Below the pieces are notes generated by a model. That model ran no database searches. It was not told the DNA's origin and saw only the letters and a program-made list of their open reading frames with translations. Below, one piece after another: positions 1 to 64,000 of a DNA stretch of 64,000 bases. Origin of the DNA: Pseudomonas pergaminensis. Its GTDB lineage: Bacteria > Pseudomonadota > Gammaproteobacteria > Pseudomonadales > Pseudomonadaceae. Numbering within the stretch: the stretch's first letter is position 1; every line of letters starts with the position of its first letter. Position numbers and translations under genes: made by a program. The stretch covers positions 6,542,501-6,606,500 of the forward strand of contig NZ_CP078013.2 in assembly GCF_024112395.2 (NCBI RefSeq), in the 5' to 3' direction.

Positions 1-650
1 CTTTCGAATTTGGCCACGTAGGCCAGCAAACGCGGCACCAGCAAAATGCCAATGACCAGCGCTACGATCATGAACAGCGAGAGCTTGCCGACCGTGGAGA
101 ACACCTCGCCGGAGCTGACCGTACCGCTGACGGCAATGCTCGACAGCAAGGCGATGATGCCGATGCCGAGGATGTCCTCGACGATCAGCACGCCAAAAAT
201 CAATTGGGCGAAGCGCTGGTTCTTCATCTTCAAGTCGTTGAGTGCCTTGACGATGATGGTGGTGGAGGAAATCGCCAGGATCGCGCCGAGGAACAGCGAG
301 TCCATGGTGTTCCAGTCAAACCAGCGGCCGATCTCGTAGCCGATCCAGATCATCAGGATGATTTCCAGGAAGGCTGCGATAAACGCGGTGGCGCCGACTT
401 TGAACAGCTTGCGCAGGCTGAACTCCAGGCCCAGGCAGAACATCAGGAAGATCACGCCCAGTTCGGCGAGGGTCTTGATGGTGTCTTCGTCGTGGATCAG
501 GCCGAAGGGTGGGGTGTGAGGGCCGATGATGAAGCCGGCGACGATGTAACCCAGCACCACCGGCTGCTTGAGGCGGTGAAACAGGATGGTGACAACCCCG
601 GCCACCAACATGATCACGGCCAGGTCCTGGATAAAGCTGATGGCGTGCAT
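1..650 (-). CDS. Monovalent cation:proton antiporter, CPA2 family (N-terminal part, cut by window edge)
   Basis: This is the first 216 residues of a Kef/YbaL-type CPA2 antiporter; the rest lies left of the window. The visible part is a run of hydrophobic helices with GYIVAGFIIGP (about 35-45), a segment LGVIFLMFCLGLEFS (about 65-80) and SSTTIIVKAL (about 128-138), all typical of the Na+/H+ exchanger membrane domain. I chose ATG at 650 because AGGAG sits 9 bases before it. Exchange of K+ or Na+ for protons across the inner membrane is family-level inference. Whether a C-terminal TrkA-N/RCK domain follows cannot be seen here. Confidence 0.88.
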   Translation of the reverse strand, partial: MHAISFIQDLAVIMLVAGVVTILFHRLKQPVVLGYIVAGFIIGPHTPPFGLIHDEDTIKTLAELGVIFLMFCLGLEFSLRKLFKVGATAFIAAFLEIILMIWIGYEIGRWFDWNTMDSLFLGAILAISSTTIIVKALNDLKMKNQRFAQLIFGVLIVEDILGIGIIALLSSIAVSGTVSSGEVFSTVGKLSLFMIVALVIGILLVPRLLAYVAKFE

Positions 651-941
651 GGCGAGGGGCTCCTTGAGGGTACTGGCGCTTTTCCCACTTCCGCGCGCGC
701 CTTTGATCAGTCGCAAAGAGCGGAAGGAAAAGTCTGCCTTGATCGTAAGAAATGCCCTGAGACGGGCTTTTGAAGGTTAACACCGCGACTTCCGGCAGAA
801 AGCCGGTGCAATATATGGAAACAGATCGGTGCACGCGTGACGGCAAGCCGCCTACCGGCGTCCCGTTATGGATGGCGCTGCAAAGATTCCAGCACCCGCA
901 GAGGTGCCCCCCAACCAATGCCTACAACCCGTGAGTGTGCT

Positions 942-1427
942 ATGGAACCCGGAAACGCCCAGCTGTCGATGACGGTATTGATGACCCCTGATATGGCCAA
1001 CTTCTCAGGCAATGTCCACGGCGGCACCCTGCTCAAGTACCTCGACGAAGTGGCCTACGCCTGCGCGAGCCGTTATGCCGGTCGCTATGTCGTGACGCTG
1101 TCGGTGGACCAGGTGATTTTTCGCGAACCCATCCATGTCGGCGAGCTGGTGACGTTCCTTGCATCGGTCAACTACACCGGCAACACCTCCATGGAGGTGG
1201 GCATCAAGGTGGTGACCGAGAATATCCGCGAGCGCTCGGTGCGCCATACCAACAGCTGCTTCTTCACCATGGTGGCCGTGGACGACCAGCGCAAACCGGC
1301 CGCCGTGCCACCGCTGCAACCGCACAACAGCGAAGACAAGCGCCGGTTCGTGCAGGCCCAGCAGCGCCGGCAGATCCGCCAGGAACTGGAAAAGCGCTAC
1401 CAGGAAATCAAGGCAGACGCGCCGTAA
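942..1427 (+). CDS. Acyl-CoA thioesterase (YciA-like hotdog fold)
   Basis: A cytoplasmic hotdog-fold thioesterase of 161 residues that should hydrolyse acyl-CoA to free acid and CoA. The N-terminal half carries the family signature FSGNVHGGTLLKYLDEVAY, with the Asp/His-Gly-Gly region that lines the active site, and VTLSVDQVIFREPIHVGE follows as the second strand-rich block. The charged tail from about residue 125 is longer than in E. coli YciA. An upstream in-frame ATG at 837 would add 35 residues unlike the family, so the start MEPGNAQLS is preferred. It stands alone, and substrate length cannot be predicted. Confidence 0.85.
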   Translation: MEPGNAQLSMTVLMTPDMANFSGNVHGGTLLKYLDEVAYACASRYAGRYVVTLSVDQVIFREPIHVGELVTFLASVNYTGNTSMEVGIKVVTENIRERSVRHTNSCFFTMVAVDDQRKPAAVPPLQPHNSEDKRRFVQAQQRRQIRQELEKRYQEIKADAP

Positions 1428-1442
1428 GCCATTTTTTCCGTT

Positions 1443-1466
1443 TAGGAGCGGACAAGCCCGCTCCTA
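1443..1466. repeat. REP-like hairpin between convergent genes
   Basis: TAGGAGCGG (1443-1451) pairs with CCGCTCCTA (1458-1466) around a 6-base loop. The core resembles the GGAGCGGGCTTG-type REP sequences of the P. fluorescens group. It sits between the thioesterase stop and the lipoprotein stop. The TAG stop codon of the lipoprotein gene is the last three bases of the hairpin, so the element probably also ends transcription from both sides. Confidence 0.7.
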
Positions 1467-2492
1467 CAACTGCCAGCACCCATCGTAGTGGGCACACACA
1501 TCAAAGCGCTGATCCAACTGGCTCATGCGCTCCATGTGATGGTTCACGATGTCCACCATCACGGCTTTGCTGGTGTTCTTGTAGTACTGCGCCATCAACT
1601 TGTCGTTGGCCTTGACGCGCTCGACCACGGCGGCGTCCGTCGGGTTCTGCCATTGTTCCAGAATCGCATCTTCGGTCCCGCTCAGGCGCATGCGGTAAAC
1701 CCGCTCATAAAGCTCCAGCGTACGCGCCTTGCGGCCAGCCATTTCCTGATTCACCAGTGCGTAGTTCTGACGGAACTGAACCCAATAGGCCTCAGGTGGG
1801 GTGAAGGTGCCTAATTTCGCCTTGCGCTCGGCGATCGCTTCTTCGGTGGCTTGCGGGCGTTGCGCGGTGTCGGGCTCCATCAACGTGATGAGCTGCATAT
1901 GGGTTTCAACGATCGCGTTGATCAACGCGGTACGGTGAGGCGTCGCCGGGATTACCTTACCGAATATCGGGCTCTTGCCCGCGCACGACGGCATGCCGTT
2001 CTCGAATATCGGCTGGGGAATGCGCACATCCTTGCCCCCAGCACGCGTCAGGCGCTGCAACGAGGTCATGCACATGCCCCGCTCCATATCGAAGGTCACT
2101 TCATATTCTTCCCCGGCCTTTGGCGTGATGCTCATGGATTTGCCGCAGACATAGCTTCCGCCATTGGTGTTGATCATCAGCATGGTTTCTTTGCCGGGTG
2201 CCAGCTTGAACTCCAGCAAGCCCCTGGCCTTGGCCGGCGGGGGCACGGACATGCCGACACGTCGGCGGGTATCGACCAGGAAAATATTGTTGAGCATGCC
2301 AGTGGTCTGGCCCATGCAGTGCTCAGCGTCGTAGACGTCGATGGTGGTATTGGACGTATTAGAGATGAAGCGCAGCTTGGCGGCATCAGGCTCGGTGGCG
2401 TCAGGGTAAGTGCCGTTCACACTGCAACCGGCCAGCAACGACGTCAGCACCAGGGCGGTCAGCGCCCGCGGCGAAGGGAATACGAGGGACAT
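1464..2492 (-). CDS. Predicted lipoprotein of unknown function
   Basis: The 342-residue product begins with a lipoprotein signal peptide: a hydrophobic stretch ends in the lipobox LAGC with Cys23. Ser at +2 suggests sorting to the outer membrane. The mature part has a beta-rich N-terminal half and several Cys residues (about 59, 116, 141, 170 and near the C-terminus), followed by a helical half rich in charged residues from about 190. I do not recognise a named domain. The start is supported by AAGGAAG 6 bases upstream. It converges on the thioesterase gene and lies downstream of pdxY on the same strand, with an 81-base gap. Confidence 0.8.
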   Translation of the reverse strand: MSLVFPSPRALTALVLTSLLAGCSVNGTYPDATEPDAAKLRFISNTSNTTIDVYDAEHCMGQTTGMLNNIFLVDTRRRVGMSVPPPAKARGLLEFKLAPGKETMLMINTNGGSYVCGKSMSITPKAGEEYEVTFDMERGMCMTSLQRLTRAGGKDVRIPQPIFENGMPSCAGKSPIFGKVIPATPHRTALINAIVETHMQLITLMEPDTAQRPQATEEAIAERKAKLGTFTPPEAYWVQFRQNYALVNQEMAGRKARTLELYERVYRMRLSGTEDAILEQWQNPTDAAVVERVKANDKLMAQYYKNTSKAVMVDIVNHHMERMSQLDQRFDVCAHYDGCWQL

Positions 2493-2573
2493 GGATCTTC
2501 CTTGAAAGCACAGGGGACTAGGAGGCGCCCGATACTACCGGACGCCTTTGCCCTGGCTCAATGAAGAATATTC

Positions 2574-3446
2574 CTACAACTCAATGGGTGTGGCTTCGAA
2601 ACGCACGCGAGGATGGGCAATGCGATCCTGGGCGCGTACCAGCTCAAGCTCGTAACTGGCGCAGGCCTGGGTTTCCAACAGCACTTCATGGACCGCGGCA
2701 GCGGTGAACTCAAAGGCGGCCAGCAGGCTGTCGCCCAACAGCACCCGCGCCAGGAACAGGCCCGAGGTCAAATCGCCGACGCCCACTGGCTGACGTGGAA
2801 ACGCCAGCAGCGGCCGACGCAAGTGCCAGCTGCCTTCGGCGGTCACCAGCAGCATCTCGAAACCGTCCGGCAGCTTGCCAGGGTAATCCAGATGTTTAAC
2901 CAATACCGCTTTCGGTCCGCGTGCCAGCAGCGCCTTGGCCATGGCCAGGCAATCGAACAGCGATTGCGGCTTGCGCCCGGCGAAGCTGTCCAGCTCAAGC
3001 TGGTTGGGGCACAGGAAGTCGGCCATGGCCGCAGCTTCGTCCAGCAGGAAATCGCTGACTTCCTGGGGCACGATGCAGCCCTTTTCCGGATGGCCCATCA
3101 CCGGGTCGCACAGATACAGGGCCTTGGGGTTGATGGCCTTGATGCGCGCCACACCGGTCAGGATCGCACGGCCCTGATCCGCACTGCCCAGGTAACCGGA
3201 CAGAATCGCATCGCAGTTGCCCAACTCACCGATGGCGGCAATGCCTTCCACCAGCGCCGGAATCTGCTGCGGCGCCAACACTTCGCCCGCCCACTGGCCA
3301 TACTGGGTGTGATTGGAGAACTGCACCGTGTTCAGCGGCCAGACGTTCACCCCGACCCGCTGCATGGGGAACACGGCGGCGCTGTTTCCGGCGTGGCCAA
3401 AGACCACATGAGACTGGATCGCAAGCAGATGAGGTGTGCGTTTCAT
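2574..3446 (-). CDS. pdxY: Pyridoxal kinase PdxY
   Basis: PdxY phosphorylates pyridoxal to pyridoxal 5'-phosphate in the vitamin B6 salvage pathway, using ATP in the cytoplasm. The 290 residues match the usual family length. The N-terminus has [20 protein letters not shown], the pyridoxal-binding start of the ribokinase-like fold, and the C-terminal part has [12 protein letters not shown], where the Asp of the GxGD motif is the catalytic base. The gene appears to be a single-gene unit, divergent from the DUF3301 gene at 3564. Confidence 0.95.
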
Positions 3447-3563
3447 GCAGGGGATTTCCGTAAAGCCATTGAAATTCTGGCCGCGCAGTATGCGACTAAA
3501 CGCAGCCTGTACGACAGGCCGGCGACACAGTTAAGCTGCTCTCACTTTGTTGGAGTCTTTCGC

Positions 3564-3959
3564 ATGCTGACCCTGGGAAACATCTTCGTGTTGATGCTGC
3601 TGGCGACCGGTGCCGCCTGGGTGTGGCACAACCACGGCCTGCGCGAACGCGCGTTGGAGCGGGTCAAGCAGCATTGCGCCAAACTCGACATCGAACTGCT
3701 CGACGGTGCCGTGGCGCTCAAGCGCATCGGTTTTGTGAAGGATGCCAACGGTCGGCGGCGCCTGGCACGCATCTACAACTTTGAATTCACCGTGACCGGC
3801 GAAACCCGCCACCCGGGGACTATCACCCAATTCGGCGCCCACAGTGCGCAGATCGAACTGGCGCCCTACCCGTTCGAGATCAAGACACCGCTGCCCAGCG
3901 CCGAGGTGATCGAACTGAGCCAATGGCGCCAGGACCACGGCACCAAGAACCGTCAGTAA
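3564..3959 (+). CDS. DUF3301 family membrane-anchored protein
   Basis: A 131-residue protein with one N-terminal membrane helix (about residues 4-20) followed by a soluble domain with LDGAVALKRIGFVKD and RIYNFEFTVTGE, typical of DUF3301. The function of the family is unknown. ATG at 3564 starts directly before the membrane helix; an in-frame extension upstream runs antisense to pdxY and is ignored. Its last 7 bases overlap the end of the convergent COG0523 gene, leaving no room for a terminator between them. Confidence 0.82.
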   Translation: MLTLGNIFVLMLLATGAAWVWHNHGLRERALERVKQHCAKLDIELLDGAVALKRIGFVKDANGRRRLARIYNFEFTVTGETRHPGTITQFGAHSAQIELAPYPFEIKTPLPSAEVIELSQWRQDHGTKNRQ

Positions 3960-4924
3960 CGGCAGGCCGCCAAGGCGGCCTGCAACGCGGCTACGTCCTG
4001 TGGTTCGCTGAAAATCAATTCGATACGTGAGTCACGCCGCCATTCGCTGGTTTGCCAGGCGAGCGGGCTGTTGTCCACAGCATTGGTTGAAACCCAGCCT
4101 TCGGCGCCGTGGATAACCAACTTGGCGCGGCGCCACTCAAGGCTTGCGAGCCACCGATGCAGGCGTTGGGCATCGAATTGCTGGCTCGGGTGCCAGCGCC
4201 AGCCGATGCTCCAGCCGCCCTCTTGGGCTTGGCTCAGGCAGATCGGTTGCGCAGGGTCACTCCAGATTGCCGGTATTTGCGCCAACCCCTTGGGCACTTC
4301 GAAGTTATCCACAGCCGCTGCGGCCTGCGCATTCAGGCCCGGTAACTGCGCCAGCGGCAAATGCGCCTGGCGGGTCCAGTACAACGGGCAGTCAGGTAAC
4401 TGCTGTTCAATTGCCTGGCGCTGCGCAGCGTCCAGCGCTTCATCCTTGTTCAATACCAGTAGCCCGGCACTCGCCAGGGCTTCCTGCTGCGCTGGCGGCA
4501 AGGGCTTGCCCGCCGCCAGCGCCTGGGCATCCAGCACCAGCACACAGGGCTGCAGCGCCAGCACGTCCTGCCACGGCGCCTCCCGCAGTTGTTTGAGCAA
4601 TTGTGCCGGATGGCCAAGGCCCGAGGGTTCGATAAACAGCCGATCCGGCTTGGCCCTACGCAACAACCGACCCAGTCCTACCTGAAATGGAGCGCCATTT
4701 ACGCAGCAAAGGCAGCCGCCAGCGACTTCGCCCAGGGCTATGCCGTCGCTGTCCTGAGTGAGCAAGGCAGCGTCCAGGCCGATCTGCCCGAACTCGTTGA
4801 TCAGCACGGCCCAGCGCTCGTTGGCCGGGCGCTGGGCGAGCAGGTGCTTGATAAGGCTGGTCTTGCCGGCCCCCAAGGGCCCGGCAATCACGTGGGTGGG
4901 AATGTTCTGCAGCATGAGGGGCAT
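3953..4924 (-). CDS. COG0523 (CobW/YjiA-type) metal-chaperone GTPase
   Basis: A 323-residue G3E-family P-loop GTPase. The Walker A motif GPLGAGKT lies at residues 15-22, and the metal-binding CxCC motif (CLCC) at 71-74. NKDE near residue 175 is the G4 motif, and the C-terminal CobW_C domain follows. COG0523 proteins bind zinc or cobalt and are thought to deliver it to client enzymes. It is the last gene of a four-gene minus-strand series dksA2-zigA-DUF1826-this gene, so it is probably derepressed by zinc starvation through the Zur box at 7279. It is the second COG0523 protein in the same operon, distinct from ZigA in sequence and length. Confidence 0.9.
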   Translation of the reverse strand: MPLMLQNIPTHVIAGPLGAGKTSLIKHLLAQRPANERWAVLINEFGQIGLDAALLTQDSDGIALGEVAGGCLCCVNGAPFQVGLGRLLRRAKPDRLFIEPSGLGHPAQLLKQLREAPWQDVLALQPCVLVLDAQALAAGKPLPPAQQEALASAGLLVLNKDEALDAAQRQAIEQQLPDCPLYWTRQAHLPLAQLPGLNAQAAAAVDNFEVPKGLAQIPAIWSDPAQPICLSQAQEGGWSIGWRWHPSQQFDAQRLHRWLASLEWRRAKLVIHGAEGWVSTNAVDNSPLAWQTSEWRRDSRIELIFSEPQDVAALQAALAACRY

Positions 4925-4959
4925 CGTTCGGACCGTGTAGAGCGTTTGATCCTACGCGG

Positions 4960-5604
4960 TTATGCGAGCCAATCCAGTGTCAGGATCAATCGACGCTCGT
5001 CAGCCTTGAGTGCGGGTGAACGGTGAATCAGGCCGTGACCTTCGTTGCCATGCCATTTGGTGCCCTTGAGCAGGGCGACTTCGCCACAGTGGAGCTGTTC
5101 GATCCTGTCGCTGGGTTCGGCGTCCGGCTGGCTCAGTCTACGACGGTCCATCACGCCTTCACGCAACCACTGGCTGCCGACCCCGGCATAGGTGGTGATC
5201 AGCCGCACCGGTACATGGTCGACATGAAAACGCGGGCACATGGCTTTATCCAACAGGCGCAAGCGCACGCCGATACGCTTGGCGCCCAGCAAACAGGCGA
5301 ACGCGCTGACCAGCCAAGACACATCGGCGATAAAGCCTTCATAGCCTTCCAGATCGCGGCAACTGGACGCCAGCCCCTGCACGTTGGGCACGGCGTCTTC
5401 GTCATTGAGTTCTACCACCATGGAATCCGCCAACGGCTCGTTGAGCGCCACCAGCAAGGCGCCGAACTCGGCGATATGCAGGGGCAACTGGCGCTGCCAC
5501 ACCGCCAGGTTGACGCCCTCTTCAAGGATGTCGGACAGCGCCAGCGGGGTTTCACCAGAGGTCTGGCGAATCACGGGACGCAGGGGAATAACCGGGGCCA
5601 GCAT
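4960..5604 (-). CDS. DUF1826 protein of the zinc-starvation operon
   Basis: A 214-residue cytoplasmic protein of the DUF1826 family. Conserved-looking residues include the cluster RFHVDHVPVRL and a later segment with WHGNEGHGLIHR; the spaced His and Asp residues suggest a metal-dependent enzyme, but that is inference. Its stop lies 35 bases before the COG0523 gene and its start touches the zigA stop codon, so translation is probably coupled to zigA. DUF1826 genes are often found beside zigA in pseudomonads. No function is established. Confidence 0.82.
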   Translation of the reverse strand: MLAPVIPLRPVIRQTSGETPLALSDILEEGVNLAVWQRQLPLHIAEFGALLVALNEPLADSMVVELNDEDAVPNVQGLASSCRDLEGYEGFIADVSWLVSAFACLLGAKRIGVRLRLLDKAMCPRFHVDHVPVRLITTYAGVGSQWLREGVMDRRRLSQPDAEPSDRIEQLHCGEVALLKGTKWHGNEGHGLIHRSPALKADERRLILTLDWLA

Positions 5605-6812
5605 CAGGCGGCTGCCTCCTCATACCAGGGGCCAAAGGGATCGGCCAGCAAGCGCCAACCTTCGACGCCCTGGGCCATTTCTTCATCGTTGAGCAAGCAG
5701 GCGTCCAGCTCCGCGCGCAGTTGGGTGAAGTCGATGTTCTGACCGATAAACACCAGTTCCTGGCGGCAGTCACCGGTGCTCAGTTGCCAGTTGCCCATGA
5801 TCGCCGCGACACTTTCTTCGTCCTGAGGCCACTGGCTTTTCGGCACAAAGCGCCACCAGCGACCGGCAAACCCATGGCGCATCAAGCCGCCTGCCTGGGA
5901 CCAACTGCCCGCATCCTGGTGCTTGCTGGCCAGCCAGAAAAAGCCTTTGGAGCGCAGCAGTTTGCCGTTGACCCACGGGCGGTCGATAAAGTCGAAAAAA
6001 CGCTGCGGATGAAAGGGACGGCGCGCACGGTAAGCGGTGGAGGCAATACCGTATTCCTCGGTTTCCGGTACATGTTCACCACGCAATTCCTGCAACCAGC
6101 CCGGCGCTTGCGCGGCGCGTTCGAAGTCGAAACGGCCAGTGTTGAGAATCTTGTCCAGCGGCACTTCACCCATGACCATCGGGATGATTTCCGCCTGGGC
6201 GTTGAGGCGCTCAAGGATCGCCATCAACTCTTCGCGCTCGCGGCTGCTGATCAGGTCGATCTTGCTGATAAGGATCACGTCGGCAAATTCGATCTGCTCG
6301 ATCAGCAGGTCGGTGATGGAGCGCTCGTCTTCTTCACCGAGGGTTTCCCCGCGCGAGGCCAGGCTTTCGGCGGCCTGGTAATCGAGCAGGAAGTTCATGC
6401 CGTCGACCACCGTGACCATGGTGTCCAGGCGTGCGATATCGGCCAGGCTTTGCTCGTTTTCATCGCGAAAGGTGAAGGTTTCGGCCACCGGCAAGGGCTC
6501 GGAGATGCCGGTGGACTCGATCAGCAGGTAATCGAACCGACCTTCCCTGGCGAGTTTTCCGACTTCTTCCAGCAAGTCTTCACGCAAAGTGCAGCAGATG
6601 CAGCCGTTGCTCATCTCCACCAGCTTTTCTTCGGCGCGGTTGAGGGTGACGTCACGCTGGACTTCGCTGCCGTCGATGTTGATTTCGCTCATGTCGTTGA
6701 CGATCACCGCCACCCGCAGGTTTTCGCGGTTGCGCAGGACGTAATTGAGCAGCGTGCTTTTACCGGCGCCGAGAAAGCCGGACAACACGGTCACGGGGAG
6801 ACGATTGGGCAT
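5604..6812 (-). CDS. zigA: Zinc metallochaperone GTPase ZigA
   Basis: ZigA is a COG0523 GTPase made under zinc limitation that binds zinc and is proposed to supply it to key enzymes. The 402 residues carry Walker [10 protein letters not shown] (12-20), CICC as the CxCC metal motif (71-74), a switch region with [13 protein letters not shown] as G4, and a CobW C-terminal domain beginning near 280 ([11 protein letters not shown]). It lies 27 bases downstream of dksA2 and is continuous with the DUF1826 gene. The Zur operator upstream of dksA2 probably controls it, as in the P. aeruginosa PA5534-PA5536 region. Confidence 0.93.
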
Positions 6813-6839
6813 CAGGTATTCCTCATCAGGGTTGGCCGG

Positions 6840-7244
6840 TCAAATCGCCCGTTTATGGCGTTCGCGCAGCTCTTCACGTTCTTTGGCTTCGATACACAGC
6901 GTGGCGGTGGGACGTAGCAGCAGGCGTTGCAGGCCGATGGGCTCACCGGTCTCGCGGCACCAGCCGTATTCCCCACGGACCAACAACTCGAGAGCGTCGT
7001 CGATCTTGTCCAACAGCTTTTTTTCCCGTTCGAGCAGGCGCAGTTGCCATTGCCGCTGTTCTTCGGCGCTGCCCACATCGGCCGGGTCGCTGTTGGTTTC
7101 CTGTTCACGCAGCGCCATGAACTCGGCGTCTATACGGACTTGCAGCTCATTGCGCTGGATCAGCAGCAACTCGCGGAAGAAGCCTTGCTGGGCTTCGTTC
7201 ATGTAGTCGGCGGGTGGCTGGGCCAGCAGGTCTTGTTCGGTCAT
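6840..7244 (-). CDS. dksA2: DksA2, zinc-independent DksA paralogue
   Basis: DksA2 binds the secondary channel of RNA polymerase and replaces DksA in the stringent response when zinc is scarce. The 134-residue product has the coiled-coil region (about 30-85) and the C-terminal globular part. In place of the four-Cys zinc finger it has CxxT and CxxA separated by 17 residues (CRET, then CIEA), the pattern described for P. aeruginosa DksA2. The start MTEQDLLAQ is chosen because longer in-frame versions would cover the Zur box at 7279. It is the first gene of the zigA operon. Confidence 0.93.
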   Translation of the reverse strand: MTEQDLLAQPPADYMNEAQQGFFRELLLIQRNELQVRIDAEFMALREQETNSDPADVGSAEEQRQWQLRLLEREKKLLDKIDDALELLVRGEYGWCRETGEPIGLQRLLLRPTATLCIEAKEREELRERHKRAI

Positions 7245-7276
7245 GGGGAGCAGTTCACGGGTCAGGCTGTGTTTTA

Positions 7277-7293
7277 ATGTTATAGTATAACAA
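7277..7293. promoter_or_regulatory. Zur operator (zinc-responsive repressor site)
   Basis: GTTATAGTATAAC at 7279-7291 is a perfect palindrome around a central G, flanked by AT and AA. It matches the gammaproteobacterial Zur consensus GTTATAnTATAAC. It lies 34 bases before the dksA2 start and 80 bases before the divergent small exported-protein gene at 7372, so it can control both directions. Repression by zinc-loaded Zur is inferred from the match and the gene content. Confidence 0.88.
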
Positions 7294-7371
7294 TGCAAAT
7301 AAGCCAATCCCCTCTTGCTCACCTCGACGAAGGGCGCAATGCTTGACCACTTCCCTGCTGTGAGAAACCCG

Positions 7372-7740
7372 ATGAAATACCTGGTGTGCGCCCTGTTGTT
7401 GGCAACGGCCGGAACGGCTTGCGCCCAGGCACCCAACCTGTTGGCCAACTGCACGCGCAGCGCCAATCTGCTGGCCTGCGTCGATCCCCTGGGCAATGCC
7501 TACAGCGTGGCGACGGTCGGCAGCACCACGTATTTGCGCGGGTACGAGGTGATCGGCAAACGCTACTGGGCACAGACCAACAGCCGCTACGGGCAACTGA
7601 CGTTCTTTACCGGGTTGGCGTCGGACGGTGAGGCGTGGGTGGGCTATACGCGGCGTGTGGGCTGGACCACCCTCAACCGGTTTTCCAGTTCGGGTGGCGC
7701 CAGCGCCAAATTCACCTGCAGCCGTATAACGGGTTGTTAG
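7372..7740 (+). CDS. Small exported protein of unknown function in the Zur island
   Basis: A 122-residue protein with a clear Sec signal peptide (MKYLVCALLLATAGTACAQA, cleavage likely after residue 20). The mature part is about 100 residues, with four Cys residues (NCTRS, ACVDP, TCSR and C-terminal GC) that could form two disulfides. I do not recognise a domain. An alternative start at 7339 has a better AAGGG ribosome site but would lengthen the n-region. The gene is divergent from dksA2 across the Zur box, and an unnamed gene occupies the same place in P. aeruginosa (PA5537). It converges on the amidase gene with a 4-base overlap. Confidence 0.75.
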   Translation: MKYLVCALLLATAGTACAQAPNLLANCTRSANLLACVDPLGNAYSVATVGSTTYLRGYEVIGKRYWAQTNSRYGQLTFFTGLASDGEAWVGYTRRVGWTTLNRFSSSGGASAKFTCSRITGC

Positions 7741-8939
7741 ACCTGACTGTCCTTCTGTTCCTGCACCCACGCCATGTAGCTGTTCATGGGTGGGTTCTTC
7801 TGGAAGTACTTTTTCAGGCCTTCGAACAGGCCGTCGGCAACCGCCTGTTGATGCCGCGCGGTAACCAGGCGCGCACTGTCACGCGCATTGGAGATAAACC
7901 CGGTCTCCACCAGGATCGACGGCACGTCCGGTGACTTGAGCACCGCGAATCCCGCCTGCTCCACGCGCTTCTGATGCAGGCTGGTAATGCCTTCCAGGCT
8001 GCCCAGGATCGAATTGCCCAGTTGCAGGCTGGAGGCAATCGTGGCGTTCATCGACATATCCAGAATCACCCCGGCCAGCATCGGGTCCTTGTCCTTCAGA
8101 TTGAGCAGGCTGGTGGCGCCGAGCAGGTCGGCGCCGTTTTCCCGCTGCGCCATGAAGCGTGCGGTGGCTGAAGTCGCGCCGCCTTCGGACAAGGCATACA
8201 CCGAAGCGCCCGACGCAGTGACCCTCGGCGCCGCATCCGCATGCACGGAGATAAACATGTCGGCATTATGCTTGTGGGCGATCTCCACCCGTTTACGCAG
8301 CGGCACGAAGAAGTCGTCGTTGCGCACCAACTTCACGTCAAAACCCTTCTCGCGTTTCAAGCGTTTGGCCAACAGTTGGGCGATGGACAACACCACGTCT
8401 TTTTCGCGCTGGCCCTTGGAGCCTACAGCGCCGGGGTCCTTGCCGCCGTGGCCGGGATCGACCACCACGATGATGTCGCGCTTGGGGTGCGCCTTATCCA
8501 CCAGGGGCTTGGGTTCTGCCGCAATTTGACGAGGCGCCTGCGTCGCGCTGGTCAGGTCCAGAACCAGGCGATGACCCTGACCCTCCTGGGGCGGCAACAG
8601 AAAGCTGTTGAGCTGCATCGGCGCGGCGAGGTCGAGCACGATGCGCGTGTCGCCTTTGCCGAAATGCCCCGAGCGAATCGACGTGATCCCGCTGTTCGTC
8701 AGCGCCAGTTGAGAGAAATCACCACTGAGCCCGGCGCCGCTCAAGTCAATGATCAAGCGTTCCGGCGCGCTCAGGGTAAAGGTCTTGTACTGCACCGGGC
8801 CGCTGAGGTCGAACACCAGCCGCAGCTTGTCGTCCGAGCGCCACAGGCGGGCGTTGCGTATCTGCGTGGCGTGGGCCGCAAACGGCAAGGTGAAAAGAGG
8901 GCTGGCCAGAAGCAGGTTCAGGAGCTGACGTCTGTGCAT
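7737..8939 (-). CDS. N-acetylmuramoyl-L-alanine amidase (AmiC/PA5538 type)
   Basis: A periplasmic zinc amidase that cuts the bond between MurNAc and the stem peptide. After a signal peptide (MHRRQLLNLLLASP onward, with AHA cleavage near residue 22), an AMIN domain (about 25-125) should target it to the septum. An Amidase_3 domain follows (about 175-385) with zinc ligands visible in VDPGHGGKDPG, the Glu in GQREKD, and FISVHADA; the catalytic Glu is in LVETGFISN. The start at 8939 is preferred over an upstream ATG because it begins directly at the signal peptide. It is divergent from folE2 and shares the Zur box at 9023. Control of a zinc enzyme by Zur also occurs in P. aeruginosa. Confidence 0.92.
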   Translation of the reverse strand: MHRRQLLNLLLASPLFTLPFAAHATQIRNARLWRSDDKLRLVFDLSGPVQYKTFTLSAPERLIIDLSGAGLSGDFSQLALTNSGITSIRSGHFGKGDTRIVLDLAAPMQLNSFLLPPQEGQGHRLVLDLTSATQAPRQIAAEPKPLVDKAHPKRDIIVVVDPGHGGKDPGAVGSKGQREKDVVLSIAQLLAKRLKREKGFDVKLVRNDDFFVPLRKRVEIAHKHNADMFISVHADAAPRVTASGASVYALSEGGATSATARFMAQRENGADLLGATSLLNLKDKDPMLAGVILDMSMNATIASSLQLGNSILGSLEGITSLHQKRVEQAGFAVLKSPDVPSILVETGFISNARDSARLVTARHQQAVADGLFEGLKKYFQKNPPMNSYMAWVQEQKDSQV

Positions 8940-9020
8940 TACAAATACCGCAAATAAAGGAGCGTCCCTGCTCGACATGACTGAAAAAAGGCTGGAGCAG
9001 AAAAATCATCGTCGACTTAA

Positions 9021-9037
9021 TAGTTATAATATAACAT
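9021..9037. promoter_or_regulatory. Zur operator between amidase and folE2
   Basis: GTTATAATATAAC at 9023-9035 is an exact match to the core Zur consensus, with AT-rich flanks. It lies 84 bases before the amidase start and 33 bases before the folE2 start, between divergent genes. It probably commands the rightward operon from folE2 to the dihydroorotase as well as the amidase. Confidence 0.9.
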
Positions 9038-9067
9038 GTCTTTTTATTTCCAACGATGGACCTGCTC

Positions 9068-9964
9068 ATGAATGCGCTGACTCTGCCGGATATCGCCGCG
9101 CAGGCTTCACGCCAAGCCTTGCCGCTCGACTGGGTGGGCATGTGCGGCATCGCCCTGCCGATTCTCATCAACGGGCAGCAACTGACCGCCACCGCCGATG
9201 CCGGTGTGAGCCTGGACGACGGCGCCGCCCGTGGCATTCATATGTCACGCCTATACCTGGCGCTGGAGATGCTGGACCAGCAGCCTCTTACGCCTGCACT
9301 TCTGCGTAATGTACTGCAGCGTTTTCTCGACAGTCATGAAGGTTTAGCTAATAACGCCTACCTGCGGATTCACACCGATTTACTGCTCAAACGCCCGGCA
9401 CTGGTCAGCCCGCTGGCTGGTTGGAAGGGTTACCCGGTGAGCATCGAAGCGCGCCTGGAAAACCAGATGTTCCACGTGGAACTAAAAATTGACGTTACTT
9501 ATTCCTCGACTTGCCCTTGCTCCGCTGCCCTCGCCAGGCAATTGATTCAGCAGCAATTTCTCGAGGACTTCGCCAATACACCGTTGCAGCATGAAGACGT
9601 ATTGACCTGGCTTGGCAGCGCCAATGGCATTGTTGCTACGCCCCACAGTCAGCGCAGCAGCGCGCAACTGCTGATCACATTGGACGGCGACCAACCCAGC
9701 CTGCCCATCACCGACCTGATCAATGACGTCGAAGCCGCCCTCGGCACCGCCGTACAAACAGCCGTGAAACGTGCGGACGAACAAGCCTTCGCCCTGGCCA
9801 ACGGGCAGAACCTGATGTTCTGCGAAGACGCCGCCCGCCGCCTGAACCTCGCCTTGAAATGCTCGGATGCCGTCAAAGCCTTCCACCTGAAAGTGATCCA
9901 CGCCGAAAGCCTGCACGCGCACGATGCCGTGGCTGAAAGCCGCTGGACGAGAAACCCTGCATGA
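9068..9964 (+). CDS. folE2: GTP cyclohydrolase FolE2 (type IB)
   Basis: FolE2 makes 7,8-dihydroneopterin triphosphate from GTP, the first step of folate synthesis. It can work without zinc, so it replaces zinc-dependent FolE1 in zinc starvation. The 298-residue product has DWVGMCGIALP near the start and the conserved YSSTCPCSAAL segment whose Cys is a metal ligand in this family. MNALTLPDIA is chosen as the start; an in-frame ATG 12 bases earlier is possible. The gene overlaps the next by 4 bases (ATGA). A parS-like palindrome lies inside it at 9468-9483. Confidence 0.95.
   Translation: MNALTLPDIAAQASRQALPLDWVGMCGIALPILINGQQLTATADAGVSLDDGAARGIHMSRLYLALEMLDQQPLTPALLRNVLQRFLDSHEGLANNAYLRIHTDLLLKRPALVSPLAGWKGYPVSIEARLENQMFHVELKIDVTYSSTCPCSAALARQLIQQQFLEDFANTPLQHEDVLTWLGSANGIVATPHSQRSSAQLLITLDGDQPSLPITDLINDVEAALGTAVQTAVKRADEQAFALANGQNLMFCEDAARRLNLALKCSDAVKAFHLKVIHAESLHAHDAVAESRWTRNPA
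9468..9483. other. parS-like ParB-binding site inside folE2
   Basis: TGTTCCACGTGGAACT contains a perfect 14-base palindrome (9469-9482) identical to the core of the Pseudomonas parS consensus. ParB encoded at 53519-54391 would bind here and, by family knowledge, nucleate a spreading ParB complex for chromosome segregation. The site encodes part of a Phe-His-Val-Glu stretch of FolE2, so a coincidental match from coding is possible. I saw no second copy in the window. Confidence 0.72.
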
Positions 9965-10629
9965 TCACCTGCACCGCATTGCGTTGGGGCGCCCCAGGCC
10001 AACCGCTGACGCCAGCCTTAGATCTCACACTGGAAAGAGGCAGCCTCACCGGCATCATTGGCGCCAACGGCACCGGTAAAAGCAGCCTGCTCAAAGTCAT
10101 CGCCGGTCTGCAAAAGCCCTTGGTGGGCAACGTAACGGTGGACGTTCCACGCCGTGGCGGCCTGTCGTTCCTGCCGCAGCAACAGCATCTGGACCGCCAG
10201 TTCCCGATCAGCCTGCAGGAACTGGTCGCCGCCGGTTTCTGGGGCACCCAACTCTCCTCGCAGCAACGCAGCCAGCGCCTTGCAGCGGTTTTGGAGGACT
10301 GGAGCCTCAGCGGCCTGGAGCACCGCCCGTTGATGGCCTTGTCCGGTGGCGAGTTGCAACGCGCCCTGCTCGCCCGCATGAGCCTGGCCGAAGCGCCGGT
10401 GCTGTTGCTCGACGAGCCTCACGCTGCCCTCGATGAAGAAGGCCAGGCGCTGTGCTGGAAACACATCCATGCCTGGCACGACGCAGGCCGCACGCTGATC
10501 GTCGTCTGCCATGACCTCGCGTCCGTGCGCCATCACACCCAGCAAGTGGTGCAGATCAAACACACCGGCTGCCTCTTCGGCCCGAGCAAAGAGCTCATCC
10601 GCCCACAGCACCAGATGCAGGTGGCCTGA
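9961..10629 (+). CDS. Zinc-type ABC importer, ATP-binding subunit
   Basis: A 222-residue ATPase of the metal ABC family (ZnuC/AztA-like) that would power import of zinc or a related metal. Walker A is GANGTGKS (34-41), the Q-loop is near LPQQQ (71-75), the signature is LSGGE (127-131), and Walker B is VLLLDEP (147-153). It begins inside folE2 (4-base overlap) and its stop overlaps the permease start by one base, so the operon is tightly coupled. It is expected to be Zur-regulated through 9023. Confidence 0.9.
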   Translation: MITCTALRWGAPGQPLTPALDLTLERGSLTGIIGANGTGKSSLLKVIAGLQKPLVGNVTVDVPRRGGLSFLPQQQHLDRQFPISLQELVAAGFWGTQLSSQQRSQRLAAVLEDWSLSGLEHRPLMALSGGELQRALLARMSLAEAPVLLLDEPHAALDEEGQALCWKHIHAWHDAGRTLIVVCHDLASVRHHTQQVVQIKHTGCLFGPSKELIRPQHQMQVA

Positions 10630-11495
10630 TGCACTTCACCTCCCACCTGTGGATGCCCTTCTTCGACTTCATCTTCATGCGTCGCGCATTAATCGGCGGC
10701 CTGGTGCTCGCCTGCAGCACCGCGCCGCTGGGGGTGTTCTTGATCCTGCGGCGCATGAGCCTGATCGGTGACGCGGTGGCCCATGGCATCCTGCCTGGCG
10801 CGGCCCTCGGCTTCTGGTTCGCCGGCCTCAGCCTGCCCGCCCTGACCATCGGCGGCCTTGGTGCCGGCCTGAGCATGGCCGGCCTGTCCGCCTGGATCAC
10901 CCGTCGTACCGGCCTACGCGAAGATGCCAGCCTCGCGGCCATCTACCCCATCTCCCTCGCCGCCGGCGTGCTGATCCTCGGCCTCGCCGGCAAACGCCTG
11001 GACCTGCTCCACCTGCTGTTCGGCTCCGCCCTGGCCGTGGATGAAACCACCCTCACCGGCATGCTCTGGGTCTCCAGCTTCAGCCTGATCGCCATGGCCG
11101 CAATCTACAAACCGCTACTGCTGGACACCCTCGACCCTCTGTTCCTGCAGACCGTCAGCCGCCTTGGCCCGTTGGCCCACGGTTTGTTCCTGACCCTGGT
11201 GGTGCTGAACCTGGTGATCGGCTTTCAGGCAATCGGTGCATTGATGGTGGTGGGATTGATGATGCTGCCCGCCATCGCTTCACGTTTCTGGAGCCGGCGC
11301 CTGCCGGTGCTGATCGCGGTATCGGCGGTGCTGGGATGCCTGTCGGTATGGCTGGGCCTGTTGCTGTCGTTCTACTACTCGCTGCCCAGCGGACCGGCCA
11401 TCGTGCTGGTGGCGGGCGCCGGGTACCTGCTGTCCGTGGTCTTCGGTCCGGTGCACGGTTTGCTGCGCCGCCCGCCCTTGCTGTCATCCCAATGA
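10629..11495 (+). CDS. Zinc-type ABC importer, permease
   Basis: A 288-residue inner-membrane permease of the ABC-3 (ZnuB) family with about eight hydrophobic segments. The segment LRRMSLIGDAVAHGILPGAALG (read as two pieces, about 37-58) is the family hallmark near the ATPase coupling region, and IGFQAIGALMVVGLMMLPA lies in the C-terminal half. It would form the metal channel with the neighbouring ATPase and binding protein. Confidence 0.9.
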   Translation: MHFTSHLWMPFFDFIFMRRALIGGLVLACSTAPLGVFLILRRMSLIGDAVAHGILPGAALGFWFAGLSLPALTIGGLGAGLSMAGLSAWITRRTGLREDASLAAIYPISLAAGVLILGLAGKRLDLLHLLFGSALAVDETTLTGMLWVSSFSLIAMAAIYKPLLLDTLDPLFLQTVSRLGPLAHGLFLTLVVLNLVIGFQAIGALMVVGLMMLPAIASRFWSRRLPVLIAVSAVLGCLSVWLGLLLSFYYSLPSGPAIVLVAGAGYLLSVVFGPVHGLLRRPPLLSSQ

Positions 11496-11506
11496 GGTGT
11501 TTCCCG

Positions 11507-12385
11507 ATGCGCGCTCTACTCGTGCTATTCAGTCTCGTCCTGTCGTTATCGACGGCTCAGGCCGCAGACAAACTCCAGGTGGTTACCAGCTTCAGCATCC
11601 TGGATGACATCACCCACCAGATCGGTGGCGATCACATCCAGATCAGCAACATGGTCGGCCCCGACGCCGATGCCCATACCTACGAGCCAACACCCGACGA
11701 TGCCAAGGCGCTGCTCAAAGCCAAGGTCATCATCAAGAATGGCCTGGGCTTCGAGCCGTGGCTGGACCGCCTGGTGACCAGCACCGAAACTAAGGCCACC
11801 GTGGTCACCGCGAGCAAAGGCGTGATCTCCCACACCATGGAAGAGGACGGCGAAACCATCCCCGACCCGCACGCCTGGCATAACCTGGCCAACGCCGAAA
11901 TCTACGTGAACAACATCACCAAGGCGCTGGTGGCCGCCGACCCGGCCAACAAGGCCGACTACCTGCGCAACAGTCAGGCCTACCTGAAAGAAATCTACCG
12001 GCTGCTGGCCGAAGCCAAGACCAAGTTCGGCGCTCTACCCGCCGGCAACCGCCGCATCGTCACCTCCCACGACGCCTTCGGTTACCTGGGTCAGGCCTAC
12101 GGCATCGAGTTCCTTGCGCCACAGGGCCTGTCCACCGAACGCGAACCGTCCGCCGCCGAAGTCGCCGCGCTGATCACCCAGATCCGCAAAGACAAAGTCA
12201 AAGCCGTGTTCATGGAAAACATCAAGGACTCGCGCCTGCTCCAGCAGATCGCTGACGAAAGCGGCGCGCAGATCGGCGGCACGCTGTATTCCGATGCCCT
12301 CGCTGCACAAGGCCCGGCCAGCACCTTCACCGGGCTGTTCGAATACAACCTCAATACGTTGTGCGCGGCCCTGAGCAAGCCATGA
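11507..12385 (+). CDS. Zinc-type ABC importer, periplasmic binding protein
   Basis: A cluster A-I metal-binding protein of 292 residues with a signal peptide ending at AQA (about residue 19). Likely metal ligands are His57 (AHTYEP), His122 (DPHAWHN), His188 (SHDAFGY) and Asp263 (YSDAL). This HHHD set recalls AztC rather than ZnuA. The long His-rich loop of ZnuA is absent; the equivalent segment is the short acidic MEEDGE. The start at 11507 is supported by GAGGTG seven bases upstream, although an ATG overlapping the permease stop exists at 11492. It is translationally coupled to hisI (ATGA). Confidence 0.9.
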
Positions 12386-12795
12386 GCGTAAGCATGCTCG
12401 ACCTGGAAGGGGCTGCCGCCGGCAGCCGCTTTCCACTTCAACCTGTCTTCGATGCGCTGCCATGGAACAGCGATGGCCTGATCGCCGCCATCGCCCAGCA
12501 ACACCGCAGCGGCGAAGTCCTGATGCTGGCCTGGATGAACCGCCAGGCCCTCAAGGAAACCCTGGCCACCGGGCAAGTCTGCTACTGGTCGCGCTCGCGC
12601 CAGCAATTATGGCGCAAGGGTGAAAGCTCGGGCCACTGGCAGCAACTGATCGAGGCACGCCTCGATTGCGACGGCGACGCCGTATTGCTGATCGTCGACC
12701 AGCAAGGCCCGGCTTGCCACACCGGTCGGCCCACCTGTTTCTACAACGCTATTGATGGCGACTACATTCACATCCTCACGGAGCCCCGCGCATGA
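12382..12795 (+). CDS. hisI: Phosphoribosyl-AMP cyclohydrolase, zinc-island copy
   Basis: HisI opens the adenine ring of phosphoribosyl-AMP, the third step of histidine synthesis. The 137-residue protein has [14 protein letters not shown] and [11 protein letters not shown] in the N-terminal half and the C-terminal block DCDGDAV with CHTGRPTC. The three Cys zinc ligands (C in DCD, and the two 7 residues apart) are all kept, so this copy is not obviously zinc-free. The 25-residue N-terminal extension before the family core is longer than usual. Its start overlaps the upstream stop and its stop overlaps the next start. It is probably a second copy expressed under zinc limitation. Confidence 0.9.
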
Positions 12796-13352
12796 TCCGC
12801 AAGAACCCTTCCGGCGACCTGCCAGTGATTGCCGAATCGGCCTACGTCGACAAGACCGCGATCATCTGCGGCAAAGTGATCATCGGCGAAAACGTCTTCG
12901 TCGGCCCCTACGCCGTGATCCGTGCCGACGAAGTCGACGCCAGCGGCGCCATGGACCCGATCACCATCGGCGCCAATTCCAATATCCAGGACGGCGTGGT
13001 CATCCACTCCAAGTCTGGTGCGGCGGTGACTATCGGCGAATTCACCTCCATTGCGCACCGCTCCATCGTGCACGGCCCCTGCACGGTCGGTGACCGCGTG
13101 TTCATTGGCTTCAACAGCGTGCTGTTCAATTGCGCCGTGGGCGACGGCTGTGTGGTGCGCCACAACTCGGTGGTCGACGGTCGCGACTTGCCTGCTGCCT
13201 TCTATGTGCCCTCCACCACCCGCATCGGGCCCAACACCGACCTGTCGCAATTCCCGCCGGTGAGTGTGAGCGCCTCGGAGTTTTCCGAAGACGTGGCACG
13301 TACCAATGTCGATCTGGTACGCGGCTACAAAGCCTTGCAAAACGAGTTCTGA
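12792..13352 (+). CDS. Gamma-class carbonic anhydrase-like protein
   Basis: A 186-residue left-handed beta-helix (hexapeptide repeats from about 25 to 150) of the gamma-carbonic anhydrase family, which interconverts CO2 and bicarbonate. The three expected metal-ligand histidines are present: one in VVIHSKSG and two in IAHRSIVHG. Gamma enzymes can use iron or cobalt as well as zinc, which would suit a zinc-starvation backup role; PA5540 sits in the same context in P. aeruginosa. The start overlaps the hisI stop (ATGA). Confidence 0.88.
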
Positions 13353-13355
13353 ACC

Positions 13356-14693
13356 ATGAGCCGCCTGCTGATTCGCAATGCCCGCCTGGTGAACGAAGGC
13401 CAGGAGTTCGACGCTGATGTGCTGGTCGCCAACGGCCGGATCGAGAAGATCGCCAGTAGCATCGAAGGCTGCAACGCCCCCGTGGCCATCGACGCCCAGG
13501 GCCAATGGCTGCTGCCGGGGATGATCGATGACCAGGTGCACTTTCGCGACCCCGGCGCACCGGACAAAGGCAGCTTCTACAGTGAATCACGCGCGGCGGT
13601 GGCCGGCGGTATCACCAGTTTCATGGACATGCCCAATACCAGCCCCGCCACCCTGACCCTGGAGGCCCTGGCGGATAAAAAGCGCCGGGCGGCCCTGCAC
13701 TCAGTAGCCAACTATGGCTTTCACTTTGGCGTGAGCAACGACAACCTCGACACGGTCGCAGCGCTCGATCCGCGCGCAGTGGCCGGGGTCAAAGTGTTCA
13801 TGGGCGCATCCACCGGCAACATGTTGGTGGATGACCCACGGATCCTCGAGCGGCTATTTGCCGAAGTACCGACTATCCTGCTGGCCCACTGCGAACACAC
13901 GCCGAGCATCCTGGCCAACGAACAGCGCCTGCGCGAGCGCTTCGGCGACATGATTCCACCCGTGGCCCACCCGCTGATCCGGGATGCCGAAGCGTGTTAT
14001 CGCTCGTCGTCCTTCGCCGTGGAATTGGCGCAGCGCTTCGGCACGCGCCTGCATGTGCTGCACCTGACCAGCGCTCGCGAATTGAGCCTATTCGAAGACA
14101 AGCCGCTGGCGGAAAAACGCATCACAGCGGAAGTTTGCGTGCATCACCTGCTATTTGATGACCGCGACTATCACCGCCTCGGTCACCAGATCAAATGCAA
14201 CCCGGCGATCAAGACCCGCGCCGACCGCGACGCGCTACGCCAGGCCTTATTGAGTGACCGTCTGGATGTGATTGGCACTGACCATGCACCGCATACCTGG
14301 GCACAAAAACAGTTGAGCTATCGTGAAGCGCCGTCGGGTTTGCCCCTGGTGCAGCACGCGCTGCCGGCGTTGTTGGAGTTGGTGGCCGATGGGCTGCTGC
14401 CGCTGACCACCCTGGTGGCGAAAACCAGTCACCGCGTGGCCGACCTGTTCGCCATCCCGGATCGGGGTTATCTACGCGAGGGTTATTGGGCAGACCTGGT
14501 GGTGATCAAACCGGAGCCTGCCGGCAAACCGGTCAGCAGCCAACCGGTCCTGGCCCGTTGCGGCTGGACACCCTTCGCCGAGCGCAGTTTGCGCCACAGC
14601 GTCAGCACCACGCTGGTCTCCGGCCACCTGGCTTGGCACAACGGCCAGGTGGTCGACAGCTGCCAGGGCTTGCCCCTGCATTTCTTGCGTTAA
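13356..14693 (+). CDS. pyrC: Dihydroorotase paralogue (PyrC2 type)
   Basis: An amidohydrolase of 445 residues that would close carbamoyl-aspartate to dihydroorotate in pyrimidine synthesis. The expected ligands are mostly present: carbamylatable Lys146 (GVKVFMG), His178 (LLAHCEH), His236 (VLHLTSA) and Asp309 (GTDHAPH). The first HxH motif is changed: residues 60-62 read QVH, so one of the two histidines that bind the alpha metal is Gln. Either the enzyme works with a single or different metal, or it is a specialised paralogue. It is the last gene of the folE2 operon, 3 bases after the carbonic anhydrase gene. Confidence 0.9.
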   Translation: MSRLLIRNARLVNEGQEFDADVLVANGRIEKIASSIEGCNAPVAIDAQGQWLLPGMIDDQVHFRDPGAPDKGSFYSESRAAVAGGITSFMDMPNTSPATLTLEALADKKRRAALHSVANYGFHFGVSNDNLDTVAALDPRAVAGVKVFMGASTGNMLVDDPRILERLFAEVPTILLAHCEHTPSILANEQRLRERFGDMIPPVAHPLIRDAEACYRSSSFAVELAQRFGTRLHVLHLTSARELSLFEDKPLAEKRITAEVCVHHLLFDDRDYHRLGHQIKCNPAIKTRADRDALRQALLSDRLDVIGTDHAPHTWAQKQLSYREAPSGLPLVQHALPALLELVADGLLPLTTLVAKTSHRVADLFAIPDRGYLREGYWADLVVIKPEPAGKPVSSQPVLARCGWTPFAERSLRHSVSTTLVSGHLAWHNGQVVDSCQGLPLHFLR

Positions 14694-15211
14694 GCGCGCG
14701 GCTTGACCGTACCGCAATCGCTGCCCAGCCACTGGGCGTGACTGTCGAGGCTGCCCTTTTGCTGAATGCCGGTGGCATTAAAGGTGCCGTTGACGGTGGT
14801 GGTGAACTCTTTCTGGCTCTGGAACGTGGCGACGCCCGTGCCCTGGGCTTTCGGGCAACTGAAGCGGAATTTCCACTGGTTGCCGGTCTTGTCGGTCACT
14901 TCCTGCTTACAGCCCGACTGCGGGTCTGTCAGGGGGATCGAGTCGGAGGCGACCTGTGCCGGTGTCAGGCACACCTGCACGCCTTTACCGGCCATGGTAA
15001 TGCCCTGCTTCTCCAGCATGGCGCGCTGTTCGGGGGTCATCTGTTGCTTGAGTTGACCAAGGATCAGCGACAGGTCCGGCAGGTCCTGGTTATCGACTTT
15101 CATATTGCTGGTGGTCAATTCCCACAAGCCCGGCGCCAGCATCTGCGCCTGTGCGGCAATAGGCAGCGCCAAACCAGTAACCATGGCTAAACAGAGCAAG
15201 CGAGCATTCAT
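14690..15211 (-). CDS. DUF3617 exported protein
   Basis: A periplasmic protein of 173 residues with a signal peptide (MNARLLCLAMVTGLALP, cleavage near AQAQ at about 23). The mature part starts with the family hallmark PGLWELTT and has paired Cys residues (VCLTPAQ, GCKQEV, FSCPKA, SDCGTV). DUF3617 has no established function. The start is placed by AGGAG 8 bases upstream; the in-frame ATG 18 bases earlier lacks such a site. It converges on the dihydroorotase gene with a 4-base overlap and is divergent from the cardiolipin synthase gene. Confidence 0.85.
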   Translation of the reverse strand: MNARLLCLAMVTGLALPIAAQAQMLAPGLWELTTSNMKVDNQDLPDLSLILGQLKQQMTPEQRAMLEKQGITMAGKGVQVCLTPAQVASDSIPLTDPQSGCKQEVTDKTGNQWKFRFSCPKAQGTGVATFQSQKEFTTTVNGTFNATGIQQKGSLDSHAQWLGSDCGTVKPRA

Positions 15212-15341
15212 CGGGTAACTCCTGGGCAATTGTTGGCGTTAGACGCCGCAAAGCGGCCAGTGTTGCACGGCAAATAAAATAGCGACATTCGCGACCGAAC
15301 ATGGTCTGTTAGGCACTGGATTGCCTGGAGTACCGTCGTCC

Positions 15342-16781
15342 ATGGATTTTTTTGGCCCGCACCTGCTCGCCTACTTCATTGCCACGCTGCATTTTCTCGG
15401 GACCCTCGCCGCGATCCACGCGGTGCTGACCGTCAGGACCGCACAGGGCTCGATCGCCTGGGCCTTGTCGCTGATGTTCATGCCCTATCTCACGCTGATC
15501 CCCTACCTGATCTTTGGCCGCAGCACCTTTGACGCCTACATCCAGGCACGTCGCCAAGCCAACCAGGAAATGCACACCGCCATTGCCGCGCTGAACTGGC
15601 GCCCCTGGGTCGAAGAAGCCCTGGCCGCGCGTAACTCCAGCGCCTACGCCTCGCTGCGAGCCATGCCCAAGCTGGGCCGCATGCCGTGCCTGGCCAATAA
15701 TGAAGTGCACTTGTTGATCAATGGCGAAGCCACCTTCAGCGCGATCTTCGAGGCGATTCGCAACGCCAAGACCGCGGTGCTGTTCCAGTTTTTTATCATT
15801 CATGACGACGAACTCGGCCGCCAACTGCACGCCTTACTGAAGGAAAAAGCTGCGGAGGGCGTGGACATCCACGTGCTCTACGACCGTATCGGCAGCCACG
15901 CCCTGCCCCACCGGTATGTGCAATCGCTGCGCGACGCCGGTGTGAAAGTCAAAGCCTTCGCCACCCGCAGCGGCTGGCTCAATCGCTTCCAGGTCAACTT
16001 CCGCAACCACCGCAAGATCGTGGTGGTGGACGGCATCACCGGGTTTGTCGGCGGGCATAACGTCGGCGATGAATACCTGGGCAAGAAGCCACCGCTGGCA
16101 CCGTGGCGCGATACCCATGTGCAGGTCACAGGACCGGTGGTCGCGTGCTTGCAGGAGTCGTTCGCCGAAGACTGGTTCTGGGCCGCGCGCGAGTTGCCGC
16201 CGCTGATCCTGCCAGATGCCTACCCCGAGGACGGCGTGCTCTGCCAACTGCTCGCCAGCGGCCCGGCCGACCCGTATGAAACCTGCTCGCTGTTTTTCGT
16301 CGAGGCCATCCACGCGGCGACCGAACGCGTGTGGATCACCAGCCCGTATTTCGTCCCCGACGAAGCCGTGTTTGCCGCGTTGCGCCTGGCAGTGTTGCGT
16401 GGCGTGGACGTACGCCTGCTGCTGCCGTCGCGGCCCGACCACCGCATCGTCTACGCCGCCTCCAGCCTTTACGCGATCGAAGCCGTACGCGCCGGCGTGC
16501 GGGTGTTCCGCTATACGCCAGGGTTTCTGCATCAGAAGGTGGTGTTGGTAGACCGAGAAATCAGCGCCATTGGCAGTGCGAACATGGACAACCGATCATT
16601 CCGGCTGAATTTCGAGGTGATGTTACTGACAGTCGACGAAGCCTTCGCCAAGGAAGTCGAGCAGATGCTGATCGACGATTTCGCCCTCGCCCACGAAGTC
16701 AGCCAGGAAGAAAGCCGCGAAACGCGCCGCCTTCAACAACTGGGCATGCGAGTCGCGCGGCTTATTTCACCGATTCTTTAA
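15342..16781 (+). CDS. cls: Cardiolipin synthase
   Basis: A membrane phospholipase D-superfamily enzyme of 479 residues that joins two phosphatidylglycerols into cardiolipin and glycerol. Two N-terminal membrane helices (about 5-60) precede two HKD motifs: HRKIVVVDG with GGHN (about 220-240) and HQKVVLVDR with [10 protein letters not shown] (about 397-420). Length and domain order match ClsA. ATG at 15342 is chosen because the helix begins there. It converges with cfa, separated by the perfect hairpin at 16794-16829. Confidence 0.94.
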
Positions 16782-16793
16782 CACAGCCCATAC

Positions 16794-16829
16794 CCACGGT
16801 AGGAGCCGGCAAACCGGCTCCTACCGTGG
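16794..16829. repeat. Perfect 16-bp-stem REP hairpin, likely bidirectional terminator
   Basis: The arm at 16794-16809 (CCACGGTAGGAGCCGG) is exactly complementary to 16814-16829 across the 4-base loop CAAA. The GGAGCCGGC core matches the REP family also seen at 32014. It lies between the convergent stops of cls and cfa. Confidence 0.8.
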
Positions 16830-16839
16830 TTTCAAACCA

Positions 16840-18024
16840 TCAGCGGTAGATATCTTCCCGCGTCCACGGCAGTTCATGGCTGCCATCTGCATGGGGCTTC
16901 ACCGCCAGAATCTGGTGCAGGTTGATCCAGCCTCGCGCAAACGCATACGCGCAGCCGGCCAGGTACAGCCGCCAAATGCGCAACGCTTGCTCCGGCACCA
17001 TCTTCGCCGCCGCTTCCAGATTGTCTTCCAGGCGCTCGCTCCAATGGTCCAGGGTGCGCGCGTAGTGCAGGCGCAGGCTTTCGACATCGACCACTTCCAG
17101 CCCGACTTCACTGATCTCGGCGGTCATCATCGCCAGGTGCGGCAGCTCGCCATTGGGGAACACATAGCGTTCGATAAAATCCCCCGCACCACGGCCTACC
17201 GGGCGGCCATCGGTGTGCTTGGCGGTAATGCCGTGGTTCATCACCAGGCCGCCTTCGCGCACGGCGCCGAACAAGGTCTTGCAGTATTCCGCCAGGTTGG
17301 CGTGGCCGACGTGTTCGAACATGCCCACGCTCACCACTTTGTCGAAACGGCCGTCCTGCGGCAGGTCTCGGTAATCGAGCAGTTGCAGGTCCACCTGGTC
17401 TTCCAGGCCTTCGGCTTTTACCCGCTCCCGGGCCAGGGCCAACTGCTCCTTGCTCAAGGTGATGCCAAACACTTTCACCCCGAACTCCCGCGCGGCGAAC
17501 CGCGCCAGCCCGCCCCAACCACAGCCTACATCGAGCAAATACTCGCCCGGCTGCAGCCGCAGCTTGCGGCACAGGTGGCGAAATTTGTCTTGTTGAGCCT
17601 GGTCGATGGATTCGCTGCCGGTTTCGAAATAACCGCAGGAGTACGCCATGTCCTGGTCCAGCCACAGCTGGTAGAACTCGTTGGACAGGTCGTAATGGTA
17701 GGAAATGGCCGCTGCGTCAGTGGCCTTGTCGTGGATCGAGCGCACCGGACGACTCCCCTCGTCGTCTTCGATCAGGGCGTGACTCAATTCGTCACATACC
17801 CGGATGACCTCGGAGATGGAGCCTTCCAGCTCCAATTTGCCCTCGACGAAGGCTTCGCCCAGTGAATCGAGCGTGGGATGTGTCAGTTTGGAGACTACCG
17901 TGGGGTCCTTCACCACGATGGTCACACTGGGCTCGGGGCCCAAGTTGAATTCATGGCCGTCCCAGAGTCGAAGACGCAGCGGTAGCTGAAGATTCTGTAA
18001 GGCCGGTGGAAGTTGCGCGAGCAT
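16840..18024 (-). CDS. cfa: Cyclopropane-fatty-acyl-phospholipid synthase
   Basis: Cfa adds a methylene group from S-adenosylmethionine to double bonds of membrane lipids, usually in stationary phase. The 394 residues match the family. The SAM site is LLDVGCGWGGLARFA (about 165-180), followed by GITLSKEQLALA; EHVGHANLAEY and FIERYVFPNGELPH lie in the substrate domain. A GGGGGGA site precedes the ATG by 8 bases. The gene lies 87 bases downstream of the DUF2063 gene on the same strand but is probably separately controlled. Confidence 0.95.
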   Translation of the reverse strand: MLAQLPPALQNLQLPLRLRLWDGHEFNLGPEPSVTIVVKDPTVVSKLTHPTLDSLGEAFVEGKLELEGSISEVIRVCDELSHALIEDDEGSRPVRSIHDKATDAAAISYHYDLSNEFYQLWLDQDMAYSCGYFETGSESIDQAQQDKFRHLCRKLRLQPGEYLLDVGCGWGGLARFAAREFGVKVFGITLSKEQLALARERVKAEGLEDQVDLQLLDYRDLPQDGRFDKVVSVGMFEHVGHANLAEYCKTLFGAVREGGLVMNHGITAKHTDGRPVGRGAGDFIERYVFPNGELPHLAMMTAEISEVGLEVVDVESLRLHYARTLDHWSERLEDNLEAAAKMVPEQALRIWRLYLAGCAYAFARGWINLHQILAVKPHADGSHELPWTREDIYR

Positions 18025-18111
18025 GAGTGATCCCCCCTTGTTTCAGACGTCTGCTGTGAGGGTAGACCATCCGAAGACAAAGTAGGAGGCTATCGATTTG
18101 ATAGCGGTCTT

Positions 18112-18900
18112 CTATGGGGCTCGGCGCTCGAGCAAACCGTCCTGGATCCACTGTTTCAGCCAGGTGACGGCTTGCAGTGGTGCACCCTCTGCATAAGTGA
18201 CTGCGAGTTCGGCGCACAGTTCTGAAAAACTCCAGCCGGTAGTCACCATGCCCGCCAGGGCGCAGATTTCTGCAGGCTCCAGGCTCCGGTAGTGGCACAC
18301 ATTCTGGTGCCGCCACACCAGGCAGATCTGCGCCGGGTCCAGCGACTGGCTGGGCGGGAAGTGCGACTTCGCCTTGCTGGCCTGCCAGAGTGCCACCGTA
18401 TTGAAGCGGCAGAGTATCTGCTGCACGGAGGGCGCCAGCGTCACCTGCAAACCCGGCCAGTCTTCAGGCGCCAGGTGTGCCATGTCGTGGAGGGTCAGCG
18501 GTTCACCCTGGGGCGCATCAAACGCCAGTGTAAACGCCCACTCCAACCGCGCCAGTTCCGCCAGCGGCGCGCTTTGTTCCGCCACCAGGTGTTCAAGAAT
18601 GAACGCCGGGAAACGCTTGCCCAGCCACCGCAGGCTGTAATGAGCCGATGGGTAACGGCGCACATAGGCGTCGGTCAGCGAGGCGAATTCATCATCACCC
18701 AGCCAATAGAGGACAGCACTGAAATCATGCCGCAAGACTTCCCGCAGCCGTGCGAGGTAGGCGTTGTGGTAAATCGCCAGGCCCGTGTCCACGTCCAGCG
18801 TCGGCCCGCCCAGCAGGGTGGCGGCGAAACCACTGTCGGCCACTGAGGTTTCGGCTAAAAGGTGCTGTTCAAAGGCCAGTTGCCAATCGATCAGGCGCAT
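18112..18900 (-). CDS. bufC: DUF2063 protein, partner of the MNIO enzyme (BufC/HvfC-like)
   Basis: A 262-residue protein of the DUF2063 family. The N-terminal domain shows the family pattern YHNAYLARLREVLRHDF (about 44-60), followed by YPSAHYSLRWLG. DUF2063/HvfC proteins act with DUF692 enzymes as recognition partners that bring the precursor peptide to the active site. The start codon lies inside the end of the DUF692 gene (10-base overlap), so the two are translated together. Gene order precursor-MNIO-partner matches bufferin and hvf operons. The symbol is by analogy. Confidence 0.88.
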   Translation of the reverse strand: MRLIDWQLAFEQHLLAETSVADSGFAATLLGGPTLDVDTGLAIYHNAYLARLREVLRHDFSAVLYWLGDDEFASLTDAYVRRYPSAHYSLRWLGKRFPAFILEHLVAEQSAPLAELARLEWAFTLAFDAPQGEPLTLHDMAHLAPEDWPGLQVTLAPSVQQILCRFNTVALWQASKAKSHFPPSQSLDPAQICLVWRHQNVCHYRSLEPAEICALAGMVTTGWSFSELCAELAVTYAEGAPLQAVTWLKQWIQDGLLERRAP

Positions 18901-19736
18901 AACGATCTCCTGGCCAAGGCGATGGCCCCCAGTTCGCGAGCCTTGCCCAGCTCTGTGAGCAACGCTTCAAAGGGGGGGAAATGGTCGTCCCGCTCCAGTA
19001 GCGTCGACACCGGGCCCAGGTGCTCCAGTGTCTGTTGATAGAGCGCCCACACCGGGTCACACACCGGATGGTCATGGGTGTCGACCACGTAGTCGCCATA
19101 GTCCATGTGCCCCGCCAGGTGCAGTTGGCGGATGCTCTCAGGGGGCAGGTTGCGGATAAACGTCCAGGCGTCAAAGCCATGATTGCGCGAGCTGACATAC
19201 ACATTGTTGACGTCGAGCAACAATTGGCAGCCCGACAGGTGCGCCAGGGCGTTGAGGAATTCCCACTCGGTGAATTCGTCCGCCTTCGAGCGCACATAAC
19301 TGGAGACGTTTTCCAGCACCAGTGGACGCTGCAATACGTCCTGCACTTGGCGCACGCGGGCCGCCACGTGGTAAAGGCTTTCTTCGGTGTAAGGCAGCGG
19401 CAGCAGGTCGTGCAACTGGTGGGCGCTGCCGCGGCTCCAGCACAGGTGATCGGACACCCACGCCGGCTGGATACGCTCGGCGAGCTGTTTGATTTGCTTC
19501 AGGTAGTCGGTATCGAGGGCATGGGGCCCGCCGATGGACAGGGACACGCCGTGCATCACCAGGGGATAACGCTCGGCTATCGCCTCCAGGTAGTACAAGG
19601 CTTTGCCGCCCTGGACCAGATAACTCTCGGAGATCACTTCGAACCAATCCACAGGCGGCGATTGTTCAAGGATCTGTTCGTAGTATTCGTTGCGTAAACC
19701 CAGGCCGTAACCCAGGAAGGGAAGAGACGTGGCCAT
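18891..19736 (-). CDS. bufB: DUF692/MNIO family oxidative enzyme (BufB/HvfB-like)
   Basis: A TIM-barrel multinuclear non-heme iron oxidase of 281 residues. In this family two or three irons act with oxygen to convert Cys residues of a peptide into oxazolone/thioamide or thiooxazole groups. Expected iron ligands are visible: His in HGVSLSIGG, His in SDHLCW, Glu in LENVSSY, Asn/Asp in LDVNNVYVS, His in NHGFDAW, His in HLAGHMD, and Glu/Asp in LERDDHFPPF. The second of two adjacent ATGs (19736) has the better AGGAG spacing of 6. It lies 64 bases after the precursor gene. The substrate is inferred from context. Confidence 0.92.
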   Translation of the reverse strand: MATSLPFLGYGLGLRNEYYEQILEQSPPVDWFEVISESYLVQGGKALYYLEAIAERYPLVMHGVSLSIGGPHALDTDYLKQIKQLAERIQPAWVSDHLCWSRGSAHQLHDLLPLPYTEESLYHVAARVRQVQDVLQRPLVLENVSSYVRSKADEFTEWEFLNALAHLSGCQLLLDVNNVYVSSRNHGFDAWTFIRNLPPESIRQLHLAGHMDYGDYVVDTHDHPVCDPVWALYQQTLEHLGPVSTLLERDDHFPPFEALLTELGKARELGAIALARRSLCA

Positions 19737-19800
19737 CATGGACTCCTGGAAAAGTGTCCGCAGCGGCGTGAAAGCCGCTGCGGTTGCACTCGGCTTGCGA

Positions 19801-20052
19801 TTACTCGCCGACTTTGCCGCCGGCAGCGTCGCAGGCAGCCTTGGTCATGGCCTTGAAGCCGTGGCCCTTGCAGACAGCCTGGCCTTTGCAGGCGTTTTCA
19901 GCGGTCTTGCAGTCGTTCATGCCTTTGCAGGAGGTCACGCCGTAGCAATGAACGTTAGCGTCGGCGGCCTGCGCCTGGGTCGCAACACCGGCGAACATAG
20001 TGGCAGCAGCGATAGCCAGGGCAGCACCGGAAACGGCTTTTTTGATGTTCAT
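19801..20052 (-). CDS. bufA: Cys-rich bufferin-type RiPP metallophore precursor
   Basis: An 83-residue exported peptide. Residues 1-29 form a Sec signal peptide (MNIKKAVSG onward, ending AQA). The mature 54 residues contain six Cys at 36, 42, 48, 55, 61 and 74 in the pattern [13 protein letters not shown], then [13 protein letters not shown], with repeated CKG units. This is the layout of DUF2282/BUF-type precursors that DUF692 enzymes convert into copper-binding bufferins. GAGGA lies about 9 bases upstream of the chosen ATG. It heads the cassette with the MNIO and DUF2063 genes. A plain metallothionein is less likely because of the signal peptide and context. The symbol is by analogy. Confidence 0.9.
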
Positions 20053-20087
20053 TTTTGTATTCCTCAACGATCAGTAGGGGTGCCGTT

Positions 20088-20146
20088 CTGAACGGATTGT
20101 TCAGCCTCGACACACCACTAGAGTGAGGTCCCCCACAGGCGTTACA
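20088..20146 (-). promoter_or_regulatory. Candidate promoter and inverted repeat upstream of the bufferin precursor
   Basis: Read on the minus strand, TGTAAC at 20146-20141 resembles an ECF-sigma -35 element; 16 bases later comes ACTCTA as a possible -10. Downstream, CTGAAC and GTTCAG form an inverted repeat (20088-20093 and 20099-20104) with a 5-base spacer, 36 bases before the start codon. ECF control is known for Caulobacter bufferins, but no cognate sigma factor gene lies nearby. Assignment is tentative. Confidence 0.3.
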
Positions 20147-20169
20147 GCACCCGCAAAAAAAACTGAAAA

Positions 20170-22056
20170 TTACTCCTCAAGCTTCGACAGGGGCTCCTGA
20201 AAGCGCAGCAAACGCCCGGCGTTCCCCAGTACCAGCAAGGTGCTGAGGTTATGCAACACCGCCGCAATCATGGCGCCGGCGGCACCCAACCAGCCAAACG
20301 CGGCAAACACGACAATGGCCAGGGTCCAACCCAGGCCGATGATCACGTTGACCTGCAACGTCTGCCGGCACTGGCGGCTCAAACGCACACAGGTGCCCAG
20401 GCGCCGCAGGTCGCTGCCGATCAGCACCACATCCGCCGACGCCAATGCGATATCCGCCCCACCCGCGCCCATGGCCACGCCGACCACACCGGCCTTGAGC
20501 GCCAGCGAATCGTTGATGCCATCCCCCACCACCATTGGCCGGAAGCCGCTGCCGATCTCGCCCAGCACGCGGTTGAGCTTGTCTTCCGGCAGGGCCTGGG
20601 CCTGGACATCGCTGATGCCCACGTCCAGTGCCAGGCTGTCAGCCACACTCTGGCGGTCGCCGGTGAGCAGCAGTTGGCGACCGAGGCCAAGGTCCCGCAG
20701 CTCTTGCAGGGCCTGGCGGGCTTCCGGCTTGACGCTATCGGCCAGCAACAGCCAGGCTAGAAACTGCCCGTTCAGCGCCAACCCGGCGATGGGCCCATCG
20801 TGATTGGGAACAGCCGTGGTGAGGATGCCCAGGTGTTCGAACAACTCCGGCCGGCCCAAGGCCGCTTCGCCCCCATCGGTCTGCGCCACCACACCAAGGC
20901 CCTGGCGCTCGCGAATATCCGTCAACGCCAGCCGCTGTCCCTGGGTCGCCAACCCCGCCAGCGCCCGGCTGACCGGGTGGCTGCTGGCCGAGCCCAAGCT
21001 GGCGGCCAGGTTCAGCAACACCTGCCGGTCCGGCTCGGTGGTTTCGATAGAGTGCAGGCGCAACGTACCGAAGGTCAGGGTGCCCGTCTTGTCGACCACC
21101 AGGGAGGTCAGGTCCGCCAGCTCTTCGAGGAACGCCGAGCTGCGAATCAGTATTCCATGCCGCGCCGCCACGGCAATCCCGGCAATGGCGGTGGCCGGCG
21201 CCGACAGCACCAAGGCGCATGGACACGCGGCCACCAACACCGCGAGCATCGCCTGGGCGTCATTGGTCACAAACCAGGTGACCGCCGCCAGCAGCAACAC
21301 CAGCACCATATAGCTGCCGGCATAACGCTCCAGCAGCCGTGTGATCGGCGGCTTGGAACGCTCGGCGTTCTGCATCAGCGCAATGACCTTGCCCAAGGTA
21401 GATTCGTTACCGGTGCGGGTCACTTGCAGGCGCAGCAGGCCGTCGAGGTTGATCGCCCCACCAAACACCTGCACGCCCACGCTGGCTTCCAACGGCACTG
21501 ACTCACCGGTAATCGGCGCCGTGTCCAGGCTCGCCTGGCCCGACAGCACCACACCATCAGCCGGTACCCGATCACCCGCACGCACCTCGACGATGTCGCC
21601 GGTGTTCAGCGTGCCGTTGTCCACCTCATGGATGCTGCCGTCAGCCTGCACCAACCGCGCATGACTGCGCGTGAGTTTACCCAGGGCATGAATCGCCTCC
21701 TGGGAGCCGATCACGCTGCGCTCTTCCAGCACATGCCCAAAGATCATGATGATCGGCAACAGCGCGGCGGTCAGCAGATCACCCGTGGCCCAGGCGCCGA
21801 GCATGGCCAAGGCGATCAGTTGGTCGGTGATGCCATGCAGGCTGGGAAATCGCAGGCTGTACCAGGCCGAACGCATCACCGGCACCGCCACCAACAGCGA
21901 CGCGACGCCCAGCAGCAACTGGCTCACGCCGGTCTGGTCTGGCGCCAGCCAGCGCCATACCAGGCCTAACACCAGCAAGCCCAAGGCGAGCATGGCCAGG
22001 GTCAATTGCCGGGCAGCGCTGCGCTGCTCGGCGGACGTCAGCATGGGTGCGCTCAT
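20170..22056 (-). CDS. hmtA: HmtA-like heavy-metal P1B-type ATPase
   Basis: A 628-residue metal-transporting P-type ATPase of the inner membrane. Seen in order: membrane helices without an N-terminal HMA metal-binding domain, an actuator domain with ITGESVP (182-188), the CPC ion-binding motif (278-280), the phosphorylated Asp322 in DKTGTLT, the SSHP motif of the nucleotide domain, and GDGINDS in the hinge. Most CPC ATPases export zinc, cadmium or copper, but P. aeruginosa HmtA imports copper and zinc and is zinc-starvation induced. Its place at the end of a Zur-box operon favours uptake or redistribution here. The start overlaps the upstream stop by 4 bases. Confidence 0.88.
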   Translation of the reverse strand: MSAPMLTSAEQRSAARQLTLAMLALGLLVLGLVWRWLAPDQTGVSQLLLGVASLLVAVPVMRSAWYSLRFPSLHGITDQLIALAMLGAWATGDLLTAALLPIIMIFGHVLEERSVIGSQEAIHALGKLTRSHARLVQADGSIHEVDNGTLNTGDIVEVRAGDRVPADGVVLSGQASLDTAPITGESVPLEASVGVQVFGGAINLDGLLRLQVTRTGNESTLGKVIALMQNAERSKPPITRLLERYAGSYMVLVLLLAAVTWFVTNDAQAMLAVLVAACPCALVLSAPATAIAGIAVAARHGILIRSSAFLEELADLTSLVVDKTGTLTFGTLRLHSIETTEPDRQVLLNLAASLGSASSHPVSRALAGLATQGQRLALTDIRERQGLGVVAQTDGGEAALGRPELFEHLGILTTAVPNHDGPIAGLALNGQFLAWLLLADSVKPEARQALQELRDLGLGRQLLLTGDRQSVADSLALDVGISDVQAQALPEDKLNRVLGEIGSGFRPMVVGDGINDSLALKAGVVGVAMGAGGADIALASADVVLIGSDLRRLGTCVRLSRQCRQTLQVNVIIGLGWTLAIVVFAAFGWLGAAGAMIAAVLHNLSTLLVLGNAGRLLRFQEPLSKLEE

Positions 22057-23087
22057 TGTTCGGCTCCCTGGATGATCAAGCGGGCGTCGTCTTTAGGATC
22101 GACCGTGGTCACCGAGCCGGCCTGGCCGAGAATCTTTGGCAGGCGCTCGCGGTAGAGGCGCAACATCAGGCCCGGGTCTTTCACTTGGGCCAGGCTGGCG
22201 ACCGTGGCCGTCTGCGCCTGGGCGTTGGCCAGGCGTTCGCTGGCCTGTGCGTGGGCGACTTGCACCAGGCGATCGGCCTGCTGGGTCGCGGTCTGGGTGA
22301 GTTTTTCCGCAGCGGTGCGGGCGTTGGCGACGGCTTTATCGGCCTGCTGACTGGCTGTCAGCACCGCATTGAACGCGTTTACCGCCGGGCCTGGCAGGCT
22401 CGATTGCACATCCACGCGGGTGACTTGGATACCCAATCCCAACCCTGTGGATGTCAGCTCCACCAGGCGTTTGTTGATGCCTTGCACCAAGTCGCCACGC
22501 AGCCGCTCGCGACGTTCGGCAGCGCCGTTATCGGACCCGATCAATTCAGGTCGTGCCACCAGGATCGTGTCCAGATCCCGTGCCGCCGTGAGCGCCACGG
22601 CACTGCGGGTGACCAGGCGATCCAGCGCCGGCAGCACATGCTCGCCCTGCAACACAAAGGCATAGGGTTCGATGACTTTGTAGAACACCCGCACATCCAA
22701 CTGCACCACACCGGCATCGCCGGTCAGCAGATAACCGGAGCCGGCCAGCGCATCACTCAACGGCGTGGCGAAACTGGCCACGCGGTCGGCCTGGATCGCC
22801 GCGTCGGAACGCAGCAGGTTCTCCACCCGCCGCTCGATCACACGGTCAGCCGCCGGCAATAGCACCACCTGCTCAAAAGGCTGCGGCCAGGCCAGCAAGA
22901 GCCCGGCATTCTGGATACGGTCGAGGGCGCCGAAGTGCAAAACCACCGCGCGGTACTGCGGGTCGATCTGGCGCACATTGGAAAATGCCCAGGCCAACGC
23001 CGCCAACACGGTCACCGCGTACAACGCCAGGAACGTCAGGCGCCCGGCCTGGATCCACGGACTGTCCGGGCCGTCACGCTCGGTCAT
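22053..23087 (-). CDS. SPFH-domain membrane protein (HflC-like), third of three
   Basis: A 344-residue protein with one N-terminal membrane helix (about 15-38) and a SPFH/band-7 domain opening with NVRQIDPQYRAVVLHFGAL. A long Ala/Gln-rich helical stretch (about 245-310) should form a coiled coil for oligomerisation. Relatives HflK/HflC build cage-like assemblies around FtsH. It overlaps both neighbours by 4 bases (ATGA), so it is co-translated with the second SPFH gene and the metal ATPase. A role in metal homeostasis is inferred only from the operon. Confidence 0.85.
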   Translation of the reverse strand: MTERDGPDSPWIQAGRLTFLALYAVTVLAALAWAFSNVRQIDPQYRAVVLHFGALDRIQNAGLLLAWPQPFEQVVLLPAADRVIERRVENLLRSDAAIQADRVASFATPLSDALAGSGYLLTGDAGVVQLDVRVFYKVIEPYAFVLQGEHVLPALDRLVTRSAVALTAARDLDTILVARPELIGSDNGAAERRERLRGDLVQGINKRLVELTSTGLGLGIQVTRVDVQSSLPGPAVNAFNAVLTASQQADKAVANARTAAEKLTQTATQQADRLVQVAHAQASERLANAQAQTATVASLAQVKDPGLMLRLYRERLPKILGQAGSVTTVDPKDDARLIIQGAEQ

Positions 23088-24067
23088 GGCTGGACATCCT
23101 TCGGCCCGTCGACCAAGGCGCGGAATGGCGCAGCGTCGGTGCGCAGGATGATCTTGGTGCCTGGCGTGACCACGGTGCCCAAGGTATCCAGGGAGCGCAG
23201 CAGGTTGTACAGCTGCGGATTGCCGGCGTAGGCGCGGCCATAGATCTGCGCGGCCTCGACCCGCGACTGCGCTTCGATGTCGGCGGCTTTCACCGTGGCA
23301 TCGGCCTGCACAATGCGCGCATCACGCTCGGCGGCGGAGCGGATCTGCGCCGCTTCGCGCTTGCCCACGGCGGTGCGCTCGGTGGCGATGGTTTCGCGCT
23401 CGGCGCGCATACGGTCGACGGTGGCGGTGAGGGTCACTGACGGCAAGGTCAGCCGTTCGATACCGACTTGGGCCACGCGCACGCCGTAGGTGGTGAGCAA
23501 TTGTTGATCAATCTGCTGGCGCAACTGCGCTTCGAAGTCAGCGATGCGCACCTGGCTGGCATCGGTGTTGATCAGGCTCGACAGGTCGAAGCTGGCCGCG
23601 GTGGTTTCCAACGCCGAACCCACGAAGGTGCGGATCTGCCGCGCCGCTTCATCCGGCTGGTTCTGCACCGCGCGCATGAAGCGCTGCACGTTGTCTGCGT
23701 CGCCTTGCACCTGCCACGCCACGTAGGCCTGCACGATGATGCGCAGGCCATCGCGGGTGCCCACATCCTGCAAACCGCTGGAGGTGGTGCGCAGGCGCAG
23801 ATCTACCGGGATCGCCGCTTCGAACGGCGCCGGCCAACGCCAGCCCAGGCCGGGTTCCAGCAGCACCCGCGAAGGGTTGCCGAAACGAGTAATCACCGTG
23901 GCCTCGCCGGAGCGCACTTGCACCAGGCTGGCGGCGGCGACCGCAAACAATACCAGCAACAGCGCCCAGGCCATACGGCGCCAGGGGAACGGGCCAGCGG
24001 CGTGCTCGTCACCATGATGGTGGTGATGGTGATGGCCATGGTGATGATCGTGAGAATGAGCGCTCAA
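23084..24067 (-). CDS. SPFH-domain membrane protein (HflC-like) with His-rich N-terminus
   Basis: A 327-residue SPFH protein. Its cytoplasm-side N-terminus holds 13 His in the first 22 residues, including a run of seven (12-18). A membrane helix follows (about 31-50), then the SPFH domain (VRSGEATVITRFGNPSR onward) and a helical tail rich in Ala, Glu and Arg (about 215-270). The His cluster is a likely metal-binding tract and distinguishes it from housekeeping HflC. It lies 12 bases after the HflK-like gene. Confidence 0.87.
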   Translation of the reverse strand: MSAHSHDHHHGHHHHHHHGDEHAAGPFPWRRMAWALLLVLFAVAAASLVQVRSGEATVITRFGNPSRVLLEPGLGWRWPAPFEAAIPVDLRLRTTSSGLQDVGTRDGLRIIVQAYVAWQVQGDADNVQRFMRAVQNQPDEAARQIRTFVGSALETTAASFDLSSLINTDASQVRIADFEAQLRQQIDQQLLTTYGVRVAQVGIERLTLPSVTLTATVDRMRAERETIATERTAVGKREAAQIRSAAERDARIVQADATVKAADIEAQSRVEAAQIYGRAYAGNPQLYNLLRSLDTLGTVVTPGTKIILRTDAAPFRALVDGPKDVQP

Positions 24068-24079
24068 CAGACAGACTCC

Positions 24080-25984
24080 TTATTGAACGGCTTTACGCGG
24101 CACCGAAGGATCGGCCGGCAAGGTAAAAGAACGCAGATCGATCGTCGGCGCGCCATCGGCGCCCAGGCGGTGATCCAGGATAAGCAACTTGGCATGGGCC
24201 AGGCCCTGGCTGAGTTGGCCAAGGTATTGCTCCAGCACGAAGGCCTGGCCGGCCGTGGCGTAGGCCTTTTGTTCGGCGGCGAAACGCAGGTCGGCGGCCT
24301 GGGCGCCGGCGTTCACTTCCCGCGCTATGGCCTGGGCCTGATCGCGCGCGGTGCTGGCTTGCAGCAACGCCTGGTTGGTTTGCTCACTGGCCGCACCGCG
24401 CTCGCGGGAGATCAGGGCCTGGGCACCAATCTGCGCAGCTTGCACGCCGTGATAAGCGTTGGCGGCACCGGCCGGTGGGTGGATCGCCTCGACCACGGTG
24501 GCAAGGATTTCCACGCCACTGTCGAGTGTTTGCAGGTCCGCCTGCACGGCGCGCCCGATCTCGTCGGCCAGGGAGGTGCGTTGTTCGCCGAGCAATTCAT
24601 CCAGGGTACGCGAGGCAAAGTCGTGCACCAGGATGCGACTGGCGGTGCTGCGGATGAGAGTCGGTACATCGGCGCTGTTGTAGGTGGCGGCCAGCGCGGC
24701 CTGATCGGTAAGGCCGATGCGGTAGACAAACCGCACGTCCATGTTAACGATCTGGAAGCTCTGCTTGTCGCCGCTGCTGCTGGCGATCACTTGGGATTTG
24801 TCATTCACATGGCTGGCGTCCCACAGCCGATTGGCAATCGACGGTGGCGGGCCTTCCGCAGCGGCCAGTTCCGGGGCAGCAGCTTCGCTGACACTGGTGG
24901 CCAGCTCATGCACCACGCCGTTTTCGACGCCGATGACACGGCCCAACGGCCACGGTAACCCCACATGCAAACCGGGGCCGAACACCTCAACGGGTTTACC
25001 AAAGCGCTCATAAATCCCACGGCCTTGCAGGGGCACTTCGTGCACACCGGTAAGCGCCCAGCCTACCGCAAGCACCACCAGCAACACCGGCAGGAACGCC
25101 CTGCGCATGTAGGTAAAGGCCCAGATCTGGCGCAGGTCGATGCCGAAACGGTTGTGCAACTCATGCTGCAACGCGAGCAAGGGTTGGGGCGGCCATCGAA
25201 GCAGCCCGGCGATAAAACTGTGCGCCATCAGCCGAGGTTCGAGCCGTGGCTGGCGTGGGCTGAACAACGACAGTACAGCTCTTAATAGAAACTCCAGCGA
25301 GACCAATGCCGGCAGCAACCCGATCAGCACCGCCAGGCGCAACGGCCACACCGACTGCGCACCGGCAAATAGCAGGCAAACCGCACTGACCACCAGGCAG
25401 ATAATCGCCACCCGACTCAACTGCGCCAGTTGTGAGGCTTCCGGCCATTGCGCAACGGTTTCCTGAGCCAAGCGACGTTCGAACACCAGCAGGCCAAACG
25501 CCAAGGCCAATGCCAGCGCAGCACCGATGCTTGCCGATTGACCGACGGGGGCAGCGGGTAATGTCAGGTTCCAGAATTCGACAATGCTGACCAACGCCAG
25601 CAGCGACCAGCCGCCCAGCCATAAAACCGGCGCACCGATCTGCTTGCCAAAGCGCTCGACCAGGCGCGCGTAGCGGCCCGCGTCTTCAACCGGCAGGTCA
25701 ACCGCGGGGGCTTCCAGTGCCTGGGCGCGCCAATCCGCCACCCACCAGGCTGACTGCAAAGCGGCGACCAGCAGCCATAACGCCGACGCGCAGTTGATCA
25801 GCACCACAGGCCAGATCGACAGCGGCGTAAACAACGCGACAAATAGCGCCAACACCCAGCCGGCCACCGCCAGCACCGTCAGGCTGATACCGGCCTGGCG
25901 CAATCGACGGGCATGGAACAGCCCCTGTTGAAAACGCGGTAGGCCTTCCACCGAAGCGCCGTCAGCTTCCAGATCCACTTGCAT
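24080..25984 (-). CDS. Large HflK-like SPFH membrane protein, first gene of Zur operon
   Basis: A 634-residue protein with a fused architecture: about five N-terminal membrane segments in the first 260 residues, a further helix near 305-325 (FLPVLLVVLAVGWALTG), then an SPFH domain (GRGIYERFGKPVEVFGPGLH) and a helical tail. Ordinary HflK is about 400 residues with one helix, so this is an extended form. MQVDLEADG at 25984 is chosen because longer in-frame versions would place the Zur box inside the gene. It is the first gene of the SPFH-SPFH-SPFH-HmtA operon. Confidence 0.85.
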   Translation of the reverse strand: MQVDLEADGASVEGLPRFQQGLFHARRLRQAGISLTVLAVAGWVLALFVALFTPLSIWPVVLINCASALWLLVAALQSAWWVADWRAQALEAPAVDLPVEDAGRYARLVERFGKQIGAPVLWLGGWSLLALVSIVEFWNLTLPAAPVGQSASIGAALALALAFGLLVFERRLAQETVAQWPEASQLAQLSRVAIICLVVSAVCLLFAGAQSVWPLRLAVLIGLLPALVSLEFLLRAVLSLFSPRQPRLEPRLMAHSFIAGLLRWPPQPLLALQHELHNRFGIDLRQIWAFTYMRRAFLPVLLVVLAVGWALTGVHEVPLQGRGIYERFGKPVEVFGPGLHVGLPWPLGRVIGVENGVVHELATSVSEAAAPELAAAEGPPPSIANRLWDASHVNDKSQVIASSSGDKQSFQIVNMDVRFVYRIGLTDQAALAATYNSADVPTLIRSTASRILVHDFASRTLDELLGEQRTSLADEIGRAVQADLQTLDSGVEILATVVEAIHPPAGAANAYHGVQAAQIGAQALISRERGAASEQTNQALLQASTARDQAQAIAREVNAGAQAADLRFAAEQKAYATAGQAFVLEQYLGQLSQGLAHAKLLILDHRLGADGAPTIDLRSFTLPADPSVPRKAVQ

Positions 25985-26010
25985 CCACTCAACGCCCAGT
26001 TGTACACAAT

Positions 26011-26027
26011 TCGTTACGATATAACAC
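26011..26027. promoter_or_regulatory. Zur operator upstream of the SPFH/HmtA operon
   Basis: GTTACGATATAAC at 26013-26025 matches the Zur core GTTATAnTATAAC at 11 of 12 fixed positions (the fifth base is C instead of T). It lies 29 bases before the chosen start of the HflK-like gene and is in an intergenic segment once that start is used. A related zinc-controlled operon containing hmtA is known in P. aeruginosa, which supports the assignment. Confidence 0.75.
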
Positions 26028-26317
26028 GGAGCGTGAAATTTTTGTTCGAAAAACAGCAGTTTCAGATGCACCCAAATCCCCTGTGGAAGCGGTCTTGTTT
26101 GGGAGCTGGCTTGCCTGCGATAGCGCCACCTCGGTGTAACTGAAAAACCGAGGTGGCGCTATCGCAGGCAAGCCAGCCACCACAGAGGGACATCGTTGTG
26201 TTCAAGACCGTGACTAAACCCCCAGAAACACGCGCCATCACTGGTGCAGGCCGCGATTAATCGGCACACTCCAGAACAGTTTTTCGCGGGTCCACGGACA
26301 AGGAAGCGTCACCCCCC
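26026..26317. other. Intergenic stretch with REPIN, between divergent operons
   Basis: About 290 bases separate the Zur box from the lipid operon. A REPIN (26082-26186) fills the middle. The remaining 26187-26317 should hold the promoter of the rightward lipid operon, but I cannot point to convincing -35/-10 elements. AAGGAAGCG lies about 15 bases before the start at 26318. Confidence 0.6.
26082..26186. repeat. REPIN (paired inverted REP sequences)
   Basis: The 31-base arm 26105-26135 is perfectly complementary to 26147-26177 around an 11-base loop. The core GGCTTGCCTGCGATAGCG is a pseudomonad REP sequence, and the flanks carry CTGTGG and CCACAG. REPINs are non-autonomous repeats moved by RAYT transposases; no RAYT gene is in this window. 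Confidence 0.88.
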
Positions 26318-26941
26318 ATGATTTCGATCTATCAGCTCAAACCGCGTTTTCAGAACGTGCTGCGCCCGCTTGTGCAGCGCCTTTACGACAATGGCACCAC
26401 CGCCAACCAGATCACCGTGCTGGCCGGGGTGGTTTCGCTGCTGGTCGGGCTGCTGATCGCCAGCTTTGCCCAACACCTGTGGCTGTTCGCGCTGATCCCG
26501 TTATGGATGATCCTGCGCATGGCCCTCAACGCCATCGACGGCATGCTCGCCCGCGAATTCGGCCAGCAGTCGCGCCTGGGCGCTTACCTCAATGAACTGT
26601 GCGATGTAATCGCCGACAGTGCGCTGATCCTGCCGTTTGCGCTGATCCCCGGTGTGAGCCTGTCGCCGGTGCTGCTGGTGGCGTTGCTGGCGGTATTCAG
26701 CGAATACGCCGGGGTGCTGGGGCCCATGGTCGGTGCGTCGCGCCGCTACGACGGGCCGATGGGCAAAAGTGATCGCGCCTTCGTACTCGGCGTGCTAGCC
26801 ACCGGCGTGGCGCTGGGCTGGCTGAGTGCCGGTTGGGTCGATACGGTGATGTGGCTGGTCGCGGCCCTGCTTGCCTACACCCTGGTCAATCGGGTGCGTC
26901 AGGGCCTTAAAGAACAACAAGAAACTTCACCGATTGCATAA
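26318..26941 (+). CDS. CDP-alcohol phosphatidyltransferase family protein (YnbA-like)
   Basis: A 207-residue integral membrane protein with about six helices. It carries the CDP-alcohol phosphotransferase motif region NAIDGMLAREFGQ to NELCDVIAD (71-100). The canonical pattern is DxxDGxxARx8GxxxDxxxD; here positions 1 and 3 are Asn (Asn71, Asn92), while Asp74 and Asp96 are kept. Family members move a phosphoalcohol onto or from a CDP-linked lipid. It is the first gene of an operon whose other genes include a CdsA-like CDP-lipid synthase, as in E. coli ynbABCD. Substrate unknown. Confidence 0.85.
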   Translation: MISIYQLKPRFQNVLRPLVQRLYDNGTTANQITVLAGVVSLLVGLLIASFAQHLWLFALIPLWMILRMALNAIDGMLAREFGQQSRLGAYLNELCDVIADSALILPFALIPGVSLSPVLLVALLAVFSEYAGVLGPMVGASRRYDGPMGKSDRAFVLGVLATGVALGWLSAGWVDTVMWLVAALLAYTLVNRVRQGLKEQQETSPIA

Positions 26942-26952
26942 GGATTTTTGCG

Positions 26953-28707
26953 ATGCGCGAACAGCAAGAGCACAGCTTCAGCACCCATGATGGCGTCGAG
27001 CTTTTCTACCGGCACTGGCCAGCCACCGCCCAGGCAGACGGCGAGCCGCGCAGAGCGATTGTGTTGTTCCATCGCGGCCATGAGCATTCGGGGCGTATCG
27101 CCCACCTGGTCGATGAGCTGAACCTGGCGCAGTTCGACTTCTTCGCCTGGGACGCCCGTGGTCACGGCCAGTCCCCTGGCGAGCGCGGTGACAGCCCCAG
27201 CTTCGCCACCAGCGCCCGCGATGTGCAGACCTTTTGCAACCACATCGGTGCCACCTATGGCATCGAGGAAGAAAACTTCGCCGTCGTCGCCCAAAGCGTC
27301 GGTGCAGTCATTGCCGCCACGTGGGTACACGATTACGCGCCGAAAATCCGCGCCCTGGTGCTCGCCTCCCCGGCGTTCAAGGTCAAGCTCTACGTGCCGT
27401 TCGCGCGACCGGGCCTGGCGCTGATGCGCAAGTTTCGCGGCAACTTTTTCGTCAACAGCTACGTCAAGGCCAAGTTCCTCAGCCATGACCCGGAACGCGT
27501 AGCCTCCTACGACACTGACCCGCTGATCACCAAGGCAATCTCGGTAAACGTGCTGCTCGGCCTGTATGAGGCGGCCGACCGGGTAGTCGCCGATGCCCAG
27601 GCGATCCAGGTGCCGACCCAACTGCTGGTCTCCGGCTCCGACTTTGTAGTGCATCGCAAACCCCAGCAGCAATTCTTTGACCGCCTTGGCAGCCTGAAAA
27701 AAGAGCTGCATATCCTTCCCGGGTTCTTCCACGACACCCTCGGCGAACGTGACCGCGCCACCGCCGTAAACAGCGCCAGGCGCTTTATCCTGCAGAACTT
27801 CGAACACCCGCTGGACCGCGCCTCGCTGTTGGATGCGGACAAACTGGGCACCACCTGCGCCGAATCCGAAGCCCTCGCCGCGCCGCTGCCGCGCAATTCC
27901 CTGCGCGACCTGTACTGGCGCCTGACCCGCGCCAGCATGGGCCTGGGCAAAAACCTGTCGGATGGCGTGAAACTGGGCTTCGACACCGGTTTCGACTCCG
28001 GCAGCACCCTGGACTATGTGTACCGCAACACGCCCACCGGCAAGGGCGGGCTGGGGCGGATGATCGACACCAATTACCTCAACTCCATTGGCTGGCGCGG
28101 CATTCGCCAACGCAAGCTGAACGTCGAGGAACTGCTGCGCCTGGCCATGACCAAGTTGCGGGATGAACAGCGTGAAGTGCGCATCGTCGACATCGCTGCC
28201 GGCCACGGTCGCTACATCCTTGAAGCCTTGCAGGGCGTATCGCCGCTGCCGGAATCGATCCTGCTGCGTGACTACAGCGACATCAACGTGCGCGACGGTG
28301 GCGCGCTGATCCGCGAGAAAGGCCTTGGGGATATCGCGCAGTTCGTCAAAGGGGATGCGTTCGACCGCCTGGATCTGGCGGCGCTGGACCCGAAACCGAC
28401 GCTGGCGGTGGTGTCCGGATTGTATGAACTGTTTGCCGACAACAGCATGGTCGGCGGCTCATTGGCCGGACTGGCCGAGGCCGTGGAGCCCGGAGGCTAC
28501 CTGGTCTACACCGGCCAACCGTGGCACCCGCAACTGGAACTGATCGCCCGGGCGCTGACCAGCCATCGCCAGGGCCAAGCCTGGGTGATGCGTCGTCGCA
28601 GCCAGGCGGAAATGGATCAACTGGTGGAAACTGCCGGCTTTCGCAAGATCACCCAACGTGTGGATGAGTGGGGCATCTTTACCGTGTCCCTGGCACAGAA
28701 GATCTGA
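26953..28707 (+). CDS. Fused alpha/beta hydrolase - SAM methyltransferase (YnbC-like)
   Basis: A two-domain cytoplasmic protein of 584 residues. Residues 1-290 are an alpha/beta hydrolase of the monoacylglycerol-lipase type: HRGHEHSGR near 40-48, WDARGHGQS near 66-74, and nucleophile Ser115 in AQSVG (AxSxG instead of GxSxG). Residues about 360-584 are a class I methyltransferase with SAM motif VDIAAGHG at 412-419. The fusion is typical of YnbC. It starts 11 bases after the phosphatidyltransferase gene and ends 2 bases before the phosphatase gene. It probably acts on a lipid or lipid head group made by the operon; no substrate is known. Confidence 0.88.
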   Translation: MREQQEHSFSTHDGVELFYRHWPATAQADGEPRRAIVLFHRGHEHSGRIAHLVDELNLAQFDFFAWDARGHGQSPGERGDSPSFATSARDVQTFCNHIGATYGIEEENFAVVAQSVGAVIAATWVHDYAPKIRALVLASPAFKVKLYVPFARPGLALMRKFRGNFFVNSYVKAKFLSHDPERVASYDTDPLITKAISVNVLLGLYEAADRVVADAQAIQVPTQLLVSGSDFVVHRKPQQQFFDRLGSLKKELHILPGFFHDTLGERDRATAVNSARRFILQNFEHPLDRASLLDADKLGTTCAESEALAAPLPRNSLRDLYWRLTRASMGLGKNLSDGVKLGFDTGFDSGSTLDYVYRNTPTGKGGLGRMIDTNYLNSIGWRGIRQRKLNVEELLRLAMTKLRDEQREVRIVDIAAGHGRYILEALQGVSPLPESILLRDYSDINVRDGGALIREKGLGDIAQFVKGDAFDRLDLAALDPKPTLAVVSGLYELFADNSMVGGSLAGLAEAVEPGGYLVYTGQPWHPQLELIARALTSHRQGQAWVMRRRSQAEMDQLVETAGFRKITQRVDEWGIFTVSLAQKI

Positions 28708-28709
28708 AC

Positions 28710-30008
28710 ATGCGCGAACCCGGCTTGTTGAAACCAGCGGTCCTCTGGCTGCTGCTGTTGGCGCCGCTGTTCTTCAGTACTTACGGCTTTGCCACGTGGG
28801 TGACCAGCCAACGCAGCGACGTCGGCACGCTGGTGTTCGGCTGGGAAACCCATATGCCGTTCTGGGCATGGACCATCGTGCCCTACTGGTCCATCGACCT
28901 GCTCTACGGGTTTTCCCTGCTGCTGCCCAGCACTCGGCATGAGTTGAAACAGCATGCATTGCGGCTACTGTCGGCCCAGGTCATCGCGGTCAGTTGTTTC
29001 CTGCTCTGGCCGCTGCGCTTCACCTTCGAGCGGCCAGCGTTGGATGGCGTTTTCGGCTGGCTGTTTGCCGTGCTGGCAGGCTTCGACAAGCCGTTCAACC
29101 AGGCGCCGTCGCTGCACATCGCGCTGCTGGTGATCCTGTGGGTCATGTACCAGCGCCATAGCCAAGGCGTGTGGCGTTGGCTGGTGCACGGCTGGTTCGC
29201 ATTGATCGGTATTTCGGTGCTGACCACTTATCAACATCACTTTATCGACTTACCCACAGGCGCCCTCGCGGGGTGGATATGCGTGTGGCTGTGGCCGGTG
29301 GCGCATCCGAACCCGCTGTTGAATGCGCGGCTCACACGAGACCCCAAGCGCTGGCGGTTGGGCGTGCGTTATGGCCTGGGTGCCTTGTTACTGGGGGTTC
29401 TTGCCTGGGTACTCGGCGGCGGCTGGCTGTGGATACTTTGGCCGGCGGTGTCTCTCGCCTTGATCAAGGCCAATTACTTCGTACTGGGCGCTTCGGGTTT
29501 CCAGAAACGCGCCGATGGTCAACTGACGCCCGCCGCGCGGTGGCTGTATGCGCCGTACCTGGCAGCCGCGTGGATAAACTCGCGCCTGTGGACACGCAAG
29601 CATCCCCAACCCGACCGCGTTGTGGATAATGTCTGGCTCGGTCGAATTCCTACGACAAACGAGCAGGCGCCCTTCAAGGCCATCGTCGATCTGTGTGCCG
29701 AATTGCCGATTAATCCACAGGGCCGCGCTTACCAATGCATCCCCGTACTGGACCTGATCGCCCCAACGCCCGACGAATGCCTGCAGGCCGCCCACGCCAT
29801 CGAACGCCTGCGCGCCAGCGGACCATTGCTGGTGTGTTGCGCCCTCGGCTACTCACGCAGTGCTACCGCCGTTGCCGCCTGGTTATTGCACTCCGGGCGT
29901 GCCGCGACGGTAGAGCAGGCGCTGACTATCATTCGTACAGCGCGGGCCGATGTGGTCCTGCACCCCGCACACCGTGAAGCGTTGGAGGGTTTGCCCCATG
30001 CCAGCTGA
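28710..30008 (+). CDS. Membrane PAP2 phosphatase fused to dual-specificity phosphatase (YnbD-like)
   Basis: A 432-residue protein. The N-terminal membrane half (to about 290) resembles PAP2 lipid phosphatases, with FERP, NQAPSLHIAL and TYQHHFIDLPTGAL as the KxxxxxxRP-, SGH- and SRxxxxxHxxxD-like blocks. The C-terminal half is a cysteine phosphatase: Cys377-x5-Arg383 (CALGYSR), followed by SATAVAAWLL. It likely removes phosphate from a lipid intermediate. The start at 28710 follows the previous stop by 2 bases, and the end overlaps the next gene by 11 bases. Confidence 0.88.
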   Translation: MREPGLLKPAVLWLLLLAPLFFSTYGFATWVTSQRSDVGTLVFGWETHMPFWAWTIVPYWSIDLLYGFSLLLPSTRHELKQHALRLLSAQVIAVSCFLLWPLRFTFERPALDGVFGWLFAVLAGFDKPFNQAPSLHIALLVILWVMYQRHSQGVWRWLVHGWFALIGISVLTTYQHHFIDLPTGALAGWICVWLWPVAHPNPLLNARLTRDPKRWRLGVRYGLGALLLGVLAWVLGGGWLWILWPAVSLALIKANYFVLGASGFQKRADGQLTPAARWLYAPYLAAAWINSRLWTRKHPQPDRVVDNVWLGRIPTTNEQAPFKAIVDLCAELPINPQGRAYQCIPVLDLIAPTPDECLQAAHAIERLRASGPLLVCCALGYSRSATAVAAWLLHSGRAATVEQALTIIRTARADVVLHPAHREALEGLPHAS

Positions 30009-30441
30009 TATGGAACTCCAAGTGGTTGCCAGCCTGTTACGCCGTGGCCGCTCGCTCGATCAGTTATCCACAGGCCTGACCGTGGCGGGTGTGTTGTTCG
30101 GCTTGGCCCAGTTGTTGATGGCGAGCATCTCGACGATCTGCCTGTTGCTCAGCCTGTGGATGATTATCCTCGGCTTGCTGCAGAAGTACTGGGCGCTGCG
30201 GGTGGCCTTCGACGCCGACCTGTTTGCTCTGTTGGCGCGTGATATCGAGCGCACCCCGGACCTTGACCAGGCCCTGCAAACCCTCGGCCTGCAATCGCCC
30301 AAGCGCGTTGGCCGGCCTTGGCCCGAACGCCGTCGCGGCGCGCTCAAACTGTTGCGCAAACAAGCCTGGCTGCTGGGCGCACAAGCGCTGCTGACCCTGG
30401 GCGTGATCCTCGCCAGCCCTTGGCTGCCTTTCGCCGGATAA
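29998..30441 (+). CDS. Small membrane protein of the lipid operon, unknown function
   Basis: A 147-residue protein with two adjacent hydrophobic segments (about 25-62), a charged middle with RRRGALKLLRKQ (about 108-125), and a third hydrophobic C-terminal segment. No domain is recognised. The start at 29998 has GGAGG nine bases upstream and overlaps the phosphatase gene end; an alternative ATG lies at 30010. It sits inside the operon and is followed after 9 bases by the acyltransferase gene, so it is likely part of the same lipid pathway. Confidence 0.75.
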   Translation: MPADMELQVVASLLRRGRSLDQLSTGLTVAGVLFGLAQLLMASISTICLLLSLWMIILGLLQKYWALRVAFDADLFALLARDIERTPDLDQALQTLGLQSPKRVGRPWPERRRGALKLLRKQAWLLGAQALLTLGVILASPWLPFAG

Positions 30442-30450
30442 GGAATCCCC

Positions 30451-31071
30451 ATGTTCGAACCCGTGGTCGCCACGTTGATTACCTCCATGGCCCGCACCGT
30501 CACCGGAGCGCGCAGCCTGTGGCTGGGTTGCGCACCGGTGCCGGTGCAACGCATTTACTTCGCCAACCACAGCAGCCATGGCGACTTTGTGTTGCTGTGG
30601 GCCTCGCTGCCGCAGAACTTGCGTAAATTCACGCGTCCGGTGGCCGGCAGCGATTACTGGAATAAAAGCGCTCTGCGCCGCTACATCATCAACCGTGTAT
30701 TCAACGGCGTATTGATCGATCGCGAACGCAAAGAGCCTGTGGATAACCCATTGCAGCCCATGCTCAATGCCCTGGAAGGCGGCGACTCGCTGATCATCTT
30801 CCCCGAAGGCACGCGCAATCTCGAAGACGGCCTGCTGCCATTCAAAAGCGGCCTGTATCACCTGGCCAAAAGTTACCCACAGGCCGAATTGATCCCGGTA
30901 TGGATCGCCAACCTCAACCGGGTCATGCCCAAGGGCCGTGTACTGCCGCTGCCCCTGCTGTGCACCACCAGCTTCGGCGCGCCGCTGCAATTGGAGGAAG
31001 GCGAAGACAAAACCGCCTTCCTCGCCCGCACTCGCGATGCCCTGCTCGCCCTTGCCCCGGAGCACGTCTGA
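30451..31071 (+). CDS. PlsC-like lysophospholipid acyltransferase
   Basis: A 206-residue acyltransferase of the 1-acylglycerol-3-phosphate family. The catalytic HxxxxD motif is in NHSSHGDFV (about 44-52), and the acceptor-binding block FPEGTRN occurs near 117-123. Such enzymes esterify lysophosphatidic acid or similar acceptors with an acyl group. E. coli ynbABCD has no such gene, so this is an addition in the pseudomonad version. It ends one base before the CdsA-like gene. Confidence 0.88.
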   Translation: MFEPVVATLITSMARTVTGARSLWLGCAPVPVQRIYFANHSSHGDFVLLWASLPQNLRKFTRPVAGSDYWNKSALRRYIINRVFNGVLIDRERKEPVDNPLQPMLNALEGGDSLIIFPEGTRNLEDGLLPFKSGLYHLAKSYPQAELIPVWIANLNRVMPKGRVLPLPLLCTTSFGAPLQLEEGEDKTAFLARTRDALLALAPEHV

Positions 31072-31072
31072 C

Positions 31073-32005
31073 ATGGATAGCCAAACCCTGATGTTGTTCG
31101 GCGGCATCGGCGCGATCCTGGTGCTCGCCTCGCTGATCGGCCTGATCCTCAAACTGCGCACCCGTGGCAGCCCAAACGCCGTCATCGACAACCTCAACGC
31201 GCGCATCAACGCCTGGTGGGTGATGGTGGTGGTCATCGGCATCGCCTTCTGGCTCGGCACCGGCGCGGTGATCCTGCTGTTCTACGCGGTGTCGTTCTAC
31301 GCCCTGCGCGAATTCCTCACCCTCACCCCCACCCGCCGCAGTGACTACCCAGCGTTGGTCGCCGCGTTCTACCTGGCGCTACCGCTGCAATACCTGCTGA
31401 TCTATTCAGACTGGTACGGCCTGTTCTCGATCTTCATCCCGGTGTACGTGTTCCTGCTGCTGCCGATCCTCGCCTCACTCGGCGGCGACAGCACACACTT
31501 CCTGGAGCGTGCCTCGAAGGTGCAGTGGGGCTTGATGATCGCGGTGTTCTGCGTGTCGTTCGTGCCCGCCCTGCTGACCCTCGACATCCCCGGCTACGAA
31601 GGCCGCAACCTGCTGCTGATTGCCTACCTGGTGATCGTGGTGCAGTTGTCCGACGTGCTGCAGTACGTGTGCGGCAAGCTGTTCGGCAAACACAAGATCG
31701 CGCCCAACCTGTCCCCTTCGAAGACGGTGGAAGGGTTTATCGGCGGGATTCTGCTCTCGTCGCTGATCGGCGCGGCATTGTGGTGGACCACGCCGTTCAA
31801 CCCGTGGCAGTCGTTCTTGATTGCGCTGCTGATCAACCTGCTGGGGTTTGCTGGCGGCATCGTGATGTCTGCGATCAAGCGCGACCGGGGCGTGAAGGAC
31901 TGGGGCCATATGATCGAAGGGCACGGCGGGATGCTGGATCGGTTGGATTCGGTGTGCTTCGCCGCGCCCATCTTCTTCCACCTCGTGCGCTACTGGTGGA
32001 CCTGA
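31073..32005 (+). CDS. Phosphatidate cytidylyltransferase (CdsA/YnbB-like)
   Basis: An integral membrane enzyme of 310 residues that would make CDP-diacylglycerol from CTP and phosphatidate. It has about eight hydrophobic segments and the CTP-transferase signature, with SPSKTVEGFIGG (about 219-230) and the C-terminal SAIKRDRGVKDWG then HGGMLDRLDS. The housekeeping cdsA lies elsewhere in pseudomonads, so this is a paralogue dedicated to the operon, as YnbB is in E. coli. It is the last gene of the operon and is followed by a REPIN. Confidence 0.92.
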   Translation: MDSQTLMLFGGIGAILVLASLIGLILKLRTRGSPNAVIDNLNARINAWWVMVVVIGIAFWLGTGAVILLFYAVSFYALREFLTLTPTRRSDYPALVAAFYLALPLQYLLIYSDWYGLFSIFIPVYVFLLLPILASLGGDSTHFLERASKVQWGLMIAVFCVSFVPALLTLDIPGYEGRNLLLIAYLVIVVQLSDVLQYVCGKLFGKHKIAPNLSPSKTVEGFIGGILLSSLIGAALWWTTPFNPWQSFLIALLINLLGFAGGIVMSAIKRDRGVKDWGHMIEGHGGMLDRLDSVCFAAPIFFHLVRYWWT

Positions 32006-32013
32006 ACAAGCCC

Positions 32014-32097
32014 CTGTAGGAGCCGGCTTGCCGGCGATGGCGACCCGGAACGTTCATGAAATTCACGGGCCTCATCGCCGGCAAGCCGCTCCTACAG
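32014..32097. repeat. REPIN between convergent genes
   Basis: CTGTAGGAGCCGGCTTGCC and its following GGCGAT (32014-32038) pair with 32074-32097 as an inverted repeat with one unpaired base, around a 35-base centre. The core is the same GGAGCCGGC type as at 16794. It separates the ends of the lipid operon and the Lrp-type gene. Confidence 0.85.
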
Positions 32098-32100
32098 TCA

Positions 32101-32583
32101 TTAGCCTGGCAAATGCCCCAGCGGCAATGCGCCTGGGGTCTTTACGGTCTGGATCGCGAAGTTGCTGCGGATGTCCCTCACCCCCGGCAGTTTCAACAGA
32201 CTGCCCGTGACAAACCGTTCGTACCCGCGCAAGTCCGGCACCACCACCTGCAACAGAAAGTCCGACTCCCCCGACACCAGGAACGCCGAGATCACTTCCG
32301 GCAGCGCCGTCACTGCCTCGCGAAAGGCGTTGGCCTCGGTGTCGTTATGCCGCTCCACCTTCACGCCCACGAACACCATCATCCCCAGGCCGACTTCGTC
32401 ACGGTCCAGCGTGGCCTGGTAGCCGCGAATCACACCGGCTTCTTCCAGCAGACGCACGCGCCGCAGACAGGGTGAAGCAGACAGCCCGATCTCGTCCGCC
32501 AGTTGCACATTGCTCAGGCGGCCGTCGCGTTGCAGGGCTTCAAGAATCTTGCGGTCAAACGCATCGAGTTTAAGGTTTGGCAT
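32101..32583 (-). CDS. Lrp/AsnC family transcriptional regulator
   Basis: A 160-residue regulator with an N-terminal winged helix (LDAFDRKILEALQRDGRLS then LADEIGLSASPCLRRVRLLE, about 6-45) and a C-terminal RAM/AsnC ligand-binding domain. Members form dimers or octamers and respond to amino acids. It is divergent from the LysE-family exporter gene 126 bases away, and such pairs often regulate each other, so it probably controls export of an amino acid. The ligand is unknown. Confidence 0.92.
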   Translation of the reverse strand: MPNLKLDAFDRKILEALQRDGRLSNVQLADEIGLSASPCLRRVRLLEEAGVIRGYQATLDRDEVGLGMMVFVGVKVERHNDTEANAFREAVTALPEVISAFLVSGESDFLLQVVVPDLRGYERFVTGSLLKLPGVRDIRSNFAIQTVKTPGALPLGHLPG

Positions 32584-32709
32584 AAATGCATGGCCGATAA
32601 GGTTGTAAATGGCAGGTTATGCCAAGAATAGACGCCTTTGTGGCTGACTACGCAAGCACCTGCCCCACCCTTCAGCCCTAGAATTGGCCAACACACAAGG
32701 GGGTGAGGC

Positions 32710-33339
32710 ATGGCGGAACTCTGGTTATTCCTGGTGGCACTGTCGGTGGCGTATCTGTTGCCCGGGCCGGACATGATCCTGCTGCTGCAGACCGGAGCGC
32801 GCCAGGGCAAGGCGTTGGCGCTGACCACGGCGATTGGCTTGGGACTGGCTCGCGCCTGCCATGTGGCGTTGGCGGGCATGGGGTTGGCGACCTTGTTCAA
32901 GGTGGCGCCGTGGACCTTTGATGTCGTGCGTCTGGGTGGCGCGGCCTATCTGTTATGCCTGGGTATTCAATGCCTGCGCGCGACTATGCTGCCATCCCTG
33001 GAGACAGCAAACCCCCCACTGGCAGCCCATGCCTGGCGTTCAGCATTCCAACGCGGCTTGCTGACCAACCTGCTCAACCCCAAGGCGCTGCTGTTCTGCT
33101 CGGTACTGCTGCCGCAATTCATCAACCCCCAGGCCGGCCCGGTGGCGGCGCAGTTTGCGTTGCTGGGCGTGATCCTGGTGGCCGTCGGTTTCGCGTTCGA
33201 CTGTTGCTACGCCCTGGCCGGCGCGCGCATCGGCCAGTGGCTGGCACGCAATCGCTCGGCGCAGCGTCTGCAACAGTGGTTATTCGGCAGTCTTTTGATT
33301 GGTTTTGCGGTGCGTCTCACTTTTGTGCAACACGCCTAG
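32710..33339 (+). CDS. LysE/RhtB family amino-acid exporter
   Basis: A 209-residue inner-membrane protein with about six helices. The N-terminal block LLPGPDMILLLQTGARQGK (about 17-35) is the family signature (PGPD), and NLLNPKALLFCSVLLPQFI lies centrally. These proteins export amino acids or related compounds with proton exchange. It is divergent from the Lrp-type gene, which may sense the substrate. Confidence 0.9.
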   Translation: MAELWLFLVALSVAYLLPGPDMILLLQTGARQGKALALTTAIGLGLARACHVALAGMGLATLFKVAPWTFDVVRLGGAAYLLCLGIQCLRATMLPSLETANPPLAAHAWRSAFQRGLLTNLLNPKALLFCSVLLPQFINPQAGPVAAQFALLGVILVAVGFAFDCCYALAGARIGQWLARNRSAQRLQQWLFGSLLIGFAVRLTFVQHA

Positions 33340-33343
33340 CGGG

Positions 33344-33395
33344 GCGGCGTATCTGCGTCATCTTTTGTATCAAAGACGCGTGTAAGATACGCCGC
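33344..33395. other. Long imperfect hairpin in the LysE-to-macroglobulin gap
   Basis: GCGGCGTATCT (33344-33354) pairs with AGATACGCCGC (33385-33395). Inside it GCGTC (33355-33359) pairs with GACGC (33375-33379), with a 5-base bulge on the right arm. The structure begins just after the exporter stop and ends 21 bases before the macroglobulin start, so it could be a terminator, an attenuator or a leader structure. No poly-T follows it on the plus strand. Confidence 0.6.
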
Positions 33396-33416
33396 ACTTA
33401 GCCAGGGATGCTCACC

Positions 33417-36400
33417 ATGTTCGATTCGTTCAAAGCGATCAGCCGCCGTATTGTCGGTGCGATATTGACTGTGGTGGGGGCCATCTTTGGCCAATGGCAT
33501 CCACCGGTCTGGCTGCGCGCCACCGGCCGTGGGCTGGCGAACCTGAGCAGCAAAGCCCGCGCTTACCCACGTCAAACCGGTGCCGGCGTATTAGGGCTGG
33601 TCCTGTTGGCCGCTGCCGGTTTCTACGGCTGGCACTGGTATTCCAACCTGCCAAAGCCGCATACCGCGAGCTATTCGCTGCACAAGCCGAACCTCACCGA
33701 CTACACCCAGCAAACGCCGGTTGTGGATAACTTGCAGGTGCGTTTCGGCGAGTCCGTGGCCCCACTGGCGGCCATCGGCAAACCGGTTACCGAGGGCATC
33801 ACCCTCAAACCTGCAGTCGCGGGCACCTGGCGCTGGGCGGATGACCGCAGCCTGTTGTTCGTACCGGAAAAAGACTGGCCCATCGACGCCCACTACACCG
33901 TCGAACTGGCAAAGAAAAACCTACTGGCCGACGGCGTGCTGCTGGACCAATACAGCACGCAGTTTTCCACTCAACCGTTCCGCGCCACCCTGGCACAAAA
34001 CGAGCTGTACCAAGACCCGTCCAACCCGACGCTGAAACAGCTGGTGGCAACCTTCCGTTTTTCCCACCCGGTGGATGAAGACACCCTGCGCAAGCGCGTC
34101 ACGGTCACCCTGGGCAAAGGCCTGGCCTACCGCGACGCCCAGTTGCCCAACCGCCCGGAAATCACCTTCGACGAGAAGAAACTCAACGCCTACGTACGCT
34201 CCGCCGCCCTGGCGACCCCGTTGGAAAGCACGCCGGTCAGCGCCAAGCTCGACGAAGGCATCAAGGCCCGCGACGGCGGCAACGCCAGCACCGCGCCGCT
34301 GGTGGCGGAAGTCACCGTGCCCGGTCGCTATCGCCTGACCTTCACCGGGGCCGAAGTGAGCTTTGTCGACAACGAACGTGGCGAGCCGGAGCCCGTGCTG
34401 ATGTTCAGCAGCTCCAGCGCCGTGGCCGACGAAACCATCGCCGGCAAGGTCCAGGCCTGGCTGTTGCCGGAAAAAGCCCAGGACGACACGCGTCCCTACA
34501 GCAGCAACGACATCGATGACGCCCTGCTCGCCCGCAGCACCAAGGTCAACCTGACCCACGTGCCCAGCGTCGAACCGCTGAATACCCTGCACGCCTTCAA
34601 ATTCAAGGCCCCTGCCGGTCGCGCGGTGTATGTACGCGTGCCCGCCAACCTGGAAGCCATCGGCGGCTATCTGGCGAAGAATCCTACAGCGTCGCTGATC
34701 AGCATGCCGGCGTACCCGCGCACCTTGCAGTTCCTGTCCGACGGCGCCTTGCTCAGCCTCAACGGCGAAAAACGCCTGGGCTTCATGGCCCGTGGTGTAC
34801 CTGGCGCCCATGTGGAAATCGCGCGCTTGCTGCCCAACCAGTTGCAACACTTGGTGGACCAGAGCAGCGGCAGCTTTGCCCGGCCGAATTTCGGCAATGA
34901 GTATTTCGATCGCATGGTCGAGCGTCAGGCGTTGGATATCCCGCTGTCATCCAATGACCCGGCAAAAACCGTCTATGACAATGTCGACCTGAGCCACTAC
35001 CTCACCGCCAATGGCGGCCGGCGCGGCATTTTCGTGCTCAAGCTCAGCCCCCAGGATGACCCGGCCCCGCGCACGTTCGAGTACGACCGCAGCAGCACGA
35101 GCGACCTGCGCTTCATCGTGGTGACGGACCTGGGCATCATTGCCAAGCGCTCCAGCGATGGCAGCCACGATGTGTACGTGCAGTCCATTGGCAACGGTTC
35201 GCCAGTCTCCGACGCGCAAGTCGACATCATCGGCCGCAACGGTTTGCCGGTGAGCAGCGGCCACACGGATGCCGAAGGCCATGCGCATTTCGCCAAGCTC
35301 GATGAACTGCGCCGTGAGAAAACGCCGCTGATGTATGTGGTTACTCGCGGCAATGACCAGTCGTTCCTGCCGATCGCCCGCCAATCCCAGCAGTTGGATC
35401 TGTCGCGTTTCGACGTAGGCGGCTTGGAAGAAGACGGTGCGATTGATCGCCTCAGCGCCTACCTGTTTACCGACCGTGGCCTGTACCGGCCGGGCGAAAC
35501 CGCGCACCTGGGCATGATTGTGCGCAGCGGTAACTGGAAAGGCGCGTTGCAAGGCCTGCCGGTGGAGCTGCAGATCACCGACCCGCGTGGCCTGGAAGTG
35601 ATTCGCCAGCCATTGAAGCTGTCCGCCAGTGGCTTTGAAACCTTTGATTTCCCCAGCAGCGAAGTCGCCCCTGCCGGTGAGTACACCGCAACCTTGCAGT
35701 TGATCGGCCAGAAACAGACCCGCACCGACCTGGGCAGTGTGAACTTCAAGGTCCGCGATTTCGAGCCGGACCGCATGAAGGTCAGCCTGAGCCTGCATGA
35801 CACCCCTGTGCAGGGCTGGATTCCACCGGACCAAGTGGTGGCCAAGGTCACCGCCATGCACCTGTTCGGCGCTCCGGCAGCCGGCCGTCGGGTCACCGCG
35901 AAGATGTCCCTGAGCCCGACACTCGCGGCGTTTGACCGCTACCCGGATTACCGTTTCCGCCTCAACGACTCCCTGGAAGACGCCACGACCGAAGACTTGG
36001 CCGAAACCACCGTCGACGACAACGGCCAGGCCGTGCTCGACCTCAACCTGCAACGCTTCGCCAACAGCACCTATCGCCTGCAGGTAATGACGCAGGTGTT
36101 CGAAGCCGAAGGCGGCCGCAATGTGGCGGCGCAAAGTGCCTTGCTGGTGTCGTCCGCGCCTTATCTGGTCGGTGTGAAAAGTCAGGATTCGCTGTCGTAC
36201 GTCGCCAAGGATGCCCCGCGCCAGGTGCAATGGCTGGCCGTCGCGCCGGACCTTACGCCGATGGCGGTGGATGGCCTGACCAGCGAAGTGGTCGAGCACC
36301 GCTATGTGTCGGTGCTGGTGAAACAGTCCAACGGCACCTACAAGTATGAGTCGCGCATCAAGAACATCAGCCAACCGGCCTCACCGCTGGTGATGACCAA

Positions 36401-39221
36401 GGAAGGCGCCAAGCAGACCTTGAACACCGGCACGCCGGGCGACTTTACCCTGCAACTCAAGGACGCCAACGGCAACCTGCTCAACCAGATCGACTACAGC
36501 GTGGCCGGGCGTGGCAACACATCGCGCTCCCTGGAACGCAATGCCGAGTTGCAACTGCGCCTGGATAAACGCAGCTACGCCACTGGCGATGAGATCGCCA
36601 TCAGCATTCGTGCGCCGTATACCGGTGCCGGCTTGATCACCATCGAACGCGACAAGGTCTACACCCAGCAGTGGTTCAAGGCCGACAGCACCAACAGCGT
36701 GCAGCACATCCGTGTGCCGGCAGGGCTTGAGGGCAATGCCTACGTGAACGTGCAGTTTGTGCGCGACATGGGCTCGGCCGAGGTGTACATGAGCCCGCTG
36801 TCCTACGGCGTGGTGCCGTTCAGCATCAACCTGGATGCGCGGCGCATGGCCTTGAAGGTTGAAGGCCCGGCGAAGATCGAGCCGGGGCAGCCGCTGGATA
36901 TCAAGGTCAACACTGATCGCCCGGGCCGCGCGGTGGTCTACGCGGTCGATGAAGGCATCCTGCAAGTGGCGCGCTACCAGACGCCAGACCCGCTGGGTTT
37001 CTTCTTCCAGAAGCGTGCGCTGGAGGTTGGCACCAGTCAGATCCTTGACCTGATCCTGCCGGAATTCAGCCGTCTGCTCAGTGGGGCAGCGCCCGGTGGC
37101 GATACGGAAGGCGCCCTGGCCAATCACCTCAACCCGTTCAAGCGTAAACACCAGCCGCCGGTGGCTTGGTGGTCCGGGCTGGTGGACTTGCCGGCCGGCG
37201 AAACCGTGCTGCATTACCAAGTGCCGGACAGCTTCAACGGCAAGCTGCACCTGTTCGCGGTAGCGGTGGACAGCGACAGTGTCGGCGTCAGCGAAGCCAC
37301 GACCGACGTGCGCGGGCCGATCGTGATCACGCCAAACGTGCCGGCCTTTGTCGCGCCAGGAGATGTGTTCAACGTCAGCGCCGGGGTGTTCAGCAATCTC
37401 GACGCGGCGGCGGACGTGAAGTTTGAAGTGCAGACCAGCGCAGGCCTGGTTGTGCAGGGCGACAAGGGCAGCACCTTGTCACTGCAGCCGCGCAAGGAAG
37501 GCACGGCCGAGTTCAAGATCAAGGTCGGCGACACCCTCGGCTCGGCGGACCTGCGATTTGTCGCGGTACTGCCGGACGGCAAGCGTATCCAGGTGGCGGA
37601 AACCACCTCGATCCGGCCGTTGAGCGAGCATCGCGTGGCCCTCAGCCTGGGCCGTTTCGACAGCGCCAGCAAGGAGCTCAAACCCACCCGCGAGCTGTTC
37701 AGCCAACTGCGCGACGTGCAGCTGGGCGTGGCCGCGTCGCCGCTGGTGTGGGCCAACGGCCTCAAGCATTACTTGGACGACTACGGCTACGCCTGCACCG
37801 AGCAATTGGTGTCCAAGACCATGCCGGCGCTGATCTGGGGCGGCAACGCACCTGAAGCCGAACAGGCCTTCGGCAGTGCGGTGCGCATGCTGCGCCAGCG
37901 CCAGAACCAGGCCGGCGGCTTTGGTTTGTGGGCAGCCAACCCGGACGTGGCGCCGTACGCCAGCCTGTACGCCACCGACTTCTTGATCGAAGCCAAGGAG
38001 CGCGGCTTGCCGGTGCCGGAAGACCTGTTGGTGCGCTCGAATGCGTACCTGACGGATCTGGCCAATGGCCCTAGCGAAGGCCTGTCGGAATTGCGCAACC
38101 GGGCCTACGCCAGTTACCTGCTGAGCCGTCAGGGGATTCTAGTGAGCGGTGCGTTGAGCGATATCCGCGAGCGCTACGAGAGCTACTTCAAGGACACCTG
38201 GCAGAATGACCTGGGCGCCGCTTACCTGGCGGCCAGCTACAAGCTGCTCAAGCAGGATCGCCAGGCTGACACACTGTTCCGCAAAGTACCCTGGCGTTCG
38301 CTTGTGGATAAGTGGGACAGCGACGGTTTGTACTACGACCCGCTGGTGCACGACGCCGAACACCTGCACCTGCTGGCACGCCACTTCCCCGAGTTGATGG
38401 ACGATGTGCCCACGGCGCTGCTGGACAAACTCGGCAAGCGCCTCAACGAGCAGCGCTACAACTCGCTGTCGGCGGCCCTGTTGCTGCGCGCCCTGGACAA
38501 CTATGGCCAGCGTGCGCAAAGCGACATGACCCTTAAGGCCACCGCCTGGCTGGGCGACAAGCAGCAGCAATTGCTGGAGATGGCCGGCCAGCCGCCGCGC
38601 GCCGCCGTGCCGGGCAACACGCAAAAGCTGGTGATGGAAAAATCCGACGGCCCGGCCGCGTTCTACATGCTCAGCGAAGCCGGTTTCGACAAGGGCGCCA
38701 AACTCAAGCCGATCAATAATGGCCTGGAAATCATCCACGAATACCTCGACCTAAAGGGCGAGCCCGTGAGCAAGGTTGCGGTGGGTGATGAGTTCCTGGT
38801 GCGCCTGCGCCTGCGCGCTACCGACCGCGATCAGGTGCAGCAAGTGGCCGTGGTCGACCTGCTGCCCGGTGGCGTCGAGCCTGTGTATAACCTGCCGCCG
38901 GAGCCGGAAGCCGCCAGCAGCGAGGACAGTGAGGGTGAAGAGTCCGAGTACGTCGAGGAAGACAGCCAGGAAGAACAAAGCTGGCAAGCGCCTATCGGTG
39001 AAACCGAACTGAGCAACTGGCAGCCGGAGTATGTGGACGTGCGTGATGATCGGGTGGTGTTGTACGGCACCGCACTGCGGGATGTCGGCACATTCGTGTA
39101 CCGCGTGCGCGCCACCAACGCCGGTACCTTCAACACGCCACCGGCCTACGCCGAAGGCATGTACGAAACCACCCTGCAAGGGCGCGGCAAAGTAGGCCAG
39201 CTTGAAATCACCAAGCCTTAA
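33417..39221 (+). CDS. Bacterial alpha-2-macroglobulin (YfhM type)
   Basis: A giant periplasmic protease trap of 1934 residues. One membrane helix near the N-terminus (about 59-78, LGLVLLAAAGFYGWHWY) anchors it; there is no lipobox, unlike E. coli YfhM. Many beta-sandwich MG domains follow. The thioester motif CTEQ starts at Cys1460 in GYACTEQ, in the alpha/alpha toroid region, and would covalently capture attacking proteases. An acidic linker (about 1825-1850) is near the end. The last 20 bases overlap pbpC, its usual partner that repairs damaged peptidoglycan. Start 33417 has AGGG nine bases upstream. Confidence 0.92.
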   Translation: MFDSFKAISRRIVGAILTVVGAIFGQWHPPVWLRATGRGLANLSSKARAYPRQTGAGVLGLVLLAAAGFYGWHWYSNLPKPHTASYSLHKPNLTDYTQQTPVVDNLQVRFGESVAPLAAIGKPVTEGITLKPAVAGTWRWADDRSLLFVPEKDWPIDAHYTVELAKKNLLADGVLLDQYSTQFSTQPFRATLAQNELYQDPSNPTLKQLVATFRFSHPVDEDTLRKRVTVTLGKGLAYRDAQLPNRPEITFDEKKLNAYVRSAALATPLESTPVSAKLDEGIKARDGGNASTAPLVAEVTVPGRYRLTFTGAEVSFVDNERGEPEPVLMFSSSSAVADETIAGKVQAWLLPEKAQDDTRPYSSNDIDDALLARSTKVNLTHVPSVEPLNTLHAFKFKAPAGRAVYVRVPANLEAIGGYLAKNPTASLISMPAYPRTLQFLSDGALLSLNGEKRLGFMARGVPGAHVEIARLLPNQLQHLVDQSSGSFARPNFGNEYFDRMVERQALDIPLSSNDPAKTVYDNVDLSHYLTANGGRRGIFVLKLSPQDDPAPRTFEYDRSSTSDLRFIVVTDLGIIAKRSSDGSHDVYVQSIGNGSPVSDAQVDIIGRNGLPVSSGHTDAEGHAHFAKLDELRREKTPLMYVVTRGNDQSFLPIARQSQQLDLSRFDVGGLEEDGAIDRLSAYLFTDRGLYRPGETAHLGMIVRSGNWKGALQGLPVELQITDPRGLEVIRQPLKLSASGFETFDFPSSEVAPAGEYTATLQLIGQKQTRTDLGSVNFKVRDFEPDRMKVSLSLHDTPVQGWIPPDQVVAKVTAMHLFGAPAAGRRVTAKMSLSPTLAAFDRYPDYRFRLNDSLEDATTEDLAETTVDDNGQAVLDLNLQRFANSTYRLQVMTQVFEAEGGRNVAAQSALLVSSAPYLVGVKSQDSLSYVAKDAPRQVQWLAVAPDLTPMAVDGLTSEVVEHRYVSVLVKQSNGTYKYESRIKNISQPASPLVMTKEGAKQTLNTGTPGDFTLQLKDANGNLLNQIDYSVAGRGNTSRSLERNAELQLRLDKRSYATGDEIAISIRAPYTGAGLITIERDKVYTQQWFKADSTNSVQHIRVPAGLEGNAYVNVQFVRDMGSAEVYMSPLSYGVVPFSINLDARRMALKVEGPAKIEPGQPLDIKVNTDRPGRAVVYAVDEGILQVARYQTPDPLGFFFQKRALEVGTSQILDLILPEFSRLLSGAAPGGDTEGALANHLNPFKRKHQPPVAWWSGLVDLPAGETVLHYQVPDSFNGKLHLFAVAVDSDSVGVSEATTDVRGPIVITPNVPAFVAPGDVFNVSAGVFSNLDAAADVKFEVQTSAGLVVQGDKGSTLSLQPRKEGTAEFKIKVGDTLGSADLRFVAVLPDGKRIQVAETTSIRPLSEHRVALSLGRFDSASKELKPTRELFSQLRDVQLGVAASPLVWANGLKHYLDDYGYACTEQLVSKTMPALIWGGNAPEAEQAFGSAVRMLRQRQNQAGGFGLWAANPDVAPYASLYATDFLIEAKERGLPVPEDLLVRSNAYLTDLANGPSEGLSELRNRAYASYLLSRQGILVSGALSDIRERYESYFKDTWQNDLGAAYLAASYKLLKQDRQADTLFRKVPWRSLVDKWDSDGLYYDPLVHDAEHLHLLARHFPELMDDVPTALLDKLGKRLNEQRYNSLSAALLLRALDNYGQRAQSDMTLKATAWLGDKQQQLLEMAGQPPRAAVPGNTQKLVMEKSDGPAAFYMLSEAGFDKGAKLKPINNGLEIIHEYLDLKGEPVSKVAVGDEFLVRLRLRATDRDQVQQVAVVDLLPGGVEPVYNLPPEPEAASSEDSEGEESEYVEEDSQEEQSWQAPIGETELSNWQPEYVDVRDDRVVLYGTALRDVGTFVYRVRATNAGTFNTPPAYAEGMYETTLQGRGKVGQLEITKP

Positions 39222-41502
39222 GCGCCTGGCACCGCCGCTGCTCGTAGCGGCGGTAGTGCTGGTGGGCCTGCGGCTTTGGCCTCACGCCCCGCTGGAACAG
39301 GCCGTGACCTCATCGCGGGTGGTACTGGCCGATGACGGTTCGCTGCTGCGAATGACATTGGCGGATGACGGGCAATACCGCCTGTGGCTACCGCTGGAGC
39401 GGATCTCTCCTTCGCTGGTCCAGGCCTTGTTGCTCAAGGAAGACCGCAATTTCTATTGGCACCCGGGGATCAATCCCCCGGCATTGCTGCGCGCAGCCAT
39501 GGCCACCTACAGCGGTGGCCAACGCCAGGGTGGCTCGACCTTGAGCATGCAACTGGCGCGGCGCCTGTGGGACCTGAACACTCGCCAGGTGCCGGGCAAG
39601 TTGCAGCAGATGGCGTTGGCCCTGTGGCTGGAGGCGCGCTACAGCAAGCACGACATCCTGGAGGCCTACCTGAACCTGGCGCCCATGGGCGGAAATATCG
39701 AAGGGGCCGAGGCGGCGAGCCGTATCTACTTCGGCAAGTCGGCGGCGCAGCTGTCATTGTCCGAGGCACTGGCGCTGGCAGTGATTCCCCAGCAGCCTGG
39801 CAGGCGCGCACGCTTCGGGCCGTCGCTGCAAAACGCCCGCCTGCGCTTGATGAACGACTGGCGTGAGACTTATCCACAAGATCCGCGTAACGACAGTTTG
39901 CTGGAGTTGCCCCTTGAGGCCCGCAACCGCCAGCAGATCCCGTTCCTGGCGCCGCACGTGAGTGAACAGTTGCTGGCCTCCCAGGCCGGAAATGAGCTGA
40001 ACAGCACCCTCAACCTGCCGTTGCAACAATTGCTCGAACGCCTGATCACCGGCTTTATCGCCGAACGGCGCAGTACGGGTGTGGAAAACGCCACGGCGAT
40101 CCTGATCGACAGCCGCGACCAGAGTGTCAAAGCGCTGGTGGGTTCGGCGGACTACTTATCCACAAGCCTGCACGGCCAGGTCAATGGCGTGCTGTCGCGA
40201 CGCTCACCAGGGTCGACGCTCAAGCCCTTCTTGTATGGGCTGGCGCTGGACCAAGGGGTCATCCACCCCATGAGCATCCTCAAGGACTTGCCGAGTAACT
40301 TCGGCTACTTCCAGCCGGAAAATTTCGACGGCAGTTTTGTCGGCCCGCTGACCGCGCGGGACGCCCTGATCCGTAGTCGCAACATCCCGGCGGTGTGGCT
40401 GGCCAGCCAGGTCAAGTCGCCGTCCCTGTACGGGCTGTTGCAGCGCGCCGGGATCAAAGGCCTGCGCGACGAAAGCCATTACGGCCTGGCCTTGGCCCTG
40501 GGGGGCGGGGAGATGACCCCGGAAGAGTTGGCGCGGCTGTATGTGATGTTGGCCGGTGATGGGCACCTTCGCCCGTTGCGCTATTTGCAGGAACAGCCCC
40601 AGACCACGGGGGCCCAACTGCTGACGCCCCAGGCAGCGTTCATGGTGCGCGACATGCTGCGCCGTAACCCACGCCCGGATGGCCTGCCCGGCCGTCACTG
40701 GCGCACCGCCTGGAAAACCGGCACCTCCTGGGGCTTTCACGATGCATGGAGTGCAGGACTGGTCGGGCCCTACGTGCTGGTGGTGTGGGTGGGCAACTTC
40801 GATGGTCGTCCAAACCCAGCCTTCATCGGAGCCAAGACCGCCGCGCCGTTGTTCTTCCGCATCGCCGACGCCCTGCCTTTGGCCTTGCCCAACGTGGTGA
40901 TCAAAGCCGACAAACCGCCCGCCGGATTAGTGCGCATTGATGTCTGCGCCGCGTCCGGCGAGTTGCCCAACCGCTGGTGCCCGCAAACCCGCAAGACCTG
41001 GTACATCCCCGGCGTATCGCCGATTCGCGTGTCGAACCTGCACCGCCCGGTGCTGATCGACACCCGCACCGGCAAGGCCGCCTGCCCGCCGTTTGACGCG
41101 CAATACACCCGCGAAGAAGTCTTCGAATTCTGGCCGAGCGACGTGCAACGCCTGTACCGCGCCGCCGGGCTGCCGCGACGTACCCCGCCAAACGTGATGA
41201 AAAACTGCCAGCCCAACCGCCTCAGCGACCAGAGCGAAGCCCCGCAGATCCGCTCGCCGCTGACCCAGGTGAGCTATCAACTGCGCCTGTCCCAGCCCCA
41301 GGAAAGCATCCCGTTGAATGCCAACGCGGCCAGCGATGCAACCACGCTGTACTGGTTTGCCGATCAAACCTTGATCGGCCAAGGGCCACCGCAAACCACG
41401 TTGAATTGGCGGCCGGGCAAGTCGGGGGAGTATCGGCTGCGGGTCAGTGATGATCAGGGGCGCAGTACGAGCCGGGGGTTGCGGGTGGAGTTTGTGCCTT
41501 AG
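39202..41502 (+). CDS. pbpC: Penicillin-binding protein 1C
   Basis: A bifunctional peptidoglycan synthase of 766 residues anchored by an N-terminal membrane helix (about 10-27). The transglycosylase domain includes EDRNFYWHPG (about 80-90) and GGSTLSMQLARRL. The transpeptidase has SPGSTLKP with active Ser338 and Lys341, RSRN as the SxN-like motif, and KTGTS at 505-509. A BiPBP_C domain closes the protein (about 690-766). It overlaps the macroglobulin gene by 20 bases, so the pair is made together, as in E. coli yfhM-pbpC. Confidence 0.95.
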   Translation: MKSPSLKRLAPPLLVAAVVLVGLRLWPHAPLEQAVTSSRVVLADDGSLLRMTLADDGQYRLWLPLERISPSLVQALLLKEDRNFYWHPGINPPALLRAAMATYSGGQRQGGSTLSMQLARRLWDLNTRQVPGKLQQMALALWLEARYSKHDILEAYLNLAPMGGNIEGAEAASRIYFGKSAAQLSLSEALALAVIPQQPGRRARFGPSLQNARLRLMNDWRETYPQDPRNDSLLELPLEARNRQQIPFLAPHVSEQLLASQAGNELNSTLNLPLQQLLERLITGFIAERRSTGVENATAILIDSRDQSVKALVGSADYLSTSLHGQVNGVLSRRSPGSTLKPFLYGLALDQGVIHPMSILKDLPSNFGYFQPENFDGSFVGPLTARDALIRSRNIPAVWLASQVKSPSLYGLLQRAGIKGLRDESHYGLALALGGGEMTPEELARLYVMLAGDGHLRPLRYLQEQPQTTGAQLLTPQAAFMVRDMLRRNPRPDGLPGRHWRTAWKTGTSWGFHDAWSAGLVGPYVLVVWVGNFDGRPNPAFIGAKTAAPLFFRIADALPLALPNVVIKADKPPAGLVRIDVCAASGELPNRWCPQTRKTWYIPGVSPIRVSNLHRPVLIDTRTGKAACPPFDAQYTREEVFEFWPSDVQRLYRAAGLPRRTPPNVMKNCQPNRLSDQSEAPQIRSPLTQVSYQLRLSQPQESIPLNANAASDATTLYWFADQTLIGQGPPQTTLNWRPGKSGEYRLRVSDDQGRSTSRGLRVEFVP

Positions 41503-41876
41503 GAGAGGTTGTCGCACGCAGCAAGCTCAACGTAGCTTGACTCCCCGCCTCCCGTCGCCCCCGACAACCAACCCCATACAAAGCTGAGCGTGGTAAGGCC
41601 GGCAGCATCCAACCCGACCGTGCCACGCGACCAACCGGACAGCAGCTCACCGTCCAAGGTCAGGCACTGAAAAAGCAGTTCGATAGTGTCCGGGCCTGTC
41701 ACTCGTCCCACTTGCGTGCCCAGGCGAATGCGCCCGCCCTGGTAAGTGCCGGAGATGGCATCACCCTCGACAAGGTAATGAAACACCGTGCCCGAGCCGG
41801 AAAGCCCTTGGGCGTTGTTGGCGACGGTGAAGCGACGGTTGTTCAAGCGCTGGTGAATTTGGGACGAAGTTTGCAT
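41499..41876 (-). CDS. Conserved small protein of unknown function
   Basis: A 125-residue cytoplasmic protein with no signal peptide. It is beta-rich, with RRFTVANNAQG, GTVFHYLVEGDAISGTYQGG and RGTVGLDAAGLTTLSFVW, which suggests a small lipocalin-like or barrel fold. I do not recognise a named family with known function. It overlaps the pbpC stop by 4 bases on the opposite strand and lies downstream of glmS. Confidence 0.68.
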   Translation of the reverse strand: MQTSSQIHQRLNNRRFTVANNAQGLSGSGTVFHYLVEGDAISGTYQGGRIRLGTQVGRVTGPDTIELLFQCLTLDGELLSGWSRGTVGLDAAGLTTLSFVWGWLSGATGGGESSYVELAACDNLS

Positions 41877-41898
41877 CGAGCGCGTCCTTTCGCGGGAG

Positions 41899-41924
41899 CC
41901 TGGAGGCCCGGGCGGGCCTCCAGG
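41899..41924 (-). terminator. Hairpin downstream of glmS
   Basis: CCTGGAGGCCC (41899-41909) is exactly complementary to GGGCCTCCAGG (41914-41924) around GGGC. It lies 11 bases past the glmS stop. A strong GC stem is present but no T-run follows, so Rho-independent termination is likely but not certain. Confidence 0.6.
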
Positions 41925-41934
41925 GGATGGCGGG

Positions 41935-43767
41935 TTACTCCACCGTCACCGACTTCGCCAGGTTGCGCGGCTGGTCCACGTCGGTGCCTTTGAGCACGGC
42001 CACGTAGTACGACAGCAGTTGCAGTGGGATGGTGTAGAGGATCGGCGACAGGGTGTCGTTGATGTGCGGCATGTTGATGACATGAGTGCCTTCACCGTTG
42101 GTCATGCCGGCTTTTTCATCAGCGAACACCACCAGTTGGCCGCCACGGGCGCGGACTTCCTGCAGGTTGGACTTGAGCTTCTCCAGCAGTTCGTTGTTCG
42201 GCGCCACGGTCACCACCGGCATGTCGTCATCCACCAGGGCCAATGGGCCGTGTTTGAGTTCGCCGGCCGGGTAGGCTTCGGCGTGGATGTACGAGATTTC
42301 CTTGAGCTTGAGCGAGCCTTCCATCGCCACCGGGTATTGCGCGCCACGGCCGAGGAACAGGGTGTGGTTCTTGTCGGCGAACAGCTCGGCGACTTTTTCC
42401 ACGGTGCTGTCCATCGCCAGGGCTTCACCGAGGCGGGCTGGCAGGCGGCGCAGTTCTTCGACCAGGGTGGCTTCGACGCCTTCGGCGAGGGTGCCGCGAA
42501 CCTGGCCCAGGGACAGGGTCAGCAACAGCAGGCCAACCAATTGGGTGGTGAAGGCTTTGGTAGACGCCACGCCGATTTCACGACCGGCCTGGGTCAGCAG
42601 GGTCAGGTCGGACTCGCGCACCAGGGAGCTGATGCTGACGTTGCAGATCGCAAGGCTGGCCAGGAAGCCCAGCTCCTTGGCATTGCGCAGGGCGGCCAGG
42701 GTGTCGGCGGTTTCGCCGGACTGGGAGATGGTCACGAACAGGGTATCGGGCTGCACCACCACCTTGCGATAGCGGAACTCACTGGCGACTTCCACCTGGC
42801 ACGGGATACCGGCCAGTTCTTCCAGCCAGTAACGGGCAACCATGCCTGCGTGGTAGCTGGTGCCGCAGGCCACGATCTGCACATTGCGCACTTTGGCAAA
42901 CAGTTCGGCGGCTTGTGGGCCGAAGGTATTGACCAGCACCTGGTTCTGGCTCAGGCGACCTTCCAGGGTGCGTTGTACCACGGCAGGCTGCTCGTGGATT
43001 TCCTTGAGCATGAAGTGGCGGTACTCGCCCTTGTCGGCCGCTTCAGCGCCGTCGCGGTATTGCACGGCTTCGCGCTCGACGGATTGACCGTTTACGTCCC
43101 AGATCTGCACGCTTTCACGGCGGATGTCGGCGATATCGCCTTCTTCCAGGTACATGAAGCGGTCGGTGACTTGGCGCAGGGCCAATTGGTCGGACGCGAG
43201 GAAGTTTTCGCCCAAGCCCAGGCCGATCACCAGCGGGCTACCACTGCGCGCGGCAACCACGCAGTCGGGTTGGCTGGCGCTGACCACGGCCAGGCCATAG
43301 GCGCCGTGCAGTTCCTTGACCGTGGCCTTGAGGGCGACCGTCAAATCGCCAAGGTCCTTGAGCTTGTGGTTGAGCAGGTGGGCGATGACTTCGGTGTCGG
43401 TGTCCGAAGTGAACACGTAACCCAGGCCCTTGAGCTGTTCACGCAGCACTTCGTGGTTTTCGATAATGCCGTTGTGGACCACGGCCAGGTCACCGGAGAA
43501 GTGCGGGTGGGCATTGCGTTCGCACGGTGCACCGTGAGTAGCCCAGCGGGTGTGGGCAATGCCCAGGCGGCCTACCAGTGGCTCGCCAAGCAAGGCTTGC
43601 TCCAGCTCGCTGACCTTACCCGGGCGGCGCATGCGCTCAAGCTTGCCGGCGTTGGTGAAGACGGCCACACCGGCACTGTCATAGCCGCGGTATTCCAGGC
43701 GCTTGAGGCCTTCGAGCAGGATGGGGGTGATGTTGCGTTCAGCGACTGCGCCTACGATGCCACACAT
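41935..43767 (-). CDS. glmS: Glutamine-fructose-6-phosphate aminotransferase GlmS
   Basis: GlmS makes glucosamine-6-phosphate from fructose-6-phosphate and glutamine, the first step to UDP-GlcNAc. The 610 residues fit the family. Cys2 (MCGIVGAV) is the glutaminase nucleophile; the N-terminal glutaminase domain spans about 1-240. Two SIS sugar-isomerase domains follow, with [14 protein letters not shown] (about 350) and a C-terminal [11 protein letters not shown]. It lies 10 bases after glmR, so the two are probably cotranscribed. No glmS ribozyme is visible upstream. Confidence 0.97.
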
Positions 43768-43777
43768 GGTGTTTCTC

Positions 43778-44545
43778 CTAGATGATTGCCGCGCATATCA
43801 GCGTAATGCCGCGGGCTTGGATCTGGTCGCGGGCCTCAAGCGGCAGGCGATCATCGGTGATAAGGGTATGGACGCTGCTCCACGGCAGTTCCAGGTTGGG
43901 AATCTTGCGGCCGATCTTGTCGGATTCGACCATCACCACCACTTCACGGGCGACCTCGGCCATGACGCGGCTCAGGCCCAGCAATTCGTTGAAGGTGGTG
44001 GTGCCACGTTCCAAGTCGATGCCGTCGGCACCGATGAACAGTTGATCGAAGTCGTAAGAACGCAACACCTGCTCGGCAACCTGGCCCTGGAACGAGTCCG
44101 AATGCGGATCCCAGGTGCCGCCGGTCATCAACAGCACGGGCTCATGTTCCAGTTCGCTCAAGGCGCGGGCCACGTGCAGGGAGTTGGTCATCACCACCAG
44201 GCCGGGCTGATGGCCCAACTCCGGGATCATCGCGGCGGTGGTGCTGCCACTGTCGATGATGATGCGGGCGTGTTCGCGCAGGCGCATGACCGCAGCACGC
44301 GCAATGGCACGCTTGTAGGCCGAGATGGGTTGTGCAGCGTCGCCCACCAGTTCCTGGGGCATGGTGATTGCGCCGCCGTAGCGACGCAGCAGCAAGCCGT
44401 TGCTTTCGAGGGCAGCCAAATCCTTGCGGATGGTCACTTCCGATGTTTCGAAACGCTTGGCCAATTCGTCCACGCTGACTTCGCCCTGTTCATTGAGCAA
44501 GGTCAGGATGTTATGGCGCCGTTGGGGTGTATTTCGTTTCGACAT
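43778..44545 (-). CDS. glmR: DeoR-family regulator GlmR
   Basis: A 255-residue DeoR-type repressor with an N-terminal helix-turn-helix ([19 protein letters not shown] then [16 protein letters not shown], about 9-45) and a C-terminal sugar-phosphate sensor domain ([23 protein letters not shown]). In P. aeruginosa the gene at this place is glmR, which affects glmS and cell-wall amino-sugar supply. The start [10 protein letters not shown] is preferred because a longer version adds 13 residues outside the family. It is directly upstream of glmS. Confidence 0.9.
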
Positions 44546-44646
44546 GGTGGCGGTAAGTTTCGTTTCGAAAGATAACGAAGGCAATCAAAACCTATTGGTG
44601 AAACGTCGTCAAGTGGGGCGTACAAAATTTTTAGATCAACACAAAA

Positions 44647-44744
44647 CCAATGTGGGAGCGGGCTTGCTCGCGAATGCGGAGTGTCAGTCACTGGAGATGT
44701 TGACTGAACCACCGCATTCGCGAGCAAGCCCGCTCCCACATTGG
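44647..44744. repeat. REPIN upstream of glmR
   Basis: The 33-base arm 44647-44679 is perfectly complementary to 44712-44744. Its core is GTGGGAGCGGGCTTGCTCG, the classic P. fluorescens REP sequence. The 32-base centre separates the two REPs. It lies between the end of glmU and the start of glmR, which are on the same strand, so it may affect readthrough. Confidence 0.9.
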
Positions 44745-44774
44745 ATATTTATCGCTGATCAGATTGTGGATAAC

Positions 44775-46142
44775 TCAGGTCTTTTTGATTTTGACCGGAC
44801 GCTTCCAGCCATCGATGTTGCGCTGGCGGGCGCGAGCGACGGCCAGTTGGGACTTATCCACATCCTGGTTGATGGTTGAGCCCGCTGCGGTGTTCGAGCC
44901 ATCTCCGATAGAAACGGGGGCGATCAACGAGTTGTTGGAGCCGATAAATACGTCTTCACCAATGGTAGTCTGGTACTTGTTCGCGCCGTCGTAATTACAG
45001 GTAATGGCACCAGCGCCAATGTTGCTGCGAGCCCCAATCACCGCATCACCAAGGTAGGCCAAGTGGCCGGCCTTCGCATCGTCACCCATTTTGGCGTTTT
45101 TCAGCTCTACGAAATTGCCCACGTGCGCCCTGGCGCCCATGACGGTTCCGGGGCGCAGTCGCGCAAACGGACCCGCATCGCTGCCCTCCCCCATCACCGC
45201 ACCGTCCAAGTGACTGTTGGCCTTGACCACCACGCCCTTGCGCAGGGTGCTGTCCTTGATTACGCAGTTAGGGCCAATCACCACGTCGTCTTCGATGACC
45301 ACACGGCCTTCGAGAATCACGTTGATGTCGATCAGCACGTCGCGGCCGACGGTCACTTCACCGCGCACATCGAAACGCGCCGGGTCGCGCAGGGTCACAC
45401 CCTGGGCCATCAGGCGACGGCCTTCGCGCAACTGATAGTGACGCTCCAGTTCGGCCAACTGTTTGCGATCGTTGGCGCCCTGCACTTCCATCGGGTCGTG
45501 GGGTTGTTCAGTGGCAACCAGCAGGCCATCACTCACGGCCATTTCGATGACGTCGGTGAGGTAGTACTCGCCCTGGGCGTTGTTGTTGGACAGACGGCTC
45601 ATCCAGTCAGCGAGCTTATTGGCGGGCACTGCGAGAATACCGGTGTTGCCTTCAGTGATGGCACGCTGGGCTTCGCTGGCATCCTTGTGCTCAACGATGG
45701 CGGCGACCTTGCCGTCGGCATTGCGTACGATGCGCCCGTAGCCGGTGGGGTCGTCCAGCTCAACGGTCAGCAGGCCCATCTGGCCAGGCACAACGTGCTT
45801 GAGCAGGCGTTGCAGGGTTTCCACTTCGATCAACGGTACGTCGCCATACAGGATCAGCACGGTGTCGGCCGTAATGAAGGGGACGGCCTGCGCGGTGGCG
45901 TGGCCAGTACCCAGTTGCTTGTCTTGAAGGACGAAATTCAAGTCGTCTGCGGCGAGACGTTCACGCACTGCATCGGCACCGTGACCGATCACCACGTGAA
46001 TGCGCTGGGGGTCGAGCTGTCGGGCGCTGTGGATAACATGACCCAGCATGGAATTGCCCGCAACCGGGTGCAGCACCTTGGGCAGGGCCGAACGCATGCG
46101 GGTGCCCTGGCCTGCGGCGAGAATGACGATTTCAAGAGACAT
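44775..46142 (-). CDS. glmU: Bifunctional UDP-GlcNAc pyrophosphorylase / GlcN-1-P acetyltransferase GlmU
   Basis: GlmU acetylates glucosamine-1-phosphate and couples it to UTP, giving UDP-GlcNAc for peptidoglycan and LPS. The 455 residues show the uridyltransferase motif [17 protein letters not shown] (7-23), then a left-handed beta-helix of hexapeptide repeats from about 250. [23 protein letters not shown] and the C-terminal block belong to the acetyltransferase site. It starts after the ATP synthase terminator at 46203 and so has its own promoter. Confidence 0.97.
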
Positions 46143-46202
46143 GAATGGCTACCAATCCTGGGCGGTCCGGCTTCAGACCTGAGAAGTGTTTTGCAAAAAA
46201 AG

Positions 46203-46230
46203 AAAAAGGGTAGCCGAGGCTACCCTTTTT
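46203..46230. terminator. Bidirectional Rho-independent terminator of the atp operon
   Basis: GGGTAGCC (46208-46215) pairs with GGCTACCC (46218-46225), flanked by five A on the left and five T on the right. Read on the minus strand, the stem is followed by TTTTTCTTTTTTT, so it ends the atp operon just downstream of atpC. Confidence 0.9.
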
Positions 46231-46265
46231 AATCAATCGCGCATGAAGCATGACGGCATGGCCGC

Positions 46266-46682
46266 TTACTTCTTGCGGATCTGCTGGAGCGTGCGCAGCT
46301 GAGCTGCAGCCTCGGCCAGACGTACAGCAGCAGCGCTGTAGTCGAAGTCCGCGCCCTTTTCGTTCAGGGCCTTCTCGGCAGCCTTGACGGCTTCCTGAGC
46401 GGAGGCTTCATCCAGGTCGCCAGCACGTTGCACGGTGTCGGCAAGTACCTTGACCATGTTCGGCTGAACCTCGAGGAAACCACCAGAGATGTAAAACACC
46501 TCTTTTTCCCCGCCTTGCTTGGTCAGCGTGATAGGACCTGGCTTCAAGCTGGTGATCAACGGCGCGTGGCCCATGGCAATACCCAGGTCACCCAGGTCGC
46601 CGTGTGCAATCACCATTTCTACCAGACCGGAGAAGATTTCCCCTTCCGCGCTGACGATATCGCAATGGACTGTCATAGCCAT
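46266..46682 (-). CDS. atpC: ATP synthase epsilon subunit
   Basis: The epsilon subunit of the F1 sector couples rotation to catalysis and inhibits ATP hydrolysis. The 138 residues have the beta-sandwich start ([14 protein letters not shown]), [14 protein letters not shown], and the C-terminal helical hairpin. An alternative start two codons later is possible (MAM). It is the last gene of the atp operon, 44 bases after atpD. Confidence 0.97.
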
Positions 46683-46726
46683 CTGATTGCCTCAACCTGA
46701 TGAGCGCCCGTTGCCGGGCGCTTGGA

Positions 46727-48130
<1,404 letters not shown>

Positions 48131-48991
48131 TTAAACCGCGGCAGCGCCGCCGACGATTTCCGAGATCTCTTGGGTGATCGCAGCCTGACGCGCCTTGTTG
48201 TAGATCAGCTGCAAATCGCTGATCAGATCACCGGCGTTATCGGTAGCGTTTTTCATCGCGATCATCCGCGCCGCTTGTTCAGCTGCGTTGTTCTCGACCA
48301 CCGCCTGGTACACCTGCGACTCCACGTAGCGCACCATCAAGCCGTCAAGCAGCTCTTTGGCGTCTGGTTCGTAGAGGTAGTCCCAGTGGTGCTTGAGTTC
48401 CTGATCCGGAGTCGCCACCAGTGGAATCAATTGCTCCACGGTTGGCTGCTGGGTCATGGTGTTGATGAACTTGTTGGATACCACGGACAGGCGGTCAATC
48501 CGGCCTTCCAGGTACGCATCCAGCATCACCTTCACACTGCCGATCAAATCATTGATCGACGGCTCTTCACCCAGGTGGCTGATAGCTGCAACGACGTTAC
48601 CGCCGAAGTTGCGGAAAAAGGCCGCACCCTTGCTACCAACAACACACAGATCGATCTCGACGCCGTTTTCGCGGTTTACCGCCATGTCCTTGACCAGGGC
48701 CTTGAACAGGTTGGTGTTCAAACCACCGCACAAACCACGGTCACTGCTCACAACCACATAACCCACACGCTTTACTTCGCGGTCGATCATGAACGGGTGG
48801 CGGTATTCCGGGTTGGCGTTGGCCAGATGCCCAATTACCTGGCGGATACGCTCCGCATAAGGACGGCTAGCAGCCATGCGCATTTGTGCCTTGCGCATTT
48901 TGCTGACCGCCACTTTTTCCATGGCGCTGGTAATTTTTTGCGTGCTTTTGATGCTCGCAATCTTACTGCGAATCTCTTTTGCGCCTGCCAT
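48131..48991 (-). CDS. atpG: ATP synthase gamma subunit
   Basis: The central rotor shaft of F1, 286 residues. N-terminal [17 protein letters not shown] and the C-terminal helix ([17 protein letters not shown], ending [11 protein letters not shown]) form the coiled coil; [11 protein letters not shown] is the conserved mid-segment. Length and order in the operon are standard. Confidence 0.98.
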
Positions 48992-49041
48992 GTAACACCT
49001 ATCAGGTTAGCAAGCGGGAGCCTTGCGGCTCCCGCTGCGGC

Positions 49042-50586
49042 TTACCAGGTTTGGGTGGCCTTGAACTTCTCGATACCGGCTTTCATGCCAGCGTCGATAT
49101 CGTCATTGAAGTCACCCTTCACGTTGATCTTCGCCATCAATTCGGCGTGATCGCGGTTGAAGTAAGCAATCAGCGCTTGTTCAAAGCTGCCGACCTTGGC
49201 GATTTCAACGTCGGTCAGGAACCCACGCTCAGCGGCATACAGCGACAACGCCATGTCAGCGATCGACATTGGGGCGTATTGCTTCTGCTTCATCAGCTCG
49301 GTAACGCGCTGACCATGCTCAAGTTGCTTACGGGTCGCTTCGTCCAGGTCAGAAGCGAACTGGGCGAATGCCGCCAGTTCACGGTACTGAGCCAGAGCGG
49401 TACGGATACCACCGGAGAGCTTCTTGATGATCTTGGTCTGAGCGGCACCACCCACACGGGATACCGAAACACCGGCGTTCACTGCAGGGCGGATGCCCGA
49501 GTTGAACATGGCCGATTCCAGGAAGATCTGACCGTCGGTGATGGAAATCACGTTGGTCGGAACGAACGCGGAAACGTCGCCAGCCTGGGTTTCGATGATC
49601 GGCAGTGCGGTCAGGGAACCGGTTTTGCCGGTCACTGCGCCGTTGGTGAACTTCTCTACGTACTCTTCGGAAACGCGGGATGCGCGCTCCAGCAGACGGG
49701 AGTGGAGATAGAACACGTCGCCTGGGTAAGCTTCACGGCCTGGTGGACGGCGCAGCAGCAGGGAAATCTGGCGGTAAGCCACTGCTTGCTTGGACAGATC
49801 GTCATAAACGATCAGCGCGTCTTCACCGCGGTCGCGGAAGAATTCACCCATGGTGCAACCGGAGTACGGTGCCAGGAATTGCAGCGCAGGAGATTCCGAA
49901 GCACTGGCAGCCACGATGATCGTGTTGGCCAGGGCGCCGTTTTCTTCCAGCTTGCGAACCACGTTGGCGATGGTCGATTGCTTCTGACCGATCGCTACGT
50001 AGACGCAGAAAATGCCGCTGTTCTTCTGGTTGATGATCGCGTCGATCGCCAGAGCGGTTTTACCGATCTGACGGTCACCGATGATCAGCTCACGCTGGCC
50101 ACGGCCGACTGGGATCATGGCATCGACAGCCTTGTAGCCAGTCTGTACAGGCTGGTCTACCGACTTACGCCAGATCACGCCTGGAGCAACTTTCTCGACC
50201 GCGTCGGTCTCGGTGTTGCCCAGTGGACCTTTACCGTCAACAGGGTTACCCAGTGCGTCGACTACGCGACCCAGCAGTTCCTTACCAACCGGAACTTCCA
50301 GGATGCGGCCTGTGCACTTGGCGCTCATGCCTTCAGCCAGACTGGTGTACGCGCCCAATACAACGGCACCTACGGAGTCTTGCTCCAGGTTGAGGGCCAT
50401 ACCGTAGACGCCGCCCGGAAACTCGATCATCTCGCCGTACATGACGTCGGCCAGACCGTGAATCCGCACGATGCCGTCAGATACGCTGACGACAGTGCCT
50501 TCGTTACGGGCTTGGGAGGTCACATCGAGCTTGTCGATGCGGCCCTTGATAATTTCACTTATTTCGGAAGGATTGAGTTGCTGCAT
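49042..50586 (-). CDS. atpA: ATP synthase alpha subunit
   Basis: The regulatory nucleotide-binding F1 subunit, 514 residues. The P-loop is GDRQIGKTA (about 170), and VSRVGGAAQ is the arginine-finger region (about 372). It begins 21 bases after atpH. Confidence 0.98.
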
Positions 50587-50607
50587 TGCTCTGCTGCCCC
50601 TTCAAAC

Positions 50608-51144
50608 TCAAGATTTCAATGCTTCGGCAAGGCTCGCGAGTTTGCCGCGAACCGAGCCATCGATAACCAGGTCGCCGGCGCGAATGACAATGCCCCCAAT
50701 GAGGGATCTGTCTTCCGCAACTTGCAGGCGCACTTCCCGGTCGAGTCGTGCACTGAGAACCTTGGCGAGTTTGTCTTGCTGTTCTTGGTTCAATGCAAAA
50801 GCACTGGTGACTTCAACGTCTACCGATTTCTCTTGCTCGGCCTTGTACAGGTCGAACAGAGCGGCAATCTCCGGCAAAAGCGGGAGACGGTCGTTTTCGG
50901 CAACGACATTGATGAAGTTCTGCACTTTCACATCAAACTTGTCGCCGCACACTTCAATAAAAGTGGCGGCCTTGTCTGCGCTCGTCAGGCGCGGGGCCTT
51001 GAGCACGCGCTGCATGGTGTCGTCTTGCGACACTGCTGCAGCCAGGCCGAGCATGGCTGACCAAGAGGCCAGCTGCTGGTGGGCCTGGGCGTGCTCGAAG
51101 GCTGCCTTAGCGTAAGGTCGGGCCAACGTGGTCAGTTCTGCCAT
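50608..51144 (-). CDS. atpH: ATP synthase delta subunit
   Basis: The stator subunit linking F1 to the b subunits, 178 residues. [14 protein letters not shown] opens the helical N-terminal domain, and the C-terminal part has [20 protein letters not shown]. It lies 12 bases after atpF. Confidence 0.97.
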
Positions 51145-51156
51145 GATCGCCCTCGC

Positions 51157-51627
51157 TTAAATTTCAGCAGCCAGTTTGTTAACCAGCTCCGCGTGCGCGT
51201 TTTGATCGATTGTGGCACCGAGGATCTTCTCAGCACCGCCGACCGCCAGAGCACCCAGTTGGGCACGCAGCGCGTCTTTGACGCCGTTCAGTTCCTGTTC
51301 GATCTCGGCATGAGCCGAAGCCTTCACACGGTCAGCTTCGACGCGGGCTTTTTCAACAGCCTCTTCGACGATCTGGTTACCGCGTTTCTTGGCTTGCTCA
51401 ATGATTTCAGCTGCCTGTGCTTTAGCATCGCGCAGTTGATGACCCACTTTCTCTTGGGCCAACTCCAGGTCGCGAGCTGCACGGCTGGCAGCGTCCAAGC
51501 CATCAGCGATCTTCTTCTGACGTTCGTGCAAAGCCGCGATGACCGGAGGCCACACGAACTTCATGCAAAACACTACAAAAATGAAGAACGCAACGGATTG
51601 GCCAATCAGGGTTGCATTAATGTTCAC
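51157..51627 (-). CDS. atpF: ATP synthase b subunit
   Basis: The peripheral stalk subunit, 156 residues. One N-terminal membrane helix (about 5-25, with [16 protein letters not shown]) precedes a long charged coiled coil rich in Ala, Glu and Lys. Operon position between atpE and atpH is standard. Confidence 0.97.
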
Positions 51628-51685
51628 GCCAACACCTCGCTCATTCGTTGTCCATCACTCCAATCAACTCGAAAAATTCGAGTGA

Positions 51686-51958
<273 letters not shown>

Positions 51959-52076
51959 TTACGTCGTATGGTTTAGGTTTTTTAGATTTTAAAGCGGTAA
52001 AACAAATCGTTTCATAGCCCTGGTGGGCCACCTTCCCGTTTCACCGGGAAGGACATCAGACTAGTCGAGACTGGTC

Positions 52077-53370
<1,294 letters not shown>

Positions 53371-53448
53371 CACTCTTGCTCCTCAATGGTCGGCTGCCGG
53401 AAATCAATAACTTGGCATAATTTGTGCCGACAAAATGCGCGCAGAGTA

Positions 53449-53468
53449 TAGGGGCGGTTCTGCCCCTA
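53449..53468. terminator. Hairpin between parB and atpI
   Basis: TAGGGGC (53449-53455) pairs with GCCCCTA (53462-53468) with a 6-base loop, 50 bases downstream of the parB stop on the minus strand. There is no long T-run. It probably ends the mnmG-rsmG-parA-parB unit; the atp promoter would lie below it, between 53374 and 53448. Confidence 0.5.
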
Positions 53469-53518
53469 TTCAACTGCCGGGTAGTGATTTCCGATCACGC
53501 GCTACATAAGCAAATGTT

Positions 53519-54391
53519 TCAGCGGATGTGGGCAAGGACGCCCTGAAGCTCATCGAGAGAGTTATATCCGATGACTAATTGCCCTTTGCCTTTCTTACCG
53601 TGGCGAATTTGCACCGCAGAGCCCAGGCGCTCGGCCAAGCGCTGCTCGAGACGTGCGATATCCGGATCAGGTTTGGCCGCTTCGACCGGTGCGGGTTTAC
53701 CGCTCAGCCACTGACGAACCAGGGCCTCGGTCTGACGAACGGTGAGCCCCCGTGCGACAACGTGTCGCGCCCCTTCAACCTGTTGATTTTCCGGCAAACC
53801 GAGCAATGCACGGGCGTGGCCCATCTCCAGGTCGCCATGGGACAACATGGTCTTGATGACTTCCGGCAGCGCGATCAGGCGCAGCAGGTTGGATACGGTC
53901 ACGCGGGATTTACCCACTGCCTCAGCCACTTGTTGCTGGGTCAGTTGGAATTCCTGCTGCAAACGCTGCAGGGCGATGGCCTCTTCGATCGGGTTGAGGT
54001 CTTCGCGCTGGATGTTCTCGATCAGCGCCATGGCGATGGCGGTTTCATCCGGCACATCGCGCACCATCGCGGGGATGGTTTCCTTGCCGGCCTGCTGGCT
54101 CGCGCGCCAGCGGCGTTCACCGGCGATGATCTCAAAGCGGCCGCCACCGATCGGGCGCACGACGATCGGCTGCATGACGCCCTGGGCCTTGATCGAGTTG
54201 GCCAGTTCTTCCAGCGCCTGGGGGTCCATGTCCCGGCGTGGCTGGTATTTACCGCGCTGGATCAGGTCCAGCGGCAGGTGTTGCAGCTCGCGCTCGTCGG
54301 CCTGCACCGCTTGTTCTTCAAGCGATGTGACGGTCGGACCACTCAACAGTGCATCCAGACCACGTCCTAGACCTCGTTTCTTGACGGCCAT
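53519..54391 (-). CDS. parB: Chromosome partitioning protein ParB
   Basis: ParB binds parS sites, clamps onto DNA and spreads to form the segregation complex. The 290 residues have RGLGRGLDALLS at the N-terminus (ParA contact), the CTPase/ParB box with GERRWRASQ (about 92-100), a helix-turn-helix (LTQQQVAEAVGKSRVTVSN, about 153-171) and a C-terminal dimerisation domain. It lies 9 bases after parA. A candidate target site is at 9468. Confidence 0.97.
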   Translation of the reverse strand: MAVKKRGLGRGLDALLSGPTVTSLEEQAVQADERELQHLPLDLIQRGKYQPRRDMDPQALEELANSIKAQGVMQPIVVRPIGGGRFEIIAGERRWRASQQAGKETIPAMVRDVPDETAIAMALIENIQREDLNPIEEAIALQRLQQEFQLTQQQVAEAVGKSRVTVSNLLRLIALPEVIKTMLSHGDLEMGHARALLGLPENQQVEGARHVVARGLTVRQTEALVRQWLSGKPAPVEAAKPDPDIARLEQRLAERLGSAVQIRHGKKGKGQLVIGYNSLDELQGVLAHIR

Positions 54392-54400
54392 GGGGATTCC

Positions 54401-55198
54401 TTAAGTTGGCTGGGCTGCAGCGGTGCGTGAGTTGCGGCGCTGGCGACGAACCATCTCGCCAGCCAGCGCCAGGTAGGCGATGGCACCACGGGATTGTTTA
54501 TCGTACGCCAGGGCCGGCATGCCGTAGCTCGGGGCTTCGGCCAAGCGGATGTTGCGCGGGATCACCGTGTCATACAGCTGATCGCCGAAGTGTTCCTTGA
54601 GCTGCGCCGACACATCGTTCATCAGGCTCAGGCGCGGATCGAACATGGTGCGCAACAAACCTTCAATTTGCAGGTTAGGGTTGAGCAACTCGGCGATGCG
54701 CTTGATGTTATCCACAAGGTCGCTCAAACCTTCCAGCGCGTAGTACTCGCACTGCATGGGGATAATGACCCCATCGGCAGCCACCAGCGCGTTCAACGTC
54801 AGCATCGACAGTGACGGCGGGCAGTCGATCAGAATGTAATCGTAATTCTCGCGGATCGGCGCCAAGGCGCTGCGCAGACGACTTTCTTTCATCTGCATTT
54901 CCAGCAGCACCACTTCCGCCGCGGTCAAGTCGCGGTTGGCCGGCAACAGTTGGTAACCGCCGTGCTCGGAGTAGTGCATGGCTTGGGCCAGGTCGCACTC
55001 GCCAATCAGCAAGTCGTAGACCGAGTTTTCCAGGCCGTGTTTATCCACACCGCTACCCATGGTGGCGTTGCCCTGTGGATCGAGGTCGATCAGCAGCACC
55101 CGACGCTTGGTAGCGACCAGGGAAGCTGCGAGGTTGATGCAGGTGGTGGTTTTGCCCACGCCACCTTTCTGGTTCGCTATCGCGAATACCTTAGCCAT
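54401..55198 (-). CDS. parA: Chromosome partitioning ATPase ParA
   Basis: A deviant-Walker ATPase of 265 residues that binds DNA non-specifically and moves ParB-parS complexes. The motif KGGVGKTTT is at 11-19, and DCPPSLSMLTLNAL follows as Walker B. The start MAKVFAIANQK is chosen over an upstream ATG because it matches the family N-terminus. It lies 18 bases after rsmG. Confidence 0.97.
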   Translation of the reverse strand: MAKVFAIANQKGGVGKTTTCINLAASLVATKRRVLLIDLDPQGNATMGSGVDKHGLENSVYDLLIGECDLAQAMHYSEHGGYQLLPANRDLTAAEVVLLEMQMKESRLRSALAPIRENYDYILIDCPPSLSMLTLNALVAADGVIIPMQCEYYALEGLSDLVDNIKRIAELLNPNLQIEGLLRTMFDPRLSLMNDVSAQLKEHFGDQLYDTVIPRNIRLAEAPSYGMPALAYDKQSRGAIAYLALAGEMVRRQRRNSRTAAAQPT

Positions 55199-55216
55199 TC
55201 TTGCTTGTGTTCCCAA

Positions 55217-55861
55217 TCATGCCGTGCGGCGCAGTATCAGCAGATGGCGTTGGCCTTGGCAACCGGGTACGGCCAAGGCGTGTTCGCTATCGAGGTGGAA
55301 GTCTGCCGGCAATGCTAACAGCTCATCGCTTGGATGGACGCCCTTCATTGCCAGCCAGCGTGTATCGCGGTCGCCCAGGTGGCGGGTCCAGTTGCTGAAG
55401 TTCTCCATACTGCTGAACGCCCGGGACACAATTCCGTTGAAAGGCTGTTCAGGCGTGAAGGCTTCGACGCGGCTGTGGATAACGTTCAGGTTGTCCAGCT
55501 TGAGTTCGAGTTTGACCTGGGTCAGGAAGCGGGTCTTCTTGCCGTTGCTGTCCAGGCACGTCACTTGCGACTCGGGAAACAGGATTGCCAGCGGAATGCC
55601 GGGCATGCCACCGCCACTGCCTACGTCGAGCCAGCGACCGTTTTCGATAAACGGCATGACGCTCAGGCTGTCGAGCAGATGGCGTGACACCATCTCGTTG
55701 GGATCGCGCACTGCAGTCAGGTTGTAAGCCTTGTTCCACTTGATCAACAGGGCCAGGTAGCCCAGTAGCAATTCGTGCTGGACAGGGGTCAGGTCGACAC
55801 CCAACTCGCGTGCACCTGTGGATAACTCTTCGGCGTGTTGCGAGGTGACCAACGAACTCAA
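55217..55861 (-). CDS. rsmG: 16S rRNA m7G527 methyltransferase RsmG
   Basis: RsmG methylates N7 of G527 in 16S rRNA. The 214 residues have a SAM-binding site [17 protein letters not shown] (about 77-93) and [11 protein letters not shown]. The start overlaps the mnmG stop by 4 bases, so the two are translationally coupled. Confidence 0.97.
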
Positions 55862-57753
55862 GCGCTTTGCTCCAACTGACGGCCCGCGCCGCGTTTTTTC
55901 AAATGGATCATCAACAGCGAAATCGCTGCAGGGGTAACACCGGGGATACGTGAAGCCTGGCCCAGGGTCTCTGGCCGAGTTATCCCCAGCTTGCTTTGAA
56001 TTTCCTTCGACAGCCCGGAAATCCCGGAGTAGTCGATATCCACAGGCAGCTTGGTGTTTTCACTGGCGCGCAGGCGGGCGATCTCGTCCTGTTGGCGGTC
56101 AATGTAACCGGCGTATTTGGTCTTGATCTCGACCTGCTCGGCAACCTGTGGGTCTTCTGCACCCTGGCCTGTCACTTCGACCAGACCAGCGTAGTCGATT
56201 TCCGGACGGGACAGCAGGTTCAGCAAGTTGTATTCGTGGGTCAACGGTGTGCCGAATTTTTCGGCAATCGCGTCGCCTTGCTCGGTGCCCGGGCGGACCC
56301 AGGTGCTTTTCAGGCGCTGTTCTTCCAATGCAATGCTTTCGCGTTTTTTGCAGAAGGCGGCCCAACGGGCGTCATCGACCAGGCCCAGTTCGCGACCTTT
56401 CTCGGTCAGGCGCAGGTCAGCGTTGTCTTCACGCAGGATCAGGCGATATTCCGCCCGGGAAGTAAACATCCGGTACGGTTCCTGGGTCCCCAAGGTAATC
56501 AGGTCGTCGACCAATACACCGATGTACGCTTCATCGCGACGCGGGCACCAGCTGTCTTTGCCCTGTGCGCGCAATGCTGCGTTGGTACCGGCCAGCAAAC
56601 CTTGGGCGCCAGCTTCTTCGTAACCGGTGGTGCCGTTGATTTGCCCGGCGAAGAACAGGCCGCCGATCACTTTGGTTTCGAGGCTGTACTTCAGGTCACG
56701 CGGGTCGAAGTAGTCATACTCGATGGCGTAGCCCGGACGCACGATGTGCGCGTTTTCCATGCCGCGAATCGATTGCACGATCTGGATTTGCACGTCGAAC
56801 GGCAGGGAAGTGGAAATCCCGTTTGGGTACAGCTCGTGAGTGGTCAAGCCTTCGGGCTCGATGAAGACCTGGTGGCTTTCTTTGTCGGCAAAGCGGTGGA
56901 TCTTGTCTTCGATCGACGGGCAGTAACGCGGGCCGATGCCTTCGATCACCCCGGAATACATCGGCGAACGATCAAGGTTCGCGGCAATGATTTCGTGGGT
57001 GCGGGCATTGGTGTGGGTAATCCAGCAGCTCACCTGTTTCGGGTGCTGCTCCTTGGAGCCCATGAACGACATGACCGGGATAGGTGTATCGCCGGCTTGC
57101 TCGGTCATCACCGAAAAATCCACAGAACGCCCGTCGATACGCGGCGGGGTCCCGGTTTTCAGGCGGCCGACACGCAGCGGCAATTCACGCAGTCGTTTTG
57201 CCAGGGCAATCGACGGCGGATCACCGGCACGACCCCCGGAATAATTCTGCATACCGATGTGGATAAGTCCGCCAAGGAACGTACCGGTGGTCAACACCAC
57301 GGATTCTGCGAAGAAACGCAGGCCCATTTGCGTGACAACACCGCGTACCTGGTCCTGCTCGACGATCAGGTCATCGGCGGCTTGTTGAAATATCCACAGG
57401 TTCGGCTGGTTTTCCAGGGTTTCGCGCACCGCAGCCTTGTACAGAATGCGGTCGGCTTGTGCCCGAGTGGCCCTTACGGCCGGGCCCTTGCGGCTGTTGA
57501 GCACGCGGAATTGGATACCACCTTTGTCGGTAGCCATGGCCATTACGCCGCCAAGGGCGTCGATTTCCTTGACCAGATGGCTTTTGCCGATCCCACCGAT
57601 GGCAGGGTTGCAACTCATGGCGCCGAGGGTCTCCACGTTATGCGTCAACAACAGGGTTTTTACGCCCATGCGTGCTGACGCCAGTGCTGCCTCGGTACCG
57701 GCATGACCGCCGCCGATGACGATCACTTCAAAACGGGAAGGGAAATCCACCAC
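55858..57753 (-). CDS. mnmG: tRNA uridine modification enzyme MnmG (GidA)
   Basis: MnmG works with MnmE to place carboxymethylaminomethyl groups on U34 of tRNAs. The 631 residues include the FAD site [17 protein letters not shown] (11-27), [16 protein letters not shown] (about 48-63) and the C-terminal helical domain that contacts MnmE. In most pseudomonads it lies near mnmE; here an iron-uptake cassette separates them. Confidence 0.97.
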
Positions 57754-58315
57754 GCACCTCGTGCCTGCTTATGTAGGTAATTAGGAATTGATTGATTGAG
57801 CTGGTTTTAGAGCTTTGGCGGCAAGTATAGGGACTTAGCCCTTCCTAAAGAACCCTTTGCACAAAATTTAACCAGCTGTGGATGAATCACAGACAATAGA
57901 AATTAAAAGAGAGAAATTTATTAAATCTTTGTTTTTATGTTTATTTCTACTGAACCCTATTTCTGTGGATAGATCTACGCAGGCCTTTATCTACGGTATG
58001 TACAGCGATTCAAAAGTCTGTGGTCATGTGCCAATGAGGCCCTTGGATAAGTGCTTTAAGCCTGTGGATTAAACGTGTGGTTATCCACAGAGGGGTTTTT
58101 GCTCAGGTTTCAGGCCCTGTTATCAACTGGGCACAGGGGCGGTTATTCACAGGGCTTAATCCACAGAAATCGGTGATGCTGTCTGTATTCGGTCCACGAC
58201 AACGCCAACAGAAACCTCCACTCGGTGATGAGCCCAGCAAAAAAGAGATCTATTGTGAGAAAACGACAGGGCAGTTAATAATAGCGATTATCATTAACCT
58301 ACCTTGTCATGCCCT
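57754..58315. other. Intergenic region with AT-rich tract and DnaA-box cluster (origin-like)
   Basis: About 560 bases without a convincing gene. From 57890 to 57960 the sequence is strongly AT-rich (AAATTTATTAAATC and similar). Around it lie DnaA boxes: exact TTATCCACA at 58081-58089 and TTATTCACA at 58143-58151, plus one-mismatch versions at 57879, 57964, 58063 and 58157. An AT-rich unwinding tract flanked by DnaA boxes beside gidA/mnmG is how the E. coli origin is built. In Pseudomonas the accepted origin is next to dnaA, so this could be a secondary or relic origin, or a DnaA-titration or regulatory site. The mnmG promoter must also lie here. The right end carries a Fur box (58277-58295). 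A 64-codon reading frame at 57878 lacks support. Confidence 0.65.
58277..58295. promoter_or_regulatory. Fur box upstream of the iron-uptake sigma factor
   Basis: AATAATAGCGATTATCATT matches the 19-base Fur consensus GATAATGATAATCATTATC in most positions and contains the ATTATCATT half. It lies 20 bases before the sigma-factor start, as expected for an iron-starvation gene repressed by Fe-Fur. Confidence 0.82.
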
Positions 58316-58822
58316 ATGTCCCCTTCTTCACACACGGCTGCGGTCCAGAACATCTATGAGCAGCACCATTCCTGGCTGCACGGGTGGCTCAAAGGGAAGT
58401 TGCATAACGCCTGCGATGCGGCCGATGTGGCGCACGACACGTTCGTGCGCATCCTGGGCGGGCGGCATGCGGGGCAGATCGTTGAACCGCGAGACTATTT
58501 GGCGACCATTGCCAGGGGCTTGGTGATTGATCGTTACCGTCGACATGCCATCGAACAGGCCTATAAGCAAACCTTGGCCGAACGGCCTGAAGCCATAGCC
58601 ATCAGCGAAGAAGACAAAGCCATCATCATCGAGACGTTGGTGGCTGTGGATAAAGCCTTGTCGGCACTCGGCGAGCGAGCACGGCGGATATTTATGCTGT
58701 CGCAGATCGAGGGCCTGACTTATCAACAGATTGCCGATCAGCTTCAGGTTTCACTGACCACGGTGAAGAAACACATGATCCGTGCATTGACCGAATGCGC
58801 ATTGATCATGGCCAGCTTGTAA
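58316..58822 (+). CDS. FecI-type ECF sigma factor for iron uptake
   Basis: A 168-residue ECF sigma factor. Region 2 includes DAADVAHDTFVRIL and DYLATIARGLVIDRYRR (about 32-75), and region 4 includes LTYQQIADQLQVSLTTVKKHM (read in two halves, about 134-155). It would direct transcription of the TonB receptor gene downstream when its siderophore is bound. ATG at 58316 is preferred over 58304 because the latter lies only 8 bases from the Fur box. The stop overlaps the anti-sigma gene start by one base. Confidence 0.9.
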   Translation: MSPSSHTAAVQNIYEQHHSWLHGWLKGKLHNACDAADVAHDTFVRILGGRHAGQIVEPRDYLATIARGLVIDRYRRHAIEQAYKQTLAERPEAIAISEEDKAIIIETLVAVDKALSALGERARRIFMLSQIEGLTYQQIADQLQVSLTTVKKHMIRALTECALIMASL

Positions 58823-59766
58823 TGGCGGCGCCGGATCGCAAAACCTTTGAGGCCGCTGCCAGTTGGTATGTGCAGTTTCAATCCCAAACCCCTACCGCCG
58901 CCGAGCGTCAAGCCTGGCAACAATGGCTAAACGGCGATCCGTCCCATCAGGCCGCGTGGAACCAGATGGAGCAGTTGCAGCGCAGTCTCGGCGCCCTGCC
59001 CCAGGATTTCACCCGCCGCGCCTTGTCGACCGGACAGCAACGACGCCAGGTGTTGAAGTGGATGCTGGTGCTGGGCGGTACCGGGTACCTCGGCTGGAAT
59101 GTCCAGCAACACACGCCCCTGGCCAATGTATGGGCCGACTACCGGACGTCCGTGGGAGAGCGCCGGCGTATCGAGCTGGCTGACGGTACACGGATTGATC
59201 TGAACACCCGTACGGCAATTGATGTGGTATTCGATGGGCGCCAGCGTTTGATTCGCCTGCGTGAAGGTGAAGTACTTATCCACACCGGCAAGCGGGGTGG
59301 CCAGACGCCCTTTTATGTCGAGACCCGCCAAGGCCGAATCCAAGCCTTGGGCACCACCTTCACCGTGCGTCAGTTGCCAGACTCCACACGTGTCGGCGTC
59401 CTCGAGGATCGGGTGAGCGTAGCGCCTGGTGACCAACCCAATCACGCGCGGCTACTCAGTGCCGGTGAAAGCGCTGACTTCGATCGCCAACACGTGGGGC
59501 TTAACCACGCGTACCGCGGCTCACAAGCGGCGTGGGTCGATGGTCAGTTGATCGTATTGGACGCTCGCCTCGGGGATGTGATCGAAGACCTCGCCCGCTA
59601 CCGCCCGGGCGTCCTGCAATGCGACTTGGCGTCGGCACGCCTGCGTGTCTCCGGGACCTTCCGCCTGGATTCCACTGATGCGGTACTGGCCAATCTGCAG
59701 GCAACCCTGCCGATCCAGGTGAAGTACTTCACCCGCTATTGGGTTTCAGTGAAACGAATCGGTTGA
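58822..59766 (+). CDS. FecR-type anti-sigma regulator
   Basis: A 314-residue membrane regulator. The N-terminal cytoplasmic domain (1-75, with AASWYVQFQSQTP and W residues of DUF4880) holds the sigma factor; a short membrane helix lies at about 77-93. The periplasmic FecR domain (about 105-200, with RIELADGTRIDLNTRTAI) and C-terminal STN-like part contact the receptor. The start overlaps the sigma stop (TAATG). Confidence 0.92.
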   Translation: MAAPDRKTFEAAASWYVQFQSQTPTAAERQAWQQWLNGDPSHQAAWNQMEQLQRSLGALPQDFTRRALSTGQQRRQVLKWMLVLGGTGYLGWNVQQHTPLANVWADYRTSVGERRRIELADGTRIDLNTRTAIDVVFDGRQRLIRLREGEVLIHTGKRGGQTPFYVETRQGRIQALGTTFTVRQLPDSTRVGVLEDRVSVAPGDQPNHARLLSAGESADFDRQHVGLNHAYRGSQAAWVDGQLIVLDARLGDVIEDLARYRPGVLQCDLASARLRVSGTFRLDSTDAVLANLQATLPIQVKYFTRYWVSVKRIG

Positions 59767-59857
59767 TTGCAAAAAATATCCGCACAATGGTTATCTTTTT
59801 CTGACCTGACACGGCCCTACAGGTAATCACGACGCCACCTTCAGGGCTTATCCACTT

Positions 59858-62296
59858 ATGCGCCTCCCTTCCAAGCTCCGCCAGCGACTTTCCTACCACG
59901 GTATGACGTGCAGCCTGCTACTCGGCACGGCAGCCACCGGCGGTATTTTATTATCCACTGATGTCCTGGCCGCCAGCGCGGTGCAGCACTACGCTATTGC
60001 GGCGGGGCCCCTGGACAATGCGTTGAGCCAATTTGCCGCTCGGGCGAATGTGATTCTATCTTTCTCGCCCCAGCAAACCGCGCGTTTGAACTCGACCGGG
60101 CTTGAAGGCGAGTATTCGGTAGAGCAAGGCTTTGCGCTGTTGCTGCAGAACTCGGGGTTACAAGCGGTAGCCCAGGCGCCCGGCAGCTATGTCCTGCAGG
60201 CCGTTCCTGCTGGGCAACTCACGCTTGCGCCCACCACCGTCAGCACTTATCAACAAGACGGTTTTAACCAGGAGATCGCCGGGGATGTGGGCTACAAGGC
60301 ACAAAACAGCCGCGTCGGTACCAAGACCAGTACGCCTCTGTCAGAAACACCGCGTTCGGTATCCGTAGTCACCGGTCAGCGCATCAAGGACCAGAAGTCA
60401 CAGACCCTGACGGAAGTGTTGGGCTACGTGCCAGGTATCTTTGCGCCACCCTTTGCTGCCGGCGACGGTCTGGCGGGTGACCTGTTCTTCATTCGTGGTT
60501 TCAATGCCACCGATTATGGCTACGGTTTGCTGCGAGATGGCCTACGTGTACAAGGCAATCGGTATGACACCACCAGTGAGCCGTATGGCCTGGAGCGCGT
60601 CGAAATCTTCCGTGGCCCCTCTTCCCTGCTCTACGGCGAAAACGCACCTGGCGGTTTGGTGAACCTGGTGAGCAAGCACCCGACAGCCACGCCGCAGGGT
60701 GAAGTCCAGCTGGGGTATGGCTCCAATAATCGGCGTCAGCTGGGTGTGGATATCTCGGGGCCGCTCAATGACAGCGGCAATATTCTTGGCCGGGTTGTGA
60801 TGCTCGGTCGCAAATCCGACACGCAGACCGACCATGTGCCAGATGATCGCCTGTACATCGCGCCATCACTGACCCTGAATTTCGACGACTACAACACCCT
60901 TACCCTGTTGGCTAATTATCAAAAGGACCACACCAATCTCGAACTTGGCCTACCGGCTGCCGGCACCTTGCTGACAAATCCCAATGGCAAGCTATCCAAG
61001 CACACCATGCTCGGCGACCCGGACTGGAACACATTTGAACGCGAAGCCTGGAGCACCGGTTACGAATTCAGCCACAGCTTCAACGACGATTGGCAGTTCC
61101 GCCAGAACTCGCGGTATATGCAGTCGCGCATCAACCGCCATGAAACTTGGCCCAGCGCGCTGAATAACCGCGGGTTTGGTACGCAACTGAACATGACCGC
61201 CTATGACCGCTACAACAAGTCGATGGTGTATTCCCTGGATAACCAGTTGGAAGGCAAATTCCAGGTAGGCGGCCTGGAAAACACGGTGCTGTTGGGTGCC
61301 AGCTATGACCGCACTTCGTTCAATCAGGATTGGGACGCCGGTTTCGCCGGCACCATCAATGTGTATAACCCCGTGTATCTGCGTGATCCGCTTACGCCGG
61401 TGGCAGTGCAAAACACCTTGCTCGAGCAGCAGATGAAGGGCGTTTATGCACAGATCCAGAGCAAGTACGACCACTGGCTGTTCCTGCTGGGTGGCCGTCA
61501 GGACTGGGTCGACAGCGATTTCCGCGACAAGGTCAACAAGGCCAGTAACACCGGCTCGGAAGACCGCAAGTTCACCTACCAAGGCGGGGTGATGTACCAG
61601 TTCGACAACGGCCTGACGCCGTACGTCAGCTACTCCACCGCATTTGTGCCGGTGCAGCAGATCTCCAATGCCGGGTCACCGCTGAAGCCGATTACCAGCA
61701 GTCAGTACGAAGTGGGTGTGAAGTACGAGCCGATCGGCTGGGATACGGCGATGACCCTGTCGGTGTATGACCTGCGCAAGGAAGACGACACTTACCTCGA
61801 CGCCACCACCAACAGTTATCGCCAGGTGGGCGAAAGCCGGGCCAAAGGTGCGGAAGTCGAGGTGAACAGCAACATCACGCCCAACCTGAATGTGACGGCC
61901 GCTTACACCTACACTGACGCTCGGATTACCAAGGATTCGGCTACATCGCTGGTCGAAGGGCACCAGATGACGGGGGTTCCACGCAACCAGGCTTCGGTAT
62001 GGGGCAAGTACCGCTTCCTTGATGGCCAACTCAAAGGTTTGTCTCTGGGCGGCGGTGTGCGTTATTTCGACAGCACCTTTTCCTACACCGCGCCAACGCT
62101 CTACGGGAAGTTGGATGCAGGCAGCGTAACCTTGGTGGATGCAGCCGTTGGCTATCAAATCGATAAACATTGGTCTGTGGATGTGAACGCCAAGAACCTG
62201 TTCGACAAGGAATATGTATCTGGTTGCAACGACGCGGGCCGCTGCTATTGGGGGGACAGCCGCACGCTGCTTGGGACGGTTTCGTACAACTGGTGA
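59858..62296 (+). CDS. TonB-dependent siderophore receptor with signalling domain
   Basis: An outer-membrane transducer of 812 residues. A signal peptide runs to about residue 39 (ending VLAAS). An STN signalling domain follows (about 45-100, YAIAAGPLDNALSQFAA) and would touch FecR. Then come the plug (TPLSETPRSVSVVTGQR; VEIFRGPSSLLYGENAPGG) and a 22-strand barrel that ends in aromatic Trp. The sequence resembles FoxA/FiuA-type receptors for hydroxamate siderophores, but the ligand is inference. It is the target of the upstream sigma/anti-sigma pair. Confidence 0.92.
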   Translation: MRLPSKLRQRLSYHGMTCSLLLGTAATGGILLSTDVLAASAVQHYAIAAGPLDNALSQFAARANVILSFSPQQTARLNSTGLEGEYSVEQGFALLLQNSGLQAVAQAPGSYVLQAVPAGQLTLAPTTVSTYQQDGFNQEIAGDVGYKAQNSRVGTKTSTPLSETPRSVSVVTGQRIKDQKSQTLTEVLGYVPGIFAPPFAAGDGLAGDLFFIRGFNATDYGYGLLRDGLRVQGNRYDTTSEPYGLERVEIFRGPSSLLYGENAPGGLVNLVSKHPTATPQGEVQLGYGSNNRRQLGVDISGPLNDSGNILGRVVMLGRKSDTQTDHVPDDRLYIAPSLTLNFDDYNTLTLLANYQKDHTNLELGLPAAGTLLTNPNGKLSKHTMLGDPDWNTFEREAWSTGYEFSHSFNDDWQFRQNSRYMQSRINRHETWPSALNNRGFGTQLNMTAYDRYNKSMVYSLDNQLEGKFQVGGLENTVLLGASYDRTSFNQDWDAGFAGTINVYNPVYLRDPLTPVAVQNTLLEQQMKGVYAQIQSKYDHWLFLLGGRQDWVDSDFRDKVNKASNTGSEDRKFTYQGGVMYQFDNGLTPYVSYSTAFVPVQQISNAGSPLKPITSSQYEVGVKYEPIGWDTAMTLSVYDLRKEDDTYLDATTNSYRQVGESRAKGAEVEVNSNITPNLNVTAAYTYTDARITKDSATSLVEGHQMTGVPRNQASVWGKYRFLDGQLKGLSLGGGVRYFDSTFSYTAPTLYGKLDAGSVTLVDAAVGYQIDKHWSVDVNAKNLFDKEYVSGCNDAGRCYWGDSRTLLGTVSYNW

Positions 62297-62304
62297 TGGG
62301 TGAG

Positions 62305-62333
62305 GGCCTGAAGAATGTGGTGTTCTTCAGGCC
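62305..62333. terminator. Hairpin between convergent receptor and mnmE genes
   Basis: GGCCTGAAGAA (62305-62315) is exactly complementary to TTCTTCAGGCC (62323-62333) with a 7-base loop. It starts 8 bases after the receptor stop. There is no strong T-run, but it is the only hairpin I see in the 83-base convergent gap, so it likely ends the receptor transcript. Confidence 0.7.
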
Positions 62334-62379
62334 GCTATCGCTGCCAAGCCAATGCCTGCTGGGCGTGTGGATAACTTTT

Positions 62380-63750
62380 TTATTTGCCGATGCAGAAGCT
62401 GGAAAAGATCCGGCCCAACAAATCATCGGAGCTGAACGCACCGGTGATCTCTCCTAACAGCTGCTGCGCCTGACGCAGATCCTCCGCCAGCAGCTCCCCT
62501 GCCCCCGCTAAGGTCAGCTGTGCCCGGCCGTGCTCCAACGCTGCGCTCGCGTGGCGCAACGCCTCCAGGTGCCTACGGCGCGCACTGAAGCTGCTTTCCG
62601 AGGTCTGCTCGTAGCCCATACAAGCCTTGAGGTGCTCGCGCAGCAGTTCCAGGCCTTCACCCGCCGACTTGGCGCTCAGGCTAATCGTGACGTGGCCATC
62701 CGCGCTGGTTTCCATCGCAATGACTTCACCCGTCAAGTCGGCTTTGTTGCGAATCAAGGTGACCTTGGCCGGGTCCGGCCGTTGCTCAAGGAACTCCGGC
62801 CATAACGCGAAAGGATCCACAGCCTCGGGCGCCGTCGCATCCACTACCAGCAGAACTCGATCCGCTTCGCCGATGGCCTTGAGCGCGCGTTCCACGCCGA
62901 TCTTTTCCACCTGGTCATCGGTGTCGCGCAAACCGGCGGTGTCGACCACGTGCAGTGGCATGCCGTCGATGTGGATATGTTCGCGCAGGATATCCCGGGT
63001 GGTGCCGGCGATCTCTGTAACGATGGCGGCCTCACGGCCCGCCAGCGCATTCAACAGACTGGATTTGCCTGCGTTGGGCCGTCCAGCAATCACCACCGTC
63101 ATGCCGTCACGCAGCAGCGCACCTTGCCCGGCTTCACGCAACACTGTGGATAACTCGTCACGGACTTTATCGAGCATCGCCAAGACATGGCCATCGGCGA
63201 GGAAATCGATTTCTTCCTCGGGAAAATCAATCGCCGCCTCGACGTATATGCGTAGGCTGATCAGTTGTTCGGTCAGGTTATGCACACGTAGCGAGAACGC
63301 GCCCTGCAGCGAGCGCAGTGCGTTGCGTGCAGCCTGTGCAGAACTGGCTTCGATCAAATCAGCAATGGCCTCAGCCTGGGCCAGGTCGAGCTTGTCGTTG
63401 AGAAAGGCGCGTTCGCTGAACTCCCCAGGCCTGGCCAAGCGGCAGCCCAGTTGCAGGCAACGCTGCAGCAACATATCCAGCACAACCGGGCCGCCGTGGC
63501 CCTGCAATTCCAGGACATCTTCCCCGGTAAAGGAATTGGGCCCAGGGAAATAAAGGGCCAAGCCTTCGTCCAGCACCGTTTCGTCTGCATCCAGGAACGG
63601 GCCGTAATGGGCATACCGCGGCTTCAACTCGCGACCGCTGATAGCCTTGGCTGCAACGCTTGCGAGCGGCCCGGAAATTCTAACGATACCGACACCTCCG
63701 CGACCCTGAGCGGTAGCGACAGCAGCGATGGTTTCACGAGGAGCGCTCAT
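62380..63750 (-). CDS. mnmE: tRNA modification GTPase MnmE
   Basis: MnmE forms a complex with MnmG to modify U34 of tRNAs, using GTP and a folate one-carbon unit. The 456 residues show the N-terminal folate-binding domain, the G domain with [16 protein letters not shown] (about 224-239) and [10 protein letters not shown], and the C-terminal FCIGK whose Cys is required for the reaction. It lies downstream of yidC on the same strand, separated by a terminator-like hairpin. Confidence 0.97.
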
Positions 63751-63783
63751 CAGCAGGTTCCAGAACTAAAGTGACGGAAAGCA

Positions 63784-63807
63784 AAACGCCCCACTAGGGG
63801 GCGTCTT
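63784..63807 (-). terminator. Terminator-like hairpin between yidC and mnmE
   Basis: ACGCCCC (63786-63792) pairs with GGGGCGT (63798-63804) with a short loop, flanked by AAA on the left and CTT on the right. On the minus strand the stem is followed by TTTTGC, consistent with partial termination after yidC. A DnaA box TTATCCACA lies next to it (63814-63822). Confidence 0.7.
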
Positions 63808-63829
63808 GAGTGGTTATCCACAGAGTAAA

Positions 63830-64000
63830 TTACGCCGCGGCTTTTGCGGTAGCCGCTTCGATTTTACGTGTGATGTACCACTGTTGAGAGATCGACAACA
63901 CGTTGTTGACCACCCAGTACAGCACCAGACCAGCAGGGAACCACAGGAAGAAGAAGGTGAAGATGATTGGCATCATTTTCATTACCTTGGCCTGCATCGG
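63830..64000 (-). CDS. yidC: Membrane protein insertase YidC (C-terminal 56 residues only)
   Basis: The window edge cuts the gene; only the C-terminus is visible. [20 protein letters not shown] and [15 protein letters not shown] are the last membrane region of YidC/Oxa1, followed by [13 protein letters not shown] and a basic tail. YidC inserts and folds inner-membrane proteins, including subunits of the ATP synthase encoded nearby. Confidence 0.96.

Follow-up and report, generated by a model that had tools for sequence, protein, structure and literature searches.

A Buf2 bufferin cassette of Pseudomonas pergaminensis, its promoter-like site in common with an unlinked Buf1 cassette, and a candidate ECF sigma/anti-sigma regulator

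Bufferins of the Buf2 type (Buf_6/12Cys, BufA2), for example that of Caulobacter vibrioides, are made from a precursor with six cysteines and a signal peptide, together with an MNIO enzyme and a DUF2063 protein (PMC12452194). This 2025 survey reports sigma-factor genes in Buf1 clusters and not in Buf2 clusters, and so the activation of Buf2 was left as a question. DoxX is a core bufferin-cluster gene that is sometimes absent. The chemical identity of the Buf2 modification is not published (PMC12452194). Methanobactins (MbnABC) share with bufferins an MNIO enzyme and copper-binding heterocycles (PMC12452194). The captophorins (fontiphorin, oxazolin/HvfA, and gonophorin), for which a thiooxazole class has been proposed, also pair an MNIO enzyme with a DUF2063/RRE partner (PMC12668002). 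In Cupriavidus metallidurans, the copper-induced gig (gold-induced) operon has the order precursor-MNIO-DUF2063-DoxX with an ECF/anti-sigma pair nearby, and its control by RpoQ is not proven in that work (PMC10304878; gigP/gigA family names are from PMC12452194). The ECF16 regulons (Sinorhizobium RpoE7 and Brucella BcrS) use a -35 element TGTAAC with a 17-base spacing and drive either a DUF692 cluster or the gene of a Met-rich peptide (PMC6180224, PMC8315932).

We analyzed a 64,000-nt window of Pseudomonas pergaminensis NZ_CP078013.2 (genome, 6.6 Mb), and all coordinates are positions within this window. Three minus-strand genes form a Buf2 (BufA2) bufferin cassette, its precursor and enzyme scoring above the cut-offs of the curated bufferin models. 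The cassette and the site before it are as follows.

20116 to 20146, minus strand: TGTAACG-N17-TCTAGTG, a predicted promoter of the ECF type, with 63 bp between its end and the bufA2 ATG
19801 to 20052, minus strand: bufA2, Buf2 bufferin precursor, 83 aa (NF050166 [BufA2], 95.4 bits; cut-off, 60), with Cys 36, 42, 48, 55, 61, and 74 in its sequence
18891 to 19739, minus strand: bufB, bufferin maturase of 282 aa from the MNIO (formerly DUF692) family (PF05114, NF050167, and 3bww alignment)
18112 to 18900, minus strand: bufC, DUF2063 partner with a predicted NGO1945-related C-terminal domain, 262 aa (PF09836 and profile comparison with 3dee)

A sequence-only reading of this DNA had proposed three codirectional open reading frames of the bufferin type, with a 10-base overlap between bufB and bufC. 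We found all three at the places it gave and the overlap as described, and the family identity was borne out by the NCBIfam models for BufA2 and BufB, both above cut-off. For the DUF692 frame, the end and reading frame stood, and the start was extended from 19736, the second ATG, to 19739. The precursor had been called "BUF/DUF2282-type." It has the six cysteines expected and belongs to the Buf2 six-Cys, Cys-Lys family; it has no Pfam match and so is not a DUF2282 protein. Lys directly follows each of the middle four cysteines (SCKG, DCKT, ACKG, and VCKG), whereas captophorins carry Lys-Cys EGKCG repeats and the gig precursor has four cysteines. The export that had been claimed is a prediction: by eye, the N terminus reads as a Sec-type signal peptide of about residues 1 to 29.

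The enzyme matched Pfam MbnB_TglH_ChrH (PF05114) at 374 bits and NCBIfam BufB (NF050167) at 375.4 bits (cut-off, 310). The earlier reading had seen all the expected iron-ligand motifs. The enzyme has nine residues in common with the solved DUF692 chain 3bww (H63, H98, E143, D176, H187, H207, D220, E249, and D251), some of which presumably bind iron. At positions 249 to 252, bufB has ERDD, with Asp and not Phe after the catalytic Asp. This agrees with the rule that Asp replaces Phe in Cys-Lys MNIO enzymes and supports the Cys-Lys type for bufB, in contrast to FonB, which has Phe (PMC12668002). ERDD was found in 87 of 113 BufB open reading frames from the examined loci and ERDN in 18, including the genome's own DUF2282-linked BufB. 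We rejected a methanobactin enzyme identity (54.2 bits on the MbnB model, against a cut-off of 325), the DUF2063 partner being a further difference from that system, and a chryseobasin enzyme identity, for which the score was far below the model cut-off.

We found that bufC matched DUF2063 (PF09836) at 69.3 bits; like the scores of the precursor and the enzyme, this is well above what chance would give. Alone, it scored 14.4 bits on NGO1945_C, below the cut-off of 27, and 5 of 44 BufC relatives matched that model at an E value of 0.01. A profile of the 44 BufC proteins matched two parts of 3dee (NGO1945; E value, 6.4e-10). By homology, bufC is a PME-type 1 partner (DUF2063 plus an RRE-type domain), its predicted C-terminal part being assigned by the 44-protein profile only.

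As had been noticed earlier, DoxX is missing: we found none in the cassette or among the scanned neighbors, a difference from Caulobacter-type Buf2 clusters. The genome has two further MNIO loci, at 1.519 and 2.389 Mb, both with DUF2282 precursors and both with DoxX (67.6 bits at L114 and 56.1 bits at L115; cut-off, 23.6). The window cassette also differs from the Caulobacter type in lying beside an HmtA-like operon and in having a promoter-like site in common with a Buf1 cassette elsewhere. In itself, it is an ordinary member of a known bufferin family that counts thousands.

The exact sequence TGTAACG-N17-TCTAGTG occurs at two places in the 6.6-Mb genome, one preceding the window cassette and the other preceding a Buf1 cassette that is not linked to it, and we found no further site with one mismatch in this genome. 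Among 80 named Pseudomonas loci (the best 80 of 101 retrieved by the enzyme), 73 have the exact site at the same distance. In 199 Pseudomonas genomes, we found 90 exact sites, 87 of which precede a BufB gene, while the remaining 3 precede an exported Met-rich peptide that occupies the Buf1 slot; the backward control of the site gave 13 matches in the same genomes. Seven of the best 80 loci lack the neighboring ATPase operon and nevertheless retain the site (five exact and two one-letter variants), which argues that the cassette is independent of that operon. We concluded that the cassette is most likely transcribed by itself, from TGTAACG-N17-TCTAGTG as its promoter. The occurrence of the site at both the Buf2 cassette and the unlinked Buf1 cassette points to a shared switch for bufferin cassettes.

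The site is not universal. In 57 genomes, 24 of 44 above-cut-off BufB loci had no site when one mismatch was allowed. The third locus of this genome, L114, is one of these, and looser variants were found in three of the 24 (L207, L208, and L210). A different promoter, TGTAACC-N17-CGAA, precedes Buf1 and an adjoining ECF gene in five Pseudomonas loci (L212 to L216). One-mismatch matches GGTAACGG...GGCTCTAGTG in G003, G007, G015, G024, and G025 had no BufB downstream and were set aside; one match of this kind, L136, sits amid overlapping open reading frames. The PSPTO_1043 promoter in the literature differs from this site. In searches of the open PMC literature, we found no account of the site and no description of a regulator of Pseudomonas bufferins.

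A candidate regulator came from Pseudomonas sp. ACN8 (L111), in which Buf1, an ECF gene, an anti-sigma gene, and Buf2 lie in one row; there, the Buf2 site is exact and the Buf1 site is TGTAACG-N17-TCTAGAG. This ECF/zinc-finger anti-sigma pair has an orthologue at 4.906 Mb in the P. pergaminensis genome, with an ECF protein 79.5% identical to that of ACN8, and by synteny this ECF is likely the orthologue of P. aeruginosa PA3285. Loci were examined for 30 of the 46 sigma-region matches. All 13 genus members that have the site (one mismatch at most) at BufB also carry the ECF orthologue, as do 8 of the 23 others (Fisher P = 9e-5, uncorrected for kinship). Among members with BufB above cut-off, the counts were 13 of 13 with the site and 4 of 8 without it (P = 0.012, again uncorrected for kinship). 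When the L207, L208, and L210 variants were added, the association was 15 of 16 versus 2 of 5 (P = 0.028), weaker because of G035, which has a variant site and no ECF orthologue that we could find in its 530 contigs.

Co-location and co-occurrence together suggest that the pair at 4.906 Mb likely regulates the cassette. The ECF sigma factor would activate the bufA2 promoter, and the small zinc-finger (HX3CX2C) anti-sigma factor would hold it inactive and release it on zinc loss or oxidation. This anti-sigma factor has no evident membrane part, in contrast to RsqA of the gig system, which is predicted to be membrane bound (PMC10304878). The site was found in 1 of 25 stretches upstream of the candidate ECF gene (two duplicate pairs among the 25), so autoregulation is unsupported, and we rejected it. 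We also rejected the ECF/anti-sigma locus L181 as the regulator, having found no such site there. In G012, the ECF pair lies near an EGKCG-type MNIO cluster that lacks the site.

The missing autoregulation, like the BufB loci without the site, would fit a different activator, not an ECF pair, that binds the conserved sequence. We consider this a possible but less likely alternative, since the site resembles an ECF promoter in its form and its 17-base spacing, the ECF gene and the cassettes are co-located in L111, and co-occurrence is complete in the 13 members with the site.

A second alternative, also possible but on balance unlikely, concerns function: the cassette would be a hypochlorite/thiol-oxidant response in which the modified thiols take up oxidant and copper binding plays a secondary part. 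In its -35 element and spacing, the site equals the ECF16 consensus (T/C)GTAAC-N17-CGAA, and a Brucella ECF16 member is HOCl induced and drives a Met-rich MXKDX peptide (PMC8315932), much as the 3 Pseudomonas sites noted above stand before a Met-rich exported peptide. A P. aeruginosa DUF692 RiPP gene set is expressed with NaOCl and on GlcNAc (PMC9023270). Against this, characterized bufferins give copper protection (PMC12452194), and copper induces the Cupriavidus gig genes (PMC10304878). Moreover, the -10 element here, TCTAG, is unlike CGAA of ECF16, and we found no NrsF anti-sigma factor in the P. pergaminensis genome.

Upstream of the cassette lies an operon with the following features.

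20170 to 22056, minus strand: metal P1B-type ATPase in an HmtA-like setting (TIGR01525 and TIGR01512, above cut-off)
22053 to 23087, minus strand: SPFH/HflK-like protein 1 (PF01145)
23084 to 24067, minus strand: SPFH/HflC-like protein 2, with a His-rich N terminus in its sequence (PF01145)
24080 to 25984, minus strand: SPFH protein 3 (PF01145), the start at 25984 being picked from an upstream alignment
26010 to 26027, minus strand: GTGTTATATCGTAACGAA, a degenerate Zur-like box preceding the SPFH-ATPase operon (reading and alignment)

The layout, three SPFH/Hfl-like genes and then a metal P-type ATPase, is that of the HmtA locus, the comparison being of layout and not of the PA2435 sequence (PMC4542158). 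A pattern designed after the Zur-like box had been seen picked it up in 62 of the 70 loci examined; the simple Zur site GTTATANNNTATAAC gave 5 matches in the window versus 2.86 expected, none of them at the ATPase operon. PA3282-PA3284 are presumably an MNIO set. The peptide might capture periplasmic copper or zinc and pass the metal to the HmtA-like pump under zinc limitation. In favor of this, 73 of the 80 loci (the best of 101) have the ATPase gene directly before bufA2, and the box precedes the operon. HmtA reportedly imports Zn and Cu, and in a znuA mutant expression increased at the hmtA locus and, by 4.1- to 5.0-fold, at PA3282-PA3284 (PMC4542158). We find this improbable. The cassette carries its own promoter-like site, the ATPase is absent from 7 of those 80 loci, among the 22 close ATPase relatives found across 57 genomes just 6 adjoin BufB, and hmtA mRNA was unrepressed by zinc in one study (PMC8531726). 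We infer that the ATPase is a transcription unit separate from the cassette.

We return to the cassette as a Buf2 system with its own promoter. BufB with BufC would convert Cys 42, 48, 55, and 61, four being the predicted count, to thiol-bearing heterocycles in the cytoplasm, the type in relatives being 5-thiooxazoles, and Cys 36 and Cys 74 would probably form a disulfide. The modified peptide would leave via Sec with removal of its signal peptide, and the mature product, by analogy, may bind copper in the periplasm. That the precursor is exported unmodified, or that the cassette is decaying, is highly improbable, given exactly six cysteines in all 81 precursors (window plus the best 80 of 101 loci), spaced 5-5-6-5-12 in 70 and 5-5-6-5-13 in 11, and the order BufA2-BufB-BufC kept in 80 of 80 loci of that set. 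The Buf2 reading rests on gene content, family membership, the fixed cysteine pattern, and the Cys-Lys enzyme signature, all presented above, and the chemistry, metal, and location are drawn from relatives. Taken together, cassette, modification, Sec export, periplasmic copper binding, own promoter, and control by the ECF at 4.906 Mb form a reading that we hold with good confidence.

The new part is the regulation, that is, the site and the candidate sigma/anti-sigma pair, rather than the cassette itself. With 87 of 90 sites at both bufferin families, a candidate pair, and a Met-rich stand-in, the inducer (copper, zinc loss, or hypochlorite) becomes directly testable. More tentatively, and a little short of an even chance, one PA3285-orthologue ECF with its small zinc-finger anti-sigma factor may control, across many Pseudomonas species, a regulon in which nearly all members are exported peptides that trap metal or oxidant. 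This regulon would hold both bufferin families and, where the Buf1 cassette is absent, the Met-rich peptide in the same slot with a related signal peptide. If so, copper and oxidant buffering would be turned on once the anti-sigma factor loses zinc or is oxidized, which could also explain the rise of PA3282-PA3284 in the znuA mutant without a Zur site.

The sequence-only reading had described three genes on one strand with a 10-base overlap, encoding a six-Cys precursor, a DUF692 enzyme, and a DUF2063 partner. We found that the coordinates and the Pfam and NCBIfam scores agree with both the arrangement, in which bufB and bufC overlap by 10 bases, and the assignments, with the BufA2 and BufB models above cut-off. 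Family membership and gene order are established computationally, as is the distribution of the promoter-like site described below.

19801-20052, minus strand: bufA2, precursor; no Pfam family; NCBIfam BufA2, 95.4 bits (cut-off, 60)
18891-19739, minus strand: bufB, enzyme; Pfam MbnB_TglH_ChrH, 374 bits; NCBIfam BufB, 375.4 bits (cut-off, 310)
18112-18900, minus strand: bufC, partner; Pfam DUF2063, 69.3 bits

BufC matched the NCBIfam HvfC model weakly (33.5 bits; cut-off, 142). A profile of 44 BufC proteins matched NGO1945 (3dee) at an E value of 6.4e-10 in two stretches, one N-terminal and one C-terminal. DUF2063 was matched by all 44 proteins and NGO1945_C by 5 of them at an E value of 0.01; by itself, the window BufC fell below the NGO1945_C cut-off.

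We compared the cassette with 80 loci from named Pseudomonas genomes, the best of 101 encoding a relative. The window BufB is up to 96% identical to the enzymes of these loci, which places the genome near the P. fluorescens group. Gene order is bufA2-bufB-bufC in 80/80 loci, and a cyclopropane fatty acid synthase gene comes after the cassette in 78/80. The Cys pattern was also established: all 81 precursors (80 loci plus the window) have six Cys, spaced 5-5-6-5-12 in 70 and 5-5-6-5-13 in 11, and Lys directly follows Cys 2 to 5 in every one. The first Cys lies in HCYG in 80/81 and QCYG in 1/81, and the last Cys lacks a following Lys in all 63 of the 81 for which the form is listed. By a sorting rule of our own, the precursor cores of the window and L034 to L113 (the 80 loci) form two alleles (42/81 versus 39/81). 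The best BufB tree has 11 allele changes, with well-supported branches forcing no fewer than 5 of them, and Cys spacing is near-constant despite them.

The window BufB carries ERDD at residues 249 to 252. Among 113 BufB open reading frames, with some loci represented more than once, we found ERDD in 87, ERDN in 18, ERDG in 2, ERDF in 1, and none of these in 5. In Cys-Lys enzymes, Asp replaces Phe250 of FonB, according to PMC12668002, which is also our source for the captophorin grouping. In Buf1 (DUF2282) precursors the central Cys are modified, with a disulfide joining the first Cys to the last (PMC12452194); bufferin function is taken from the same text, which describes Buf2 chemistry as still open. 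Because of the ERDD/Cys-Lys enzyme rule and the modification of central Cys in Buf1, we predict four modified Cys in the window precursor.

Aligning the stretch upstream of bufA2 from the window and 28 loci revealed a conserved block, TGTAACG...TCTAGTG (window 20116-20146, minus strand). It is kept where the sequence further upstream differs, including at loci without the ATPase operon. The exact site, with a 17-base gap, occurs in 73/80 named loci. It lies 399 to 414 bp ahead of the BufB ATG and has no further occurrence in the 1.63 Mb of the 80 loci. Of the remaining seven, three have one-letter variants and four keep TGTAACG with the second block or the spacing altered.

Three MNIO genes of the genome lie above the Pfam cut-off: the one in the window, that of L114 (ERDD), and that of the DUF2282-linked L115 (ERDN).

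L114, BufB at 2.391 Mb: DUF2282 precursor, DoxX, alpha/beta hydrolase-like gene, BufA2 precursor, BufB, BufC
L115, 1.519 Mb: DUF2282 precursor, BufB, BufC, DoxX

At L114 (6404-9806; 2.389 Mb), one BufB/BufC pair is common to Buf1 and Buf2 precursors, with the DoxX and alpha/beta hydrolase-like genes between. The exact site is found at two places in this genome, one ahead of the window bufA2 and the other ahead of the L115 Buf1 precursor, with no further places at one mismatch. The backward pattern gave 0 exact and 5 one-mismatch matches, and base composition (60% G+C assumed) predicts about 0.025 exact places per genome. In 57 relatives, 15/17 exact and 5/19 one-mismatch matches lie within 700 bp before BufB; the site (exact or one mismatch) is present at 20 and absent at 24 of their 44 BufB loci above cut-off. 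Among 199 genus genomes drawn, 62 have the exact site, at 90 places in total (backward control, 13). We examined 91 places, namely, these 90 and the single exact match outside the genus. BufB lies within 1.5 kb downstream at 87, where the precursors are BufA2-like (46), Buf1-like (37), or without a BLAST match (4). The others are three places before a methionine-rich peptide and one inside a coding frame in G055, a genome of another family.

Directly upstream of the cassette, on the same strand, lie a metal P-type ATPase gene and three SPFH-domain genes, laid out as in the P. aeruginosa hmtA locus (PA2439-PA2435). The HflC-like SPFH protein (23084-24067) opens with a long histidine run that may bind metal. 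The hmtA locus is raised at low zinc (PMC4542158, PMC11761036). Published accounts of its control are at variance: one reports that Zur binds the PA2439 promoter in vitro but that zinc does not repress hmtA (PMC8531726), and another excludes hmtA from the Zur targets (PMC10393844). A degenerate yet strongly kept box, GTTATATCGTAAC, precedes the first gene of the operon in 62/70 loci examined. The ATPase adjoins BufA2 in 73/80 loci; in the 57-genome set, BufB adjoins only 6/22 close ATPase relatives, so this neighborhood is a feature of one species group. At L084, L085, L087, and L088 the entire operon is absent upstream of bufA2, and cassette and site abut sequence that, by eye, resembles that found beyond the operon in the window.

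The computation also yielded a candidate regulator. Compared with the consensus of the ECF16 group, the site has an identical -35 block and 17-base spacing but a different -10, and the genome has no NrsF, the ECF16 anti-sigma factor. At five other Pseudomonas loci (L212 to L216), the ECF16 form TGTAACC-N17-CGAA precedes both Buf1 and a divergent ECF gene, which suggests that Pseudomonas species have exchanged their bufferin control. Locus L111 of Pseudomonas sp. ACN8 has a distinct ECF gene (8630-9265) and a gene for a 77-residue zf-HC2 protein between its Buf1 and Buf2 cassettes, with the exact site at Buf2 and TGTAACG-N17-TCTAGAG at Buf1. The window's genome, of whose 46 sigma-region matches 30 were examined, carries an orthologue of this ECF gene.

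4,905,587-4,906,201: ECF sigma factor gene; 79.5% identity to the L111 gene; Sigma70 regions 2 and 4 above cut-off

A 3-oxoacyl-ACP synthase III gene lies before it and a gene for an 81-residue zf-HC2 protein (41.3 bits; cut-off, 22.2; HX3CX2C) after it, and this order holds in 21/21 Pseudomonas copies (at least 69% identity). Published work on P. aeruginosa describes PA3285 as an ECF factor (PMC8999054) and PA3286 as a 3-oxoacyl-ACP synthase III-type protein (PMC4549310). From these gene descriptions we take PA3285 as the probable orthologue. PA3282 to PA3284 are presumably MNIO-cluster genes. Locus L229 of one relative (G012) has this ECF pair at a distance of 2.8 kb from an MNIO cluster with an EGKCG-type precursor and lacks the TGTAACG-N17-TCTAGTG site. 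A transposase-like gene, named by reading, separates the pair from the cluster (L229 8500-9480).

Across 36 genus members, without correction for kinship, the ECF orthologue is present in 13/13 that carry the site at BufB (exact or with one mismatch) versus 8/23 others. For the 21 members whose BufB exceeds the cut-off, likewise uncorrected, the counts are 13/13 versus 4/8 (P = 0.012), or 15/16 versus 2/5 (P = 0.028) when three looser site variants are included. The site precedes the ECF gene itself in 1 of 25 upstream stretches, which counts against the candidate.

In three Pseudomonas genomes (G007, G110, and G117), the site precedes a gene for an exported-looking peptide of 82 to 86 residues. 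Past residue 28, the peptide has 13 to 14 Met, 15 to 16 Lys, 11 to 13 Asp, and no Cys. Its gene lies between livF and a LysR gene, the position of Buf1 in the window's genome. The signal regions of the G007 peptide and that Buf1 precursor align with a score of 55; none of 2,000 shuffles reached this (maximum, 29), and the scores for three further exported proteins were 3 to 18. The G007 peptide had no Pfam or NCBIfam match at the limits used. Brucella has an HOCl-responsive ECF16 factor that drives expression of a methionine-rich MXKDX peptide (PMC8315932). A DUF692 gene set of P. aeruginosa is reported to be expressed with hypochlorite and on GlcNAc (PMC9023270). Given the methionine-rich peptide at the site and the Brucella parallel, the site and its chromosomal slot may serve in oxidant defense besides copper.
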